Part shown: one piece after another, positions 1-64,000 of the stretch | Numbering within the stretch: the stretch's first letter is position 1 | Layout: every line of letters starts with the position of its first letter | Origin: Plasmodium relictum | Taxonomy: Eukaryota; Apicomplexa; Aconoidasida; Haemosporida; Plasmodiidae | Direction: 5' to 3' | Length of the DNA stretch: 64,000 nucleotides | NCBI RefSeq assembly: GCF_900005765.1 | Contig: NC_041687.1 | Span: 1,629,562 to 1,693,561, forward strand | The notes under the pieces: generated by a model | Told to the model about the DNA's origin: nothing | The model's input: only the letters and a program-made list of their open reading frames with translations | The model's database searches: none | Program-made: the position numbers and the translations under genes

Positions 1-2708
1 GTTGAATATATAATTGATTCTTAGAGCTACCATGTGATGCTGTAACTTTTTTTTTATTTTCTACAAGTACATTATCATCATATTTATTAAGTATATTGTC
101 TTTGTTTTTTACAAAAAAATCATCTTCATTTTTATTTAAAATAAGAATTTTTTCTTTTTTCATACTTGAAGTATCTAACGATTTATAAAGTATATTTGAA
201 CTAGCTTTGTCAATTTCTTCAAATACTTTTTTTTTGGGATTATTTTTATCTTCAAAATAATTTTTTACACTTGTATTACTTGTACCTTCTTTTGAATTTA
301 TAAGACCATTTAAAAAATTTTCATTATTAGTTAAATGTTTTTTTTTTCTTTTTAATATTTTTATAAAATTAATTTTGTTTCGTTTCATTTCTTCTTTATT
401 ATTTTCTTCCGACTTAATAACTTTAATTAAATTGTTCATTATGGAATTTTTCTGTTTGACTAACTCATTATATTTCTTTTTAATAATATGAGAAAATAAA
501 TTTAACATTTTATTCATCATTATATCACTAATGTGATTCATATTTTTTATTTTATTTCTTTTTTTGTTATATATGTGTTTATCAAAAGCATATGGTATAT
601 TATTTTTATTTTCTTCAATTAAGAATTGAAAATTTTCTGAATTGGAATCAAAACTTTCATATGAACTATCATTAGAAGAGTTGCTTTTTAAGTTATCAGA
701 ATTAGTAGAATATTTAACATTATTTTTTTTTATTTTTTGTTTAATCATTTTGCATCTTTTTGCAAAAATTAAACTATTTATAAAATCGTCTATTTTATAA
801 CTGTTCATATTTAAACAAATTAAAATATAAGTGTATGAATTCCCATCTAAGCTATTCTAAAAAAAAAAAAAAAAAAAATAATAATTATAAACATTTCGAT
901 TTACAATAATGATATTAATAAATTATCTAAAAATATATATATATATATAGGTAATTTGATTGAAAATCATTATGTTAAAAATTGCATTTTTATATTCCAA
1001 TTAAATGAATTTTTTTTTTTTTATAAAAAAAATACTTTTAGTAGTCTAGTTAATTTAGAGTCTCTATACGGTACATGCACATTAGTAGAATAATCTGTAT
1101 TATTTTTGAATTTTTCATTTACATTTTTTTTTTCTAAATTTTTTATAAGTTTATTTTTAGTGCTTAGTGCCATTATAACTCTATTTAAAACAGATAAAGT
1201 GTTATTTATGTTTATTAGTTCCTTTTTATTGATCATTCTTAAAAAAAAAATAAATAAGTAAATACATATAAATAAATATATGTATATATATTAATTAAAA
1301 TTTTATGATATAGAAATCATGATTTCTTTTTTCCTTTTTTAAATATTCTAACTCTATATCACTAAATTTTTCAGATCCAGCTAAGTCTATGAAATTTATC
1401 TGAGAAATAAATTCTTTTTCTCTTAAAAAAAATTATATATATAAATATATTTATGCATGTAAATATATATATTTACATATTAATAATTATATTTATATGT
1501 TATTATACTTGAAATATTTGTACTGATAAACAGTTAGTAAGCAATGAGATCTAGAAGATACTAAATTTTTTTTTGTTGCATTTGTTTTTCTATATTTGAA
1601 ACATAAATTTATGATATTTTTAACCTGATATAGAAATGATATAAAATGAAAAATAGAAATTTGCATAATATATTTTATTTTATTTTATTTTTTTCTTACA
1701 TCTTCAATATTTTTTATAGGTAACAATGTAATATTTTCTATATATGTCTGCAAGAATCACAATAAAAAAAAAATATAGAATATAAGCTAAAAAATAATTT
1801 TACTTTTTTTAATTTTTTTATTTTTAACATTTCCATTTTCATCTTCTCTAATTATATTATCATGAAATTTTGAATAATAATTTATTAAATCTTCGCTAGT
1901 TGTTGATAATTGTGATAACTCAAATATCTTACCTAAGGAGATATAGGGAATATATATATGAACTAATAGACATTTTATTTAATTTTATTTTATTATTTTT
2001 TTTTTAATATATATATATATATATATATAATTAAAAACCTAAATCTCTAATTTTCTCAAGATATATTTCGACTATTGATACACATATTTCAATATTCTAA
2101 AAATAAATAAAAAAATTGAAAAAAATTCATTGTTTATAATGTAAAAAAAAAAAATACTTTTCAATTCTATTTTATTTTTTTTTTATAACATACTTTATTT
2201 ATTTTTTGTAAATCAAAAAAGTAATTTAAGCATAAATATATTAATCCATTACTTTCTTTTTCTCTTGAATTGGTTCTTTCACCGTATAAAGTATATGTTT
2301 TACCACTATTAGTATTTCCGTATGTCAATATTGAACTATTATATCCATCTTTCAAAAAGATATATAAAGAATTAATATATATATATATATATATATATAA
2401 ATTATATAAAAAAAAAAAATAAATAATGTATGTAATATATATATACTTTAATTACTAATAAAATTATCAATAAGATTTTTTCCTATTAATTCAAAAATAT
2501 CATTTTGCTTAATATGAACATCAAAAATATGATTAAAATTAAAAGTTTTTGTATTTAATTCATTTATATCGTTGTAACTCTTTTTTTTTTCAAATAAATA
2601 TAATTGATTATTGTTAACTTTATATAAAGCACAATCTTCATTTTCTAAACTACATAAATTTTCTACATTAGGTTTAATTCTTAAAAAAACTTTAATATTT
2701 TCACTCAT
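1..2708 (-). CDS. Kinesin motor protein, C-terminal part outside the window
   Basis: This is a microtubule motor ATPase with an N-terminal motor domain. I reconstruct nine exons: 2456-2708, 2194-2348, 2039-2096, 1829-1932, 1701-1747 (taking the donor GT at 1699-1698, the last exon base is 1700), 1509-1624, 1353-1421, 1036-1237 and 856 to beyond base 1. All junctions are GT-AG and in phase. The spliced protein shows the P-loop GNTNSGKT (about residues 95-102), switch I SSRSH (229-233), switch II DLAGSE (257-262) and YRDSKLTRLL (325-334). A Lys/Asn-rich tail follows and is still open at the left edge, with about 620 residues visible. The canonical P-loop is GQTxSGKT, so the Gln-to-Asn change is unusual. 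By position it should be the orthologue of P. berghei kinesin-X3, a divergent kinesin; that rests on remembered synteny, not on sequence comparison. The motor assignment itself is secure. Confidence 0.93.
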
Positions 2709-3595
2709 ATTTTAAATTAATTTTTTTTTTTCACTATTATTGTAATACTTTTTTTATAGAATTTTTTTTTTTTTATTTCAAAATATATATGTATATATAT
2801 ATTAATATTTTATCTATAACTATTAATAATATTTAATTAAATATCGTTTTATTTTTTATTTTTTTTTTTTTATTAAATCAATATAATTATATGTTATATA
2901 TATAAATTATTTCATCTTTTATAAATTTTTAATTTTCAAGGGCATATTTCGTGTGCTAAAACTCTTTTTTATTTCTCTTGTCTTATTTAATTAAATAAGT
3001 AATCTCTTAGAAAAAAAAAAAAAAAAAAACGCTTTTATTAAAATTATTAAAATATAGTTTATTTAAATTGTCTAAATATATTTCACTTTTTTAAAATTTG
3101 AGAATGGGCAATTTTCAGTTATCCTTAAATGTAAATTTCTTTATATATTAGTATTAATAATATATATGTATCAGCATTTATTTATATATTATTATATATT
3201 TTTATTTATAAAATGTATTTCTTTAGTATTAACTGTTTGTTGAGTAAGGAGTAAATAACAAAATAATTAGAAAGATATAGTAGTAGAGTTCTGCTTAAAC
3301 ATATAAAGCATGATAATTAAAAAAAAAAAATAATAATTCTATCTAAATTGTATCAAATAAAATAGAATAAAATATAATTAATTTTTTAATTAAAAAAATG
3401 TTAGAAAATGTATTTTTATATGTGATACATATAAGTAAAAATATACTCCTGTATATTTTTAAACCATATATATATGCGAATATTTTAAATATATCAGAAT
3501 ATAAAAGAATAAAATAATAAAAATATATATGTATAGATTAAATAAAATAATATAAATAATACATTGATGTAAAAAAATTAAGTAAAAATTTGTTG
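2709..3595. other. Intergenic, kinesin 5' side and 3' side of next gene
   Basis: This holds A+T-rich DNA with homopolymer runs and short TA stretches. It lies upstream of the kinesin start and downstream of the stop of the Asn-rich gene on the same strand. I see no ORF with balanced composition and no RNA gene. Confidence 0.6.
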
Positions 3596-6500
3596 TTATT
3601 GAGTAAATGAATTCGTATGTAAACTCTTAGATAAAATATTAAAATCAATATTGTTTTGCTTTAGTAATAAATCATTTTTTTGATGAAATGAATTTTCAAG
3701 ATTTGTATTCATAAATGTATTTGATATATTTATAAAATTTTTACTTTCAATTACGTTAGATAAATTTAATGAGGTATTTGTGTTTGAGTTTTCATTAAAA
3801 GAATTTAACTGAGGCTTCAAATTATTTTTTCTTTTTTTTTTATCTAAATCATTTTGAAATTTTTGTTTAAAATTATTAGAATTATCATAGTAATTATTAT
3901 TAAATTCATTGAAGTAAGTATTTGCATTATAAATATCATTGATAGCACCATCGTTAATATATTCATTAATAATTTCATTATTTTCATTAAAATTATCATT
4001 AATTATATTATGAAAAATATGATTACTAATAAAATTTTGGTTATTTATATCATTAAAAATATTATTATTAATTAAATTATGATTAATATTATTGCTGTTA
4101 CTAATTAAATTTTGATTTACTATATCATTGTTATTAATTATGTTTTTTTCAATATCATTATTATTGTTATTGCTAATTAAATCTTGATTAAAACTATTAA
4201 AATTTTTATTGATTAATTTTGTTTTAACAATGCCATCATTATTATTGATTTTATCTTTATTAAGATCATTACTCTCTTGATTATTTGAATTTTTACTCTT
4301 AGATTCATTTGAATTACGATCCACACTACTTTTATTTGCTTCATTATTAAATTTTCTCTTCTTTTTATATTTACACAATTTTTTCGTTAATTTAATGATT
4401 TTATTTTTATTATTAAAAAATTCACTAATATGCTCTTTATAAAAATGTAGAACAGTTTTGTCTATATCTATCATTCTTTTTCTTTTTGTTGTCCTAGAAC
4501 TGGCTACATTTTTGCTAAATCGTGTTTCCATTAATTTCAAATTTATATAATCAATATCAATATAATCTTCTGGTATATATTTATTTATTTCATTTAAATT
4601 TAAAAAATTATTTTTTAGAAAAGTACCATAACTGCCATTACAACATCTAGGAACCCATAGAAGATCATGTGAGTTTGTTTTATTATGTATTATATCAATA
4701 ATACTGATATAAAATTTTACTTTACCAAACAAATATAACATTGAAAAACTTGATTTATTTTCTTCAAAATGATTTATTTCATTTTCATTTAGATCATTGG
4801 AGTTTATACATTCATTTAATGTAAAGTTGTCATCATAAATATGTTTTGCGTTGTTTTCTATATTTACACCTTTTTTTAAATTCAACATTTCATTTTTCGC
4901 ACATTCATTAGAATTAATATTATTTGCACTAATATAACTTTTTGAATTCACTTCATTTATATTTAAATAATTTCTTGAATTCAACACGTTAAAATTTAAG
5001 TAATTTTTTTGATTTATCTCATTTAGGTTAATATAATTTTTTTCACTAATTTCATTTATATTTAAATAGCTTTTTGAATTTATATCATTAGGATCATACA
5101 TTTTGAAATTATCAATAGAGTTTTTAAAATTTTTAATAACGGTTTTGCTGGTATAATCATTTATATTATCATTTGGCAAATATGAATTATTCCATACATA
5201 ATCATTAGATTTATTTAACAAGTTTTCATTTTTAATAGAAGATAAATTAGTTCTCTTTTGTGATTTATATAAGCATTTAGATGAGTTATATTCATTATTT
5301 TTTTGGTTAATAAACTCATGAATAATACCATTATAATTACTATTATTATTATTGTTATTATTGATACTATTAATTAAGTTATTATTATTATTATCGCCAA
5401 TATAATTCACATTACTATTTTTATCATTATCATTGTGATTATTTTTACAATTGTTTTTATTAGAATAACTGTTATTATTATTGCCACTATTTTGATTATT
5501 ACTATTGTCATTATTTTGATTATTACTATTGTCATTATTTTGATTATTATTATTGTCATTATTTTGATTATTATTATTATTGTTATTATTACTGTTGTCT
5601 TTATTATTATTATTATTATTGTTGTTACTACCACTTACACCATTAATGCCAATACTATTAATTTTTTTATCATTCTTATTCTTATTCCCTGTACTATTAT
5701 TATTATTGCTAAAATCTATATTGATATTATGTTTATTACTTTTATTTTCCTTATTTGTTATTATTATTTCTTTTTTTTGGTGAATTTTATATGGTGAGCA
5801 GTCATAATTCATTTCATTTGATTCATTATTTATATTTTCTCTAATATTACAACATAAGTACTGTTTCATTGGTTCATCTTTTAGTAAAAAATTACCATCT
5901 TTTTCACAACTTTCTCTCATTTTATTAGTATGATTGAAATTTGTAATGGAAATGGAGTTTTTTTTACTAGTTAAATTATTGCCATATACATTATTAACTG
6001 AAGAATCTATTGTATCTATTGTTTCCGCTGTCATTAAAGTGTTTGAAGTAGTATTTAAACTATTACTATTAATAAATTGTTTATCCGATCTTAAATATTT
6101 TATATTATTTTGATTATATATTGGATGCATATTTATGTAAAATGGATTATTGAAATTATCCTGGATTTCTGTATTTAAATATCGTGTATTTAATTGATCA
6201 TTTTTATTTTTATAATAAGATGATTCATTATTATATAAATTATTTTTGTTCACTAAATTAAATGAATTGTCATTAAAAACCTGAATATTATTAACATATT
6301 TATTATAAGAATTAGAATCTAAATAGCAATTAGAATCATCATAATTTTCATTCAACACATTATTACCTATTTCAGATATATTAGAAGAAATGTTTTTTTC
6401 ATTATCATTTACTTTACTATTTATGAAATTATTTTCATTAGAAGTGATTTCATCAATTTGAGTATTTGATTTTGTATTTTCATCCTTGTAATTAAAATTG

Positions 6501-9500
6501 TTCATTATTTGAAGTTTAATAAATTCATCATTATCATTTTTACTATTATTGGTATGATAAAAATTTATATTTTTGCTATAAATATTATCAATGATATTTG
6601 ATTTTCTTGTCTTTTTGTCTTCATATTCCAAATGTGTTTTTTCATCAAAATTTTCTAAATTTTCATTACAATTTATTCCTTTATTTAAGTTATTTTCATC
6701 ATTTAAATTAATACGACCACTTATATTTGATCTTTTTAGTGATGAATCTTCATTGCTTGATGTAAAATTTTCTATTTTATTATCTTCTTTAAAATTAGTA
6801 TCTCCGTTTAAATTTTCAATGCTTTCACTTCTTTCTCTTTCTTCTTCTTTCTTTATATTTTTATCATTATGTAAATAGTTTTTTTTATCTATGATTTTTA
6901 CTTCGCTTAAATAATGTTCTCTATTTTTTTTTAATTTTTCTATTTCTGTTTCATTTAAATACTTTTGGTTTTTTAAAATCATATAATTATTTAATTTCCT
7001 ATTAGTAAGTTTTTCACCATTTTTTTTAAATACTTCTTCTTCTTTTTCATCAACAATATCTACTCTATCATTTTTTAGGTTTCTAAAAGTATTTATATTT
7101 TTATTATTTTTTATAATATCTTCATTTTTATAATTTTTTTTTAAATTTCCATTTTGTGGCATTTCAAAATTTCTAATATTTCTTGTGCTGTTCTTTGTTT
7201 TAAAGCATTTAACAGATGATAATATTTTTTCTTTCTTTAAATAAATCAAATCTTCATCAATGTTCTGTTTATTTACACTATTCTTCTCAATAGCATCCTC
7301 ATATTGTTCTGAATCCTTATCATTATTATTTTTAGAAAAAGAATTATTATATATGTCGCATAAGCTTTCACACTTAGCTTTTTTTTTTAAAAATGTGTTA
7401 TCATTATATATATTACATGAGGTTTGAATATTTTTATCTAAAGTAATAGTATTTATATTATTTGTCATACTATTTTTATCTTTTATGTTATCTATGTTAA
7501 AAAAATATTCATTTTGGCTTTTTTTACATTGATCATCATTTGTAGAATTTTTCAATTTTATTTTACTTTTATTCTTTGTATAAGCATATTTTTTATTTTC
7601 ATTGTTTCCTTGTTTCCATTTGTTTTCATTATTTTTATTTAAATTATAATTTTTTATATTATTTTCCTGAATGTTACTCATATTATTTTCATATGTACTA
7701 TTATTAATTAAACTATTCATTTGATTATGGGTATTATTCTTATCTTCTTTAGTATATTCATCAATATTTTTCATTTTACTAATTTTATATTCTTCTATGT
7801 GCTCATCTTTTTTGTTTTTCTTTTTTTTCATTTTCGATTCTAAATTATTAATTTTCATCATATCATTTAGTTCGTTTACACTAAGGTTCATATCACCATC
7901 TTCATCTTCTATTTTTTCATTAACTTTATAATTTTTTATGTTCTTGCCACTCTTATAATTTTCTGAATGATTACTATTCCTTTCTACTGCATCATTATCT
8001 ATTTTTTCTGTCCATTCATATAAGTGTTCTTTATCAAATTTATTCTTTAAATTATATTTTTTTACATTATTTTCATTTATTTTTTTTATATCTTTAGAAG
8101 TAACGTTTTGATATTCATATTCTTTTTTTATTTCATCTTCACTATCTTGATTTGAGTTGCTTTTATCATAATTTTTAGTTTTTTTTTCTTCATCTACAAC
8201 GTCTTCTTCAATATTTCCAAAATTTTCTTCACTAATTGTTTTCAAATTAGAAGAATCATTAAATTCTAACTTAAGAGAAAGATCTTTGTTATTATTATTA
8301 TTATTATTATTTTCCGTACTTTTTACTTTTAATAAATCTTTGTGTTTGTAGTTTTTTTCAGTATTATTATAAGCAATTTTAAAATTTTCTGTGCATTCAT
8401 TTATATTTTGGATTTTATATAAATTCATATTATTTGTAATAGAATTATTTATACTTTCATTAAAATATTGAGGATTAATAGAAGGATCAGGCAAAATGTT
8501 CAAATTGTTATTACTAATAGAACTATGTTCATTAAAAGTGCTATTCATTAAATTAGCATATGTTATATCATTATTCATAGTATTGTTAAAATTGCGTTTT
8601 AAAGAATTATTATTTATAACAAAATTACTTTTTTGTTTATAGAAAAATGAATTTGGTGTATTTAAATTATTAATATTCGTAGTATTATAAGATAAATTAT
8701 TTACTGTATCCATTGATACAAAATTATTTGTGGAGTTTTTGCTTAAGTAATTATTATTAACTAAGGAATAATTAGAATTGACAGTATATAGATTATTTAA
8801 ATTCTCATTTTTAATATTTAAATTACTTATGTTAAAACTATCACAATTCATATTGTTGTTAAAAGGAGAAGAATTAATAGGCAAAAAACAATCTGAATTG
8901 GCACCTGAATTAACAAATCTATTTTGAATCATTTTTGAATTATTTAAGTTATCATTAAATATATTATTTGATACATAAATATTATTATTAAATGAATCAC
9001 AGTTGTTAATAGTATCTTTTATGTCAAATGCATTCGGAATTAAACTTTTATAAGAAACATTATTAGATGAAAGATTATTAAACATGTGATTCATATCTTC
9101 TTTGCTATTATTTAAATAGACATTGTTATTTACTAATGGAATTTTAGATATAAAGCCTTGTTTATTTTGAGTATTTTCAGTAGAATGAGACAAATCATAT
9201 ATATGTTTGTCATTTTCATCCTTTAATTTAAGATCATTTTTATTTTTTTCTTTAATATTAATATTAAAGTTACTTATATTTTTCGGTTTTTTTATATCTT
9301 CATTTGTACAATTAGTATTTGTTTTATTATCATTTAAAAGCTTATTATTATTTATTTTAACTTTTTTTTCTAAATCTAAATCAGATAGATTTTTATTGAG
9401 AGAGTAATTATGAGACGAGCTACTTATATTAACATTTTTATTTTGGATAAAAGTATTATTTATATTTAAATTATATGAATTAGTGCTATTTATGTTTTCA

Positions 9501-11544
9501 TTGTTCATATTTATGTTTATATTATTTCTATATAAATTATCAGTAAAAGAATCATTCATATTCATTTCATTTAAATAATTCATGCTATAATTATTAAAAA
9601 TATTATTATTGAAACAACTATTATTTATGTTATTATTTAAGCTATTGCATATATTATTATATAAGTTATTGTTCATGTTATTAAAATTATTTAAATTTCT
9701 AACAGTATTTAAATTTTTTATATTATTTGTATTTCTGGTATTATTTAGTTGGTAATTATTTGTGTTATTTAATTCATTAAAACTATACATATTATTTGAA
9801 TTATTAAAAATATCTATATTGTTTAAACTAGTATTACTTAAATTAACATTACTTAAGTTCATATTAAAGTTGGTATTGTTTAGGTTAAGATTATTTATAT
9901 CATTAAAATTGTTTACATTGTTAAAATTACTTTGAATATTTTCAAAAACCTTATCGTCAAAGTTACTTTGATTATTCATAGAAAATTCATTCTTAAAATT
10001 ATTTTTGTTACTATCCTTTGTTTTATAAAGATATAATGGTGTTTTTACTATATGCTTAAAAGTGATATGACGATCTGTATTTATTTGAATTTTTCTAATA
10101 ATACTAACACTACACTTTTTACCACTACCATATATATTACCATTATTTAAAATAAAAACATGCAGATAATTATCTGTATCTTCTTTTTTTACTCCTAGAC
10201 ATATACATATACATCTATGTATGTTATATAGAGTCATTCCACTATGAATACCTAATAAATTAAAAAAAATAAAATAAATAATAATAATAAATAATTATCA
10301 AAATAAAATATAAAAGCATAATTTAATAGAAGAAAAAAATAAGCAAAAAAAAAAAAAAAAAAAAATGAAATAAAAATCAAATATTGAGCTTAAAAATAAA
10401 AAATAAAAAAGAAATAAGAATAATGAATATTATTACCTATGTATCTACATATATATTTATTATTAAATGAAGTACTTATTTTTAGTTCAATAATATCATA
10501 TTCATTTATGTTTTTATAAACACGAATATTTTTATCTATTGGAGAATTTAACATATTAACATTGTTATTATTTATTCCACTTTGCATATTACTTAATGAA
10601 TGATTTAAATTATTAGTGTTGTATTCATCGTCCATGTCTTTTGAATAAATATTATTTAAAGCATATATGTTATTTAAATTTAAATTATTATTATGGAAAA
10701 TATTTTGCTTGTCTATTTGTTTATATTCATAATTAAAAGGATAATCTTGTTTTATGAAGTTTGCAACATTATTAGTTTGCTCAACTTTTTTATTCAAAAT
10801 ATAATCAAAATTTTTACCTAAAACTCTTAATTCATCTAATATATCTAATTTTTTTTTTTTCCCATTTAATTCGTCTTTTTTAAATGTTTCATTCTTGTTA
10901 CCTAATGTACTAGTTACAGTTTCTTCTTTTTCTCCTCTATGTATAATTAAATTTTGTATATCTTTTTTTCTCACATTTGATGTTGTATCATTTGATGATA
11001 TTGTAATTCCTTCTTTATTTGAAAAATACATATTGTCAGTATTCTCTAATAAAGTTTCATTTTTAATTGTATTAGAATTACTGCTAATAATATTTCTATC
11101 ATTATAATTTTTCTTTGCATCTAAGTAAGAAAAACTAAATTGATCTACTACTGGTAAATTTTCTTCATTTTTAATTATTTTAAGTTTTTCTATTATGTTT
11201 TCAAAGTGATGAATTAATGAGGGATAGAGAATTAAAGACTTTGTTAAAAAATTAGAATAGACAAATATCTTATATAGATCATTCATGCTCAATTTTTTAA
11301 AATAAAAATGTTTGTCTATATAGTTATTATTTATAATCTTTATTAGATTTTTTATATCTTCTTTATTAGTATCATTTTCATCGATTAATTTTTTACTTTT
11401 ATCTGAAGAATTACTTGAACTAAAAGAATAATTAATTTTAAAATCATCGAAGCCGTTGAAAAAGGAGATTTTTTTTCTTTCTTTTTCATCCTTATAAACA
11501 GTAATTGATTTTTTATTTTTTTCTTTTTCTTCCTCATAATTCAT
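3596..11544 (-). CDS. Asn-rich protein with a split pRiA4b ORF-3-like domain
   Basis: Two exons, 10437-11544 and 3596-10251, are joined in phase (split Gly codon) to give 2,587 residues. Most of the protein is Asn/Lys/Ser low complexity. Two separated segments look folded. Residues about 349-449 read YDIIELKIS, then after the splice TLYNIHRCICICLG, LHVF and GNIYG, matching the start of the pRiA4b ORF-3 (MM3350-like) family, whose pattern is a beta strand, TLxxLHxxIQxxFGW, HLHxF and YG. Residues about 2204-2280 read YLFGKVKFYISI, VPRCCNGSYGTFL and DIDYINLKL, matching the family's second half (YDFGDxWxHxI, PRCLDG, GYxxFL, FDxxxxNxxL). About 1,750 residues lie between the halves. The Asp, Trp and His of the YDFGDxWxH motif are not kept. 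The family has no settled enzymatic role, so function is unknown. An 11-residue repeat lies at 4918-5085 (residues about 2092-2147). Confidence 0.75.
4918..5085 (-). repeat. Five 11-residue tandem repeats within the Asn-rich protein
   Basis: Five consecutive units of 33 nt encode variants of SKSYLNINEIS, EKNYINLNEIN, QKNYLNFNVLN, SRNYLNINEVN and SKSYISANNIN. The Tyr-(Leu/Ile) and the Asn-(Glu)-(Ile/Val/Leu) positions are kept while the DNA has diverged, so this is not a simple recent slippage. Confidence 0.8.
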
Positions 11545-11635
11545 TTTTAAAAAAAAATAAAAAAAAAAAAAAAATAGTCAGTTAAAGTAATATATGTTCA
11601 TTATATAAATAATAGAAAGATTAAAAAAAAAAAAA

Positions 11636-11637
<2 letters not shown>

Positions 11638-11677
<40 letters not shown>
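11638..11677. repeat. TA microsatellite
   Basis: This is an uninterrupted alternating TA tract of about 40 nt, about 95 nt upstream of the start codon of the Asn-rich gene. Confidence 0.95.
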
Positions 11678-11679
<2 letters not shown>

Positions 11680-12525
11680 CTACATGAGAATTAATATTGC
11701 ATAAATACATATTTATTTAAAGAATTTTTAATGTGTTTGTTTTAAAATATAATTTTCTTAAAGAGAAAAATGGTGAAATTATTTTTCTATAGAAAATCAT
11801 ATATATTATATTAAAAAAATTTCAATTTAGCTTATAAACATATATAGTTCATTTATACAAATATATTTCTTTAGATAAAACAAAAATATGACTTTTAAAT
11901 AGTAATTATTCTTTAATGATACTTTAAAAAAAAATACAATGTGCTTACACACATGAATTATATATATACTATCTATTTAACTCTATATAAAATATAATAA
12001 GAAATTCATGTTATTATAGTAAATCAAAGATTTATTAAAAAATATATATAGAAAAAAAAAAAACTATGTATATAAATACACACCAACTTTGTAATTACAC
12101 TACCAGTGATAATTTACAAAAAAAAATGGAAAAAAATATCTTTCTATAATCTATAGGACTAGAACGAATAATAAAGAAAAATTTTATTTTTTATAGATGA
12201 AATAAAAAAAATAAAATTTTTAAAAATAAATAAAATGAATACATTTTTAAGTATTTTGTTGTTTGTTTCAAGGAAATGTATATCTACATTATGTGTACAT
12301 ACATTTAGTAAAAAAAGAAAAAAAAAAAAAATGAAGTATTTACTAAATAGTATTATTTATTTTTTTTTTTTAAATAAATTGATCAATTATATATAGTTTC
12401 TTTCAAAAAAGACATATGAAATATATATTCATATAATTTCATTTTGTAACACTAGCATTCTTAAATGATTTTTGCTCAAATATTTATATTTTTAAATAAT
12501 TATATATTAATTTATTGTCTGTGGG

Positions 12526-12561
12526 GATCAAACATTTTCCTTTGATCTTTTTTTTTTTTTT
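12526..12561. other. Small hairpin followed by a T14 run
   Basis: GATCAAA at 12526-12532 is complementary to TTTGATC at 12541-12547, with an 8-nt loop, and 14 T residues follow immediately. The left flank GTGGGG is unusually G-rich for this region. The layout resembles the 3' end of a short polymerase III-type transcript on the plus strand, but I cannot identify an RNA family and see no internal promoter boxes. Confidence 0.3.
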
Positions 12562-12907
12562 AGCTAAAAACGTGGTATATAAATCTAATGATTTTACATT
12601 TTAAAATGTTTCAAAAATATCTATAAGTTACTTCAGTAAAAAAATACAATAAAAAATTTGAATATTAAATTAATTTCCATTAAAATCCATTTACATGACT
12701 TTGCAATTTTCAAATTTGTTAATATTTTCTATAATTTTCTAATATTTTCCATTTAAGAAGTGTGAAGTTTCTTAAACTATTATTCATTTTTTAAGTACAA
12801 AAATATATTTCCTGTATAGTTTTTTAATATAATTTTAGCATTAATATAAAAAAATTAGAGCTTTTAACTTAAATGATATATTTTCAATATTAAGCTATTT
12901 ATAAGAA

Positions 12908-12942
12908 TTTCAAGTTCAAAGAAGAATTTTTTGAACTTGAAA
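12908..12942. repeat. 13-bp perfect inverted repeat
   Basis: TTTCAAGTTCAAA (12908-12920) pairs perfectly with TTTGAACTTGAAA (12930-12942) around a 9-nt loop. It lies about 455 nt upstream of the YIP1-family start codon. Four G-C pairs make it more than chance A+T complementarity would suggest. Confidence 0.7.
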
Positions 12943-13396
12943 AAAAGAGAATTTATTAATAGAACTATTTTTAATATATTAAGAGACTTTATAAAAATTA
13001 TTTTTCAAAATGAGTATTTGATAAAAATTTTAATAAAGTAATATTTATAACTTTTTTTTTGTAAAATTAAATAAAATTTCATTTAAATGAATATTTTACT
13101 AGTTCTTTTCACCATTTTTTTTTTTTGAAAAATAAAAAAAAAATATTTTTTAATTATTTAAAATTATATTACTCCAAAAAAAAAAGAAAAATAAAATAAA
13201 ATAAAATAATAATATCAAAAGAAAAAGGAAATTAAAATATTAAAAGAGCTAATGGTTACAATAGAAATTAATTTACAAATATTATTGTATTTTCTACTTT
13301 TTACTTTTGAGTTTAAAATAAAAAAAAATTTTACTTGCCTCAAAAAACTAAATAATTGCTTATAAAATTATATTTAATATAGAGAAAACAAAGAAT

Positions 13397-14751
13397 ATGG
13401 CGATGAATGGTAAAGAAAAAAAGATTTTAAATAAATATTTCTTTTTTTTTTTTAAAGAATTTACATTTAATAAATAACAAAAATTTCCCTTAGCTGCACG
13501 TTTGGTTAATTATGAATTTACTATGGATGAACCAGTTAAAGATACCATGGCAAGAATATCATAAAAAAAAAAAAAATAAGATTGTCAAATTCACTTTTTG
13601 AATAGAGACAAACAAAAAAAAAAAAATTTTTAATTATTCTTGTTTTCAATTAGATAAAATAAATTCCTATTTACTATTATCTAACAATATTATATTATTC
13701 TATATTAAATAATGAATTTTATTATTTTATTTTATTTCATATTATTATTTTTTTTATTTGAATTTTAACATAGATAAGAGATGCAAAAAATATATATAAA
13801 AAAATACTATATGTATGTTTTCATCAATACGATGATGATAATACCATAAAAAATTGTAATGAAAAACAAGATAAATAAATAAAAGGAAATTATACAGTAG
13901 CTTTATTTTATATTATTTAATTCGTTTTATTTTTTTTTTAAGGGGATTTATGGGGATCTTTTATTGTTTACATATCATTATCAATGTAATTTATGAAAAA
14001 ATAAATCTTTTTTTTGACAGTATATAAACTTTTTGTTTAAACTTTTTTAGAACAATATTTTTAGATGAAGAAGTCATAGATAAAAAAAACACGTTTGCCT
14101 ATTTTTTCGTTTTTTTCATTATTGGGCACATATTAGTTTCTTTTAATCTGTCTTTATTGCATATTAATAGGTATGGAATATTACTCCCCCCCCCCTTATA
14201 TTAACAAAAAAAAAAAAAAATATAAAATAAAAAAAATATAATTTATAATTTATTAATAATATATTTCAATAAATTAAAAATAAAAGAAATGTTACGAATC
14301 AAATATATCGAAAAGAATTATTTTTTTCTGTATTTATATTATAATATTATATTTCTTTTTTTTTTTTTTTTATAGACAATTTTTTCAGTCATTGTGTATT
14401 ATAAGTTATTCGTTATTTCCATTCGTTTTTTCTTCTTTTGTAAATTTATTTATATCTTCTCCATCATTGCGTCTTTTATTTTCCTTATTTTCTGTCGTGT
14501 GGTCTTCTTACAGTAAATAAAAAAAAAAAAATCTTTAACGCTAATATACATAAAATTTGTTATTAAATTTATAATTATTATAATATATATATAAATATAA
14601 GTTATAAATTACAAATATTTCTTTCTTTTTATTTATACAAGATTGTATTTTAATTTTAGCAAAATTTATAAAAAAGAACAGAATTCTCATTTCTTTCTTT
14701 CCAATTTGTTTGTTACATGCTTTTATAGCCACATTTTTATTGATTAAATAG
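13397..14751 (+). CDS. YIP1-family (YIPF6-like) Golgi/ER membrane protein
   Basis: Seven small exons splice to 180 residues: 13397-13409, 13494-13549, 13774-13855, 13943-13985, 14051-14170, 14376-14512 and 14660-14751. Every junction keeps phase. YIP1-domain proteins are multi-pass membrane proteins that interact with Rab GTPases and shape Golgi/ER trafficking. Visible family features are the cytosolic segment DEPVKDTMIRDAK (residues about 16-28), the motif WDLWGSF (51-57) and RQFFQSLCIISY before further hydrophobic helices. These match YIPF6 motifs (DEPV..T..RD, WDLWG, FFQSLC). The second intron appears to start with GC rather than GT (ATG|GCAAGA at 13550), because the only GT option in that exon would delete VKDTM. 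Length is somewhat short against about 236 for human YIPF6. Confidence 0.88.
14186..14195 (+). repeat. C10 homopolymer in an intron
   Basis: Ten consecutive C residues lie 16 nt into the fifth intron of the YIP1-family gene. C or G runs of this length are very rare in DNA of this composition. Confidence 0.95.
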
Positions 14752-15323
14752 AAATAAAATACTTTTTTTCTTTTTTTTTTTTATTTGAAATAATTTCATT
14801 AAATACACAAATCATTTATTTTTTATTGTTAAATTTAAAAACTATACTTAAAAACACAAAAAAGAATAAAAATATTTTTAAGTTATTTAAAATACAAAAA
14901 TCATATAGAAGTGAAAAATAGGAAATAGTAATAAAATCACTGCGGTAAAGTTTAATAAACAAAAAAATTTTCTTAAAATCCTTTTCAATTTGTCTGTATT
15001 AAACCTTGAAAGTAAAATTTTTTTTTTATTTAATTTTAAATACTAAAGAACATTACTTAAAACTCTTAAAATCATAAAAAATATTATATGAAGATGATCA
15101 CAAGCTTAAATATATGTACAAGCATATATATATATTCACGTGAAAAATATATTTCATTATCGCAGAAAAAAGACATAAAATAAAACAAATATAGATTATG
15201 CTTTTTCAAAATGCTTCTATTTCATGAAATATTTTAAAAAGTTTATAAAAATTTTTATTGAATTATTTATTTTTTTTTCTTTATAAAATATATTTTATAA
15301 AAAGAAAAAAAAAAGAAAAATTT
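14752..15323. other. Convergent intergenic region
   Basis: It lies between the stop codons of the YIP1-family gene (+) and the SLARP-like gene (-). It holds A+T-rich sequence with T and A runs and should contain both 3' UTRs. No feature is recognised. Confidence 0.6.
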
Positions 15324-18300
15324 CTAATAAAATAAAAATCTATTCATAATTTCAAAATTAATATGACTATTCTTTATAGAATACAAAAATGATTTTATAT
15401 GTTCATATTTGTCGTTGTCATTTTTAAATTCATAGGTAAATTTAAATACTAAAAGCATTAATTTTATTAATTTCTTTTCAGCTCTTTGAACTTCAAAATC
15501 ATTCATATTGTGTCCTTTTTTTAATAACCATACTGCTCTTGTATATAAATTACTATCTAAAAATAATATAATATTCTGTATATATTTATATTTTTCATTA
15601 TTTAATAAATGCCAGTAAACGTTGAATATAGTTTCATGTTCCTAATAAGAAGAAAAAAAAAAAAATTATATAAAATATTTAAGTAAACTAATATTTCCAT
15701 TAACAAAAAAAATAATTTGTAAGGTCATTATTCAATTTAAAATATATAAAAAAAAAAGTTACTTGTGCTGAATGTTTTGACAAGTAAGTTTGCTGTGGAC
15801 ATAAAGTTGATGTGAAATAATGATAATTATTCATAATATTTTTATAGCAATTATAAATGGCATAAGGAATATTAAAAGTGTTATAAGCTTGGTTGAACTG
15901 CAAAAATTTAAAATTACACGTTAATTTAAATCTACATAATGCGCTATTGCAACAAATATATGAGGGGCAAATAGTCCATCTATAAAAAAAAAAAAAATTT
16001 AGGTAAAAATTTCTATATTAATGTGTATATATATATGCATATATTAATTTTCTATTTAAAATAACCTTTTGCTTCTATTACTAAATCCTACTGAAGAAAT
16101 AGAATAATTCTTTTTATTATTTTTTAAATTCATGCAATTATTATTTTGTTCTTTTCCAGTATCATGATTAAAAGAATTATATAATTGCTTTCCTTTTAGT
16201 ACATTTAATAATAATTGAAAATTATAATAATTCTTAATAGGAAAATTGACAGGAATAATAGAATTTATACCTCTATTTTCATTGAGATTTACATGTTTTA
16301 ATTCATATAATTCATTAACATTATGATTGTTCTTTTTATTTTTATCGTTCAACATTAATTTGTTATTTGTGCATGTGCCTTGAGTATTGGAATTATCATC
16401 ATTGATATGGCATATGTTATTTAATATATTTATATAATTGGAATTGTTATTTGCTAGATTGCATTTTAATGAATCTAAAGAAAAAATTGAGTTTAGATTT
16501 TTATTCTGAACATTCATATTATAATTATCATAATTAACTATGTTTCCTTTAGAATTATTCATATATTTTATTTGATTTTCATAATTTACAAAATTTTTAT
16601 TAAAGTCCATATTTGTATTTTTCTTCGAATCTATATTTAAAATATCACTATTAAGAACATATAGTTGTTTATAATTATTTATATAATCATCGCTAATATT
16701 ACTTTTTGATATATTTACATTACTTTCTTTATTATTTTTAAGAACTATATTAGGTACAGGAGAGGCATAACAGTTATTTATAATGATAGCGTTTTTTTCA
16801 CAATTAGAATTTATTTCATTGATATATGATTTATTAGACTGCTTATCAAATTCTAGTTTCTTCTGATTTGCAAATATATTCATGTTATTATGTGGTACTT
16901 GTATGGGTATATTTAAATTAAAATTAGAATTATCTACTATATTTTTATTATTTATTGAGTTATAGTAGTCATTTATTTTATTTAGTTGAAGTAGAAACAT
17001 ATAACTGTTAAAATTATAATTTTTTAAAAAATTAATATTATTAGGATCAAAATCTACATGTTCCTTATTAGGAATATTTGTATTATTTCCCAATGTATTA
17101 ATAAATGAATTATCAAGGACAAAATTTTTGTTAATATTATCACTTATGTTGTTCATGTTATTATTTGTAAAATTTTTCAAATTTTCTGAACTGTTCATAA
17201 TATTCACTTTATCCATATTTCCAAAAATGATATTCATATTATCCGTTTTTGCGTCATTTATATTTTTTACTCCAAGAATTCTATTTAATTCATTTATGTT
17301 TTTAAAATTATTTACAGCACTTGTATTATTCTTATCATTACAACTAATTAATTTATTTAGTGTATCTGTATCTTTAAAATCATTTAAACAATTTACATTA
17401 TTTAAGTCATTCATATTTTTTAAATCATTTAAGCTATTTATATTATTACTTAGTGAATTAAAGGTATTTTTACTATTAAATTGATAGCCTTTGCAATTTA
17501 TGAGATTAGTTGAATTATTAAAGTTATCATTACTATTCTTCTGTTTATCTTTAAGATCAGCATTGAAAGATTCATAAAAATTATTATTCTGCTTATTTTT
17601 ATTAAAATCCATTATTAATGAAGTATTATTTTTATAATTATCAAAACTGATGTTATCATATAATCCATTTAAAATCATTTCACCTTTGACTATATCATTA
17701 TTACTATTATTATTATCACAACACGTACTACTCGAATCATTTTTCATATGATCAATATTGTTATTCATTTCATTTATATTTTCATAAGTAATTGTATCAA
17801 CTTCCTCAGGATTCATATTTTTGTTCATATATAAATACGGATTTTTAAAACTAGAAGTATTATTTCCGGGGAGATTCTTCATTTTTTTTAAATTTAAATT
17901 GCTATCTTTATAAATATTTTCATCACTAGACATTTTTTCATTATAATTAATAATATTCATAAATTTATAATTATCGTAAAATGAATTAGAATTATCTATT
18001 TTATTCATTAAATAATTTATGTTTTCTATGTTATATGGCGTATTTCCATCGCTTATATTTTTACATTTATCCATTGCATTCATTTGAGTTTCGTTAAAGC
18101 TATCACTTACGTTACTCTCATTAACTGGATTTAATTGGCTATCTGTACTATTAAATTTGCTTGAATATGCATTCTTCATATTATTTAAATTACAAAAATT
18201 ATTGGTAACACTATGCTTTTCATTATTAGTGTTTTTCATTTTTATTATGTCTATATTATTATGAGCATCTCCATTATTATAATTGTTATAGGTATTACAA

Positions 18301-21300
18301 TTACTGATATTAACACTGTTAATATGATTATGATAATCAATGTTATTTATTTTAAAATTGTTATTAAAACTATAAATTGCATTTCCATTAATGGTAGAAT
18401 GATTCTGATTAATGTTTGTATTATAACTATTCTGGCAAACATTATGAATATTTGTAACATCATCAGTGTTATTAACATTACTAATATTACTACTGTTATT
18501 AAATCTTAAAATTTCATTCAGACTATTAGTATTTAAATTATTCATAATTTTTTTTCTACTTAAATTATTGAAATAATATTGTGATTGAGCTGATGTTAAA
18601 TTACCTCCTTCATTGTTTTCCTCTTCTCTATTAAAAAAACCTTCATTTGGATAATTATGATGAGAAGCATTATGCATATTATACATATTATTATTTGACT
18701 CCATGTTCTTTTTAAGAAAATTTTCATTTATTTTATTAAAATTATTATTTAAAAAGTTTTGTGAATCCATGTGATCTTTTTCATTTAAAGTAGCTATCGT
18801 TTTATTATTATCACAATAAATATCAGATGTCGGGAAATTTAATGATTTTGCAGATTGAAACATTATTCTATCTTTATTATCAAATAAGTTTTGGTAAAGA
18901 TTACTATTATTTATATTTTCATATAATGAAGATGTATTATTATTAACATATTTATTATTTTCATCATTTAAATTTTTTTCTTCTGAATATTTATTTGAAG
19001 AATTATAAAATGTAAAAGAATCTTTAGAATTATTTTTAAAATTTTTATTTACGTTATTAGTATATGTGTTATTTTCATCATTATAATTATCATTTTTAGA
19101 ATAACTCTTTTTATAAAAAGTATCATGCATATTTTTTGAATTATCACTATTTATGTTTGCTCTTTCTAATTTTGCATTACAGCTAAAATTGTCAATAAAT
19201 TCTTGATTATAATTTTTACTTTCACTAATAATATAATTATCTAAATCCTGTAATACTTTCATATCATAAACATTATATTTCATTTCTTTATTATAATTAT
19301 TAGCTTTATTTTTATAATTATAATTTTCTATGTCTGTTACTAATCCCAAGTCACTTATTTCAAAGTCTTCTTTTTTTTTTACATATACAGTATTTTTTGA
19401 AGAATTTTGTTCGTTTAGTTCCGAGAAGGATTTTGTTTCGGCATTATCATCTGTATAAAATTTGGAATATTCTAAGTTGTTTACTTCATCACTCATCATG
19501 TAATTATTAATATTAGTATCATCGTTATTTATATAACCATTTCTACTATTTATATCTTCATTTATACTTACTTTTGAATCTCCAATATTATTTCTATTAT
19601 TATTATTGTTAACGTTTTTTATCATCTCAATATTATTTTCTATAATATCAACATTATTATCGATATTTTTAAGAGACGTTTCATAATTAGATTTATTACT
19701 ATATTTGCTAGGGCTATTCAAATTTGTTTTCATTTCAATATAATTATTATGATTATTCTTAAAGCATCCATTCTTTGTCATAATGTAGGATTTACTGTTT
19801 TGAACTACACTTTTATTAACATTTTTAATTTTATAATGAGATTCATTCTTATAGCTACCATTTTCTTCCTTCAAGCAACTTGTATCATTGATGTTATTGT
19901 CGACTTTATCATTTTCAATATTATTTGGTACAATATATTTATTATTATCTTCATTTCGAAATAATAATGATGATTCATTATTCATATGTATATTTTTAAT
20001 ATCATAATTATTACATAAAAATTGATCCACAATTTTACTATTTTCATCCATTAAATTATTTTCTGAATCTATATAGTGATGAAGAGAATTTTTATTTTCT
20101 GATTGTATTTTTTTCAAAGAATTTTCTTCGTTATATAAAAATGTATCTTTTAATTGATGATAGGAAGTGTTTTTTTCAAAAGTATCTTGTATTATTTTTT
20201 TTCTTTTTTTTTCTAAATCATTTTCTACATAATTATAATTACTAATTTGATTTCCTCCTTTCTTTCCACCCATATTTTTTGAAGTAGAATATATAATATT
20301 ATTGTTATTTTTTATAATATATTTTTTTTTTTCATCTGAAAATTGCAATTCTTCACTTTGATTTTGTGTCTTAAATGAATTATTATCTAATTCACTCTTA
20401 TCTTTATTCACGTTATTTCTATTTATATTATAAAAACTTGGATTTTCATTTTTAATAGCATTAATTAAATAATTATATTCTTTTATATTTTCATTATCTT
20501 CTATTATGCCTTGCGTTTTTTTCTGTTCATCATAATCTTCCCTTTCTTCTTTTACATTATTTTTTTTTTCTAAAATTTCTTTTTGTTTTTCTTCTCGTTC
20601 ACTTAATGAATTTTTACTTAAATATTTCAAATTTAAATAGTTATTTATCATATCGTTGTTATCAAAGTTTGGAGCATTGCAACCATTTTCAATGATCTTA
20701 GAATAATTATTATATACATTTTGCATATTTGCTTTATTATTTGAGATATCCACTTTACTTTTTGTCTGATACACATTGTTTATGTTTTTAGAATTTGTTG
20801 TTGATTCTTCTATTTCTTCTTTAATTTTTTTTAAATTGGAGAAATTGTTATTAATATGGTTACTATCATCGTAAAAACAATTAAATGAAAAATTAGGTTC
20901 TCTTATATTATCATTTTGCACATATATGCTATTTTTATATACATTTTTTTTATTGTTTTGGGCATTTGCTAAAGGAATAACGTAACGATTTAACTGCTCT
21001 TCCTGTCTACTTTGAGAATTACTTTTATTCGTTGGAAATATGGGCTGATCTTTAAAATTATTTTCATTTAACTTATTGAAAATTTCATTTTGTAAGATAT
21101 TATTACTATTATATTGCACATTTCGTATTTTGTTAATATAACTTGATGTGTTTTTTCCACTAAACTCATTTTTATCATTATTTTTCATATTATAAATGTT
21201 ATTGTTACTACAGCTATCTATATAAGTAGTAATGTTTGCACTATTGGAATAATTATTATTAAATGCATTATCATTAGGGAAGTTATTTCTTATGTAATTT

Positions 21301-23813
21301 TTCATATAGTTATTTATCTTGTCATTATTATTAAAATAAATATCATTGTTGTTAACATTGCCATTTATATAAACATTATTTTTTATATTAATTTTTTCAT
21401 AATTATCCTCATTATCATTATTATTATTATCATCATTATTATCATTTTCATCAAAACTATTTTGTGTATAATTTTTTTCATCTGCATTATTTTTTAAATA
21501 GTTAATATTTATGTTATAGTTTGTAAACATATTTTCATTATTTATGTTCATATTAACGAAATCATTATTAATCTGATTTGGGGTGTTATAATTATTATTA
21601 CTCATATTTTTTGGATTATTATTTGATGCATTCATGTTTGAATTAGTACTTATATTACTTGTATTATTTTGGTAATTGCTTAAATTAAAATTAGTATCAT
21701 AGTTATTTATTCCGTTTGCTTGAAAATTTTGATTAATGCTATTCTCATTTTTAGTACTGCATTTATTATTATTTATATTATTTCCATTATTATTATTTGT
21801 GTAACTATTTTGTTCATTAATATCATTTTTTATTTCATTAATGTTACTTGAATAAAAATTATTGAAACCGTTTTGATTATTTATAGTATAATAATCATAA
21901 TTACCATTTTGATATAGTTGCTCATCCTTTATTTGAATTGTTTTATTATTTACAAAATCATGGTTTGATTGATCATTTACATACATCATTTTTTTGTTAA
22001 TTTCATTATAATTCTTTTTCTTGCTTTTATTTTGAGAAATTTTTTTAGTTTTTTCATATTTTATATAAGATTTTTTTTTATCATTCATAACGTTTTGGTT
22101 ATTTTCTAAAAATTTAGAATATTCTATTTCATCTGTAATTTCTGTTTTATTTTCAAAGTTATTTTTATTTTTAATGTTTAGATTGAGATAATTTACATTA
22201 TTTTCGTCAACTGAGTTTCTAAAAAAGTTATTTTCTCCATTCATATAATATATAGAATTTTGAAAATTTTTTTCTGCTATATAATTATCTTTATGTTGTA
22301 AGTTTTCTATATTATTTAAATTATAACTATTGTTATCATTATCTATCGGGTAAGCATTCGGTAATAATATAGTTTCATTAATTGGTATTCTTGAATTTTG
22401 AGGAAAATTTCCTTTACTTTTTTGTAAATTTTTTGATTCACTAGTTTTATTCTCTTTAAATTGCTCACTTAGTTTAGTATTTATTAAGATATTATTTAAT
22501 GGATGTGATTCATTAAATGAACTATTTTTGTTGTTTTCTGATGTCTCCATAAATTTAGCAGAGCTTAATTTATATTTTTCATTCTTATCATTTATTAATT
22601 CATTTTTCTTCAACGAGAGCATAGTACCTTTCTTACAAAGATCTGTTATATAAAAGCAATAGTCATCATGGTCATCAACAAAATCATTTATTTTTTTTCT
22701 ATTAATTCTTTTACTAAATTTCTTGTAGGTTTCATTTTTTTTTTTTAAAGGAAAACTCATATCATATGATTCCTTTTCAATTTTTAAATCTTCATTTACC
22801 TTTTCTTTCTGTTTATCTTCACTACCCTCTATTAAACTAATATTTTTTTTTACTTTCTTAAATTCCTTCATGATCAAATTCTTTTGTTTTTCATTATTTT
22901 TATGTATATCATCATCTTCATCTATTTCTTTATTGTCGTACATTTCTTCTTCATCTTCGTATATTTCTTTTTTTATTTCCATCTTCTCTATAATTTCACT
23001 ATTTTCTTCTTTTTTAACTATTTTTTCAATTTCATTGCAATTTTCTTTTTTTTCATTGTCTTGTTCTTTGTTGCTCTTTATCCCTATGTTAGCATTCTCT
23101 ATCTTGCTTAAATCACTTATTTTTTCTATTAAATTCTCATTTTTATTAGTTGCATTGCTAATATTCATATTATCATATTCATTTTTAGTAAATGATTGAT
23201 TTTCCTCGTTGCATTTATCTAACTCTAGTTTTACACTTTTTAAATAAGATTCATTGTTATTGATATTTTCTTGTACCTTAACTTTTTTATTTTTTTTTTT
23301 TAAATTATTATTTATTATTTCATTTTCATTAACTTTAAATAATTCTTTATTTTCATTAGAAAAATTATTTGCCTCTTTAGTTGCTGGTTGAGCATCAAAA
23401 CTGTTACTTTTGCTGTTTACGTTTTTATTTAAATGCTCTCGATTATTTTCATTATTTAATATATTCCTTTTACTTTTTTTGTGCTTTTCATTTTTTATTT
23501 TTTTAGTGTCAATTGTTTCTTCATTATTAGATTTTATTTTGTAATTTAAGAAAAATGTTCTAACTTTTTCATCAAAAGATTCCATGTCATCTATATCTGA
23601 TTTATTCTCTTGGTTTTGTAAATTATTCTTTTCATCTTCATATTTTTTTCTTATATTGTGAATTTTTGTTAGCACAATTAACCCAATATCATAGTGCTCG
23701 AAAATAAAATTTAAATCATTTTTTGGCATAAAATATGAAAAAAATGTAAAAAATATTTTTTTATTTTCACTTCTTAAAAACATTGGTACATGTCTTGGTT
23801 TTCCTTTTCTCAT
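15324..23813 (-). CDS. SLARP: SLARP/SAP1-like sporozoite and liver-stage Asn-rich protein
   Basis: Three exons, 16066-23813, 15763-15979 and 15324-15641, splice in phase to 2,760 residues. The first exon is almost all Asn/Lys/Ser low complexity with acidic Glu/Lys stretches, but opens with an ordered segment MRKGKPRHVPMFLRSE and FIFEHYDIGLIVLTKIH. The last two exons encode a compact tail of about 180 residues. It starts RWTICPSYICCNSALC, continues with a Tyr/Asn/Phe-rich part and ends in predicted helices (VYWHLLNN, RAVWLLKKG). SLARP/SAP1 controls transcripts needed for early liver-stage development in other Plasmodium species. The assignment rests on size, Asn-richness, exon layout and position between the YIP1-family gene and the TTLL gene; I recognise no catalytic domain. 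No signal peptide or membrane helix is evident. The region upstream is unusually long. Confidence 0.8.
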
Positions 23814-24459
23814 TTTTTTTTTAAAAAAGAAGAAAAGAAAAAAAAGGCAAGTTGAAAAAATTTTATATCATATATTAATCTGTAAAATATAAAAGTATAT
23901 CCAACTAAAAATATATTCAGAAAAAAAAAAAAATTATTCAATTAAAATTTATAGAATATATGCTTAACAGAAAAAAAAAAAAGGGAAAAAATTAAAGTTA
24001 CTAAAGAAACATAAGAAACAGTAAACATAAAAAATTGTATGTAATAATATGTAATAATTCTATATGATATATAGAAACGTTACTTTTTTTATTTTTTTTT
24101 TAATATATATCTCTTAAAAATGATACAAAAAGTTACAAAATAATCTTAATGCACTAAACGCTTTTAGCCATTTTTTTTTTTTTATTTGTTAAATTATTCA
24201 TGTAAAGATATTTAAAATATTAATACATATATATACATGAAAATCAATGTAATTAATAATTTTACATTAATTTAATACGTTTATCTTTATCATTCTCTAA
24301 TATTACTGCATTGCATTCACTCTTATAAATCAATTTAATGAACTCATACTAATTTTAATAATATACATAAATTTTTAGTTTTTTTTTTTTTTTATTATAA
24401 ACCTTTTCATTATTTTCTTAATGAATATGTATAAATAAATATATATACATACATACATG

Positions 24460-24465
24460 TGCATG
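24460..24465. promoter_or_regulatory. TGCATG motif, possible ApiAP2 site
   Basis: TGCATG sits in ACATGTGCATGT, about 650 nt upstream of the SLARP-like start codon. GCATG is the known core of the sporozoite regulator AP2-Sp. A six-base match alone is weak. Confidence 0.3.
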
Positions 24466-25835
24466 TATTATAAATATGTTCATTTTAATGTTGCCTTTAT
24501 ATATTTCGTCATTTTTTTAAATTATATTACTTTTTTTTTTTTTTATTTTTCTGTTATACATATAAAAGAAAACTTGCTCATTTTTGTTTATCATTTCGAT
24601 AGATAGGAAATCTTAGCTGTTATAGAACTATTATTTTTTTTTTTTTTAATTATTAATAATTGGACATCTGAAAATTTTTCATATTTTTAAAAAAATAAAA
24701 ACTAAATAAGTTAAAAAAAATAAAAAAATTATAATTATTATTATAAACAAATTTACTTAAAAATATCTTACATTTTTGTTGCAATTTTTTTGTAGAATAC
24801 AGTTGGTAATATGAAGATGTATGTATGTTCGGATGAGATCAATATCTTAACAACTTTTATTACTTTTGTTAATTTTTTAATTATATCAATTTTGATAATA
24901 TAATCATTAATTTAAATGCACATAATCTTTCTTTTAATTTACTCTATATCATGTAATCGTATATAATAAATTAAAAAGAAAAAAAAACTAAAAAAAAAAA
25001 AAAAAGCTAAAAAAAAATAAAGAAAAAAGCTGAATATAAAACACAATAAATAATTAAATTAAAAATTAATAATTTCATAAAACAAACGAAAAAAAAAAAA
25101 ATAAAATTTTTGTTTTAATTTCACAGCATTCATATATTTATCTTATAAAAAAAAAGGGTATGTTTTAAATATATACTATATAACATATTTTGCATTTTTG
25201 TATTGAAATTACAATATCTTTAATTATTCACATACGTAATTGCATACATAATTTAAAAACATAACTCTTTTTTATTTTTATATAAATAATCTTTGTTTTG
25301 TACTTGAATAATTATCAATTTATTTTATTTTTTATTTCCTACTTATAAAAAATATATTTATATATGAAAAAAAAAATGATAAAAAAAAAAATAATAATAT
25401 CTAGGTGCACTAAGATTTTGCTAAATGTATTTAGGTTTAATCTAGTATATAGCTATATTAAAAAAAGATTTATTTTATTCTACGCATGTAAAAATAAATC
25501 CACTTAAATATTTATAAAAGAGAATGAAGAAAAATAGATCAAAATAAAGGGAAAAGATTAGAAAAAAATGTAAAATATACTCTTTATATATTTATATCTT
25601 CTTCAATATATATGTTTATCTGTTATTATCGTATGATCATTTTATTTTCCTTTCTATTTTTGTGTTTTTTTTTATAAACAATGAATTATACTACATGCAA
25701 AAAAATCCACATCTTTTTTTTTGCTTTCTATTTTTCTTATTATTACACCTACATGATATAGTGCTATTAATATAAAAATTTTTAATATTTCATTTTAACT
25801 TTTTCTTTTTATGCATATTTTATTGGCTTTTTTGT

Positions 25836-25867
25836 TGTGCATCTTTTTGTGCATACTTTTTGTGCAT
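25836..25867. promoter_or_regulatory. Three spaced TGTGCAT elements
   Basis: TGTGCAT occurs at 25836-25842, 25848-25854 and 25861-25867, separated by T-rich spacers so that starts are 12 and 13 nt apart. A further ATGCAT lies at about 25811. GTGCA is a known ApiAP2 recognition core. Position is about 2.0 kb upstream of the SLARP-like start codon. Confidence 0.4.
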
Positions 25868-25984
25868 ATTTTTTTTTTTATTTATATTTTTCTCTGTTTG
25901 CATGTTCAAAAATCTCATTTATAGACTACAGAATTTAATGTAAAAGTATATTTTTTTAAATAAAATATTCATAATTATCAACAA

Positions 25985-25990
25985 GCATGC
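25985..25990. promoter_or_regulatory. GCATGC palindrome, possible ApiAP2 site
   Basis: GCATGC within AAGCATGCGT, in the SLARP upstream region, matches the core of AP2-Sp-type motifs. It is isolated, so confidence is low. Confidence 0.3.
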
Positions 25991-26231
25991 GTAAAGCATA
26001 ATCTTTTAAATTATATTAATTTATTACAATAATTGATTGATAGATATTCTTAAGATTTTGTATGTAAAAATTTGTAATTTTTATTTTTTTGTATTCACAT
26101 TTCACTTTTTTATTGTATTGAATAATAATACAATGAATAATTTTAGTGCCATGTATGTTGAAATAGTGCAATTAATGCTATATTTTTTTTATTTCACTGC
26201 GATATTTTATAGTATTTTTGTATTTTTTGGG

Positions 26232-26750
26232 GTATTTTTGAAAAAAATAGAGAAAAAAAAAAAGATACTATTGATTGATTTATTTTTTTTTTGTTATGAA
26301 AATAGAACAGACCATTCTTTTTAATTATATATATATATATAAAGAAAAATTTTAAAAGAAAAAAGTAAAATATAATAAAAATTTCCTTTTTCTTTAATAC
26401 TTCAGTTATTTAAAGTAGAATAATGTAATATTTTTCATCTTTTATAAAAAATTTTTAAAAGAGGAAAATGAAATATAATGAAAACTCATTTTGATTTAGT
26501 TGTTTATGAAATCTGAGAGTGAATAAAGAATTCTTTTTCATTCTGTATAAAGAAAATTTATAAAAGGACTATAAAAAATTAAGTAAAATTCGTTGTGCTT
26601 TTTTTTTTTTTTTTTTTTGTAGTATCTAAGAATAATGTATTTTATTTTTCATTTTTTTAAAAGGAGAACTTTTAAAAATAAAGATGAACATTTACTGTAC
26701 TTTTAATATTTAAAATATTAAATTAGAGATATATATACATATTTTTTTAT
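26232..26750. repeat. Degenerate tandem repeat, period about 105 nt
   Basis: At least three diverged units share the order: AAAATTTTTAAAAG-like start, a GAAATATAAT-like segment, then GAATAATG or GAATAAAG, then TTTTTCAT. The GAATAA anchor recurs at 26418, 26521 and 26630, giving spacings of 103 and 109 nt. A weaker unit precedes (about 26298) and another may follow (from about 26655). It is non-coding in all frames. Confidence 0.55.
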
Positions 26751-28075
26751 CTTTAATATATAAAAAACCTATATAGAAATGAAATATATTTTTTCTTTTT
26801 TCTCATACACTTTTTTCTTATTTAATGGTTTCTTTTTTTATCTTTTATTTTATTTGTAAAAGATAACATTATTAGGTATGTGAGGGATTTATGAGAATAT
26901 TGAATTATTTTAAGAGAATCCTTAAAATTTATTGTAAATAGAAAAAAGTTTGAATTGTCATGAGGAAAATTAAATTTATAGAAAAAATTTAAACTAAAGA
27001 ATAGAGTTTTTTTTTTTTAAATTTAAAAGAAGTTTAAGAAATAGTAATTATCCTGATTTTGAAACTATTTATGTGCCCATATAAAATTTAATAGCAGGGG
27101 ATTTATTTATTTGGCTTTTTATATTAATTTATTGTAGTTAAAAAAAATAAAATAATATAATATAAAAATAAAAAATTGTAAGTTACATACATAGGTGTTA
27201 CAAAAAATATCAACTTTTTTTTAGTTTTAGTGCACTTTTTTTGTAATTATATATAAAACATATAAAGGCTTTGTGGGTTAACAATACATAAAAAAATAAT
27301 TTTATATTTTTAAAAATTCCTAAAGTCTTTGTTTTTAAAATTTATGGATATAAAAATGAAAGATACCTTTAAATATATTTTATCTTTCAAATGCATTATA
27401 CATGAATTAAATAAACCACTATAAAACAATGGCAAGTGTCCTATAAAATATTATAAATAAAAATATACACACATATATATATGTATATAATTTCTTAAAA
27501 ATATAGGAATAAATTATTTTAAGAACAAAAAGTTTTTGTTGTATGCCTCTAAAGAAAAATTTTAAGTGCCAAAAACTTATATTAATATATTTATATATAT
27601 ATTACTAATCATAAAATATTAAATATCTTTATTTTTTATTTTTTTCTTATATATAGGCTTATCTTTTTCATTTTTTTTTAATATACATGTACTTTGTTTT
27701 ATTTTAATATAGATATATATATATATTTTTATTTTTATTAATAAATATGTGTTTCTTATTTTTTATTATGTATACATGTATTTTTTTTTTTTTTTTTTGT
27801 AAATATATAACTTAATAATTTCAATATGTAAACATGTTATATTTATGTCAAAGTTATATTTTAAATGGATTTTATTTATTTTTTTAAAAAAATAATTACA
27901 TTAATGATTCTTTCTTTAAAAAAAAAATCAGATTGCTTGTTGTAAAATAATCTAGTAGAAATGCTATAAAGAAATGCAGAAAGATAAAATAAAATTAAAG
28001 AATATTAAATAACTCCACTTTTTTTAGAAAAGGAATGAAAATAATGTATACATTTATTTTTTAATTTTACTATAA

Positions 28076-28083
<8 letters not shown>

Positions 28084-28129
<46 letters not shown>
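28084..28129. repeat. TA microsatellite
   Basis: This is an uninterrupted TA tract of about 46 nt, just downstream of the ENY2-like gene's stop codon. Confidence 0.95.
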
Positions 28130-28131
<2 letters not shown>

Positions 28132-28155
28132 AAAATAAAAAAAGATAATAATTTC

Positions 28156-28489
28156 TTATATATACTTTAATCCTTGTTCATTATTTTCATTTAAAAGAAT
28201 TTCAACGATAATTTTATAATTGTTTGAAGTTAATCCTATATTGTTAATATATACATAGTTTATAATTTGGGATTGATTAAACTATAAGATATATTAATTC
28301 TTAAATTATATATATAATTGTTAGACTTTTTTTTTTTTTACTTTTTATATGATTTTTAATAAGATTTGAAATGCTATAAGAAATTTCTTTCTTATTATTG
28401 TAATTACAAAAGTAATTTTTCAGATCATCTTTGACTAATGTCTTTAAAGAGTTAATTATTTTCGTCTTCATTCTAAAGAAATTATGCAT
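28156..28489 (-). CDS. ENY2/Sus1-like small protein (tentative), two exons
   Basis: Exon 1 runs from ATG at 28489 (or the second ATG at 28471) to about 28340. Exon 2 is 28156-28281, after a TATAG acceptor. Together they encode about 95 residues. ENY2/Sus1 is a small all-helical subunit of the SAGA deubiquitinase module and the TREX-2 mRNA export complex. Matches seen are LKTLVKDDL against the family's LKxLLxxxL, ISNLIKNH against CKEVIKEK, and exon 2 IINYVYINNIGLTSNNYK against LVAEITPKGRALVPDSVK with the same spacing. The problem is phase: exon 2 is open only in phase 0, while every GT in exon 1 leaves phase 1. A one-base error in the A13 run at 28327-28339 would fix it. Otherwise the intron model or the gene is wrong. 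Confidence 0.45.
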
Positions 28490-30376
28490 ATAAAATTTAA
28501 GTTAAAATTTTATGAAACATGTGCATATAATTTTTTTTAATAATTAGTTACTACTATTTCTATTCTGCGATAATTCAATTATTATTTAATAATATAATCT
28601 GTACATTTTATTGTATAAGTATATTTAATAAATAAAAAATACATAGTGCTATATTAAAAACATATATATATATATGCTTATCAAAATAGGATATTTAATT
28701 TTGTAGAATACACTTTTTATATTTTTTATTTATACACATTTCTTTCCATTTTATAAATGCTTAAGTTACTTTTATATATATTATTTTTAATTTAATATAG
28801 AACACTAATTTTTATAGTTATATATATATATCTGCATATAGAAATGAAAATAAGAAAAATAAAGATTTATATTTATTTTTTTAGTGTAATTTTTTTAATA
28901 TTTTTATGTACTATAAATTTATTTTCATTAATGAATGTTATTACATAAATGAATAAATGATATATATATTTTTTTCACTTAAAGTAAATTAAATCTTAAT
29001 AAAAAAAAATATATTGTATTTATTTGCGTTATAGTAATTCAAAACTTTACTAGCAGGAGTGTTTCTAATTAAATAAATGAAATTAAATAAATTTAAAAAA
29101 AATATATATATATTTAACTTTTCATAATGTATTATAATACATAAAAATTTGTTTCACATATATATATATATATATAAATCACATATATTTAATCTTATAT
29201 TTTTTTTTTTTAAATAAATTTATTATAAAAAATTTTCAAAAATTATAAAAAAAAAAAAAAAATTACTCCATCTGAGAGATTATATAGGAAGTATTTTTTT
29301 TTTTAATTCTTTCAAATTAAAAAAAATATATAAATATATGTTAAAAATACATTCATCTATTATTTTTTATTTTATTGCCTATTAAAAATTTTAATATAAA
29401 AATTTAAAATAAAGGTGAAATTCTTAAAGAAAAATTATGTGTAAGGATGATAAACCTATTTAACATATTAATTTTATAAATTTTTAAAAAGAATTATTTC
29501 ATATATTTTTTTATATATGCGAAGTTTTAGAATATGAAATAAAAAATGATTGTCTACATCTGTTTAATTACATGAAGCATTTTTATTCTGTTAAAAAAAA
29601 AAACTGTTAATAATGTATATTTTTTTTACTCTATCAACTTATGAGTATTCAAGAATAAAATAATAGAAAATATTATTATTTAGTGAAAATGTAAAATGTT
29701 TCCTTTATATTGTTTGTAATGAAAAAAGAAAATGCATTCAATTAAGAATTGAAATGAAAAAATATTTTAAAAGAAGCAACTTTTCTTTTTCCTTTTTTTC
29801 TTACTAAAATGCAGGTTTTTTTTTTTTTTTTTTATATATATAATTCCATTATTTTCTTTATTTTTTATTTAAAAACTATTTATATTATCTAAGTTATACC
29901 ATTTTTTTATATTTTTATACTTTTATTTTATCTATTCGTGTAATATATATATCCACTTTTTTTTTAATTTATTTATAATAAATTTATAGTAATGTAAAAT
30001 TATTTATTTAATTTTTTTTTTTTTTTTTTTCTTTAGGTTTGTAATTTTTTTTTTATTAATAGTGTTCCTTAATTCGGATCTTAAAAAATGTTCTACATCT
30101 AGTAAAAAAAAAGCAATTTTTTATTTTATTTGTTTAGCTTACCGAAATGTTTAGTTTTATTTTAATTTTCTCTTATTTGTATTAAATTAACTATATTATT
30201 GTATGTACACAAACTATTTTTATTATTTTTATTTTTATTTTCAACATCATTTTTATTTAACATTCATATTATGATTTAATTAAATGTATATCACTATACA
30301 TAATAAAAACATTTTCAATTAACAGTCACATTATTAATTCATGTGATGTATTCTTAATTATATTTTATTTTTATTT

Positions 30377-30395
30377 CTATCTATCTATCTATCTA

Positions 30396-30458
<63 letters not shown>
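30377..30458. repeat. Compound microsatellite (CTAT)6 then (AT)n
   Basis: Six perfect CTAT units occupy 30377-30400 and are followed directly by about 58 nt of alternating AT. This locus is likely to vary in length between isolates. Confidence 0.95.
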
Positions 30459-30462
<4 letters not shown>

Positions 30463-31093
30463 AAATGTATAATAACATATGAATGAAAATAATTTTATCT
30501 TTATATATAAAAATATATACAACATAAAAAAAAAAACTTAATAAAATTTTGAATTATTTGAAAATGTAAATTATTGAAATAAATAATGGGGGCATTTTTT
30601 TTTTTTGTATAATTTTTTATATTTTTATTTTACTTAATGTGTTTGTTTTAGTACATATTTCTATTTTTTTTTTTTTTTTTTTTGTTCTCACTGCTTTTAT
30701 AATTTTAATTGTTTCATATCTTTATTTAATTTTTATATATTCTTATATATATGATTAATTACTTATGTTTTACAAAAAATTCAGGGAAAATTTTGTTTTC
30801 TTATATTTTAATTAAAAAGGCACTTTTTTGCATATATTTATTAATTTTTTTTTGTGAAATTTTTTTAAATGTTGTGTTAATAAAAATATAATACTAGTTA
30901 TTCTAAATGTCGCAAAATAACAAACCTAAGAACTATTAAAATTGTTACATTTTTTTATTAATATATACATTATATATGTGTATATGTATTATTTATATTT
31001 TTAATAACTTTTATAGATATAATGAAAAATATAAACCTATAAAAAAATAAGTATAAGAAATAAATTAATTTTTTTTTTTTTTAATTAGTACAC

Positions 31094-31111
31094 ATATATG
31101 TGCACATATAT
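31094..31111. promoter_or_regulatory. 18-bp palindrome centred on GTGCAC
   Basis: A perfect palindrome, ATATATGTGCACATATAT, lies about 140 nt upstream of the TTLL start codon. GTGCAC contains a core bound by some ApiAP2 factors, and the position suits a promoter element. No direct evidence of binding is available from sequence. Confidence 0.35.
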
Positions 31112-31250
31112 ATAATTTTTTCTTTTATGAATATTAAGAGATTTTAATGAATAGGTGTATAGGGTATAAAAATAAAAAAAATACTTGAGTTCAAAAATAA
31201 AAAAAAAAAATAATAAAATAAATATATAAAAGTGTAGTAGGAAAGAAAAT

Positions 31251-34200
31251 ATGAATTCTTTTCATAATATTTTTAATATTAATTATAAAAATGAAATCAA
31301 TGAATATAAAAAAAGAAATATAACAAAAATTGTTCCTACATACTCTTTAAAAAATATTAAAGTATCGAAGGAATATAGTAATTTAAAAAATAGTTTAAAT
31401 AATAATATTAATGATATCAATGAAGAAAATATAAAAAATTTCAAAGAAAATAAAAGTGTATCAATAATAAATGATGTTACTAATTGTATTGATACTTCTA
31501 ATAAATATTCATCTACACATGCATACAAGACTAATTTGAATTATGCTTCAATAAAAAAAAATACGTATAGCAATGATTTAAGAAAAATAAATAATTCATA
31601 TAGTGGATCTACTTATTGTAAGAATAATTATTATAAAAGTAATATAGAAAAAGTAAAATTGAGAAATACTAATGAAAATGAAAAAAAATTTTTAAAAAAA
31701 AAACAAATTATTTCAAAAGATTATTTAACTAAATTTCATAATAATATAAAATCCAAAATTGAAAATGATAATTTATTATATTTAAATAAAATAAATAACA
31801 TATTATATCGAAATAATGACGAAAGTAAAATAGACAATAATATTTTTAATTTTGCTGAATCTCCTTCTATTAGATCTAGTAGAATGTCTAAAAATTTAAA
31901 TAATTACAAGACTATAGGCAAAATAAAAATGGAGAAGTCATTAATCGATGTTCGCAAAGAAAATAAAAAAGTAAATTCAATTAGTGAAGTAAATTTAAAC
32001 ATGCCGATAAATAAAAAGGAGGAAAATAAAAGTATAAAAATCCCGTTAATTAATTCAAGAAATTATGATCAATCTATTAATTTTAATAGTAATAATAATA
32101 TTGTAAATAAAATAAAACATCCTTACCATTTCTCGAATAATGTAATAGTCACAAATAATATATATCAAAATGAACATGTTTTACATAGAAAATCTGATAA
32201 ATCTTCTAAAAATGAAAATAAAAACTTTCTAATAGGAATTAGTTCGCATATGATTTTTAATGATAACAATTTGGATAATTTAAAAATTTCAGAAAAAAAA
32301 TGTAACTCCATAACTTATTTTAATAAAAATGATATCAAAGAAAAAAACATAAAAACAAATTCGTCAAAAATTGATAATGGTATAAATTTACTTCAAACCA
32401 GAATAAAAAGTCATGAATTTGTAAATTATACAAACATATACAAGCCTCCTGATATATATTTGAAAGATAGTATTAAATCAGAACCATATATAGAAAAACC
32501 AATGAACGTTAATCATATTGAATATGTCAGTAATTATAGTGATATTAATTTGCTGCAAAATAATAAATATTTAACTAATTCAATAAAAAATGATATAATA
32601 AACAATATCAGTGTTAATCATTACTATAAGAATGTTGGAGATAATTATTTTAGTTACAAGTGTAAGGAAGATGATCATTGTAATAATGAAAATAACGTTT
32701 GTAATAATAATTTTAATAAAATTTCATATAATGAAGAAAAAAGTGAAAAAAAAAGATACTGCGATTCTTTTAAAAAATATGATACAAAAAATTCAAACAA
32801 TATTTATGAAAAAGCAAATATGAGAGTAATAAGTAAGAGCAATAGTGACAATCATATTATAAAAATAATAAGTAAAGGAGAAATTATTAATAAATATAAT
32901 AATATATCATTATATAGATTTAATGAAGGAGATAAAAAAAAAAAAAATAGTTATTCGAATTGCTTAGTAGAAGGATGTGAAAATAAAAATAATAAAGAAA
33001 TTAATGAAGGTAAACCATGTTATGGGATTTTATTAGATAAAAGAACAAAAGAAATAAAATGTGATATATTAAATCAAAATAAGTATTTTAATGAAGCTGA
33101 TGGAAAAGAAGAAAATTGCAAATTAATGAAAAATAAAGAAGATATTGGAAATGTTGTACATAAGCAAAGTTATATAGAAAATGGAAAACTTATTAAAAAA
33201 TTAAGAAAAGGTGGCTATTTAGCATCTAATAATATGCATGATTTAAAAAATGAAAGTAATTATTCTAATACTATTAATCATTTTGAACTAAATAAAGGAA
33301 CACATGATATTCAAAGTTGCAATAATACCAACAAAATTGCTGAAATGCAAATTTTAAACAATACAAAAAATAAATATCATAGTTATAATGTTAATATATG
33401 TAATAATAATATTAATTATTATAATCATAATAATGATGAATATAATACTGATAAAATTTATTTTAATGAAATTAAGAAAATTACCAAAGACAATAATAAT
33501 TTTTTTTTAGGAAAAAGTGATTCTAGGATCTATGATAACATTATTAATAATAATGATTCGTATGAAAAAAAATATGATAAAGGAGTTGTAAACTATGATT
33601 ATATTAATAAGATAAATAATAAATATAATAAAAATTATATAAAAGAATATAGTAGTGATAAAATATCTGCAATAGATTTATATGACAATAGTAAAAATAA
33701 TGAAGAAGATATTATGTTAAATAATATTTCTAAAAACATAAGTAAAAATAAAAGTACAAATGATGTAATTCAGATAAATAATGCAATTAATTATGAAGAC
33801 TATGAAAAGGAACACATAATAAATAATTCCAAAAATGACTATAAAAAAAGTATGAAAAATATCTATTTAACGAATCATAATAAAAATAATTTCATAATTT
33901 TAGGTATCAACAATGATTTAAAAAAGATTGACGATATTGACTTTTATAATAAAAGAAATAAGGGACATTTCTATAATAAAGATAAAGAGGATTATGATTC
34001 AATAAAATCTACGAAGAGACAAATTTCTCGAAATGTGAAGTATGAAGAATATTTTAAAGAAAATTCATATACAAAACCATATGTTCATTACAAACAGAAT
34101 TTGGACAATTTTGTAAACACTCATAAAACTTTAAGCCATGAGAATAAACAAGAGGAAGAAGAAAAACAAGAAAAGAATAATAATAATATGCAAGAAAATG

Positions 34201-37200
34201 AAAAAAATGAAAAGAAAACAAATATTTATCTAAATGATGTATTGAGTAATAATATAAATACCTTTATAGAGAAAAAAAAAAATACTCTCATAAAATCTAC
34301 TGAAAAAAAAAAATGTACTGAGATACTAGAAAAAAATAATTTAAATGAGCAAAAATTAGCCATAAAAAAGGAAGAAACATTTATAGAAGGAAAAAAAAAA
34401 AATTGCCTAGGCACTTTATTAAAAGATAATGAGTGCATGATGAATAAAAAAGAAAATGAAATAAAAAATAAAATAGATAATGATGTTCATTTTACAAACA
34501 AAGGAAAATCAAATGAATCTTTTTATATGTGCAATAAAAAAATAAACGATATGCATAATATAAAAAAATATTCTAATGAAGAAATTACGGAAAATAACGA
34601 TCAAAGGAATATTTTTTTATCTAATCCAAATTATAATATAAAAAATTCAAAAAATAATATAAATGATAGTAACGATAATATTAAAAGTAGTGACAATGAT
34701 CAATTTTTAACAAAAACGAATAGCAAAACAATTAAATGTAAAAAGAAATTAAATTCAAGCAATATATCAGGTAATGAAAAAAAAAAAAATGCTTGTAAAT
34801 CTGTATCAAATGGAAACTTTACTGATATTGAATATGGGATTGCATATACTAAGTCTTTGACGGATTCCTACATCTATCATTTAAGTAACCTTAACAAAAT
34901 AGCAAAACAAAGAAACAAAAAAAGTAAATTAAAAGATTATAGAATGCATTCTAAAATTAATGAAAAAGATATTTTATGTTTAGGAAAAAATGAAAACAGT
35001 GATTTAAAGAAAATATGTGCAATAAAAAAAAGTAATAAAACAGATAAACATAATAGGAAAGAAAATACAAAAACATATTTTAATGATAATAAAAATATAA
35101 GTGCAGATAATTCAAGTAAAATAAAAGGAAAACGTAGTAAATCATTAACATTAAATGAAATTTGTAAAAACTCATTTAATAATGAATTAATTATGTTAAG
35201 TTCTAAAAGAACGAAAAATATCAATAAGTGTAATTTAAATATAAAAAACGATATATTTTTGAAAGAAATAGTTTTTGAAGATAATAACAATAAAATTAAT
35301 AATAACTTTGAAAATAAACATAGGATTCAAAATAATAAATGTTCTGATGAAACTACAGTAAAAAATAAAGAGAGTGATATTTGTTCAACTGAAAAGAATA
35401 GTAATAACGAACATAATTTATTATCAGTATCTAAATTGGGAGATACATGTAATGATTCCATTAATGATAATAAAAATAATGTGAGAATTAATGTTATAAA
35501 TACTAATTTTGACAATATTAAAAACATTACAGAAAATGATAAAGCGTATATTCATAATTGTAATGATCAAAGTTCTTTATTACCTGATAATGAAATAATA
35601 GGTGACTTCTCTTCTAAAAGAGATGATAAAAAAATAAAAAAAGTTATGCTCCCATGGAATAATGATAATATAGTTAAGTTAAATACAATGAATACATCAA
35701 AAAAAAAAAAAAATATAACAGTAAATACTAAATTAGCTAGATACGAAAGAGTACTAATACATACATGTATAAATAAATTAAACTGGAAAAAATGCAATGA
35801 TAATATAAATAAAGGAATTTTTTATTGGATAGGTTATAATATTAATGATTCTGATCATTATAATTATATGAAAAAAAAAAAAATTATAAATAGAATACCT
35901 TCTATATACATGTATACCAAAAAAAAAGCATTAACATTTTTGCTGTCTCATTTATCTCTTATTTATCCTTCTTTATATGATTTTTACCCCAATACATTTG
36001 TATTACCTGAAAATAAAAATGTCATTAAATATATTTTGAATAGCAATAACAAAGATTATTATATAATGAAACCTGATAGTGGTAGTATGGGAATTGGAGT
36101 AAAGTTAATTCATAAGTATAGTGATATTAATATAAATATATTAAATGGATATAATTGTTATATAATACAAAAATATATTGATAATCCTTTATTAATGTAT
36201 AAAAAGAAATTTGATTTTCGTATATATATTTTACTATTACCTGGAAAAAATTATCCCAAAATCTATTTATCTAAAATTGGTTTTGCAAGATTATGTACTG
36301 AGGAATATAAAAAAAAGAAAAGATATATTTGTAATACATATGTTCACTTAACTAATTATAGTATTAATAAAGATAATGAGAAGTATATAAGAAAAAAGAA
36401 CATACACGATAAAAATAACAATAAACAATTGTTAAGTGATGTTTTCATTTATTTAAAAAATAATGGTTATGATATAGATGATATATGGAAACAAATAAAA
36501 AAGATTAGCTGTTTAACTTCTCTGGCAATATATTCTTATATTAAATCTAAAATTAAATATAATTTTAAAAATAATTTTTATTTTTATCAATTAGTTGGCC
36601 TAGATATACTATTGGATCAGACAGGGAAAGCATGGCTATTAGAAGTTAATTCTAATCCTTCATTAAGAATAGATTACTTAGATCCTAATTATACTTATTT
36701 TGAAATACAGTTAGAAAGTATGTTTGATAGATATGTAAAAGAACCCGTAATTAGTGAAATGTTTTTAATAGTTTATAAAAAAATATATAAAAAATATTTT
36801 AAAAAAAAGAATAAAAAGATCATATGCATTAATAACAAGAACGAAAAATCAGAGAAACATAGTATTATATGTGATAATAAAATAAAGCCATCAAAAATTG
36901 CCTTACAAAATAAACCTTTAAAGTGTTCATTTATTACAAATAATGCAAAACTAAAAAATTTTATTGAAAATAAAAAATATCCCGATGATGAAAGTAGTTT
37001 TACAAATAGCAAAAATTCTTATTCTTATGTAGGTGGTAACAAAATATCTAAAACAAAATCTTACGTTTTAAACAAAAATTTCAATAAAAATAAAATTTAT
37101 ACAAATAATACAAAAAGTGATATAAAAAAAAAGTTTTCATCTTTGTTATATAACAGTGGTAGTGATTCAATAAATAATTGTAGGAATAATTCTTTGACTA

Positions 37201-39599
37201 ACAGCATGGTTAATAACGTTAGAATTAACAACATGACAAGACAAAAAAATAAAATAAAAAGAAGTTTATTTCTAAAAAAAGAAAATATGAGTAATATTGA
37301 TACTTGCGTTGATGAAAATGATATTGATAGTTTCAGTTCATCCAATAATATTGATATTGATGAAGAAGAAAAGGATAATTTATTAAATTTAGATAAAAGT
37401 GAAGTTAATGAACATATTATCAACAAATCACATAATATGAATAAGGAAAATTATGAAAAAAATATTTTTTCTAATATAAAATATAATAATTCTTTAAATG
37501 AGCCATTAAACATTTTGAAGAAGAGAGAGAAAATAAGACAACAAACACAAGAACAAAATGAAGATGAAGTAATTACAAATAAAAATTTACTGAAATTTAA
37601 TAATATTAGTAAAAAAAAAAAAAAAAAAAATTGTCTCATACATATTGACAGTTCTCATGATAATATAGTTAATAATAACTCAAAAAAAAATGTTAGAAGT
37701 TGTAGTAATAGTGATTATTCCTATGATAGCTATAATAGCAGTGTTAATTTCGTTGGAAATAATTTTATAAATTGTTTTGATGATAATTATGATAATTCGA
37801 TTGGTGATAGAGATAAGAATGTATCTTTAAATTTTCCTAGTTTAGGTACACATTTAAACAATATAGATAATAAGGAAATAGTTAATTCTGAATCAAATAT
37901 ATATAATAATCACCCTCATAAAAGTAAGGATATGTTAATAGAATCAAATATGTTAAATAATGAAACTTATGTTCAGATTGGAAATCAAGAGGATATTCAG
38001 TTTGATAAATTTTTAAATGATGATATAGAAACATATAAATCGATTTATAGAAATATTAGTGATAGTGCTTATAAAAAAAAAATTGAAAATTTAATTACGA
38101 TAAGAAGCAATCTATATAAATATATGAATTGCTTAAATGTTCTTGGTATTAGGTATATTAATAAAGATATAGGTAATTTTGATGATTTATACAATAAAAA
38201 TATTTCTTTTGATTTAAAAAAAACATATACGAAAATTAGAAAAGATATTTTACATCCATTAAAAAATAATGCGTTAGAAAAAAATGTGTATATAAGTTTA
38301 AAAAAAGAAACGAGTAAATTTTATGATGAAATGAAAATATATAATAATTGTTACTTTTTGTTTGATTTTATCATAAAAAAGTATGACAACAATTTAAAAA
38401 AGAAAAGTAATAAGTTTGAATATTATATAGATAAAAACACTTTTTTATGCATGTGTAAGGATATAAAAATGAATAAAATAATTGAAAATATAGATATACC
38501 TACTACTACATGCAATAAATTCTTTGAAATAAATAAAAATTCACATGAAAACCACATGTATCAGATCATTAAGGAAGCTTTAAAGAATAAGAATCAATAC
38601 AAAAAAGAAAGAAATAAAATATACGATGAAAATTATTCAAATAACTCTAATTTTTTAAATAACAGCGAGTTATCAAATAACAATCTTTCTGATGAAACTA
38701 ATTGTAATGATAGAAAGAGGAAAAAAGGAGGAAAAAAATTTTCTCTACCTCATAATAAACATTTAAAAAATGTAGATTTATTAAAAAAAAATCAAAATAA
38801 AAATGAGAACAGCAAAAATAATCATTTATTAAATAAAAATATATACAGTAACAATTCATACTATTCAACAGTATTTTGTCCTTTTTCTTTGGTTTCAACT
38901 TCTAATAATTTAGTTAATTTTAATTCTATTGGAATAAATAACATGAAATATAAAAGCAAAAGGAAAAAAAAAATGAATGTGTATGATTTAGAATATTTAT
39001 TTACTAGACAAGTATCTTTTAGTAAATATATTAACAAAAACCAAGGATTAACTCTTATTGACTTTTTTTTATTAATGCAGCAATTAGCATTATTAATTTT
39101 TCCATATATAAGTTATTTAAGTACTTATAATTCTATATACCCATATAATAGCACAATTTTTGAAGAATTAAGCAATCAAGAAAATAATATATTTGCAACT
39201 ACTTTTAATGATAAGGAAATGAGTAATTTAAAAAAAAATGTGAAAAATATAAAAAAAATAGAGAAAAATCAAGATAATGATCTTAAAGGAAAAAAAGAAA
39301 ATAAATGTAATATGGATAAATCAACAATAGATATAAAAGAGGTTCAAGAGAAGAAAAAATGTGAATTAAATACTCGTTTTAATTCAGAAGAGATAAGAAA
39401 AATGGATTGTAACAATACAACTAATAAACAAGAAGAAAAAAAAAAAGATAATTATATATGGCATAAAAGCATTTGTAATAACATTTACAATTTATATGAA
39501 TATATTCAAATTGGCGTTAATCCTACTGTTAAAAATGTTTGCTTAGAGACTTTTTTAACTTATATTTTTATAAAATATGGAATATCATATTTTTCATAA
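31251..39599 (+). CDS. Tubulin-tyrosine-ligase-like (TTLL) enzyme, 2,782 residues
   Basis: TTLL enzymes are ATP-grasp amino-acid ligases that add glutamate, glycine or tyrosine to tubulin tails and so tune flagellar and spindle microtubules. The single uninterrupted ORF has a long Asn/Lys-rich N-terminus, a TTL domain at about residues 1490-1840, and a C-terminal extension of about 940 residues. Domain motifs in order are KPDSGSMGIGV (about 1607), KFDFRIYILLLPG (about 1653), VHLTNYSIN (about 1698) and LLEVNSNPSLRIDYLD (about 1797), the last holding the Mg/ATP-binding Glu and Asn. In many TTLLs the ATP loop reads GRGI, here GIGV. Substrate amino acid cannot be told from the sequence. The C-terminal extension has a few ordered stretches (for example FLLMQQLALLIFPY) of unknown role. 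Confidence 0.9.
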   Translation: MNSFHNIFNINYKNEINEYKKRNITKIVPTYSLKNIKVSKEYSNLKNSLNNNINDINEENIKNFKENKSVSIINDVTNCIDTSNKYSSTHAYKTNLNYASIKKNTYSNDLRKINNSYSGSTYCKNNYYKSNIEKVKLRNTNENEKKFLKKKQIISKDYLTKFHNNIKSKIENDNLLYLNKINNILYRNNDESKIDNNIFNFAESPSIRSSRMSKNLNNYKTIGKIKMEKSLIDVRKENKKVNSISEVNLNMPINKKEENKSIKIPLINSRNYDQSINFNSNNNIVNKIKHPYHFSNNVIVTNNIYQNEHVLHRKSDKSSKNENKNFLIGISSHMIFNDNNLDNLKISEKKCNSITYFNKNDIKEKNIKTNSSKIDNGINLLQTRIKSHEFVNYTNIYKPPDIYLKDSIKSEPYIEKPMNVNHIEYVSNYSDINLLQNNKYLTNSIKNDIINNISVNHYYKNVGDNYFSYKCKEDDHCNNENNVCNNNFNKISYNEEKSEKKRYCDSFKKYDTKNSNNIYEKANMRVISKSNSDNHIIKIISKGEIINKYNNISLYRFNEGDKKKKNSYSNCLVEGCENKNNKEINEGKPCYGILLDKRTKEIKCDILNQNKYFNEADGKEENCKLMKNKEDIGNVVHKQSYIENGKLIKKLRKGGYLASNNMHDLKNESNYSNTINHFELNKGTHDIQSCNNTNKIAEMQILNNTKNKYHSYNVNICNNNINYYNHNNDEYNTDKIYFNEIKKITKDNNNFFLGKSDSRIYDNIINNNDSYEKKYDKGVVNYDYINKINNKYNKNYIKEYSSDKISAIDLYDNSKNNEEDIMLNNISKNISKNKSTNDVIQINNAINYEDYEKEHIINNSKNDYKKSMKNIYLTNHNKNNFIILGINNDLKKIDDIDFYNKRNKGHFYNKDKEDYDSIKSTKRQISRNVKYEEYFKENSYTKPYVHYKQNLDNFVNTHKTLSHENKQEEEEKQEKNNNNMQENEKNEKKTNIYLNDVLSNNINTFIEKKKNTLIKSTEKKKCTEILEKNNLNEQKLAIKKEETFIEGKKKNCLGTLLKDNECMMNKKENEIKNKIDNDVHFTNKGKSNESFYMCNKKINDMHNIKKYSNEEITENNDQRNIFLSNPNYNIKNSKNNINDSNDNIKSSDNDQFLTKTNSKTIKCKKKLNSSNISGNEKKKNACKSVSNGNFTDIEYGIAYTKSLTDSYIYHLSNLNKIAKQRNKKSKLKDYRMHSKINEKDILCLGKNENSDLKKICAIKKSNKTDKHNRKENTKTYFNDNKNISADNSSKIKGKRSKSLTLNEICKNSFNNELIMLSSKRTKNINKCNLNIKNDIFLKEIVFEDNNNKINNNFENKHRIQNNKCSDETTVKNKESDICSTEKNSNNEHNLLSVSKLGDTCNDSINDNKNNVRINVINTNFDNIKNITENDKAYIHNCNDQSSLLPDNEIIGDFSSKRDDKKIKKVMLPWNNDNIVKLNTMNTSKKKKNITVNTKLARYERVLIHTCINKLNWKKCNDNINKGIFYWIGYNINDSDHYNYMKKKKIINRIPSIYMYTKKKALTFLLSHLSLIYPSLYDFYPNTFVLPENKNVIKYILNSNNKDYYIMKPDSGSMGIGVKLIHKYSDININILNGYNCYIIQKYIDNPLLMYKKKFDFRIYILLLPGKNYPKIYLSKIGFARLCTEEYKKKKRYICNTYVHLTNYSINKDNEKYIRKKNIHDKNNNKQLLSDVFIYLKNNGYDIDDIWKQIKKISCLTSLAIYSYIKSKIKYNFKNNFYFYQLVGLDILLDQTGKAWLLEVNSNPSLRIDYLDPNYTYFEIQLESMFDRYVKEPVISEMFLIVYKKIYKKYFKKKNKKIICINNKNEKSEKHSIICDNKIKPSKIALQNKPLKCSFITNNAKLKNFIENKKYPDDESSFTNSKNSYSYVGGNKISKTKSYVLNKNFNKNKIYTNNTKSDIKKKFSSLLYNSGSDSINNCRNNSLTNSMVNNVRINNMTRQKNKIKRSLFLKKENMSNIDTCVDENDIDSFSSSNNIDIDEEEKDNLLNLDKSEVNEHIINKSHNMNKENYEKNIFSNIKYNNSLNEPLNILKKREKIRQQTQEQNEDEVITNKNLLKFNNISKKKKKKNCLIHIDSSHDNIVNNNSKKNVRSCSNSDYSYDSYNSSVNFVGNNFINCFDDNYDNSIGDRDKNVSLNFPSLGTHLNNIDNKEIVNSESNIYNNHPHKSKDMLIESNMLNNETYVQIGNQEDIQFDKFLNDDIETYKSIYRNISDSAYKKKIENLITIRSNLYKYMNCLNVLGIRYINKDIGNFDDLYNKNISFDLKKTYTKIRKDILHPLKNNALEKNVYISLKKETSKFYDEMKIYNNCYFLFDFIIKKYDNNLKKKSNKFEYYIDKNTFLCMCKDIKMNKIIENIDIPTTTCNKFFEINKNSHENHMYQIIKEALKNKNQYKKERNKIYDENYSNNSNFLNNSELSNNNLSDETNCNDRKRKKGGKKFSLPHNKHLKNVDLLKKNQNKNENSKNNHLLNKNIYSNNSYYSTVFCPFSLVSTSNNLVNFNSIGINNMKYKSKRKKKMNVYDLEYLFTRQVSFSKYINKNQGLTLIDFFLLMQQLALLIFPYISYLSTYNSIYPYNSTIFEELSNQENNIFATTFNDKEMSNLKKNVKNIKKIEKNQDNDLKGKKENKCNMDKSTIDIKEVQEKKKCELNTRFNSEEIRKMDCNNTTNKQEEKKKDNYIWHKSICNNIYNLYEYIQIGVNPTVKNVCLETFLTYIFIKYGISYFS

Positions 39600-41191
39600 T
39601 TATGTTAATTATAATTAATATATATAAGTAATATAATCATATAGCATTTTAAGACAATGCTTTAATTTTTTTTTTTTTTTATTATGTTCACCTTACCATA
39701 GGACATTTTTTTTAGTCATATAAACTTGTCATTTGATTTTTGATTTTTGTTTTTTTACTATTCATAGTTTATTTTTTTTTTGTTTTTTGCTTTTTGTTTT
39801 TTTTTTTTGTTTTTTTTTTTTTTTTTTTTTTTATTTCATTCATCATTTTATTCTTCATGGATTTTATTTTTTTTTCTTTATATTTTATCTTCATTTATAT
39901 TATTATATCAATATCTTTTTTTTTTTTTTTTTCTTTTCTTTTCTTTTCTTTCAGTTTTAATTCTTTATTTTTTTTTTTATTGTTTTTTTTTTTTCTTTCG
40001 ATTTTGACTATCGTTTTCGTATCCATTGTTGTTTTCTTACATGGTTTTTTTTTATTTTTTTACCTTTTTATTTTATTTTATTTTTATTTTTTTATTTTTT
40101 TTTTTTCATTATTTCTAAAATTCATATTGAAATTTTTTATTCTAATTTTTTGGTTTTATTACAATTGTTTTTTTCATTTAAATTTATATTTTATTATATA
40201 TTATTTCATATTATGATTTAACAAGTCTTTGCTAAATTTATTTTAACCTAATTGAAAAGTATTGTGGCATATTTTATTAATTTCCACAAAAAAAAAATTT
40301 TAATTGTATATTTGTTACATGAAATTTTTTATAATTGCTTGTAAAATTTAATTCCTTAATTTTTATATAATAAATGATACAATAAAAACTTGTTTTTAGT
40401 AAAATTTAAAGTACATAAATACAAGGAATATCTTGATAAACCATATGCTCTTTTTTTGAAATTAAAAAAAAATAACAAAAAGAGGGTTAATAAAAAATCC
40501 CTTTTATATAAATGTAAATAAACCAGAATAAAAATGAAATTTATGGTACTTTTTTAAATCCTTTAGAAAAAAAAGAAATAAAATAAAATGTATAATACAT
40601 TTTTAATATTTTAAAGTATACATATAATATTAATCAATTTTAAATAAATACAATATTTATTTTTTATATTATCAAATTTTTTTTTTTTTTTCATAAAATA
40701 CAAAAATTAAATTATATACATAATTATCCATGAATGAAAATTTAAGTATTATAGATAAAAAAAAATTTACATCAATGATGTTTTGTATATTAAATTTATC
40801 TCTGAAACATTTTGTCAATTTAAATTTATATAAGTTGTCATTTTTTTTTTTTTTTTCTTAGAATAATTACATATTTTTGAATAACCATCAGTTTTTAAAA
40901 TAATATATATGTATTTTAAAAGGATTTAAAATTTTTATTTATATTTTAAAATTTATTTATTCTAATATATCGTATGTTACGAAAAAAAGAAAAATGATAA
41001 GAATAAACATATAAATTTTATTTTTATTATTTAAATGATATTATTTTTCTTTTTTTTTAACCATATGAAGTCTATATATTCACATTGATTGTACTGAATA
41101 AATATATTCATTATAATATATTGTTTATTCATTAAATACTTTAAGAAGCAAAAAAAAAAAAAAAAATAAAAATAAATAATACATTTAAACA
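39600..41191. other. Intergenic with a strongly T-rich block
   Basis: It lies between the TTLL stop and the methyltransferase-like start, both on the plus strand. Bases about 39668-40212 are extremely T-rich on the plus strand and give spurious poly-Phe ORFs. The remainder is ordinary A+T-rich spacer. Confidence 0.65.
39668..40212. repeat. Polypyrimidine (T-rich) block, about 540 nt
   Basis: This stretch is dominated by T runs with scattered C, A and G, so strand composition is very skewed compared with balanced A+T elsewhere. It follows the TTLL stop codon by about 70 nt. Confidence 0.8.
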
Positions 41192-44100
41192 ATGATAAAT
41201 GAATCATATAATAAGGCACTGAAAACAGAGAACGAGGATACAAATAACAAAAAAAAAGGATTAAATGAAAATTGTTTTGAGGAAGAGAATGGAAAATCTT
41301 TCAATAATAGAGATATTAATGCAAATGACAATAACAATATATATATGATTAATAAAGGAGGTATTATCGAAAATAGTTTAGATAAAAAAAGAACAAACAC
41401 AAATATGGAAAAAGATAAAATAACTAAAGTTAAAAAAAAAAAAATTACATTAGATTTAAATGAGAATAACAAAATAAAATTAGAAAATAAAAAAGAAGTG
41501 TCTATATGCAATGAAGGAAAAGAAAATAGTAATTTAATAGAAAGTGAAATATTAAAAGAAGGTACAGATAATAATAATAAAGTTTTAGTTAAAACATATA
41601 GTAGAATGAATAAAGAAAAATACATAGAAAATCAAAATTTAGATATAGATATTTTAAGTAAAGATGGTTCTTCGTTTAAAATGAGAAAAGAAAAGAAAGA
41701 AAAAAATGGTGATATATATTATGATGTAGTGGATAAAAATGACATTAAAAATAAAGAAAGTAACACAAAAGAAGAAAAAAAAAAAGGTGTTCACAGTTTT
41801 AAGGATGAAAAAGAAAAGTTTTCCATGAAAGAAATAGTTTATAATAAAAAAGAAAAAAATGCTTTAGAAATTGACAATAAACAAAACGTAATAGTAAAAT
41901 GCAGTGAACATAACAAATACAGTGAGTTATTAAATTTCGATGAAATAGATAATAGCTTTGAATTAAATAATAGCTATGTAAAACTAAAAAATGAAGATAG
42001 TGCTTTGAAAAATGATAAATTAAATAACTCAAATTTCAAAGAAACAGAATTGTTTAAAAAAGTCAGAATATCAAAAGCAAAAAATAGTATTGATAAAAAA
42101 GAGTTGCAAAATATAGAATACACTACAGAAAGAGAACTTAATAGCAATATTCATGATGAAACAAAGTTAAAAGTGAAAATATTAGAAAAAAAAGAATTAA
42201 GAAATATAAATAATAAGAAGATACATGCCGAAAAGTGTGAAGTCGTGTCAAATGCTAGAATGAATGATAAAATATTAAATGGCAAAAAGGAAGGTAATAA
42301 AGAAATTTTAATTGATGAAGAAAGACAATATAAAAGAGAAAAGAGTAATAAAAATGAATCTTCTGTAGATACTAAAAATAAAATTAAACAAGACATACTA
42401 GTTACTGAAAAGACAAATAGAAAGAAGAAAACAAATAATTCCAATGAAGAAAATATGTATGCAAAAAAAAAAAAAAATAATAATAATTATATAGATGAAA
42501 ATGTAACTAAAGAAAAAAAAAGTAATAAAAGTATAAATGAAGAAGCTATTTATGAGAAAAAAAAAGAGAATAGTACTTATTGTGTAAATGAGAATAAAAT
42601 AAGAGATAAAAAATGTAATAATAGTGATATTGATGAAACTAATAGAAATGAACATATTAATAGGGAACAACAAAATATTAATAATAAATATGATGATCAT
42701 GCAACCTTTAAAAAAAAATATGAAGAAATTGTAAAAAATAAAGATTTAAATAAGAACGAGGAAGACAATGTGCATGATTTTACTGGAAATAATGAAATTT
42801 ATCAAATATCCAATGAAAATAAGTCTGGAAATGTAAAAAAGAAATATACAAGACTATTGAAAAGCTTGGAAACGAACTTGACAAAAAAGATTATAAACAA
42901 AGAATGTGAAAAAAGAATTAAATCATGGGGAGAAAATATAACTTTACAAGAAAAAATAAATTACTTTATAAATAATAAAATTGCTACAAAGACAGAATAT
43001 AAATATGGAAAGAAGCCAAATACTTTGTCTATATGTAACCAATTTAGCTTATATAATCACTTAACAATGTTAAATGATTTTAACAGATTACATTATTATA
43101 GGGCAGCAATGAGGTGGACAGGGCATAAAGATTTATGCAATGCTAATACTAACAATTTTGTGAATCACGAAAATAATATTACTGCTGATAATATAAATAG
43201 TATAAGTAATACAACTAATGGAGAAAATACAGGTAGTCTATGTAATACAGAGAGTATAAATAGTATGAGCAATACAATAAACATGAATACCACTGAAGTA
43301 TATAACATAAATAAGTTTAATGGGTTTAGTAAAATAGATAAACCAGATATATTTTTTGAAAACAATAAAGGTTGTTATGTTTATAATAAAAATATAATAG
43401 AAATAGGAACAGGCCCATTATCCTTATTATCCATTAATGCCATTTTAAATGGTGCCAAACATGTAGATGCATTAGAAGTTAACAAAGATGCGTCTGATAT
43501 GGCAAAAAAATTAATAGAGGGGTATAACTTAGAAGATTACATTAAGATTATAAACTGCTATTCTAAAGTATATGAATATAGAGAAGAAGAGCATCAAAGA
43601 AGATTAAAAAAAAAGAATGCATTATACAATTTTTATGATAATGCTATTGGTGAAAATTTTTGTAATAATTTTAATTACGATTTAATAATAAGTGAAGTAA
43701 TTGGGGATTTTGCTTCTCAAGAAGGTGTAGCTGATATTTATTTGGATTTACATAAAAAAATATTTTCCTACAGAAAATATCAGGAATACTTAAATAATTG
43801 GAATATTAATAATAATAGTATAGAATGTGACATAAAAAAAGAAAATAATGAAGAAGATAAAAGCGATATAAGTGAAAAAAAAAAGGTACAAAATGAAAAT
43901 ATTAAGAAAGAAAAAAAATTATCATATATTGAATTCTCTTCTAATGAGGAATTATATAATTCTGAAGAATTTTACAATATGAATATTAAAAGCATCCCAT
44001 ATAGTGTTACAACATATTATTGTCCTGTTAAGTTTCCTTATTCTGATAATATTATATATAAAAGTGAAAACTATCCAGAAAGAACTATTATAAGTCCACA

Positions 44101-45577
44101 AAATAAATTATTGCAATCAGTTATATTAGATTGGTCTAATTTAACTTTAAATGAAGAAAAAAATAGTGAAGATAATTTTGGTGTTTTAGAATATCTATAC
44201 CTAGAACAAAATTTAAAAAATCAAGTAATACAAAAGAGAAGTAATTTATTTCATATTCAAAAAAATGCTCCATTCTGTGGATTTTTAATAACAATTGATG
44301 TTGAAATTAGGAAAGGGGAGCATTTTGGTACAAAATATGGGACTTGCGATAGTTGGTATACTAATGTCGTTTTATTAAAAGATGAAATAAAGGTTAAAAA
44401 AGGTGATTTAATTATTAATAAAACATATACAAATTTATTGAATTATAATGAAACTATTATTGATAGAAAAACCGTTTTAGTCTCACGACCTTCATACACT
44501 TTTTACGGTTATATATTACGATTAATTAAAGAAAAATATTCTGAATCTACTTCTGATAATGATGAGATAAATTCAAGCAATGATAAAAACTACAATGAAT
44601 CAAATGCTTCATATGAAGAAAATGATTATGTGTATTTGGACGACGAAACAATATTGTTACTAGATCGAAAAGATTTTCATACCAGATTTTTGGTACCAGA
44701 CTTAAATAAAGCTAGTAGTGAATACATTCCTACAAAAGGAGAATTTAAAAATAATGATACGAATAACAAATCAGATTATTCTATTAATATAAAGAAAGAT
44801 AATTTTTCTAACAAGAAAACAAATATTTTTGAAAATCAAAATAACTCCAAAGATAATGATAAATATTCTGGGGATATTTGCCATTATAAAGATACTAATA
44901 ATGATAAAAATATATTTAATAATAAATATGTTGGTGATGATAAATATCTTAGTGGTAGTATACTATATTCTAGTGCAATTGATAATAAAGAAAACTCAAA
45001 TAATTTTTTAGAGGACAAAATTCATTTAAAAACTCAAGGAGATATACCATTGAATAAAAATGAAATAAATTGTAAAAATTGGAATAATGAATTACGTAAT
45101 GAATTATGCAACGAATTTAAGGAAAACAAGTACAACGATGATATTAACTTCTTAAACAAAAATAAATGTATAAATACGAAATCCACTGCATCAAATTCAT
45201 TAAAACAAGAAAATAAAAATACAGAAAAGGATAAAGAAAGGACGAAAAAAATTTCAAAGAATAATGTAAATAAGAAAAAAAAAAAAGATGCACAAAAAAG
45301 TAGTAAAAATAGGAAAACCTCAGATAAAAGTAAAGAGGAATATGAAAAAGACATTTCGGATATTATTAATAATTATAATTCATATTCAAAATTCTATTAT
45401 GACAACTTAAAAAATAAAATTATTGTTTATAAAAATTTTAAGTATAAGCTACTAACTTTTTATGAACCTGTAGTTATTGACTATGATGAGCAGGCAACTG
45501 TAATTTATAAAAAGGATGATATATATAACAGCAGAGAAAATAATGTGAATAAATTTGTAAATAACGTATATCAATAA
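41192..45577 (+). CDS. Arginine-methyltransferase (PRMT)-like protein
   Basis: This is a single-exon, 1,461-residue protein with a Lys/Glu/Asn-rich N-terminal half and a PRMT-type core. Seen in order: a helix MLNDFNRLHYYRAAM (about residue 625), like the PRMT motif MLxDxxRxxxYxxA; a low-complexity insert; SAM-binding motif I EIGTGPLSLL (about 737) with the ribose-binding acid in DALEVN (about 760); and a double-Glu loop SEVIGDFASQEG (about 833), equivalent to SEWMGxxxxxES. A C-terminal beta barrel runs from about 1023 to 1103, with CGFLITIDVEI and KVKKGDLI. The THW loop of PRMTs reads DSW. PRMTs methylate arginines of histones and RNA-binding proteins. The changed SEW and THW motifs mean substrate and even activity are uncertain. 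It is distinct from the usual PRMT1, PRMT4 and PRMT5 types. Confidence 0.8.
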   Translation: MINESYNKALKTENEDTNNKKKGLNENCFEEENGKSFNNRDINANDNNNIYMINKGGIIENSLDKKRTNTNMEKDKITKVKKKKITLDLNENNKIKLENKKEVSICNEGKENSNLIESEILKEGTDNNNKVLVKTYSRMNKEKYIENQNLDIDILSKDGSSFKMRKEKKEKNGDIYYDVVDKNDIKNKESNTKEEKKKGVHSFKDEKEKFSMKEIVYNKKEKNALEIDNKQNVIVKCSEHNKYSELLNFDEIDNSFELNNSYVKLKNEDSALKNDKLNNSNFKETELFKKVRISKAKNSIDKKELQNIEYTTERELNSNIHDETKLKVKILEKKELRNINNKKIHAEKCEVVSNARMNDKILNGKKEGNKEILIDEERQYKREKSNKNESSVDTKNKIKQDILVTEKTNRKKKTNNSNEENMYAKKKKNNNNYIDENVTKEKKSNKSINEEAIYEKKKENSTYCVNENKIRDKKCNNSDIDETNRNEHINREQQNINNKYDDHATFKKKYEEIVKNKDLNKNEEDNVHDFTGNNEIYQISNENKSGNVKKKYTRLLKSLETNLTKKIINKECEKRIKSWGENITLQEKINYFINNKIATKTEYKYGKKPNTLSICNQFSLYNHLTMLNDFNRLHYYRAAMRWTGHKDLCNANTNNFVNHENNITADNINSISNTTNGENTGSLCNTESINSMSNTINMNTTEVYNINKFNGFSKIDKPDIFFENNKGCYVYNKNIIEIGTGPLSLLSINAILNGAKHVDALEVNKDASDMAKKLIEGYNLEDYIKIINCYSKVYEYREEEHQRRLKKKNALYNFYDNAIGENFCNNFNYDLIISEVIGDFASQEGVADIYLDLHKKIFSYRKYQEYLNNWNINNNSIECDIKKENNEEDKSDISEKKKVQNENIKKEKKLSYIEFSSNEELYNSEEFYNMNIKSIPYSVTTYYCPVKFPYSDNIIYKSENYPERTIISPQNKLLQSVILDWSNLTLNEEKNSEDNFGVLEYLYLEQNLKNQVIQKRSNLFHIQKNAPFCGFLITIDVEIRKGEHFGTKYGTCDSWYTNVVLLKDEIKVKKGDLIINKTYTNLLNYNETIIDRKTVLVSRPSYTFYGYILRLIKEKYSESTSDNDEINSSNDKNYNESNASYEENDYVYLDDETILLLDRKDFHTRFLVPDLNKASSEYIPTKGEFKNNDTNNKSDYSINIKKDNFSNKKTNIFENQNNSKDNDKYSGDICHYKDTNNDKNIFNNKYVGDDKYLSGSILYSSAIDNKENSNNFLEDKIHLKTQGDIPLNKNEINCKNWNNELRNELCNEFKENKYNDDINFLNKNKCINTKSTASNSLKQENKNTEKDKERTKKISKNNVNKKKKKDAQKSSKNRKTSDKSKEEYEKDISDIINNYNSYSKFYYDNLKNKIIVYKNFKYKLLTFYEPVVIDYDEQATVIYKKDDIYNSRENNVNKFVNNVYQ

Positions 45578-46201
45578 AACTTTTATTTAAAGAAATTTTT
45601 TTTTCATATTTAAAATTTATTATTTTTTTTTTTTCAATTCTATAGATAATATGTTTCTGTTTATCTTTTTTTTTTTTTTTTTATCTTTAAAATAAGTGAA
45701 TGTATTTTTTTTTCTATTAAGTATATATATATGTATATATATGTAATAATGTTTTTCCTATTTTTTTTTTTAATCTTTTTATGATTAATTTTTTTTTTCT
45801 TGTTTTTTTTAATTTCCATTCCATTTCCTTAAAAAAATATGTGATTTCTTATAATAATACGAAATATACAACATTTAATCTTGCATAAAATTATGGCATA
45901 GTCATTTTTTTTACATATTTTATTACTTACATTTTAATTTTTAAAGTTTATTTTAATATTCATTAACTATTATGGCATGGTTAATTTTTTTATTTACATG
46001 TTTTATTTTATGCTAAATGCATAAAAGGTTATTTTATTACATAAAAAAAAGAAAAAAAAAGATGATAAAAATATAAATATAAAAACTAAGCAAACTATAT
46101 ATCTGAGAGTTCAGTATTATAAAAAAAAAATTAAACATTTATTACAATTTTGGCACCCACTTTTTTATTTTAAAATTATCCTTCTGATTTTTTTATTATG
46201 C
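45578..46201. other. Convergent intergenic region
   Basis: This is the region between the stops of the methyltransferase-like gene (+) and the 76-residue gene (-). It is T-rich with a short TATATG repeat near 45720-45745. No feature is recognised. Confidence 0.6.
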
Positions 46202-46665
46202 CTATCTTTTTAATGACAGAAGAACAGTAAACATAATAAAAACCATATACGTTACTGTATGATTATGAAAATTAATAAAAGATTCTGCTTGAGGTGTTGC
46301 TGGATCAACCCCACCCATTGCAACTCTCCACATTTTTGGTGCATCGCATCTTAAAAAAAGAAGTTTTTGATAAAAAAAATGATTATAATTTTTATTAAAA
46401 CAATTTAAAATATTATAAATATTATTTACGTGTAATGATATTATGTACAAAAATAATATACTTGTTATAACATTATAAGAAAAGAGAAAAAATAATAAAA
46501 AAAATGAAATTATCTATATAAATTATATATATTAAAAAAAAATTTTAAGTAAGATTATATAATACTACTATAAAAGACATACCTTGCTAAGCTCAAGTTT
46601 GGCACAAAATTATTTTTAAATATATTATAATATTTAGATAAAAATTCACTTTTCTTTTCCAACAT
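46202..46665 (-). CDS. 76-residue single-helix membrane protein, two exons
   Basis: Exon 1 is 46583-46665 and exon 2 is 46202-46349. The GT-AG junction splits an Arg codon and the total is exactly 77 codons including stop. The N-terminus (LEKKSEFLSKYYNIFK) is basic and amphipathic. A central conserved-looking stretch follows (DAPKMWRVAMGGVDPATPQ), then one hydrophobic helix near the C-terminus (TVTYMVFIMFTVLLSL) ending KR. I do not recognise the family. The layout resembles small accessory subunits of mitochondrial inner-membrane complexes, but this is inference. The non-low-complexity composition and clean splice support a real gene. Confidence 0.75.
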
Positions 46666-47437
46666 AATTGAAATATTTAAGAATAAGGAAATTCAATTAA
46701 TTTTTAATTATGACTATAAATACATAAAAAATTTTATCTTTTAAAAAGGTACAATTTTTACAGGAAATTAATTTAAAAATATTTCAAGTTAAAAATTTCA
46801 ATATTTGTACAAAAATTAAAAAAAAAAAATATAGGTGAGAAAAAATGAAATTAAATAAATATAATAAAAAATATTAAAAAATTATACAAAGAAATAATTT
46901 ATCATATGGATTAAATGCTTATTAAAAAAAAAAAAATTTGCTTGTAATATAATTTTTTTTTTATTTGTTTTATTAATATTTCAGAAACTCTATGTATTAA
47001 GATTTTTTGTAATTTTTTTTTATCGGTGAACAAAAAGTGCCGTGCTTGAGTAATTTTAAAAATAAAAACTTTAATACGAAAAAAAGTAATATTTATTATA
47101 GAAAATAATTATCTAAAATAATTTTAATTATTCTTTTTATACACAAACATATTTTATTCAATTTTTTTTAGAAAATAAGTATGAAAATGATTAAAAGTAA
47201 TTTTTTTTTTTAAATTATACGTTGTTACAATTTAAAAATTAAAAAAAAAAAAAAGTAAAAAAAAAAAAATAATATTAATAATTTAGTCTTCCATAATATT
47301 ATATTTTTTTTTATTTATATAATTTTAATTTCTGAGATTTATATTATTTCATTTTTATATATTTGTTTTTTCTTTATCTATGTATTAATTATATTTACAT
47401 GAAATATATATTATTTACAATAAAAAAATAAAATATA
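46666..47437. other. Intergenic, upstream of the 76-residue gene
   Basis: It lies upstream of the 76-residue gene and downstream of the farnesyltransferase stop, both on the minus strand. It is A+T-rich with homopolymer runs, and nothing further is seen. Confidence 0.6.
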
Positions 47438-50326
47438 TTATTGTACAAGCCTTTTTAAATATAAGTATGCCCCTTTACCAATTTTATGGTTTATTTTATC
47501 TTCGTTTAAAGGAATATTAGGGGAAAAATAATTATAACTTTTATAAACTTTTTGAACAGTAATATTATATAAAATATGTATTTTATTTAGCTTGTTTATA
47601 TTATCTTTATCATATGTATTTTGCATTTTATGCATATGCGATGATATATAGTTCTCTATTAATGATAATCCACTTAAAGCATAACATGTATGATAATAAT
47701 CAACTTTTTCTTTAGGTTTATCCTTCATTCCTCCTTTATTACTTTGAGAACATAAAAGTAAATAAAGTTTTGCATGATTCATATTAAACAATATTTTTTC
47801 TTCAGTAACTTTATTTTTATTTTTAAAATCTTCTGTAAAAAAAAATTCATCTTTATGATTTTGATCATTGGATAAATTATTTTTATTGCATATTAAAACA
47901 TTATAATTGAATTCATTAGCTATAGATTCATTAGACTTATTTTGTTTATTTAAAGAAATTTTTTTTTCATTTTTATCACAAGAATAATATTCATTATTTA
48001 AGTTATTATAATTGTCATTTAAATCGTAAGTGCTAGTTAAATTTGTAATGGAATTTTCATGTTTGACAAAATTTGTATTTTTTTTTTTTAAATCATTATT
48101 TTCTAAGTTATTTAATTCATCGAAGTTTATGTAATCAAGCATTTTATATTTTTTATTCTCAGATTTTTTTTTTAGTTCATTTTGTTGAAATATTTGCTTT
48201 AATATATATATCTCATTAATTAAAAAAAAAATAGATCCAATCCAAAATGAGTAGCAAGAATCAACTAACTTATTTGTTCTCCCCATGAATGATCCTTCTA
48301 AATTGCTTTGCTTATTAATTAACCAACACATTAAATTATTTAAATTTATTTTTTCAATTTTCCCTAGAATACATAAAGTTGCTAAAGCACAGTAAGTATA
48401 GCCACCATGGCATTCTTGAAACTTTTCACTTGTAAATCCTCCTTCATAATTTTGGCAAGATAAAATATATTTCTCAACGTTTTTTTTTACTTTTTTTGTC
48501 AATATATGACACATAGAACATATTGATATAGCACAGTATGTTCCTCTCATGTCTATTTCTCCATTTTTGTGTAACCTAAATGAGCCATCAGCACATTTTA
48601 ATTTCAGTATATATGAATGTATTTTTTTTTTATCAAGAAAACTTAAAAAATTATTTTCATCATCATGCAAATATATAAAAACACAAACGGCAGCATATGT
48701 AGTTGCAATATGAGTATATTGATTTAACCCACCACCAAAACAGTCTTTATCATTTTTTATTTTATTTAAATAAAGGAACACACATTTTTTTATATAACTA
48801 AATGTTCCTTTACTTAATTTTTGCTCAATTTCAAAATCGTTATATAAAATATAAATAGTGTGGATGCACCAATAAAATATCCAAGGTTTGGATGCTTCTA
48901 AAAAATTTAACTTTAAATTTTTAAAAAAAAATATATCAAGACAAAATTTGAAATGCTTTTGTTTTTCCAATTGTAAATTTAATATGCTTATAAACTTATT
49001 TAATAGAACGGATGATTTATTTAATTTAAATTTAAAATTTTGTACAAATAGCATATTATCTTTTATCATAATATTTTCAAATTGAGAAGCAAAAGCCTTT
49101 TCATTACAATTAGTATTATCTTCATTTACACTTTTTTGCTTTAAAATCTCATTTATATAAATAATTTCATTATTTTCTTCATATATATCGTTTATATAAA
49201 GTTCTCCATATATGTTTTCATTATGAGTATTCAAAGAAATCTCTTCATTTTTAACTTTTTTATTACTTGAGTATAAATCTTTATTTGTAAATTCTTTGTT
49301 ATTTGAATGAATTTCTTCTTTTTTAATTTCCTTTTTTTTCTCCACTTTTATTAAATGTGAATTGTTAGCATAATCGTTTTTGTTTAAATTTTCATTTGTT
49401 CCATCATATTTTTCATGATATAAAAAATTATTTATACTATTGTATTTCTTTTCACTTTCATTAATTGATTTATCAGATTTATATTCTTCAATATATGAAT
49501 ATATACTGTTAAATGTGTAAAAACCTTTTGAAAAAAAGGAACTAATGTCATGAATATTTCCAACATTTTCAAAAATAAAAAATAAAATTAAATCAGAAAT
49601 TTCAACCTCAGAATTATTTAAAAGTATATCAATAATACTGGAAGAAAATGATGTATAATAAATACTGAGTATTTGTTTTTCTATTTTTTTTTTTTCTCTT
49701 ATTGTTTGTGTATTTCTACTGCAATTTAAATGGAAATTGAAAAAAAAATCTGAGATATTACTTTTTCCATATAAATTTTTCTCTTCATTTTTGTTTTGTT
49801 TATGTTTTATGTTTTCAAACAATTCATTATTTATACTGTTAGTCTTCACATTATTCATATTATTATAATTTAAGTTATTTATATTCATACTTTCATTTTT
49901 TTTGTTATTACTTATTTTATCTTTATTTTTATCTATACAGTCAAGTTTATGTATGTCTTTATCAGTATTATTAAAATATTCATTTTCCTCTTTTACATCA
50001 TTTTTGTTAAAGTTAAAAAGTTCAAATAATTCATCATCACTTGAATTTATAGAATCTTCACTTAAATTATCTGAGGAACTTAAATAACTATTTTTATCAA
50101 AATTGTAATCAGTAGTATAATATGATGTTTCCTTATTTAAATTAAATATGTAATTAAATAACAACTTGACAATATTTTCTATATATTTATAACATTTATC
50201 ATTTTCAAAATCTATCTTGTATCCGTCCTTTTTTTTTTCATATTTAATTAACTCAAACAATAGTTCTATTAAAATTTTTTTTTTATTATATCTCAGTATA
50301 TAGGTTTCATTCTTATCCATTTTCAA
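47438..50326 (-). CDS. FTB: Protein farnesyltransferase subunit beta
   Basis: This is the catalytic beta subunit, which with the alpha subunit attaches a farnesyl group to CaaX-box cysteines and is a studied antimalarial target. The single exon encodes 962 residues, about twice the human length because of Asn-rich insertions at the N-terminus and before the last repeat. Alpha-alpha barrel repeats show typical glycines: GGLNQYTHIATTYAA, CADGSFRL, DMRGTYCAIS, NYEGGFTS, ECHGGYTYCALATL and EGSFMGR. Zinc ligands are conserved: D689 and C691 in NKLVDSCYSFW and H879 in DYYHTCYALSGLSL. The Arg and Lys of GRTNKLVD, which contact the diphosphate in the human enzyme, are also kept. GGM at the last repeat precedes KDKPKEK, like LLDKPGKS in human. 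Specificity for farnesyl is supported by overall match to FTase rather than GGTase beta. Confidence 0.93.
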   Translation of the reverse strand: MKMDKNETYILRYNKKKILIELLFELIKYEKKKDGYKIDFENDKCYKYIENIVKLLFNYIFNLNKETSYYTTDYNFDKNSYLSSSDNLSEDSINSSDDELFELFNFNKNDVKEENEYFNNTDKDIHKLDCIDKNKDKISNNKKNESMNINNLNYNNMNNVKTNSINNELFENIKHKQNKNEEKNLYGKSNISDFFFNFHLNCSRNTQTIREKKKIEKQILSIYYTSFSSSIIDILLNNSEVEISDLILFFIFENVGNIHDISSFFSKGFYTFNSIYSYIEEYKSDKSINESEKKYNSINNFLYHEKYDGTNENLNKNDYANNSHLIKVEKKKEIKKEEIHSNNKEFTNKDLYSSNKKVKNEEISLNTHNENIYGELYINDIYEENNEIIYINEILKQKSVNEDNTNCNEKAFASQFENIMIKDNMLFVQNFKFKLNKSSVLLNKFISILNLQLEKQKHFKFCLDIFFFKNLKLNFLEASKPWIFYWCIHTIYILYNDFEIEQKLSKGTFSYIKKCVFLYLNKIKNDKDCFGGGLNQYTHIATTYAAVCVFIYLHDDENNFLSFLDKKKIHSYILKLKCADGSFRLHKNGEIDMRGTYCAISICSMCHILTKKVKKNVEKYILSCQNYEGGFTSEKFQECHGGYTYCALATLCILGKIEKINLNNLMCWLINKQSNLEGSFMGRTNKLVDSCYSFWIGSIFFLINEIYILKQIFQQNELKKKSENKKYKMLDYINFDELNNLENNDLKKKNTNFVKHENSITNLTSTYDLNDNYNNLNNEYYSCDKNEKKISLNKQNKSNESIANEFNYNVLICNKNNLSNDQNHKDEFFFTEDFKNKNKVTEEKILFNMNHAKLYLLLCSQSNKGGMKDKPKEKVDYYHTCYALSGLSLIENYISSHMHKMQNTYDKDNINKLNKIHILYNITVQKVYKSYNYFSPNIPLNEDKINHKIGKGAYLYLKRLVQ

Positions 50327-51211
50327 TTTATTTTTTGCTTTTTTTTTTGAGAATTAAATATACAGAAGAAAAAGTTTTTTTCTTTTTTCTTTGTACTATA
50401 AAATTTATTATAAAATGGATTTTTTCTTTATTTTATGGTATAACCTTAAAATATATATATATATTTTTTTTTTTTGTCCATACTATAAGAACTCTATTAT
50501 TTCTTTTTTTCTGTTTAATTAGTAATATATATAAAAACAATTTTTTTTTTCCCAATATTTTGATTACATGAAGTTTTTGTCTTTTATTTTACTTTATTTT
50601 TCTTATTTTTTTTTACTTTGTTTTATTTTTTTTTTATTTTTTTCTCTGATATAATCTTAAATAGAAAAATTCGTTTGTCAGTTTTAATTTTAAATGGAAA
50701 AAAAAAGTAAAATAAAATAAAATAAAAAGTGTAGAACATATATATTCACAGAATTGGAAATAGAAAACTTTTTTTTTTTAATTAATAATATATGTTGGCA
50801 ATTTCCATTTTACAATTTTTTTTTTAATTTTGAGAAAAATTAGGGAAATCTTAAAAACATATGTTGTTTTTATGCCAATGATTGTAAAAAAAAAAATAAA
50901 AATAATAAACTTAAGATATTTAAGTAAAAATTTATAATGAAGAAAAAAAAAAAAGATATATTAAAGATGAAAAGAGTAAAAAAAAAAATTAATAATTAAA
51001 ACACAAAAATGATTATTATTAAAAAAAAGATAATAAAAAAAAAAATAGTATTCAATAAATTTACAAAAAATATAAAAATCGAAAATAATTTTATTCTTCA
51101 TTATAGAATATTCTAGTATAAACCTAAAAATGAATTATTTCTCTAATTATATGTAATATAAACTATTCTTTATAATAAAAAAAAAGAAAAAAAAATTTTT
51201 AATTTTTTATT
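50327..51211. other. Intergenic between farnesyltransferase and the NYN gene
   Basis: It holds the upstream side of the farnesyltransferase gene and the 3' side of the NYN gene, both minus strand. Poly-T and poly-A tracts dominate. A plus-strand ORF of 78 codons at the left is homopolymer-driven and not credible. Confidence 0.6.
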
Positions 51212-53287
51212 TTAAAGAAAGTTTGTAAGTACAAAAAAAGTTCCTTTTGAAATAAATTTCGAAACTTTGGCCTTTTCATTAATCTATTTAAGTAAAAAAA
51301 AAAAGATATAAATATATATATTAAATTTAAAATAATAATCAGTTCTTCTGTTTTTATGTTTACATTAAAATAATATTTAATTATATCATTATTATTTGTA
51401 CAAAGTATGGCGTCATTTTTCATGGCTAAATTGATAAAAAAATCAATATCTAATGAAAAGGTATAAATAAAAGAAATTAACATTTAAAAAATATAGAAAA
51501 ATTATAATATAATAAAAAAAAAATTTTTTTTTTTTATATAGTTACCTTTATCATTCATCGTAAATATTAATGAATTTATTTGTTTATAACCTATTTTTAG
51601 TAGTCCGTCTTTTTTTAATTCCTACATAAAAAAAATTTAACAATAATTTTAACAGAATATACACTTCAGAAAACTTAAATACTAAAAATTAAAATGAATT
51701 AATTAAATAGTACATATATATATTACATTAAAAATATATAAATGAAATTCAGGTGACTCTACAATTTTATTTTTGCAATCTTCTACTTCATAATACCACC
51801 AATGGGGAATATATATCTAAAGTTAATAGGAGAAGCATGCGTTTATATTCTAATAAGTACCGTTATATATATATTAATCATAAAGCATTCACGTTAAAAA
51901 TAAAATATATATATTAATAATGATATGAAGACATAAAATATGTTTATATAAAACTAAAAAATAACTATAAAAAAATATATCAGTGAATAATTTTTTAATT
52001 TAATATATATGCTATTTAAATTTTTTTTTTTTTTTGTAGTACAATTGGCTTAATTTTTTTTTTTAACAAGGATGTCACAGCGTATATTAGTCTACAAATA
52101 GAAATTTTTTTTTTATATTGAACTAAATACGAATATTCATCGTTTAATAAAACATCAAAATTAAAGTTTTTATCATCAATATATCCATCCATTCCTGAAC
52201 AAATATTTAAAGCATCTAAAGCAACATTTTCTTTTAATATATAAGTATCCTTTAAATAACTCTTCCATGTAAGCATAGTATGAAATTGTTTTTTTTCCAA
52301 TATTATTTTATCTTGATTTTCACTTTCTTCTTTTTCTTGATCATTTATTTCATTATTATGTTCAGTAGAGTTATCTTTAATAATTTCCTTTTCGTTTCCT
52401 ATACTGACAATACTACCTTGTTGAAGAAAATGATCATTTTCATATTCATTTTTTTCTTTGTAAAAATAGAAAAATTCAAACGAATATCTTAAAAGAATAA
52501 GATCATATCCTTTTAATATATCATATTCATTGTAATGAGATTTGTTGACACTTTCATCAGTAAATTTCTTTTCTAAATAATTTCTTTCACTATAATTATT
52601 TTTTTCATTTTCATCTGTTGTATGAATTAAAAATAAAATAGACATATTATCTGGCTCAAAAAAATCATTAATATATATCATACTTTTAATATTTTGTTTT
52701 TTTAAAAATTTAATAATATTAAGCTCTTTGGCATCAATATCATTATTTATTATTTCCTTTTTATATATAATTACTTGTTCTATATTTTTATACGAACAAT
52801 TATTAAAATTTAAGGTACAACTGTTGGTATCATTCAAATTGTTTTTTATATTATAATGAGAATTGATTAACAATATGTTACGTCTATTACTATTAACATT
52901 ATTAAGTAAATAATAAGAATAATTTAAAAGTGAACATAAAGAATCATCTAGTTTTAGCATCATATTCTCAAAAAAATAAAACCATGTATAAAAATTTATA
53001 CTGTTTTTAATGTCTTTATTAATTTTTAATTCTTCATACATATAATATTCATTTTGCTTTTCACTTTTAGTTTTATTAGTGTCAATTTTTTGGGATCTAT
53101 GACTTTCTAAATAATTTTCTTGGTTTATAATTTTAATTTTGATTTTACTTTCACCATTATTATTTATTTCCACTCCATTTTTGTCTTTATCTTTAATATT
53201 TTTATCACCATTACTATTGTCAACATTTTTCTTTCCATCGCATTTTCGTCTATTTTTACTTTTTCTGTTTTTTTGATAAACTCTCAT
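51212..53287 (-). CDS. NYN/Zc3h12a-type ribonuclease-like protein, five exons
   Basis: Exons 52043-53287, 51727-51816, 51546-51621, 51364-51449 and 51212-51283 splice in phase to 522 residues. The C-terminal third matches the Zc3h12a (Regnase) NYN/PIN-like RNase fold in order: VALDALNIC (D358, like VVIDGSNVA), ISICRLIYAV with KPIIYIPHWWYYE (like FSCRGILLAV with ITVFVPSWRKE), FNELKKDGLL (like LRELEKKKIL), DIDFFINLAMKNDAILCTNN (like [20 protein letters not shown]), and KFISKGTFFVLTNF (like RFIEERLLMYSF). D358 and D471 keep the expected catalytic positions. The second Asp of DDR is Ile (with D473 one place on), and SND reads TNN (D492 nearby), so activity may be altered. The N-terminal 340 residues are basic and low complexity with no recognised domain and no CCCH zinc finger. 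If active it would cleave RNA. Confidence 0.75.
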
Positions 53288-54544
53288 TTCTTAAAATTAA
53301 TTTTCTTCTTATATATTATATTTTTTTTTTTTTTTTATTACTTATATTAATTAAATTCCCCATGTATTAAAAATTTAATGGTTCATTAAAAATTTTTTTG
53401 GTGAATTCAAATATTTCTCAATTTTAAAAAAAAGAATTTTTTAAATGTTTACTATTCATTATATCTTTCAAAATATGTAACTGTAAATGTATAGAATTAA
53501 TTATATATGTGATAAGTTTAGGAAATACTAAGCCATTTAATCGAAAAAAAAAAAATATAAAGAAAAAAAATTATTATTAGGCAATTTTTTTTCTTTCTTC
53601 TTTTTTTAGATATAAAATAAAACTAATTTTATAAATTTATATTAAAATTTTATTTAAATAATTTAATACTATGAAGAAATTAATAATTTATATTATGTAT
53701 GAAAATAATGTAAAAGTATGAATTACTTAAAAAGTCTGTTACAGAAGCCTTAATTTTGGCATTATGTTGCTTTTTACTCTTATTTACTTATTTTTCAAGT
53801 TGTAAAACGCAAGCATATATAAATATATTTTTATTTATATCATTATTGTACTTAACTTTTTTTTTTTTTTTAAATATAATAATATCTATAAAAAAAAATT
53901 TAATTTCATATATTTTGTATTTTTTTTCTCTAATAATATTTTTATGGTGCATGATAATTTTTAAAAAAAATTGTTTTCAACATAAAAAATATACACTTTT
54001 TAAAAACTTATAACAAAAATACTTTATAACTAAAATTTAAGAAATTGTATTCTACTTTTATTTAAATTTTTTTATTTTTTTTTTTTATTGAATTAAAAAA
54101 AAAAGAGGTAAGCTATCGTAAAAATAACGAAAAACAACACAAGTATTTATGTTTATGTATCAGTGTAAAAATACGTGGATTAAAAAAAAAAAATGATGTA
54201 TTGAAGGTGAATATATTTTTCTTTTTTATGTTTATAACTATAATAATATATTATCTTTAGAGTTATATACATAATAAAAAAAAAAAATTTATGTTTTTTG
54301 CTGATATTTTAAGATGAATTTTTAATTTAAAAAATTTTTCATCATATATATAATAATTTTTTACTTTAAAATGTAGTTATTATAAAAAGGAGCAGAAAAT
54401 TAAAGAAATTAAAAAAAAAAAATAAAATAAGAAAAAAAAATAAGAAAAAAAAAAAATATATAAATAAATAAGAAAAAAAAAAAAGAAAAAACAAGAGAAA
54501 AAAAAAAAAAAATAAAAAATAAAAAGGGAAAACTAAAGGGGAAA
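53288..54544. other. Divergent intergenic region, NYN gene and ATP synthase delta
   Basis: About 1.26 kb between divergent starts holds a possible membrane-protein ORF (53714-54013) and an A/G-rich, nearly pyrimidine-poor leader (about 54395-54544) directly before the ATP synthase delta start codon. Confidence 0.6.
53714..54013 (+). CDS. Possible small three-helix membrane protein, start not resolved
   Basis: An open frame without an ATG at its left end encodes about 99 residues. It begins KYELLKKSVTEALILALCC and has three hydrophobic segments, each separated by short polar linkers (SSCKTQ and IKKN), then a basic tail KKNCFQHKKYTLFKNL. The content of Cys, Trp, Gln and His is not that of homopolymer noise. 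The frame closes at TAA just upstream, so a first exon would be needed. AG acceptors at 53715-53716 or 53733-53734 would fit, but I found no upstream ATG exon that joins in phase. It could be a real gene with a missed exon or a decayed one. Confidence 0.3.
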   Translation, partial: KYELLKKSVTEALILALCCFLLLFTYFSSCKTQAYINIFLFISLLYLTFFFFLNIIISIKKNLISYILYFFSLIIFLWCMIIFKKNCFQHKKYTLFKNL

Positions 54545-55190
54545 ATGTTGAACAAAACAAGAAGAATTTTTTTTAGCACAGCAAAAAATAGCAATTTATA
54601 TTTAACTCTTTCTTCATCAAGTGAATCTATATTTAGAAGTCAAATAATAAAAAGAGCTTCCTTTCCAGGTTAGCTAAAAATAAAAACTTAAGAAAAAAAT
54701 GCAAATTATAAATTTTTTTTTTTGTACTTTCTTTTTTTTAAGGAATTGAAGGATATTTTACTATAACAAATAACCATAGTCCTTTGGTTACTTTATTAAG
54801 AAATGGAATAATAACTGTTGAATTTGATGAGAAGGATAAAAAACAATTTTTTATTTCAGATGGAATATTTATTTATAAAAAAAGTAATGATAACAATAAC
54901 AATAATAATGCAGAAGTTGTAGGTGTTGAAATTGTACCCTTAGAATACTTAGACAAAAACAAAACAGTTAAAGTATTACAGCAGTTGTGTGCAGTTAATG
55001 ACGCTACTGATGACAAATGGAGAAAAATCAAAACGTTGTTGGGGTTATTTATTACGACATCTATATATTACTATATATATAAATATATATAATAGTAAGT
55101 ACCAGTATATAAAATACATTATTTTATTTATTTTTTTTTTTTTTTATCAGGAAAGAGTTATGTTCTTCTATTCTTAGAATTGCTTCTTGA
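54545..55190 (+). CDS. Mitochondrial F1 ATP synthase subunit delta
   Basis: Exons 54545-54668, 54743-55043 and 55151-55190 splice to 154 residues with all phases kept. The protein is part of the central stalk of F1 (counterpart of bacterial epsilon), linking gamma to the c-ring in the inner mitochondrial membrane. It starts with a basic presequence-like segment, MLNKTRRIFFSTAKN. The beta-sandwich motif FPGIEGYFTITNNHSPLV leads to LLRNGIITVEF. A C-terminal helix ends KTLLGKELCSSILRIAS. The third exon was chosen because reading through the second intron gives an implausible tail rich in Tyr and Ile. A short poly-Asn insert (about residues 92-98) lies between sandwich strands. It starts 1.26 kb from the divergent NYN gene. 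Confidence 0.88.
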
Positions 55191-56413
55191 AATTAAAGAA
55201 GTATATAAAGATATGTCCTTTATTTAAAAATATAAAAATAGGTGCCTTACGTGTTCCTTTATAATTGCAACTTCTGTATAAGTTTTGTATTACAATATTT
55301 CGTAAATATACCATTTATATTATTAAATAAAATAAATTTTAAGGAAAATTTTAATTTATATTTATATTTATTCTTAATAAAGTATGTCTAATCTTTAATT
55401 TTTGTAATTCATTAATCTAACTGAAAAAAATGTAATAAAAATAAAAAGTTATATTTTTGATTATTTTTTTAAAGAACATTTTTTTTTTTTTTTTTTAATA
55501 ATAAAAAAGAAACAATTTTTTAAAGAAATATTTTTAAAAATAAATAATTATGAATCATAAATTATTAGAATTAAAAAGCCATGATATTAAAGATGAAAGG
55601 TTGGGACTCAAAAATTTAAAACTTTTGCATGTGCTGTTAAAAGAAATTAATAAATTCCAAAACTCTATTAGTTATCTTTTTCAAAAAAAAAAAAGAAACT
55701 CAAAAAAAAGGTTCTATAATGTGTTGTTCAATAATAATTAGCTTAAAAGCATAAATTAAGTTTGCCTTAAATATATTTGCAAGTTTTTTAATTAGGAATA
55801 AATAAGGAGCAATTACAAGTGTTAGAAATTTTTTTTCTGAAAGTTATATATTCCTTTTTTTTTTCTTTGTTAAAAAATATTTTTCCTACTTAGAAGATAT
55901 TTAAGGGTTATGTTCATTTTTTACTGTATTAAATTACATATATATATTGTTTGGTTTTACGAGCCTTCAAAATTTTTAAAGTTACTTATAAATTGTAAAG
56001 AATAATATTATAATATTTTTTTATATGCTTATAAATAATTAAAAGAATTTTCTTTTATACTTTAAATTTTATGTGTTTAGATTTCCCTTTTCGTTTATAA
56101 TTGTTCTTTAATTATATTAAAGAAAATTTTTTTTTTTTTATACTAAATGTTATTAAAATATACAAACTTTTTTTTTATCATTTTTATTAACATAATTGTT
56201 ATACTTATTTTGTAAATTTTTGTTTGAATTGTCTATGATAATAAAACTATTTGAATATTTCACTTTTGTACAATTAACAACTTTACCATTACTTATTTTT
56301 CATAAATTGAACAATAAGTAGACATATTTCATTAGTTCTTAAAACTAAAAAAATTATGAATCTTATATTTGAATAAAATTAAATATATATCGTATTTTTA
56401 AAATCATATTAAA
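55191..56413. other. Intergenic upstream of MAEBL
   Basis: About 1.2 kb between ATP synthase delta and MAEBL, both plus strand. It contains a possible 63-codon gene (55550-55741). The rest is A+T-rich; TGCATG at 55627 falls inside that ORF. Confidence 0.55.
55550..55741 (+). CDS. Possible small protein of 63 residues
   Basis: This complete ATG-to-stop ORF starts MNHKLLELKSHDIKDERLG and continues with an amphipathic, probably helical segment LKNLKLLHVLLKEINKF, then a Lys/Arg-rich end. The composition is balanced for this genome and unlike shadow ORFs. I do not recognise it. It sits between two well-supported plus-strand genes, and by the synteny count no additional gene is expected here, which lowers confidence. 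Confidence 0.4.
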   Translation: MNHKLLELKSHDIKDERLGLKNLKLLHVLLKEINKFQNSISYLFQKKKRNSKKRFYNVLFNNN

Positions 56414-59400
56414 ATGGGGATATATTACAAATTTGCTTTTTTAATGTACTTTTACTTTAATAATGTAAAGGCTATAAATAATCCTCAAGAGGAGTTTATG
56501 GATAGATTTAACATAAAAAAGAATCATGTAAATATAAGATGGGAAAATAGTGGTAAATATGGAGAAGGAGATCTTAAATATAATATAGGTAAAAAAAGAA
56601 TTTTATAAATTATATCATTTTTATGTGTTTAATAATTTTTATGCTTAAATATTATATTTTGAAAATGTTGTATAAAAATGGATTTATTTCATTTAATAGT
56701 AAAACAATTTTCATATACAACTTGTATTAATTTCGTAATAAATAAATTTTTATTAGACATTTTTTTTTTTTAAATTAATAAAAAAGATCTATACTATGAA
56801 ATCTTAATTTATTTTTGTTGTTATTATACTTAATTTTTTTTAAGATTAATAATTATTTCTTTTTTTCTTAAGAATCTGATCCTTATAAATAGCATGCTTT
56901 ATTATTATTCCTTTTTTTTTTTTTCTTTTGTATTTATTTATTTTTTTTACCATATTATTTTCTATTAATCCTTTTCATTCAATTTATTTTATTCCATTAT
57001 TTTTTATTATTCTCTATTATTTCTCTCCGTCCACTTAATTTCATGATAATACCTTTTATTATTTTCCATAATTTCACTTTTTCTGTATTTCTTTCTGTAA
57101 ATTTTAGAAGATAAATATGATGTATATTCTAGATTTAGTACATCAGAAACATTAGATACATGCCCTAATCATGAAAAGCCAGGAATATATAGAGGTAGCT
57201 GCCCTAATTATGGAAAAACCTTTTTAATGGATTTCAAAGCAGGTACATATAATGAAGATTTTTTAAATGAAATTAGTTTTGGTATTTTGGATAAAAAAAT
57301 GTCGCGAAAGATGGAAATTCCACCTTCCAAGAGTGGACTAGCAATGTATCAAGGTTTTTTTAGGACTTGCCCTTATGACGAAAATCATAGTTCAATTTTA
57401 AAAAAAGAAAATGAATATAGCATGTGTTTCAAAACTTTTTATAATAAGTATTTATCTACAAGAATTAAAAAAAGGAATTTTAGAAATCAATATTTATATT
57501 ATAGTTCTCATGGCCTAGGAGGTCGATTAGGTTCTAATGTAGAATATCCTTATCGCAACTATGATCCAGCCGAAAATTATGTAACTAAAAAAATGAGAAA
57601 TCCACATTTAATAAAGAATTTGGCTGATTGTTCTATTTATTCTCATTGTATAGGCCCATGCCTTGACAAAGATTTTAAAAATAGATGCTTTCGTAGTTTG
57701 CCTGTTATTTTTAATCATCAAACCAGAGAATGTGTTATATTAGGAACCCACGAACAACACAGAACCAATAATTGCCTATCTATAAATTCACAGAGACATG
57801 AGAGATGTTTTTTACCAATAAAACATGAAAAAGGAAAAGAATGGACTTATGCATCATCTTTTTTACGCCCAGATTATCAGATAAAATGCCCCCCTAGATT
57901 TCCACTAAATAATACAGAATTTGGTTATTTTAACTACAGAACTGGTGAATGTGAAAGTGCTAGAAAACGTTACGCCAATTATAGAATTTCCTTTAAGGAA
58001 TGTATCGAACGATTATTTCATTCTTCTCCAGAATATGATGATACGAGAAGAGAAAGATATTTATGGGGAGTTTGGATTTTAGATTCCAATATTGAGAAAT
58101 TAACTTCAATGGATGATTTTGGAACATGCTCCATTTTAAATAAAACTCCAACATGTGTCTTAAAAAAAGAAAATTATTTTTCTTTCACTTTCTTAACAGC
58201 AAATTCTTTTGACCCTAATCAAAATATAACATATCCAGAAATAGAAAAACAAGTGATAACACATGGCAAAGATACAAGTGAAACTAGAGAAATAGTTACA
58301 AAAAATAGCGAAAGCGATATAATAATAGATGAAAATAACACAAAAGAAAAAAAAAAAGCTAGAAATTATAATAAACCAATAAATCAGTTGGTTATACTCC
58401 CATCTTCTGAAAATTTACAAGAAAATAAGGAATCTACTCATAAAATACATATGCAAGGCAATCATATGTTGCATCCTCAAGAAATTAATACAATACAGTC
58501 TCAAAATAATTACCTTGTGCATTCTCAAGGTAATCGTAAAATTTCACCTCAAAGATACCGTGCATCTCAATCTCAAAATAATTATATGAATAACTCTAAA
58601 AATGATGAAATACCAACTCCAAAAAATGAAAATAATAATTTAAAATCAAGGAAAAACCCTCAAGAAGAATTTATGGAAAAATTTGATATACCGAGTAATC
58701 ACATTTATATAGAATGGAAAAAACAGGGAATATATGGAGAGAATAATTTTAAATATGATATAATATCTAATAAAACTGCTGGAACTAATAAATCATTATT
58801 AATTGATAAAAGTGAAGATATATGTCCAAATCATACTATTCCAGGAAGAGCGCAAGGGAGTTGCCCCAATTATGGTAAAACTATTTTGGTCGGAGCACTT
58901 GAGAATACATCTCATATAAATTTTAACTTAGACTTTTTAAATGAAATACATACAGGATTTCTCAACAAAAAAGTTAACAGTGATGTGGAACTTCCTTTTG
59001 AAAAAAGCGGGATAGCTATGCATCATGGTGTTGATAACTCTTGTCCAGAAAGTAATAAAGATGAAGAATTGCTTAAAAAAAAAGATAATTACAATTATGA
59101 TATGTGTAAATCTCACATATTTTCTAAACGTATAATTATGAAAGAATATGATAAAGGATCCAGAAAATTTAAATATTATGGTCTCTATGGTTTAGGTGGA
59201 AGATTAGGGTCTCATATTAAAAGAGATGAAGAAAAACATAAAGCAGACCAAAATTATTTAACTTTACCAATGGAAAATCCATCATTAATAAGAAATTTGT
59301 TTGACTGTTCCATATACTCATATTGTGTAGGACCTTGTCTAGAAAATTCATATAAAAATAAATGCTTTCGTAATTTACCTGCATTCTATAATCATTCCAC

Positions 59401-62249
59401 AAAGGAATGTGTTATACTAGGTACACATGAACAAGAAAGAATTCAAGAATGCAGAAAATTAAACAAGGACAAAAATGTTCCTAATTGTCAAACAATTAGA
59501 AAAACAAAACATTCAAAAGATTGGACATATGTCACATCGTTTATTAGACCTGATTATGAAAAAAAATGTCCTCCAAGATTCCCTCTAAAATCATTAGTTT
59601 TTGGAATTTATGACGAAAAAACAGGGAAGTGTGAAAGCTTGATGAAAGAAAAATATATCATTAAAATTGAAAATTTTAATCCGTGTTTAGAATATTTGTT
59701 TTTAGCTTCATCAGATAGCTTATACCCTGGTGTCAAATATAACTTTTGGGGTATCTGGGTTCCAAATCATCCCATTAATAAAGAAAACATTAGCACAGCG
59801 AAAGGAAAATGTTATCACATGAATGTAAAACCAACATGTGTTATACATAAAGACAATCACTTTTCTTTTACATCACTTACAACAAACGACATTAATTTTG
59901 AGCAAGATTTTAGCGTGCCAAAAGTGGAAGAATTAATAACCATAGAGACAAAAAATGATTCAATAGAACAAAAGAAATCAGATAAGGAAAATGAAATTAT
60001 ACAGTCATTAAATCATGAAAAAATAAAAACTGGAATTCCAGTTGACTACGCTAAATTATCTGAATACGCAAAATCTGGAAGTGACAATAAAAAAAATGGA
60101 CCTATGAGAAAAGAAGATGATGAAGTAAGAAAAGCTGAAGAAGCAAGAAGAACTGAGGAAGCAAGAAGAACTGAGGAAGCAAGAAGAACTGAGGAAGCAA
60201 GAAGAACTGAGGAAGCAAGAAAAGCTGAAGAGGCAAAAAAAGCTGAAGCAGCAAAAAAAGCTGAAGCAGCAAAAAAAGCTGAAGCAGCAAAAAAAGCTGA
60301 AGCGGCAAGAAAAGCTGAATCAGCAAGAAAAGCTGAAGCGGCAAGAAAAGCTGAAGCGGCAAAAAAAGCTGAAGCGGCAAGAAAAGCTGAAGCGGCAAGA
60401 AAAGCTGAAGCAGCAAGAAAAGCTGAAGCGGCAAGAAAAGCTGAAGCGGCAAGAAAAGCTGAAGCGGCAAGAAAAGCTGAAGCGGCAAGAAAAGCTGAAG
60501 CGGCAAGAAAAGCTGAAGAAGCAAGAAAAGCTGAAGAAGCAAGAAAAGCTGAAGAAGCAAGAAAAGCTGAAGAAGCAAGAAGAGCTGAAGAAGCAAGAAG
60601 AGCTGAAGAAGCAAAAAAAGCTGAAGAAGAAAGAAAAGCTGAAGCAGCAAGAAAAGCTGAAGAAGAAAGAAAAGCTGAAGAAGAAAGAAAAGCTGAAGAA
60701 GAAAGAAAAGCTGAAGAAGAAAGAAAAGCTGAAGAAGAAAGAAAAGAGGAAGATAAAAAAAAAATCGAAACTAAAGGAGAAGATAATAGCGGGGATAGAG
60801 TTGTACCAGAAAATAATAATGATTTTGAAAAATCTAAGTTAGAAGATAGTGCTAAAAATATTAAACAATATTCTGGTTTTAAGCCAATTTCAGATAATAA
60901 TGTGCAAGACTTAGATTCTTCACTAAAAGAAGTTACTGATTCACTTAATTATAAATTAGTTGAACCAACAAATTTGGATAGGAATAATTTTAATATAAAT
61001 ACTACAACTAATGAGGATTCATATTCTGAAAGTAATTCATATTTACATCCTGCATATCCGGAAGGTAATTTTTCTTTATTTATATTTTTAACTCTTTAAG
61101 AGATATGTCTACATTTTTATTATATCATGACATTATTTTATTAACTTAAATTCTTAAGTGAATACAATTGATTACATTTATATAATAAAATTATTGTAGT
61201 ATGTTGATAATAATTTATTCTCTATATATGTTTAATAATCTAATTATTTTTAAATACACAAAATAAAAAGTATACATGAAAAGGAAATATCATGAATTTA
61301 ATATAATATATTTTTTAATGATACAATTTGCAAAAAAATTTTTATTTCTTTTTTTTAGAAGAGGAAAAAGAAAAGGCAATAAGAGGAGATTTTGATAATG
61401 AAAGTTCTGGTAAGGAAGTATTAAATAATCATAATAAATCTAATGATGTTAAGGATTATAAGTCTAGAGATATCAATAAAACAAGGGAGGAAATAATAAG
61501 TTTATCAAAAAAAAACATGTGTAAAAACGACATTTCATCAAAATATTGTGAGTTCGTGAAGGAAAGTATATCTTCAGGTTCTTGTTCTAATGAAGAAATA
61601 AAATATTTATGCTGCTCAGTTTCAGATTATTGTTTAAGATTCTTTGATCATAATTCAAATCAATATTACGATTGCACTAAAACAGAATTTTCTGATCCAT
61701 CGTACAAATGTTTCAAAAAAAATGAATTTTCAAGTAACTTCGATATTTAAGAAAAGATAAATTATTAAAAAAAAAAAATAATAAAATATATTATTTTAAT
61801 TTTTTTTTTCATTTAAGAATACTATAAATATTTTTATGAAGTTACCTTTTTTTATAGAAATGGCTTATTTTGCTGGAGCAGGAATAGCTCTGATACTCCT
61901 ATTTGCCATTGGTTCAAAAATCATTACGGACAAATCGTTAGCAAAAAGAAAAAAAAAAATTCCCTTTAATTATACTTTTTTTTTTTTTAATTAATTTTTA
62001 ATTACAATAAAAATTACATAAATATATATATATGTTAACAGATTTGAAGAGGCTGAATTTGATGGATTTGAAGGAGATTATGATAAAATTTATACATTAG
62101 CAATGATATGTAATATTAATTTAAAATATAAAAATAATAAACTAATATAAAAAATTATATAAATTATTACATTTTTTTCTTTTTTAGCTAATGATCAAAT
62201 GATGCAAACAGATCCTTCAGATTATGCTGAATACAGTTCTGATAAATAA
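56414..62249 (+). CDS. MAEBL: MAEBL, AMA1/EBL chimeric surface ligand, six exons
   Basis: Exons 56414-56588, 57108-61064, 61359-61733, 61858-61936, 62042-62109 and 62188-62249 splice in phase to 1,571 residues. MAEBL is a type I membrane adhesin of sporozoites (salivary gland attachment) and merozoites. Order: signal peptide (about 1-20); M1 AMA1-like cysteine domain (about 22-435); linker rich in Gln/Asn; M2 domain (about 574-1000); a hexapeptide repeat (about 1064-1272); an EBL-type cysteine-rich region in exon 3 (from CKNDISSKYCEFV through YLCCSVSDYCLRFF to YDCTKTEFSDPSYKCF); a membrane helix in exon 4 (YFAGAGIALILLFAIGS); and an acidic cytoplasmic tail in exons 5-6 ending DYAEYSSDK. M1 and M2 both open NPQEEFM and contain CPN...GSCPNYGK. 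The donor of exon 4 (GTTAGC) is a weak splice site but the only one in phase. Confidence 0.95.
56891..56898. promoter_or_regulatory. AGCATGCT palindrome in MAEBL intron 1
   Basis: This 8-bp palindrome contains GCATGC, the core of AP2-Sp-type sites, inside the unusually long (519 nt) first intron of MAEBL. A regulatory role is inference. Confidence 0.3.
60127..60750 (+). repeat. 18-nt tandem repeat coding (K/R)AE(E/A)AR in MAEBL
   Basis: About 34 consecutive 18-nt units encode variants RTEEAR, KAEAAK, KAEAAR, KAEEAR, RAEEAR and KAEEER in blocks. Neighbouring units are nearly identical at third positions (GCG or GCA blocks), indicating recent expansion. The antisense frame is open throughout but encodes only a Leu-rich repeat artefact. 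Confidence 0.95.
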
Positions 62250-64000
62250 CAAAGTATATATTAATTTAATTATTTGTACATTTTTAAGCATCTCATATTT
62301 TATTTTAAATATATATATGCATATATATATGTTAAATGATTTTAAAAAGTTATACATTTTAAATGAATTTTAAATTTTTACATTAAATCAAACTACAAAT
62401 TAGAGTAAATTTTTTTTTTTATTTTTAATAAAAAATCTATGTACATTCATATTTCTAAACGCATAATTAGCATTTCATTAGTTTTTAAGAAAGAAAAAAT
62501 TTATATGAAATTTTTTTTTTGTATTTGCATTTTTCCTTTTTTCATCCCCTTTTTTTTTTAGTCGCATATTTTTAAATATAATTTTATTAACATTAATATT
62601 GCATATTCCAAAAAATGTTTGAAAATTTTTTTTTTGAAATAAAAAAAATATTTACTAACATATATAATAAAAATATTAATTATAATGAAAAAATTTTATA
62701 TAATGATGGTAAAATATCAATTTAAGATTTTTAATAAAGGAGACTTAATTAGTCTTTTTCTATATTATGGTAAAATTTAGATACTTAATTCATAAAGTAA
62801 AATGAAGAAATAAAATAAAATGAATGGTAGTAGAAATAATAAAATTTTTTTTAATTTATATTCTTATTAGTTTATATATAATAAATAAAATGTAGTTATT
62901 TTGAAATACATACATTTCACTTTCTTAAATTTAATTTTGGAGAGGCTATTCAGAATTTTGAAAGGGAAAACTGATTATATTTTGATAATTTTTTTGTTTT
63001 GAGTATATGCATTTTATAATATATACTTAAAGAACATAAAAAATTTTCAAAATGAACGAAGATATATAATGTTGTAAAAAAATTAAAAATGTATAATATA
63101 CATGTATACTGTTATTGAAATCCACAATAGATTTAACGAAAGTCATTTTTTAGTAGAAGAATAATTTTAGTTTATAAGTAAAATAAAAATAAAAAAATTT
63201 TCTATTTTCTGTGAATATTAAAATTAATTAAAAGAATTTTTTTGCACTAATATATATAGAGTAAATAAAATCATTCGTAGAAAAAGATGAAAATTAAAAA
63301 AAAAATTTATATTATGGAAAAACATTTTATTTTATTAAAGAAAAATTTAATACATTTTAAAATTTTATTTAATATTTTATCTTATTTAATTTCTTTAATT
63401 TAAACTCTACTATTAATTTTATTTAATATATATTAAAATTAATAACAAGATGGACTAATTTGAAATTCTATTAAAACAGAAGCCATATTTTAGTAATAAA
63501 GTTCCTAAATAATGAGAATAATAATTCGTATAATGAACAAAAAAAAATTAAAAATACACTATATTTTTTAAATACTTTCCAGACAATTATTTTATAGGCA
63601 TATTATTTTACCCTTTTTCTTCAACATATATAAAAAAATAAAATTTATGTAAATTATGTAGACTTCACATTATCATATGTAATAAAAAAGGAATAGTACT
63701 ATTAGAAAAAAAATAAGTAACCAAAAGCATAATCACTATGCTTTCTTAGTTTATAGAGATATATATTTTTAAGAATAAAACACAAAAGAAAATTTTTCAT
63801 CTTATAATTGGAGGCATACGAATCCTTATGTATTTTTAGATAATGGAAATCATTACGTAAAAACACAAAAATTAAAGTACAAATTCTCAAAAGTTTATTA
63901 AAGTGTTTTTCTTGGTTTTCACTTTTATATTAATATATAAGGAAAAAATTGAAAAAATACTTAATTTCTAGGAAATGCTAAAATAATTATAATATTAATT
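62250..64000. other. Gene-free right end of the window
   Basis: This is the 1.75 kb downstream of MAEBL. No credible ORF, RNA gene or telomere-type repeat is seen. A minus-strand 62-codon frame (63702-63890) lacks support. In other Plasmodium species MAEBL lies near the chromosome end, so subtelomeric sequence may follow outside the window. Confidence 0.55.

What the first reader, a model, noticed from the sequence alone, without database searches (positions are those of the whole stretch)
51212..53287. Hidden Zc3h12a/Regnase-type NYN ribonuclease across five exons
No single ORF shows the domain. Only after splicing four small exons does a collinear match to the Regnase RNase fold appear, including D358 in ALDALN, D471 in DIDFFINLA and the strand IIYIPHWW. 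Two acidic positions differ (DDR reads DID, SND reads TNN with Asp nearby). A Regnase-like nuclease would matter for post-transcriptional control in Plasmodium.
Basis: partly seen in the sequence, partly recalled or inferred. Interest (0 to 1): 0.75.

Follow-up and report, generated by a model that had tools for sequence, protein, structure and literature searches.

The report
Divergent NYN-type domain in malaria parasites
A malaria-parasite gene of unknown function, split over five exons, ends in a domain that looks like a distant cousin of the RNA-cutting Regnase enzymes, but part of the usual cutting site is changed, so whether it still cuts RNA is open.

Summary
The five exons encode 522 residues, identical to the annotated Plasmodium relictum 'conserved Plasmodium protein, unknown function'. 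The last 192 residues align without a gap in 14 relatives (13 named Plasmodium, one unnamed source). Family models at their cut-offs do not see the domain, and both AlphaFold2 models failed (mean pLDDT 38.0, 42.6). Profile-profile comparison with 43 Zc3h12a-type domains does: probability 93.8%, score 49.5, against at most 29.7% and 29.1 in 1000 column shuffles. Four other families gave 0.6% or less. The signal is weaker with archaeal (42.1%, 0 of 500 shuffles as high) or metazoan members only (9.2%, 1 of 500). So the fold reading is probably right. 'Ribonuclease' is not shown. D141 and D225 of Regnase-1 appear kept (D358, D471). The D226 place is I, T, V or F in 14 of 14; the D244 partner is invariant N490 or invariant D492. 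Regnase-1 with D226N/D244N is dead in vitro (PMC4772114). No CCCH zinc finger was found. Plasmodium already has an annotated NYN protein. Verdict: a divergent variant of a known domain, catalysis uncertain.

The parts
52043..53287 (-). Exon 1 (1245 nt): N-terminal low-complexity part, conserved region of unknown fold (residues about 75-280), linker, then beta1 (D358), the conserved insertion and alpha1 of the NYN-type domain
   Evidence: model; equals annotated protein; conservation
51817..52042 (-). Intron 1 (226 nt), GTACTA..TTTAG
   Evidence: P0017 reads on past the same donor position (ends KPMVLF), as expected of unspliced DNA (inference)
51727..51816 (-). Exon 2 (90 nt): strand YIPHWW and following residues
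   Evidence: conserved in A1 and A3
51622..51726 (-). Intron 2 (105 nt), GTAATA..GTAG
51546..51621 (-). Exon 3 (76 nt): ELKKDGLLKIG and following
51450..51545 (-). Intron 3 (96 nt), GTAACT..TTAG
51364..51449 (-). Exon 4 (86 nt): DIDFFINLAMKNDAILCTNNND (first base of the D471 codon is in exon 3), holding D471, D473, N490 and D492
51284..51363 (-). Intron 4 (80 nt), GTAAAC..ATAG
51212..51283 (-). Exon 5 (72 nt incl. stop): INEKAKVSKFISKGTFFVLTNFL

Best explanation
SHOWN BY SEQUENCE: a five-exon gene with conserved relatives in Plasmodium, whose last about 170 residues (from residue 354) are a probable distant relative of the Zc3h12a-type NYN (PIN-like) domain. INFERRED: the C-terminal domain folds like Regnase-1, binds RNA, and cuts it with a divalent metal held by an acidic pocket made of D358 (strand 1), D471/D473 (start of helix 3) and D492 (after strand 4). 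The usual D226 is missing, and D492 sits two residues further on than D244 would. The conserved insertion between strand 1 and helix 1 would form a lid or RNA-contact surface, and the conserved region at residues about 75-280 would supply targeting or regulation. I put the fold at about 0.85, and the fold plus retained RNA cleavage at about 0.45.
For: Profile-profile comparison of the C-terminal region (14 sequences) with 43 Zc3h12a-type domains: probability 93.8, P 1.7e-7, score 49.5, collinear over 100 columns. 1000 column shuffles reach at most 29.7% / 29.1; the reversed profile gives 0.2%; other parts of the same protein 0.7% or less. Archaeal members alone: score 30.4, 0 of 500 shuffles as high. 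Against classical NYN (PF01936), PIN (PF01850), response regulator and Usp profiles it gives 0.5, 0.4, 0.6 and 0.2%. In a global alignment the domain is collinear with Regnase-1 from strand 1 onward, D358 on D141, prob 93.3. Pfam PF11977 is a weak collinear hit for two relatives: E 0.023 (residues 23-161 of the piece) and E 0.024 (24-171). Four Asp that fall at or beside active-site positions (358, 471, 473, 492) are invariant in 14 of 14, while only 7 of 16 Asp-majority columns are invariant (positions chosen after the fact). In 9 of 14 single-sequence alignments and in the profile alignment D492 takes the place of D244.
Against: D226, Asp in 34 of 43 comparison members, is I/T/V/F here in 14 of 14. 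In 5 of 14 single-sequence alignments the D244 place is Asn. Regnase-1 with D226N plus D244N lost all RNase activity in vitro (PMC4772114, passages). AlphaFold2 gave no usable model (mean pLDDT 38.0 and 42.6), and Foldseek against PDB showed no NYN or PIN protein in the 50 rows printed for each model (of 385 and 357 matches). The P. relictum domain piece itself matches, in Pfam, only OB_RNR_1st (E 0.016), and DUF7063 matches 5 of 14 pieces (best E 0.0017), all below cut-off. The match is weaker with subsets: metazoan members only 9.2%, with 1 of 500 shuffles as high; archaeal only 42.1%; single sequences 8.0 to 93.4%; Regnase-1 plus ZC3H12C 15.1%. The local profile alignment starts after strand 1 (61-170 of the piece), so D358 is placed only by the global and single-sequence alignments, and 1 of 14 of those puts D371 there instead.
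Confidence: 0.45

Rival explanations
1. NYN-fold pseudonuclease: the domain keeps the fold and RNA (or protein) binding but no longer cuts; it works as an RNA-binding adaptor or scaffold.
For: The D226 place is non-acidic in 14 of 14, and N490, invariant, can be read as the D244 place; the laboratory double change at these two positions kills Regnase-1 in vitro (PMC4772114). Natural PF11977 members lacking both acids exist: the same 9 of 43 comparison domains, all from the Methanocaldococcus group, have Tyr at D226 and Ala at D244.
Against: D358, D471, D473 and D492 are all invariant in 14 of 14, more conservation of acids than a dead site needs; 9 of 14 single alignments and the profile alignment place D492 at D244. 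Loss of one such Asp need not end function: Regnase-3 mutants still lowered a reporter, though less (PMC8306088, passages).
Confidence: 0.37
2. The C-terminal domain is some other alpha/beta fold and the NYN match is a chance or analogous similarity of a Rossmann-like strand-helix pattern.
For: The Pfam and NCBIfam scans gave no credible hit: Pfam stays below its cut-offs wherever these were printed and no NYN or PIN model appears for full-length proteins; AlphaFold2 models are poor and Foldseek gave scattered hits with none at E <= 0.001; probability falls to 9.2% with metazoan members only.
Against: 0 of 1000 shuffles come near; two Rossmann-like control profiles (response regulator, Usp) give 0.6 and 0.2%; the match is collinear from strand 1 to helix 4 in the global alignment.
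Confidence: 0.15
3. Gene-model artefact: the four small exons are not joined in the mature transcript.
For: No RNA-seq was at hand; two annotated relatives (P. inui P0014, P. cynomolgi P0016) end differently in this part.
Against: The 14 other sequences used align without one gap across the four junctions; P0015 comes from a 2384-base contig that leaves little room for introns; composition of exons and introns differs.
Confidence: 0.03

Closest known systems
Regnase-1 / ZC3H12 family NYN (PIN-like) domain
   Same: Collinear order as far as the profile alignment shows; Asp of strand 1 (D141 = D358), D225 = D471, LA motif of helix 3, (S/T)N after strand 4
   Different: D226 place non-acidic; D244 displaced or Asn; 23 extra residues between strand 1 and helix 1 in the alignment; no CCCH zinc finger found, protein ends at the domain
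Zc3h12a-type NYN domains of archaea (PF11977 hits in the Thorarchaeota and Methanocaldococcus groups)
   Same: Give a stronger match alone (42.1%) than the three metazoan members alone (9.2%)
   Different: 31 of the 40 archaeal domains keep Asp at D226 and D244, the other 9 lack both; shorter strand 1-helix 1 loop
KHNYN / N4BP1
   Same: NYN domain at the C-terminal side of a longer protein (architecture recalled)
   Different: No KH model was found in this protein by Pfam
Canonical Plasmodium NYN protein, PF3D7_0406500 (probable P. relictum counterpart L001; link recalled by synteny)
   Same: Same domain family; L001 scores over the PF11977 cut-off, 26.1 bits
   Different: L001 keeps IDGANV, TYDD and SND, an intact acidic set; one-sequence profile comparison of the two domains gives 0.1%

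Membership tests
Zc3h12a-like NYN domain (PF11977) | Score over the Pfam cut-off (23 bits) | tested here: not met
   Best 14.9 bits; 2 of 14 domain pieces match at all, 0 of 14 full-length proteins
Zc3h12a-like NYN domain (PF11977) | Profile-profile homology, specific to this family | tested here: met
   93.8% against at most 29.7% in 1000 shuffles; 0.2-0.6% against four other families; weaker with subsets: archaeal 42.1% (0 of 500 shuffles as high), metazoan 9.2% (1 of 500)
Zc3h12a-like NYN domain (PF11977) | PIN-like fold | tested here: inconclusive
   AlphaFold2 mean pLDDT 38.0 and 42.6; order of predicted helices and strands in the second half fits, confidence too low
Zc3h12a-like NYN domain (PF11977) | Asp at D141 of Regnase-1 | tested here: met
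   D358, 14 of 14; so placed by the global profile alignment and 13 of 14 single alignments, outside the local profile alignment
Zc3h12a-like NYN domain (PF11977) | Asp at D226 | tested here: not met
   Position 472 is I6/T5/V2/F1; the profile and 13 of 14 single alignments give this register, 1 of 14 (index 2) puts D473 there
Zc3h12a-like NYN domain (PF11977) | Asp at D244 | tested here: inconclusive
   D492 in the profile alignment and 9 of 14 single alignments, N490 in 5 of 14
Regnase / ZC3H12 proteins | CCCH zinc finger next to the NYN domain | tested here: not met
   No CCCH match in 13 of 14 proteins; one weak ZAP-like hit, E 0.098, in 1 of 14; the protein ends at the domain
KHNYN / N4BP1 | KH domain(s) N-terminal to the NYN domain | tested here: not met
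   No KH model in 14 full proteins or in the 5 of 14 N-terminal pieces given
Regnase / ZC3H12 proteins | Metal-dependent endoribonuclease activity | not testable with these tools
   Needs purified protein
Classical NYN (PF01936) and PIN (PF01850) families | Profile-profile homology | tested here: not met
   0.5% and 0.4%; profiles from one archaeal group only

The most novel reading that the evidence does not exclude
A Plasmodium-lineage NYN nuclease with a rebuilt metal site: the helix-3 Asp pair D225/D226 is replaced by an alternating D471-x-D473, a two-residue insertion moves the strand-4 Asp to D492, and a highly conserved 31-residue segment (362-392, 55% of columns invariant) between strand 1 and helix 1 forms a new substrate lid, giving malaria parasites an RNA-cutting enzyme with no close counterpart in their hosts.
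Probability: 0.2. Interest if true: 0.6.

Novelty: new variant of a known kind. Interest (0 to 1): 0.42.

Why it matters
It gives a testable function, and four named residues, to a gene whose NCBI names are 'unknown function', 'hypothetical' or 'uncharacterized' in 15 of the 18 proteins found. If active, it adds a second Regnase-like nuclease to parasites in which at least part of the genome is said to be under post-transcriptional control (PMC4933991, start of abstract in a search listing). If inactive, it is a conserved pseudonuclease. It also shows how small exons and a degenerate site can hide a domain from family models.

Full report
WHAT IS THERE. The window lies in a 22.6-Mb genome (G000:C9:1629562-1693561). 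The neighbours are a prenyltransferase-domain protein (47438-50320, minus; its P. malariae relative P0018 is named farnesyltransferase beta) and an ATP synthase delta/epsilon exon (54742-55092, plus). From memory, this order matches P. falciparum PF3D7_1147500 to 1147700, so the counterpart would be PF3D7_1147600; that name comes from no call.

SPLICING. The introns are 226, 105, 96 and 80 bases, GT..AG, and poorer in GC than the exons. For exon 2 the donor at 51726 is preferred to the one at 51762, because the residues between them are present in all 15 sequences of A1. In the C-terminal 192 residues 14 sequences align without a gap. P. inui (P0014) and P. cynomolgi (P0016) end differently in this part, probably because small exons were missed; I left them out of A2 and A3, and also P0017 (reads into intron 1) and P0018 (a farnesyltransferase fusion model). 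So 14 of the 18 proteins found were used: 13 from named Plasmodium and P0015 of unnamed source.

IS IT AN NYN DOMAIN. Single-sequence family searches do not say so: 0 of 14 full proteins match PF11977; of the 14 domain pieces 2 do (P. gaboni and a gorilla parasite), at 14.9 and 14.8 bits, under the cut-off of 23, but collinearly over most of the domain. The P. relictum piece matches only OB_RNR_1st, weakly (E 0.016). I therefore built a wider Zc3h12a profile: Regnase-1, ZC3H12C and KHNYN from PDB entries and 40 PF11977 domains from archaeal genomes, one from each of loci L121-L160. Against it the Plasmodium-type domain scores 49.5, probability 93.8%, P 1.7e-7. The best of 1000 column shuffles scored 29.1 and 29.7%; the reversed profile gave 0.2% and other parts of the same protein 0.7% or less. 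Control profiles from the same archaeal group gave 0.5% (classical NYN, 28 of 30 loci used), 0.4% (PIN, 23 of 30), 0.6% (response regulator, 23 of 25) and 0.2% (Usp, 11 of 12); partial or low-scoring loci were left out. These controls were built by a similar, not identical, route and hold archaeal members only, so the fair comparison is with the archaeal Zc3h12a members alone: 42.1%, score 30.4, 0 of 500 shuffles as high. The three metazoan members alone give 9.2%, score 24.9, with 1 of 500 shuffles as high, Regnase-1 with ZC3H12C 15.1%, and single Plasmodium sequences range from 8.0 to 93.4%. AlphaFold2 could not decide (mean pLDDT 38.0 and 42.6); only 14 similar sequences were available. I hold the fold at about 0.85.

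THE ACTIVE SITE. In Regnase-1, D141, D225, D226 and D244 hold the metal (PMC8306088 and PMC12982082, passages), and the D226N/D244N double mutant loses all RNase activity in vitro (PMC4772114, passages); in Regnase-3 single Asp mutants kept part of their effect on a reporter (PMC8306088). In the comparison set D226 is Asp in 34 of 43 and D244 in 34 of 43, while D225 is Asp in only 8 of 43. Here D358 stands for D141 in the global profile alignment and in 13 of 14 single alignments (D371 in the other); the local profile alignment does not reach it. D471 stands for D225, and position 472, the D226 place, is I6/T5/V2/F1, followed by invariant D473; 1 of 14 single alignments shifts by one and puts D473 at D226. 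After strand 4, TNNND can be aligned without a gap (N490 for D244; 5 of 14) or with two extra residues (D492 for D244; 9 of 14 and the profile alignment). D358, D471, D473, N489, N490 and D492 are invariant in 14 of 14. A strictly kept set of acids argues for a used, re-spaced metal site; the loss of D226 argues for a dead one. I put retained cleavage slightly ahead, and stress that nothing here tests it.

WHAT ELSE IS SPECIAL. Between strand 1 and helix 1 the alignment needs 23 more residues than Regnase-1 has. The segment 362-392 around it is the most conserved of the eight stretches compared (55% of columns invariant; 64 of 192, 33%, for the whole piece). The N-terminal conserved region (about 75-280) gave only chance-level Pfam matches (14 full proteins; 5 of 14 pieces).

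WHAT IS KNOWN. NYN proteins are already annotated in Plasmodium: PF3D7_0406500 is called a putative NYN domain-containing protein and a gametocytogenesis marker (PMC8552519, one passage). The P. relictum genome holds one PF11977 match over its cut-off in a search that reads no introns (L001), with IDGANV, TYDD and SND present. A frame beside it has a metallo-beta-lactamase-type match just under its cut-off (20.2 bits against 22.7); from memory this fits glyoxalase II, the neighbour of PF3D7_0406500. So the present gene would be a second, divergent member. UniRef names the P. gaboni relative 'PIN domain-containing' (name cut off in the listing), so an automatic system has already seen part of this. 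I found no paper on this gene: 0 papers for two inferred locus names, and none seen in the listings, of which the last three show only part of the papers found.

VERDICT. Observation confirmed. Interpretation partly supported: Zc3h12a-type NYN fold likely; Regnase-type ribonuclease unproven and, by the D226 and zinc-finger tests, not a Regnase family member. A new variant of a known kind, of moderate interest.

Noticed in passing
L001 (G000:C3:187791-191147): A canonical Zc3h12a-type NYN domain (26.1 bits, over the cut-off) with IDGANV and TYDD in one frame and SND in a following frame, next to a metallo-beta-lactamase-type frame; probably the counterpart of PF3D7_0406500 (link recalled by synteny).
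   Followed up: partly
L122 and L153-L160: The same 9 loci, all of the Methanocaldococcus group, have Tyr at the D226 place and Ala at D244, yet score over the PF11977 cut-off: natural members without two catalytic acids.
   Followed up: partly
PF11977 matches occur in 95 of 227 genomes of the group of a Thorarchaeota genome and 9 of 36 of the group of Methanocaldococcus; many of the best lie near the C-terminal end of frames of about 580 residues.
   Followed up: no
P0018: The annotated P. malariae farnesyltransferase beta subunit begins with part of this gene's product, a likely fusion error of the gene model or assembly.
   Followed up: no
window:52043-53287 (-), residues about 75-280 of the product: A second conserved region of unknown fold; AlphaFold2 draws four helices and five strands at low confidence, and Pfam gives only chance-level matches.
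   Followed up: partly
window:57227-61099 (+): A 1290-residue frame with AMA-1 domain matches (Pfam, 3 stretches) in a stretch of higher GC (about 28%); from memory the neighbour MAEBL.
   Followed up: no
Pfam DUF7063 (PF23205) matches 5 of 14 domain pieces below its cut-off (best E 0.0017), nearly full length over the second half of the domain; it may itself be part of an NYN-like fold.
   Followed up: no
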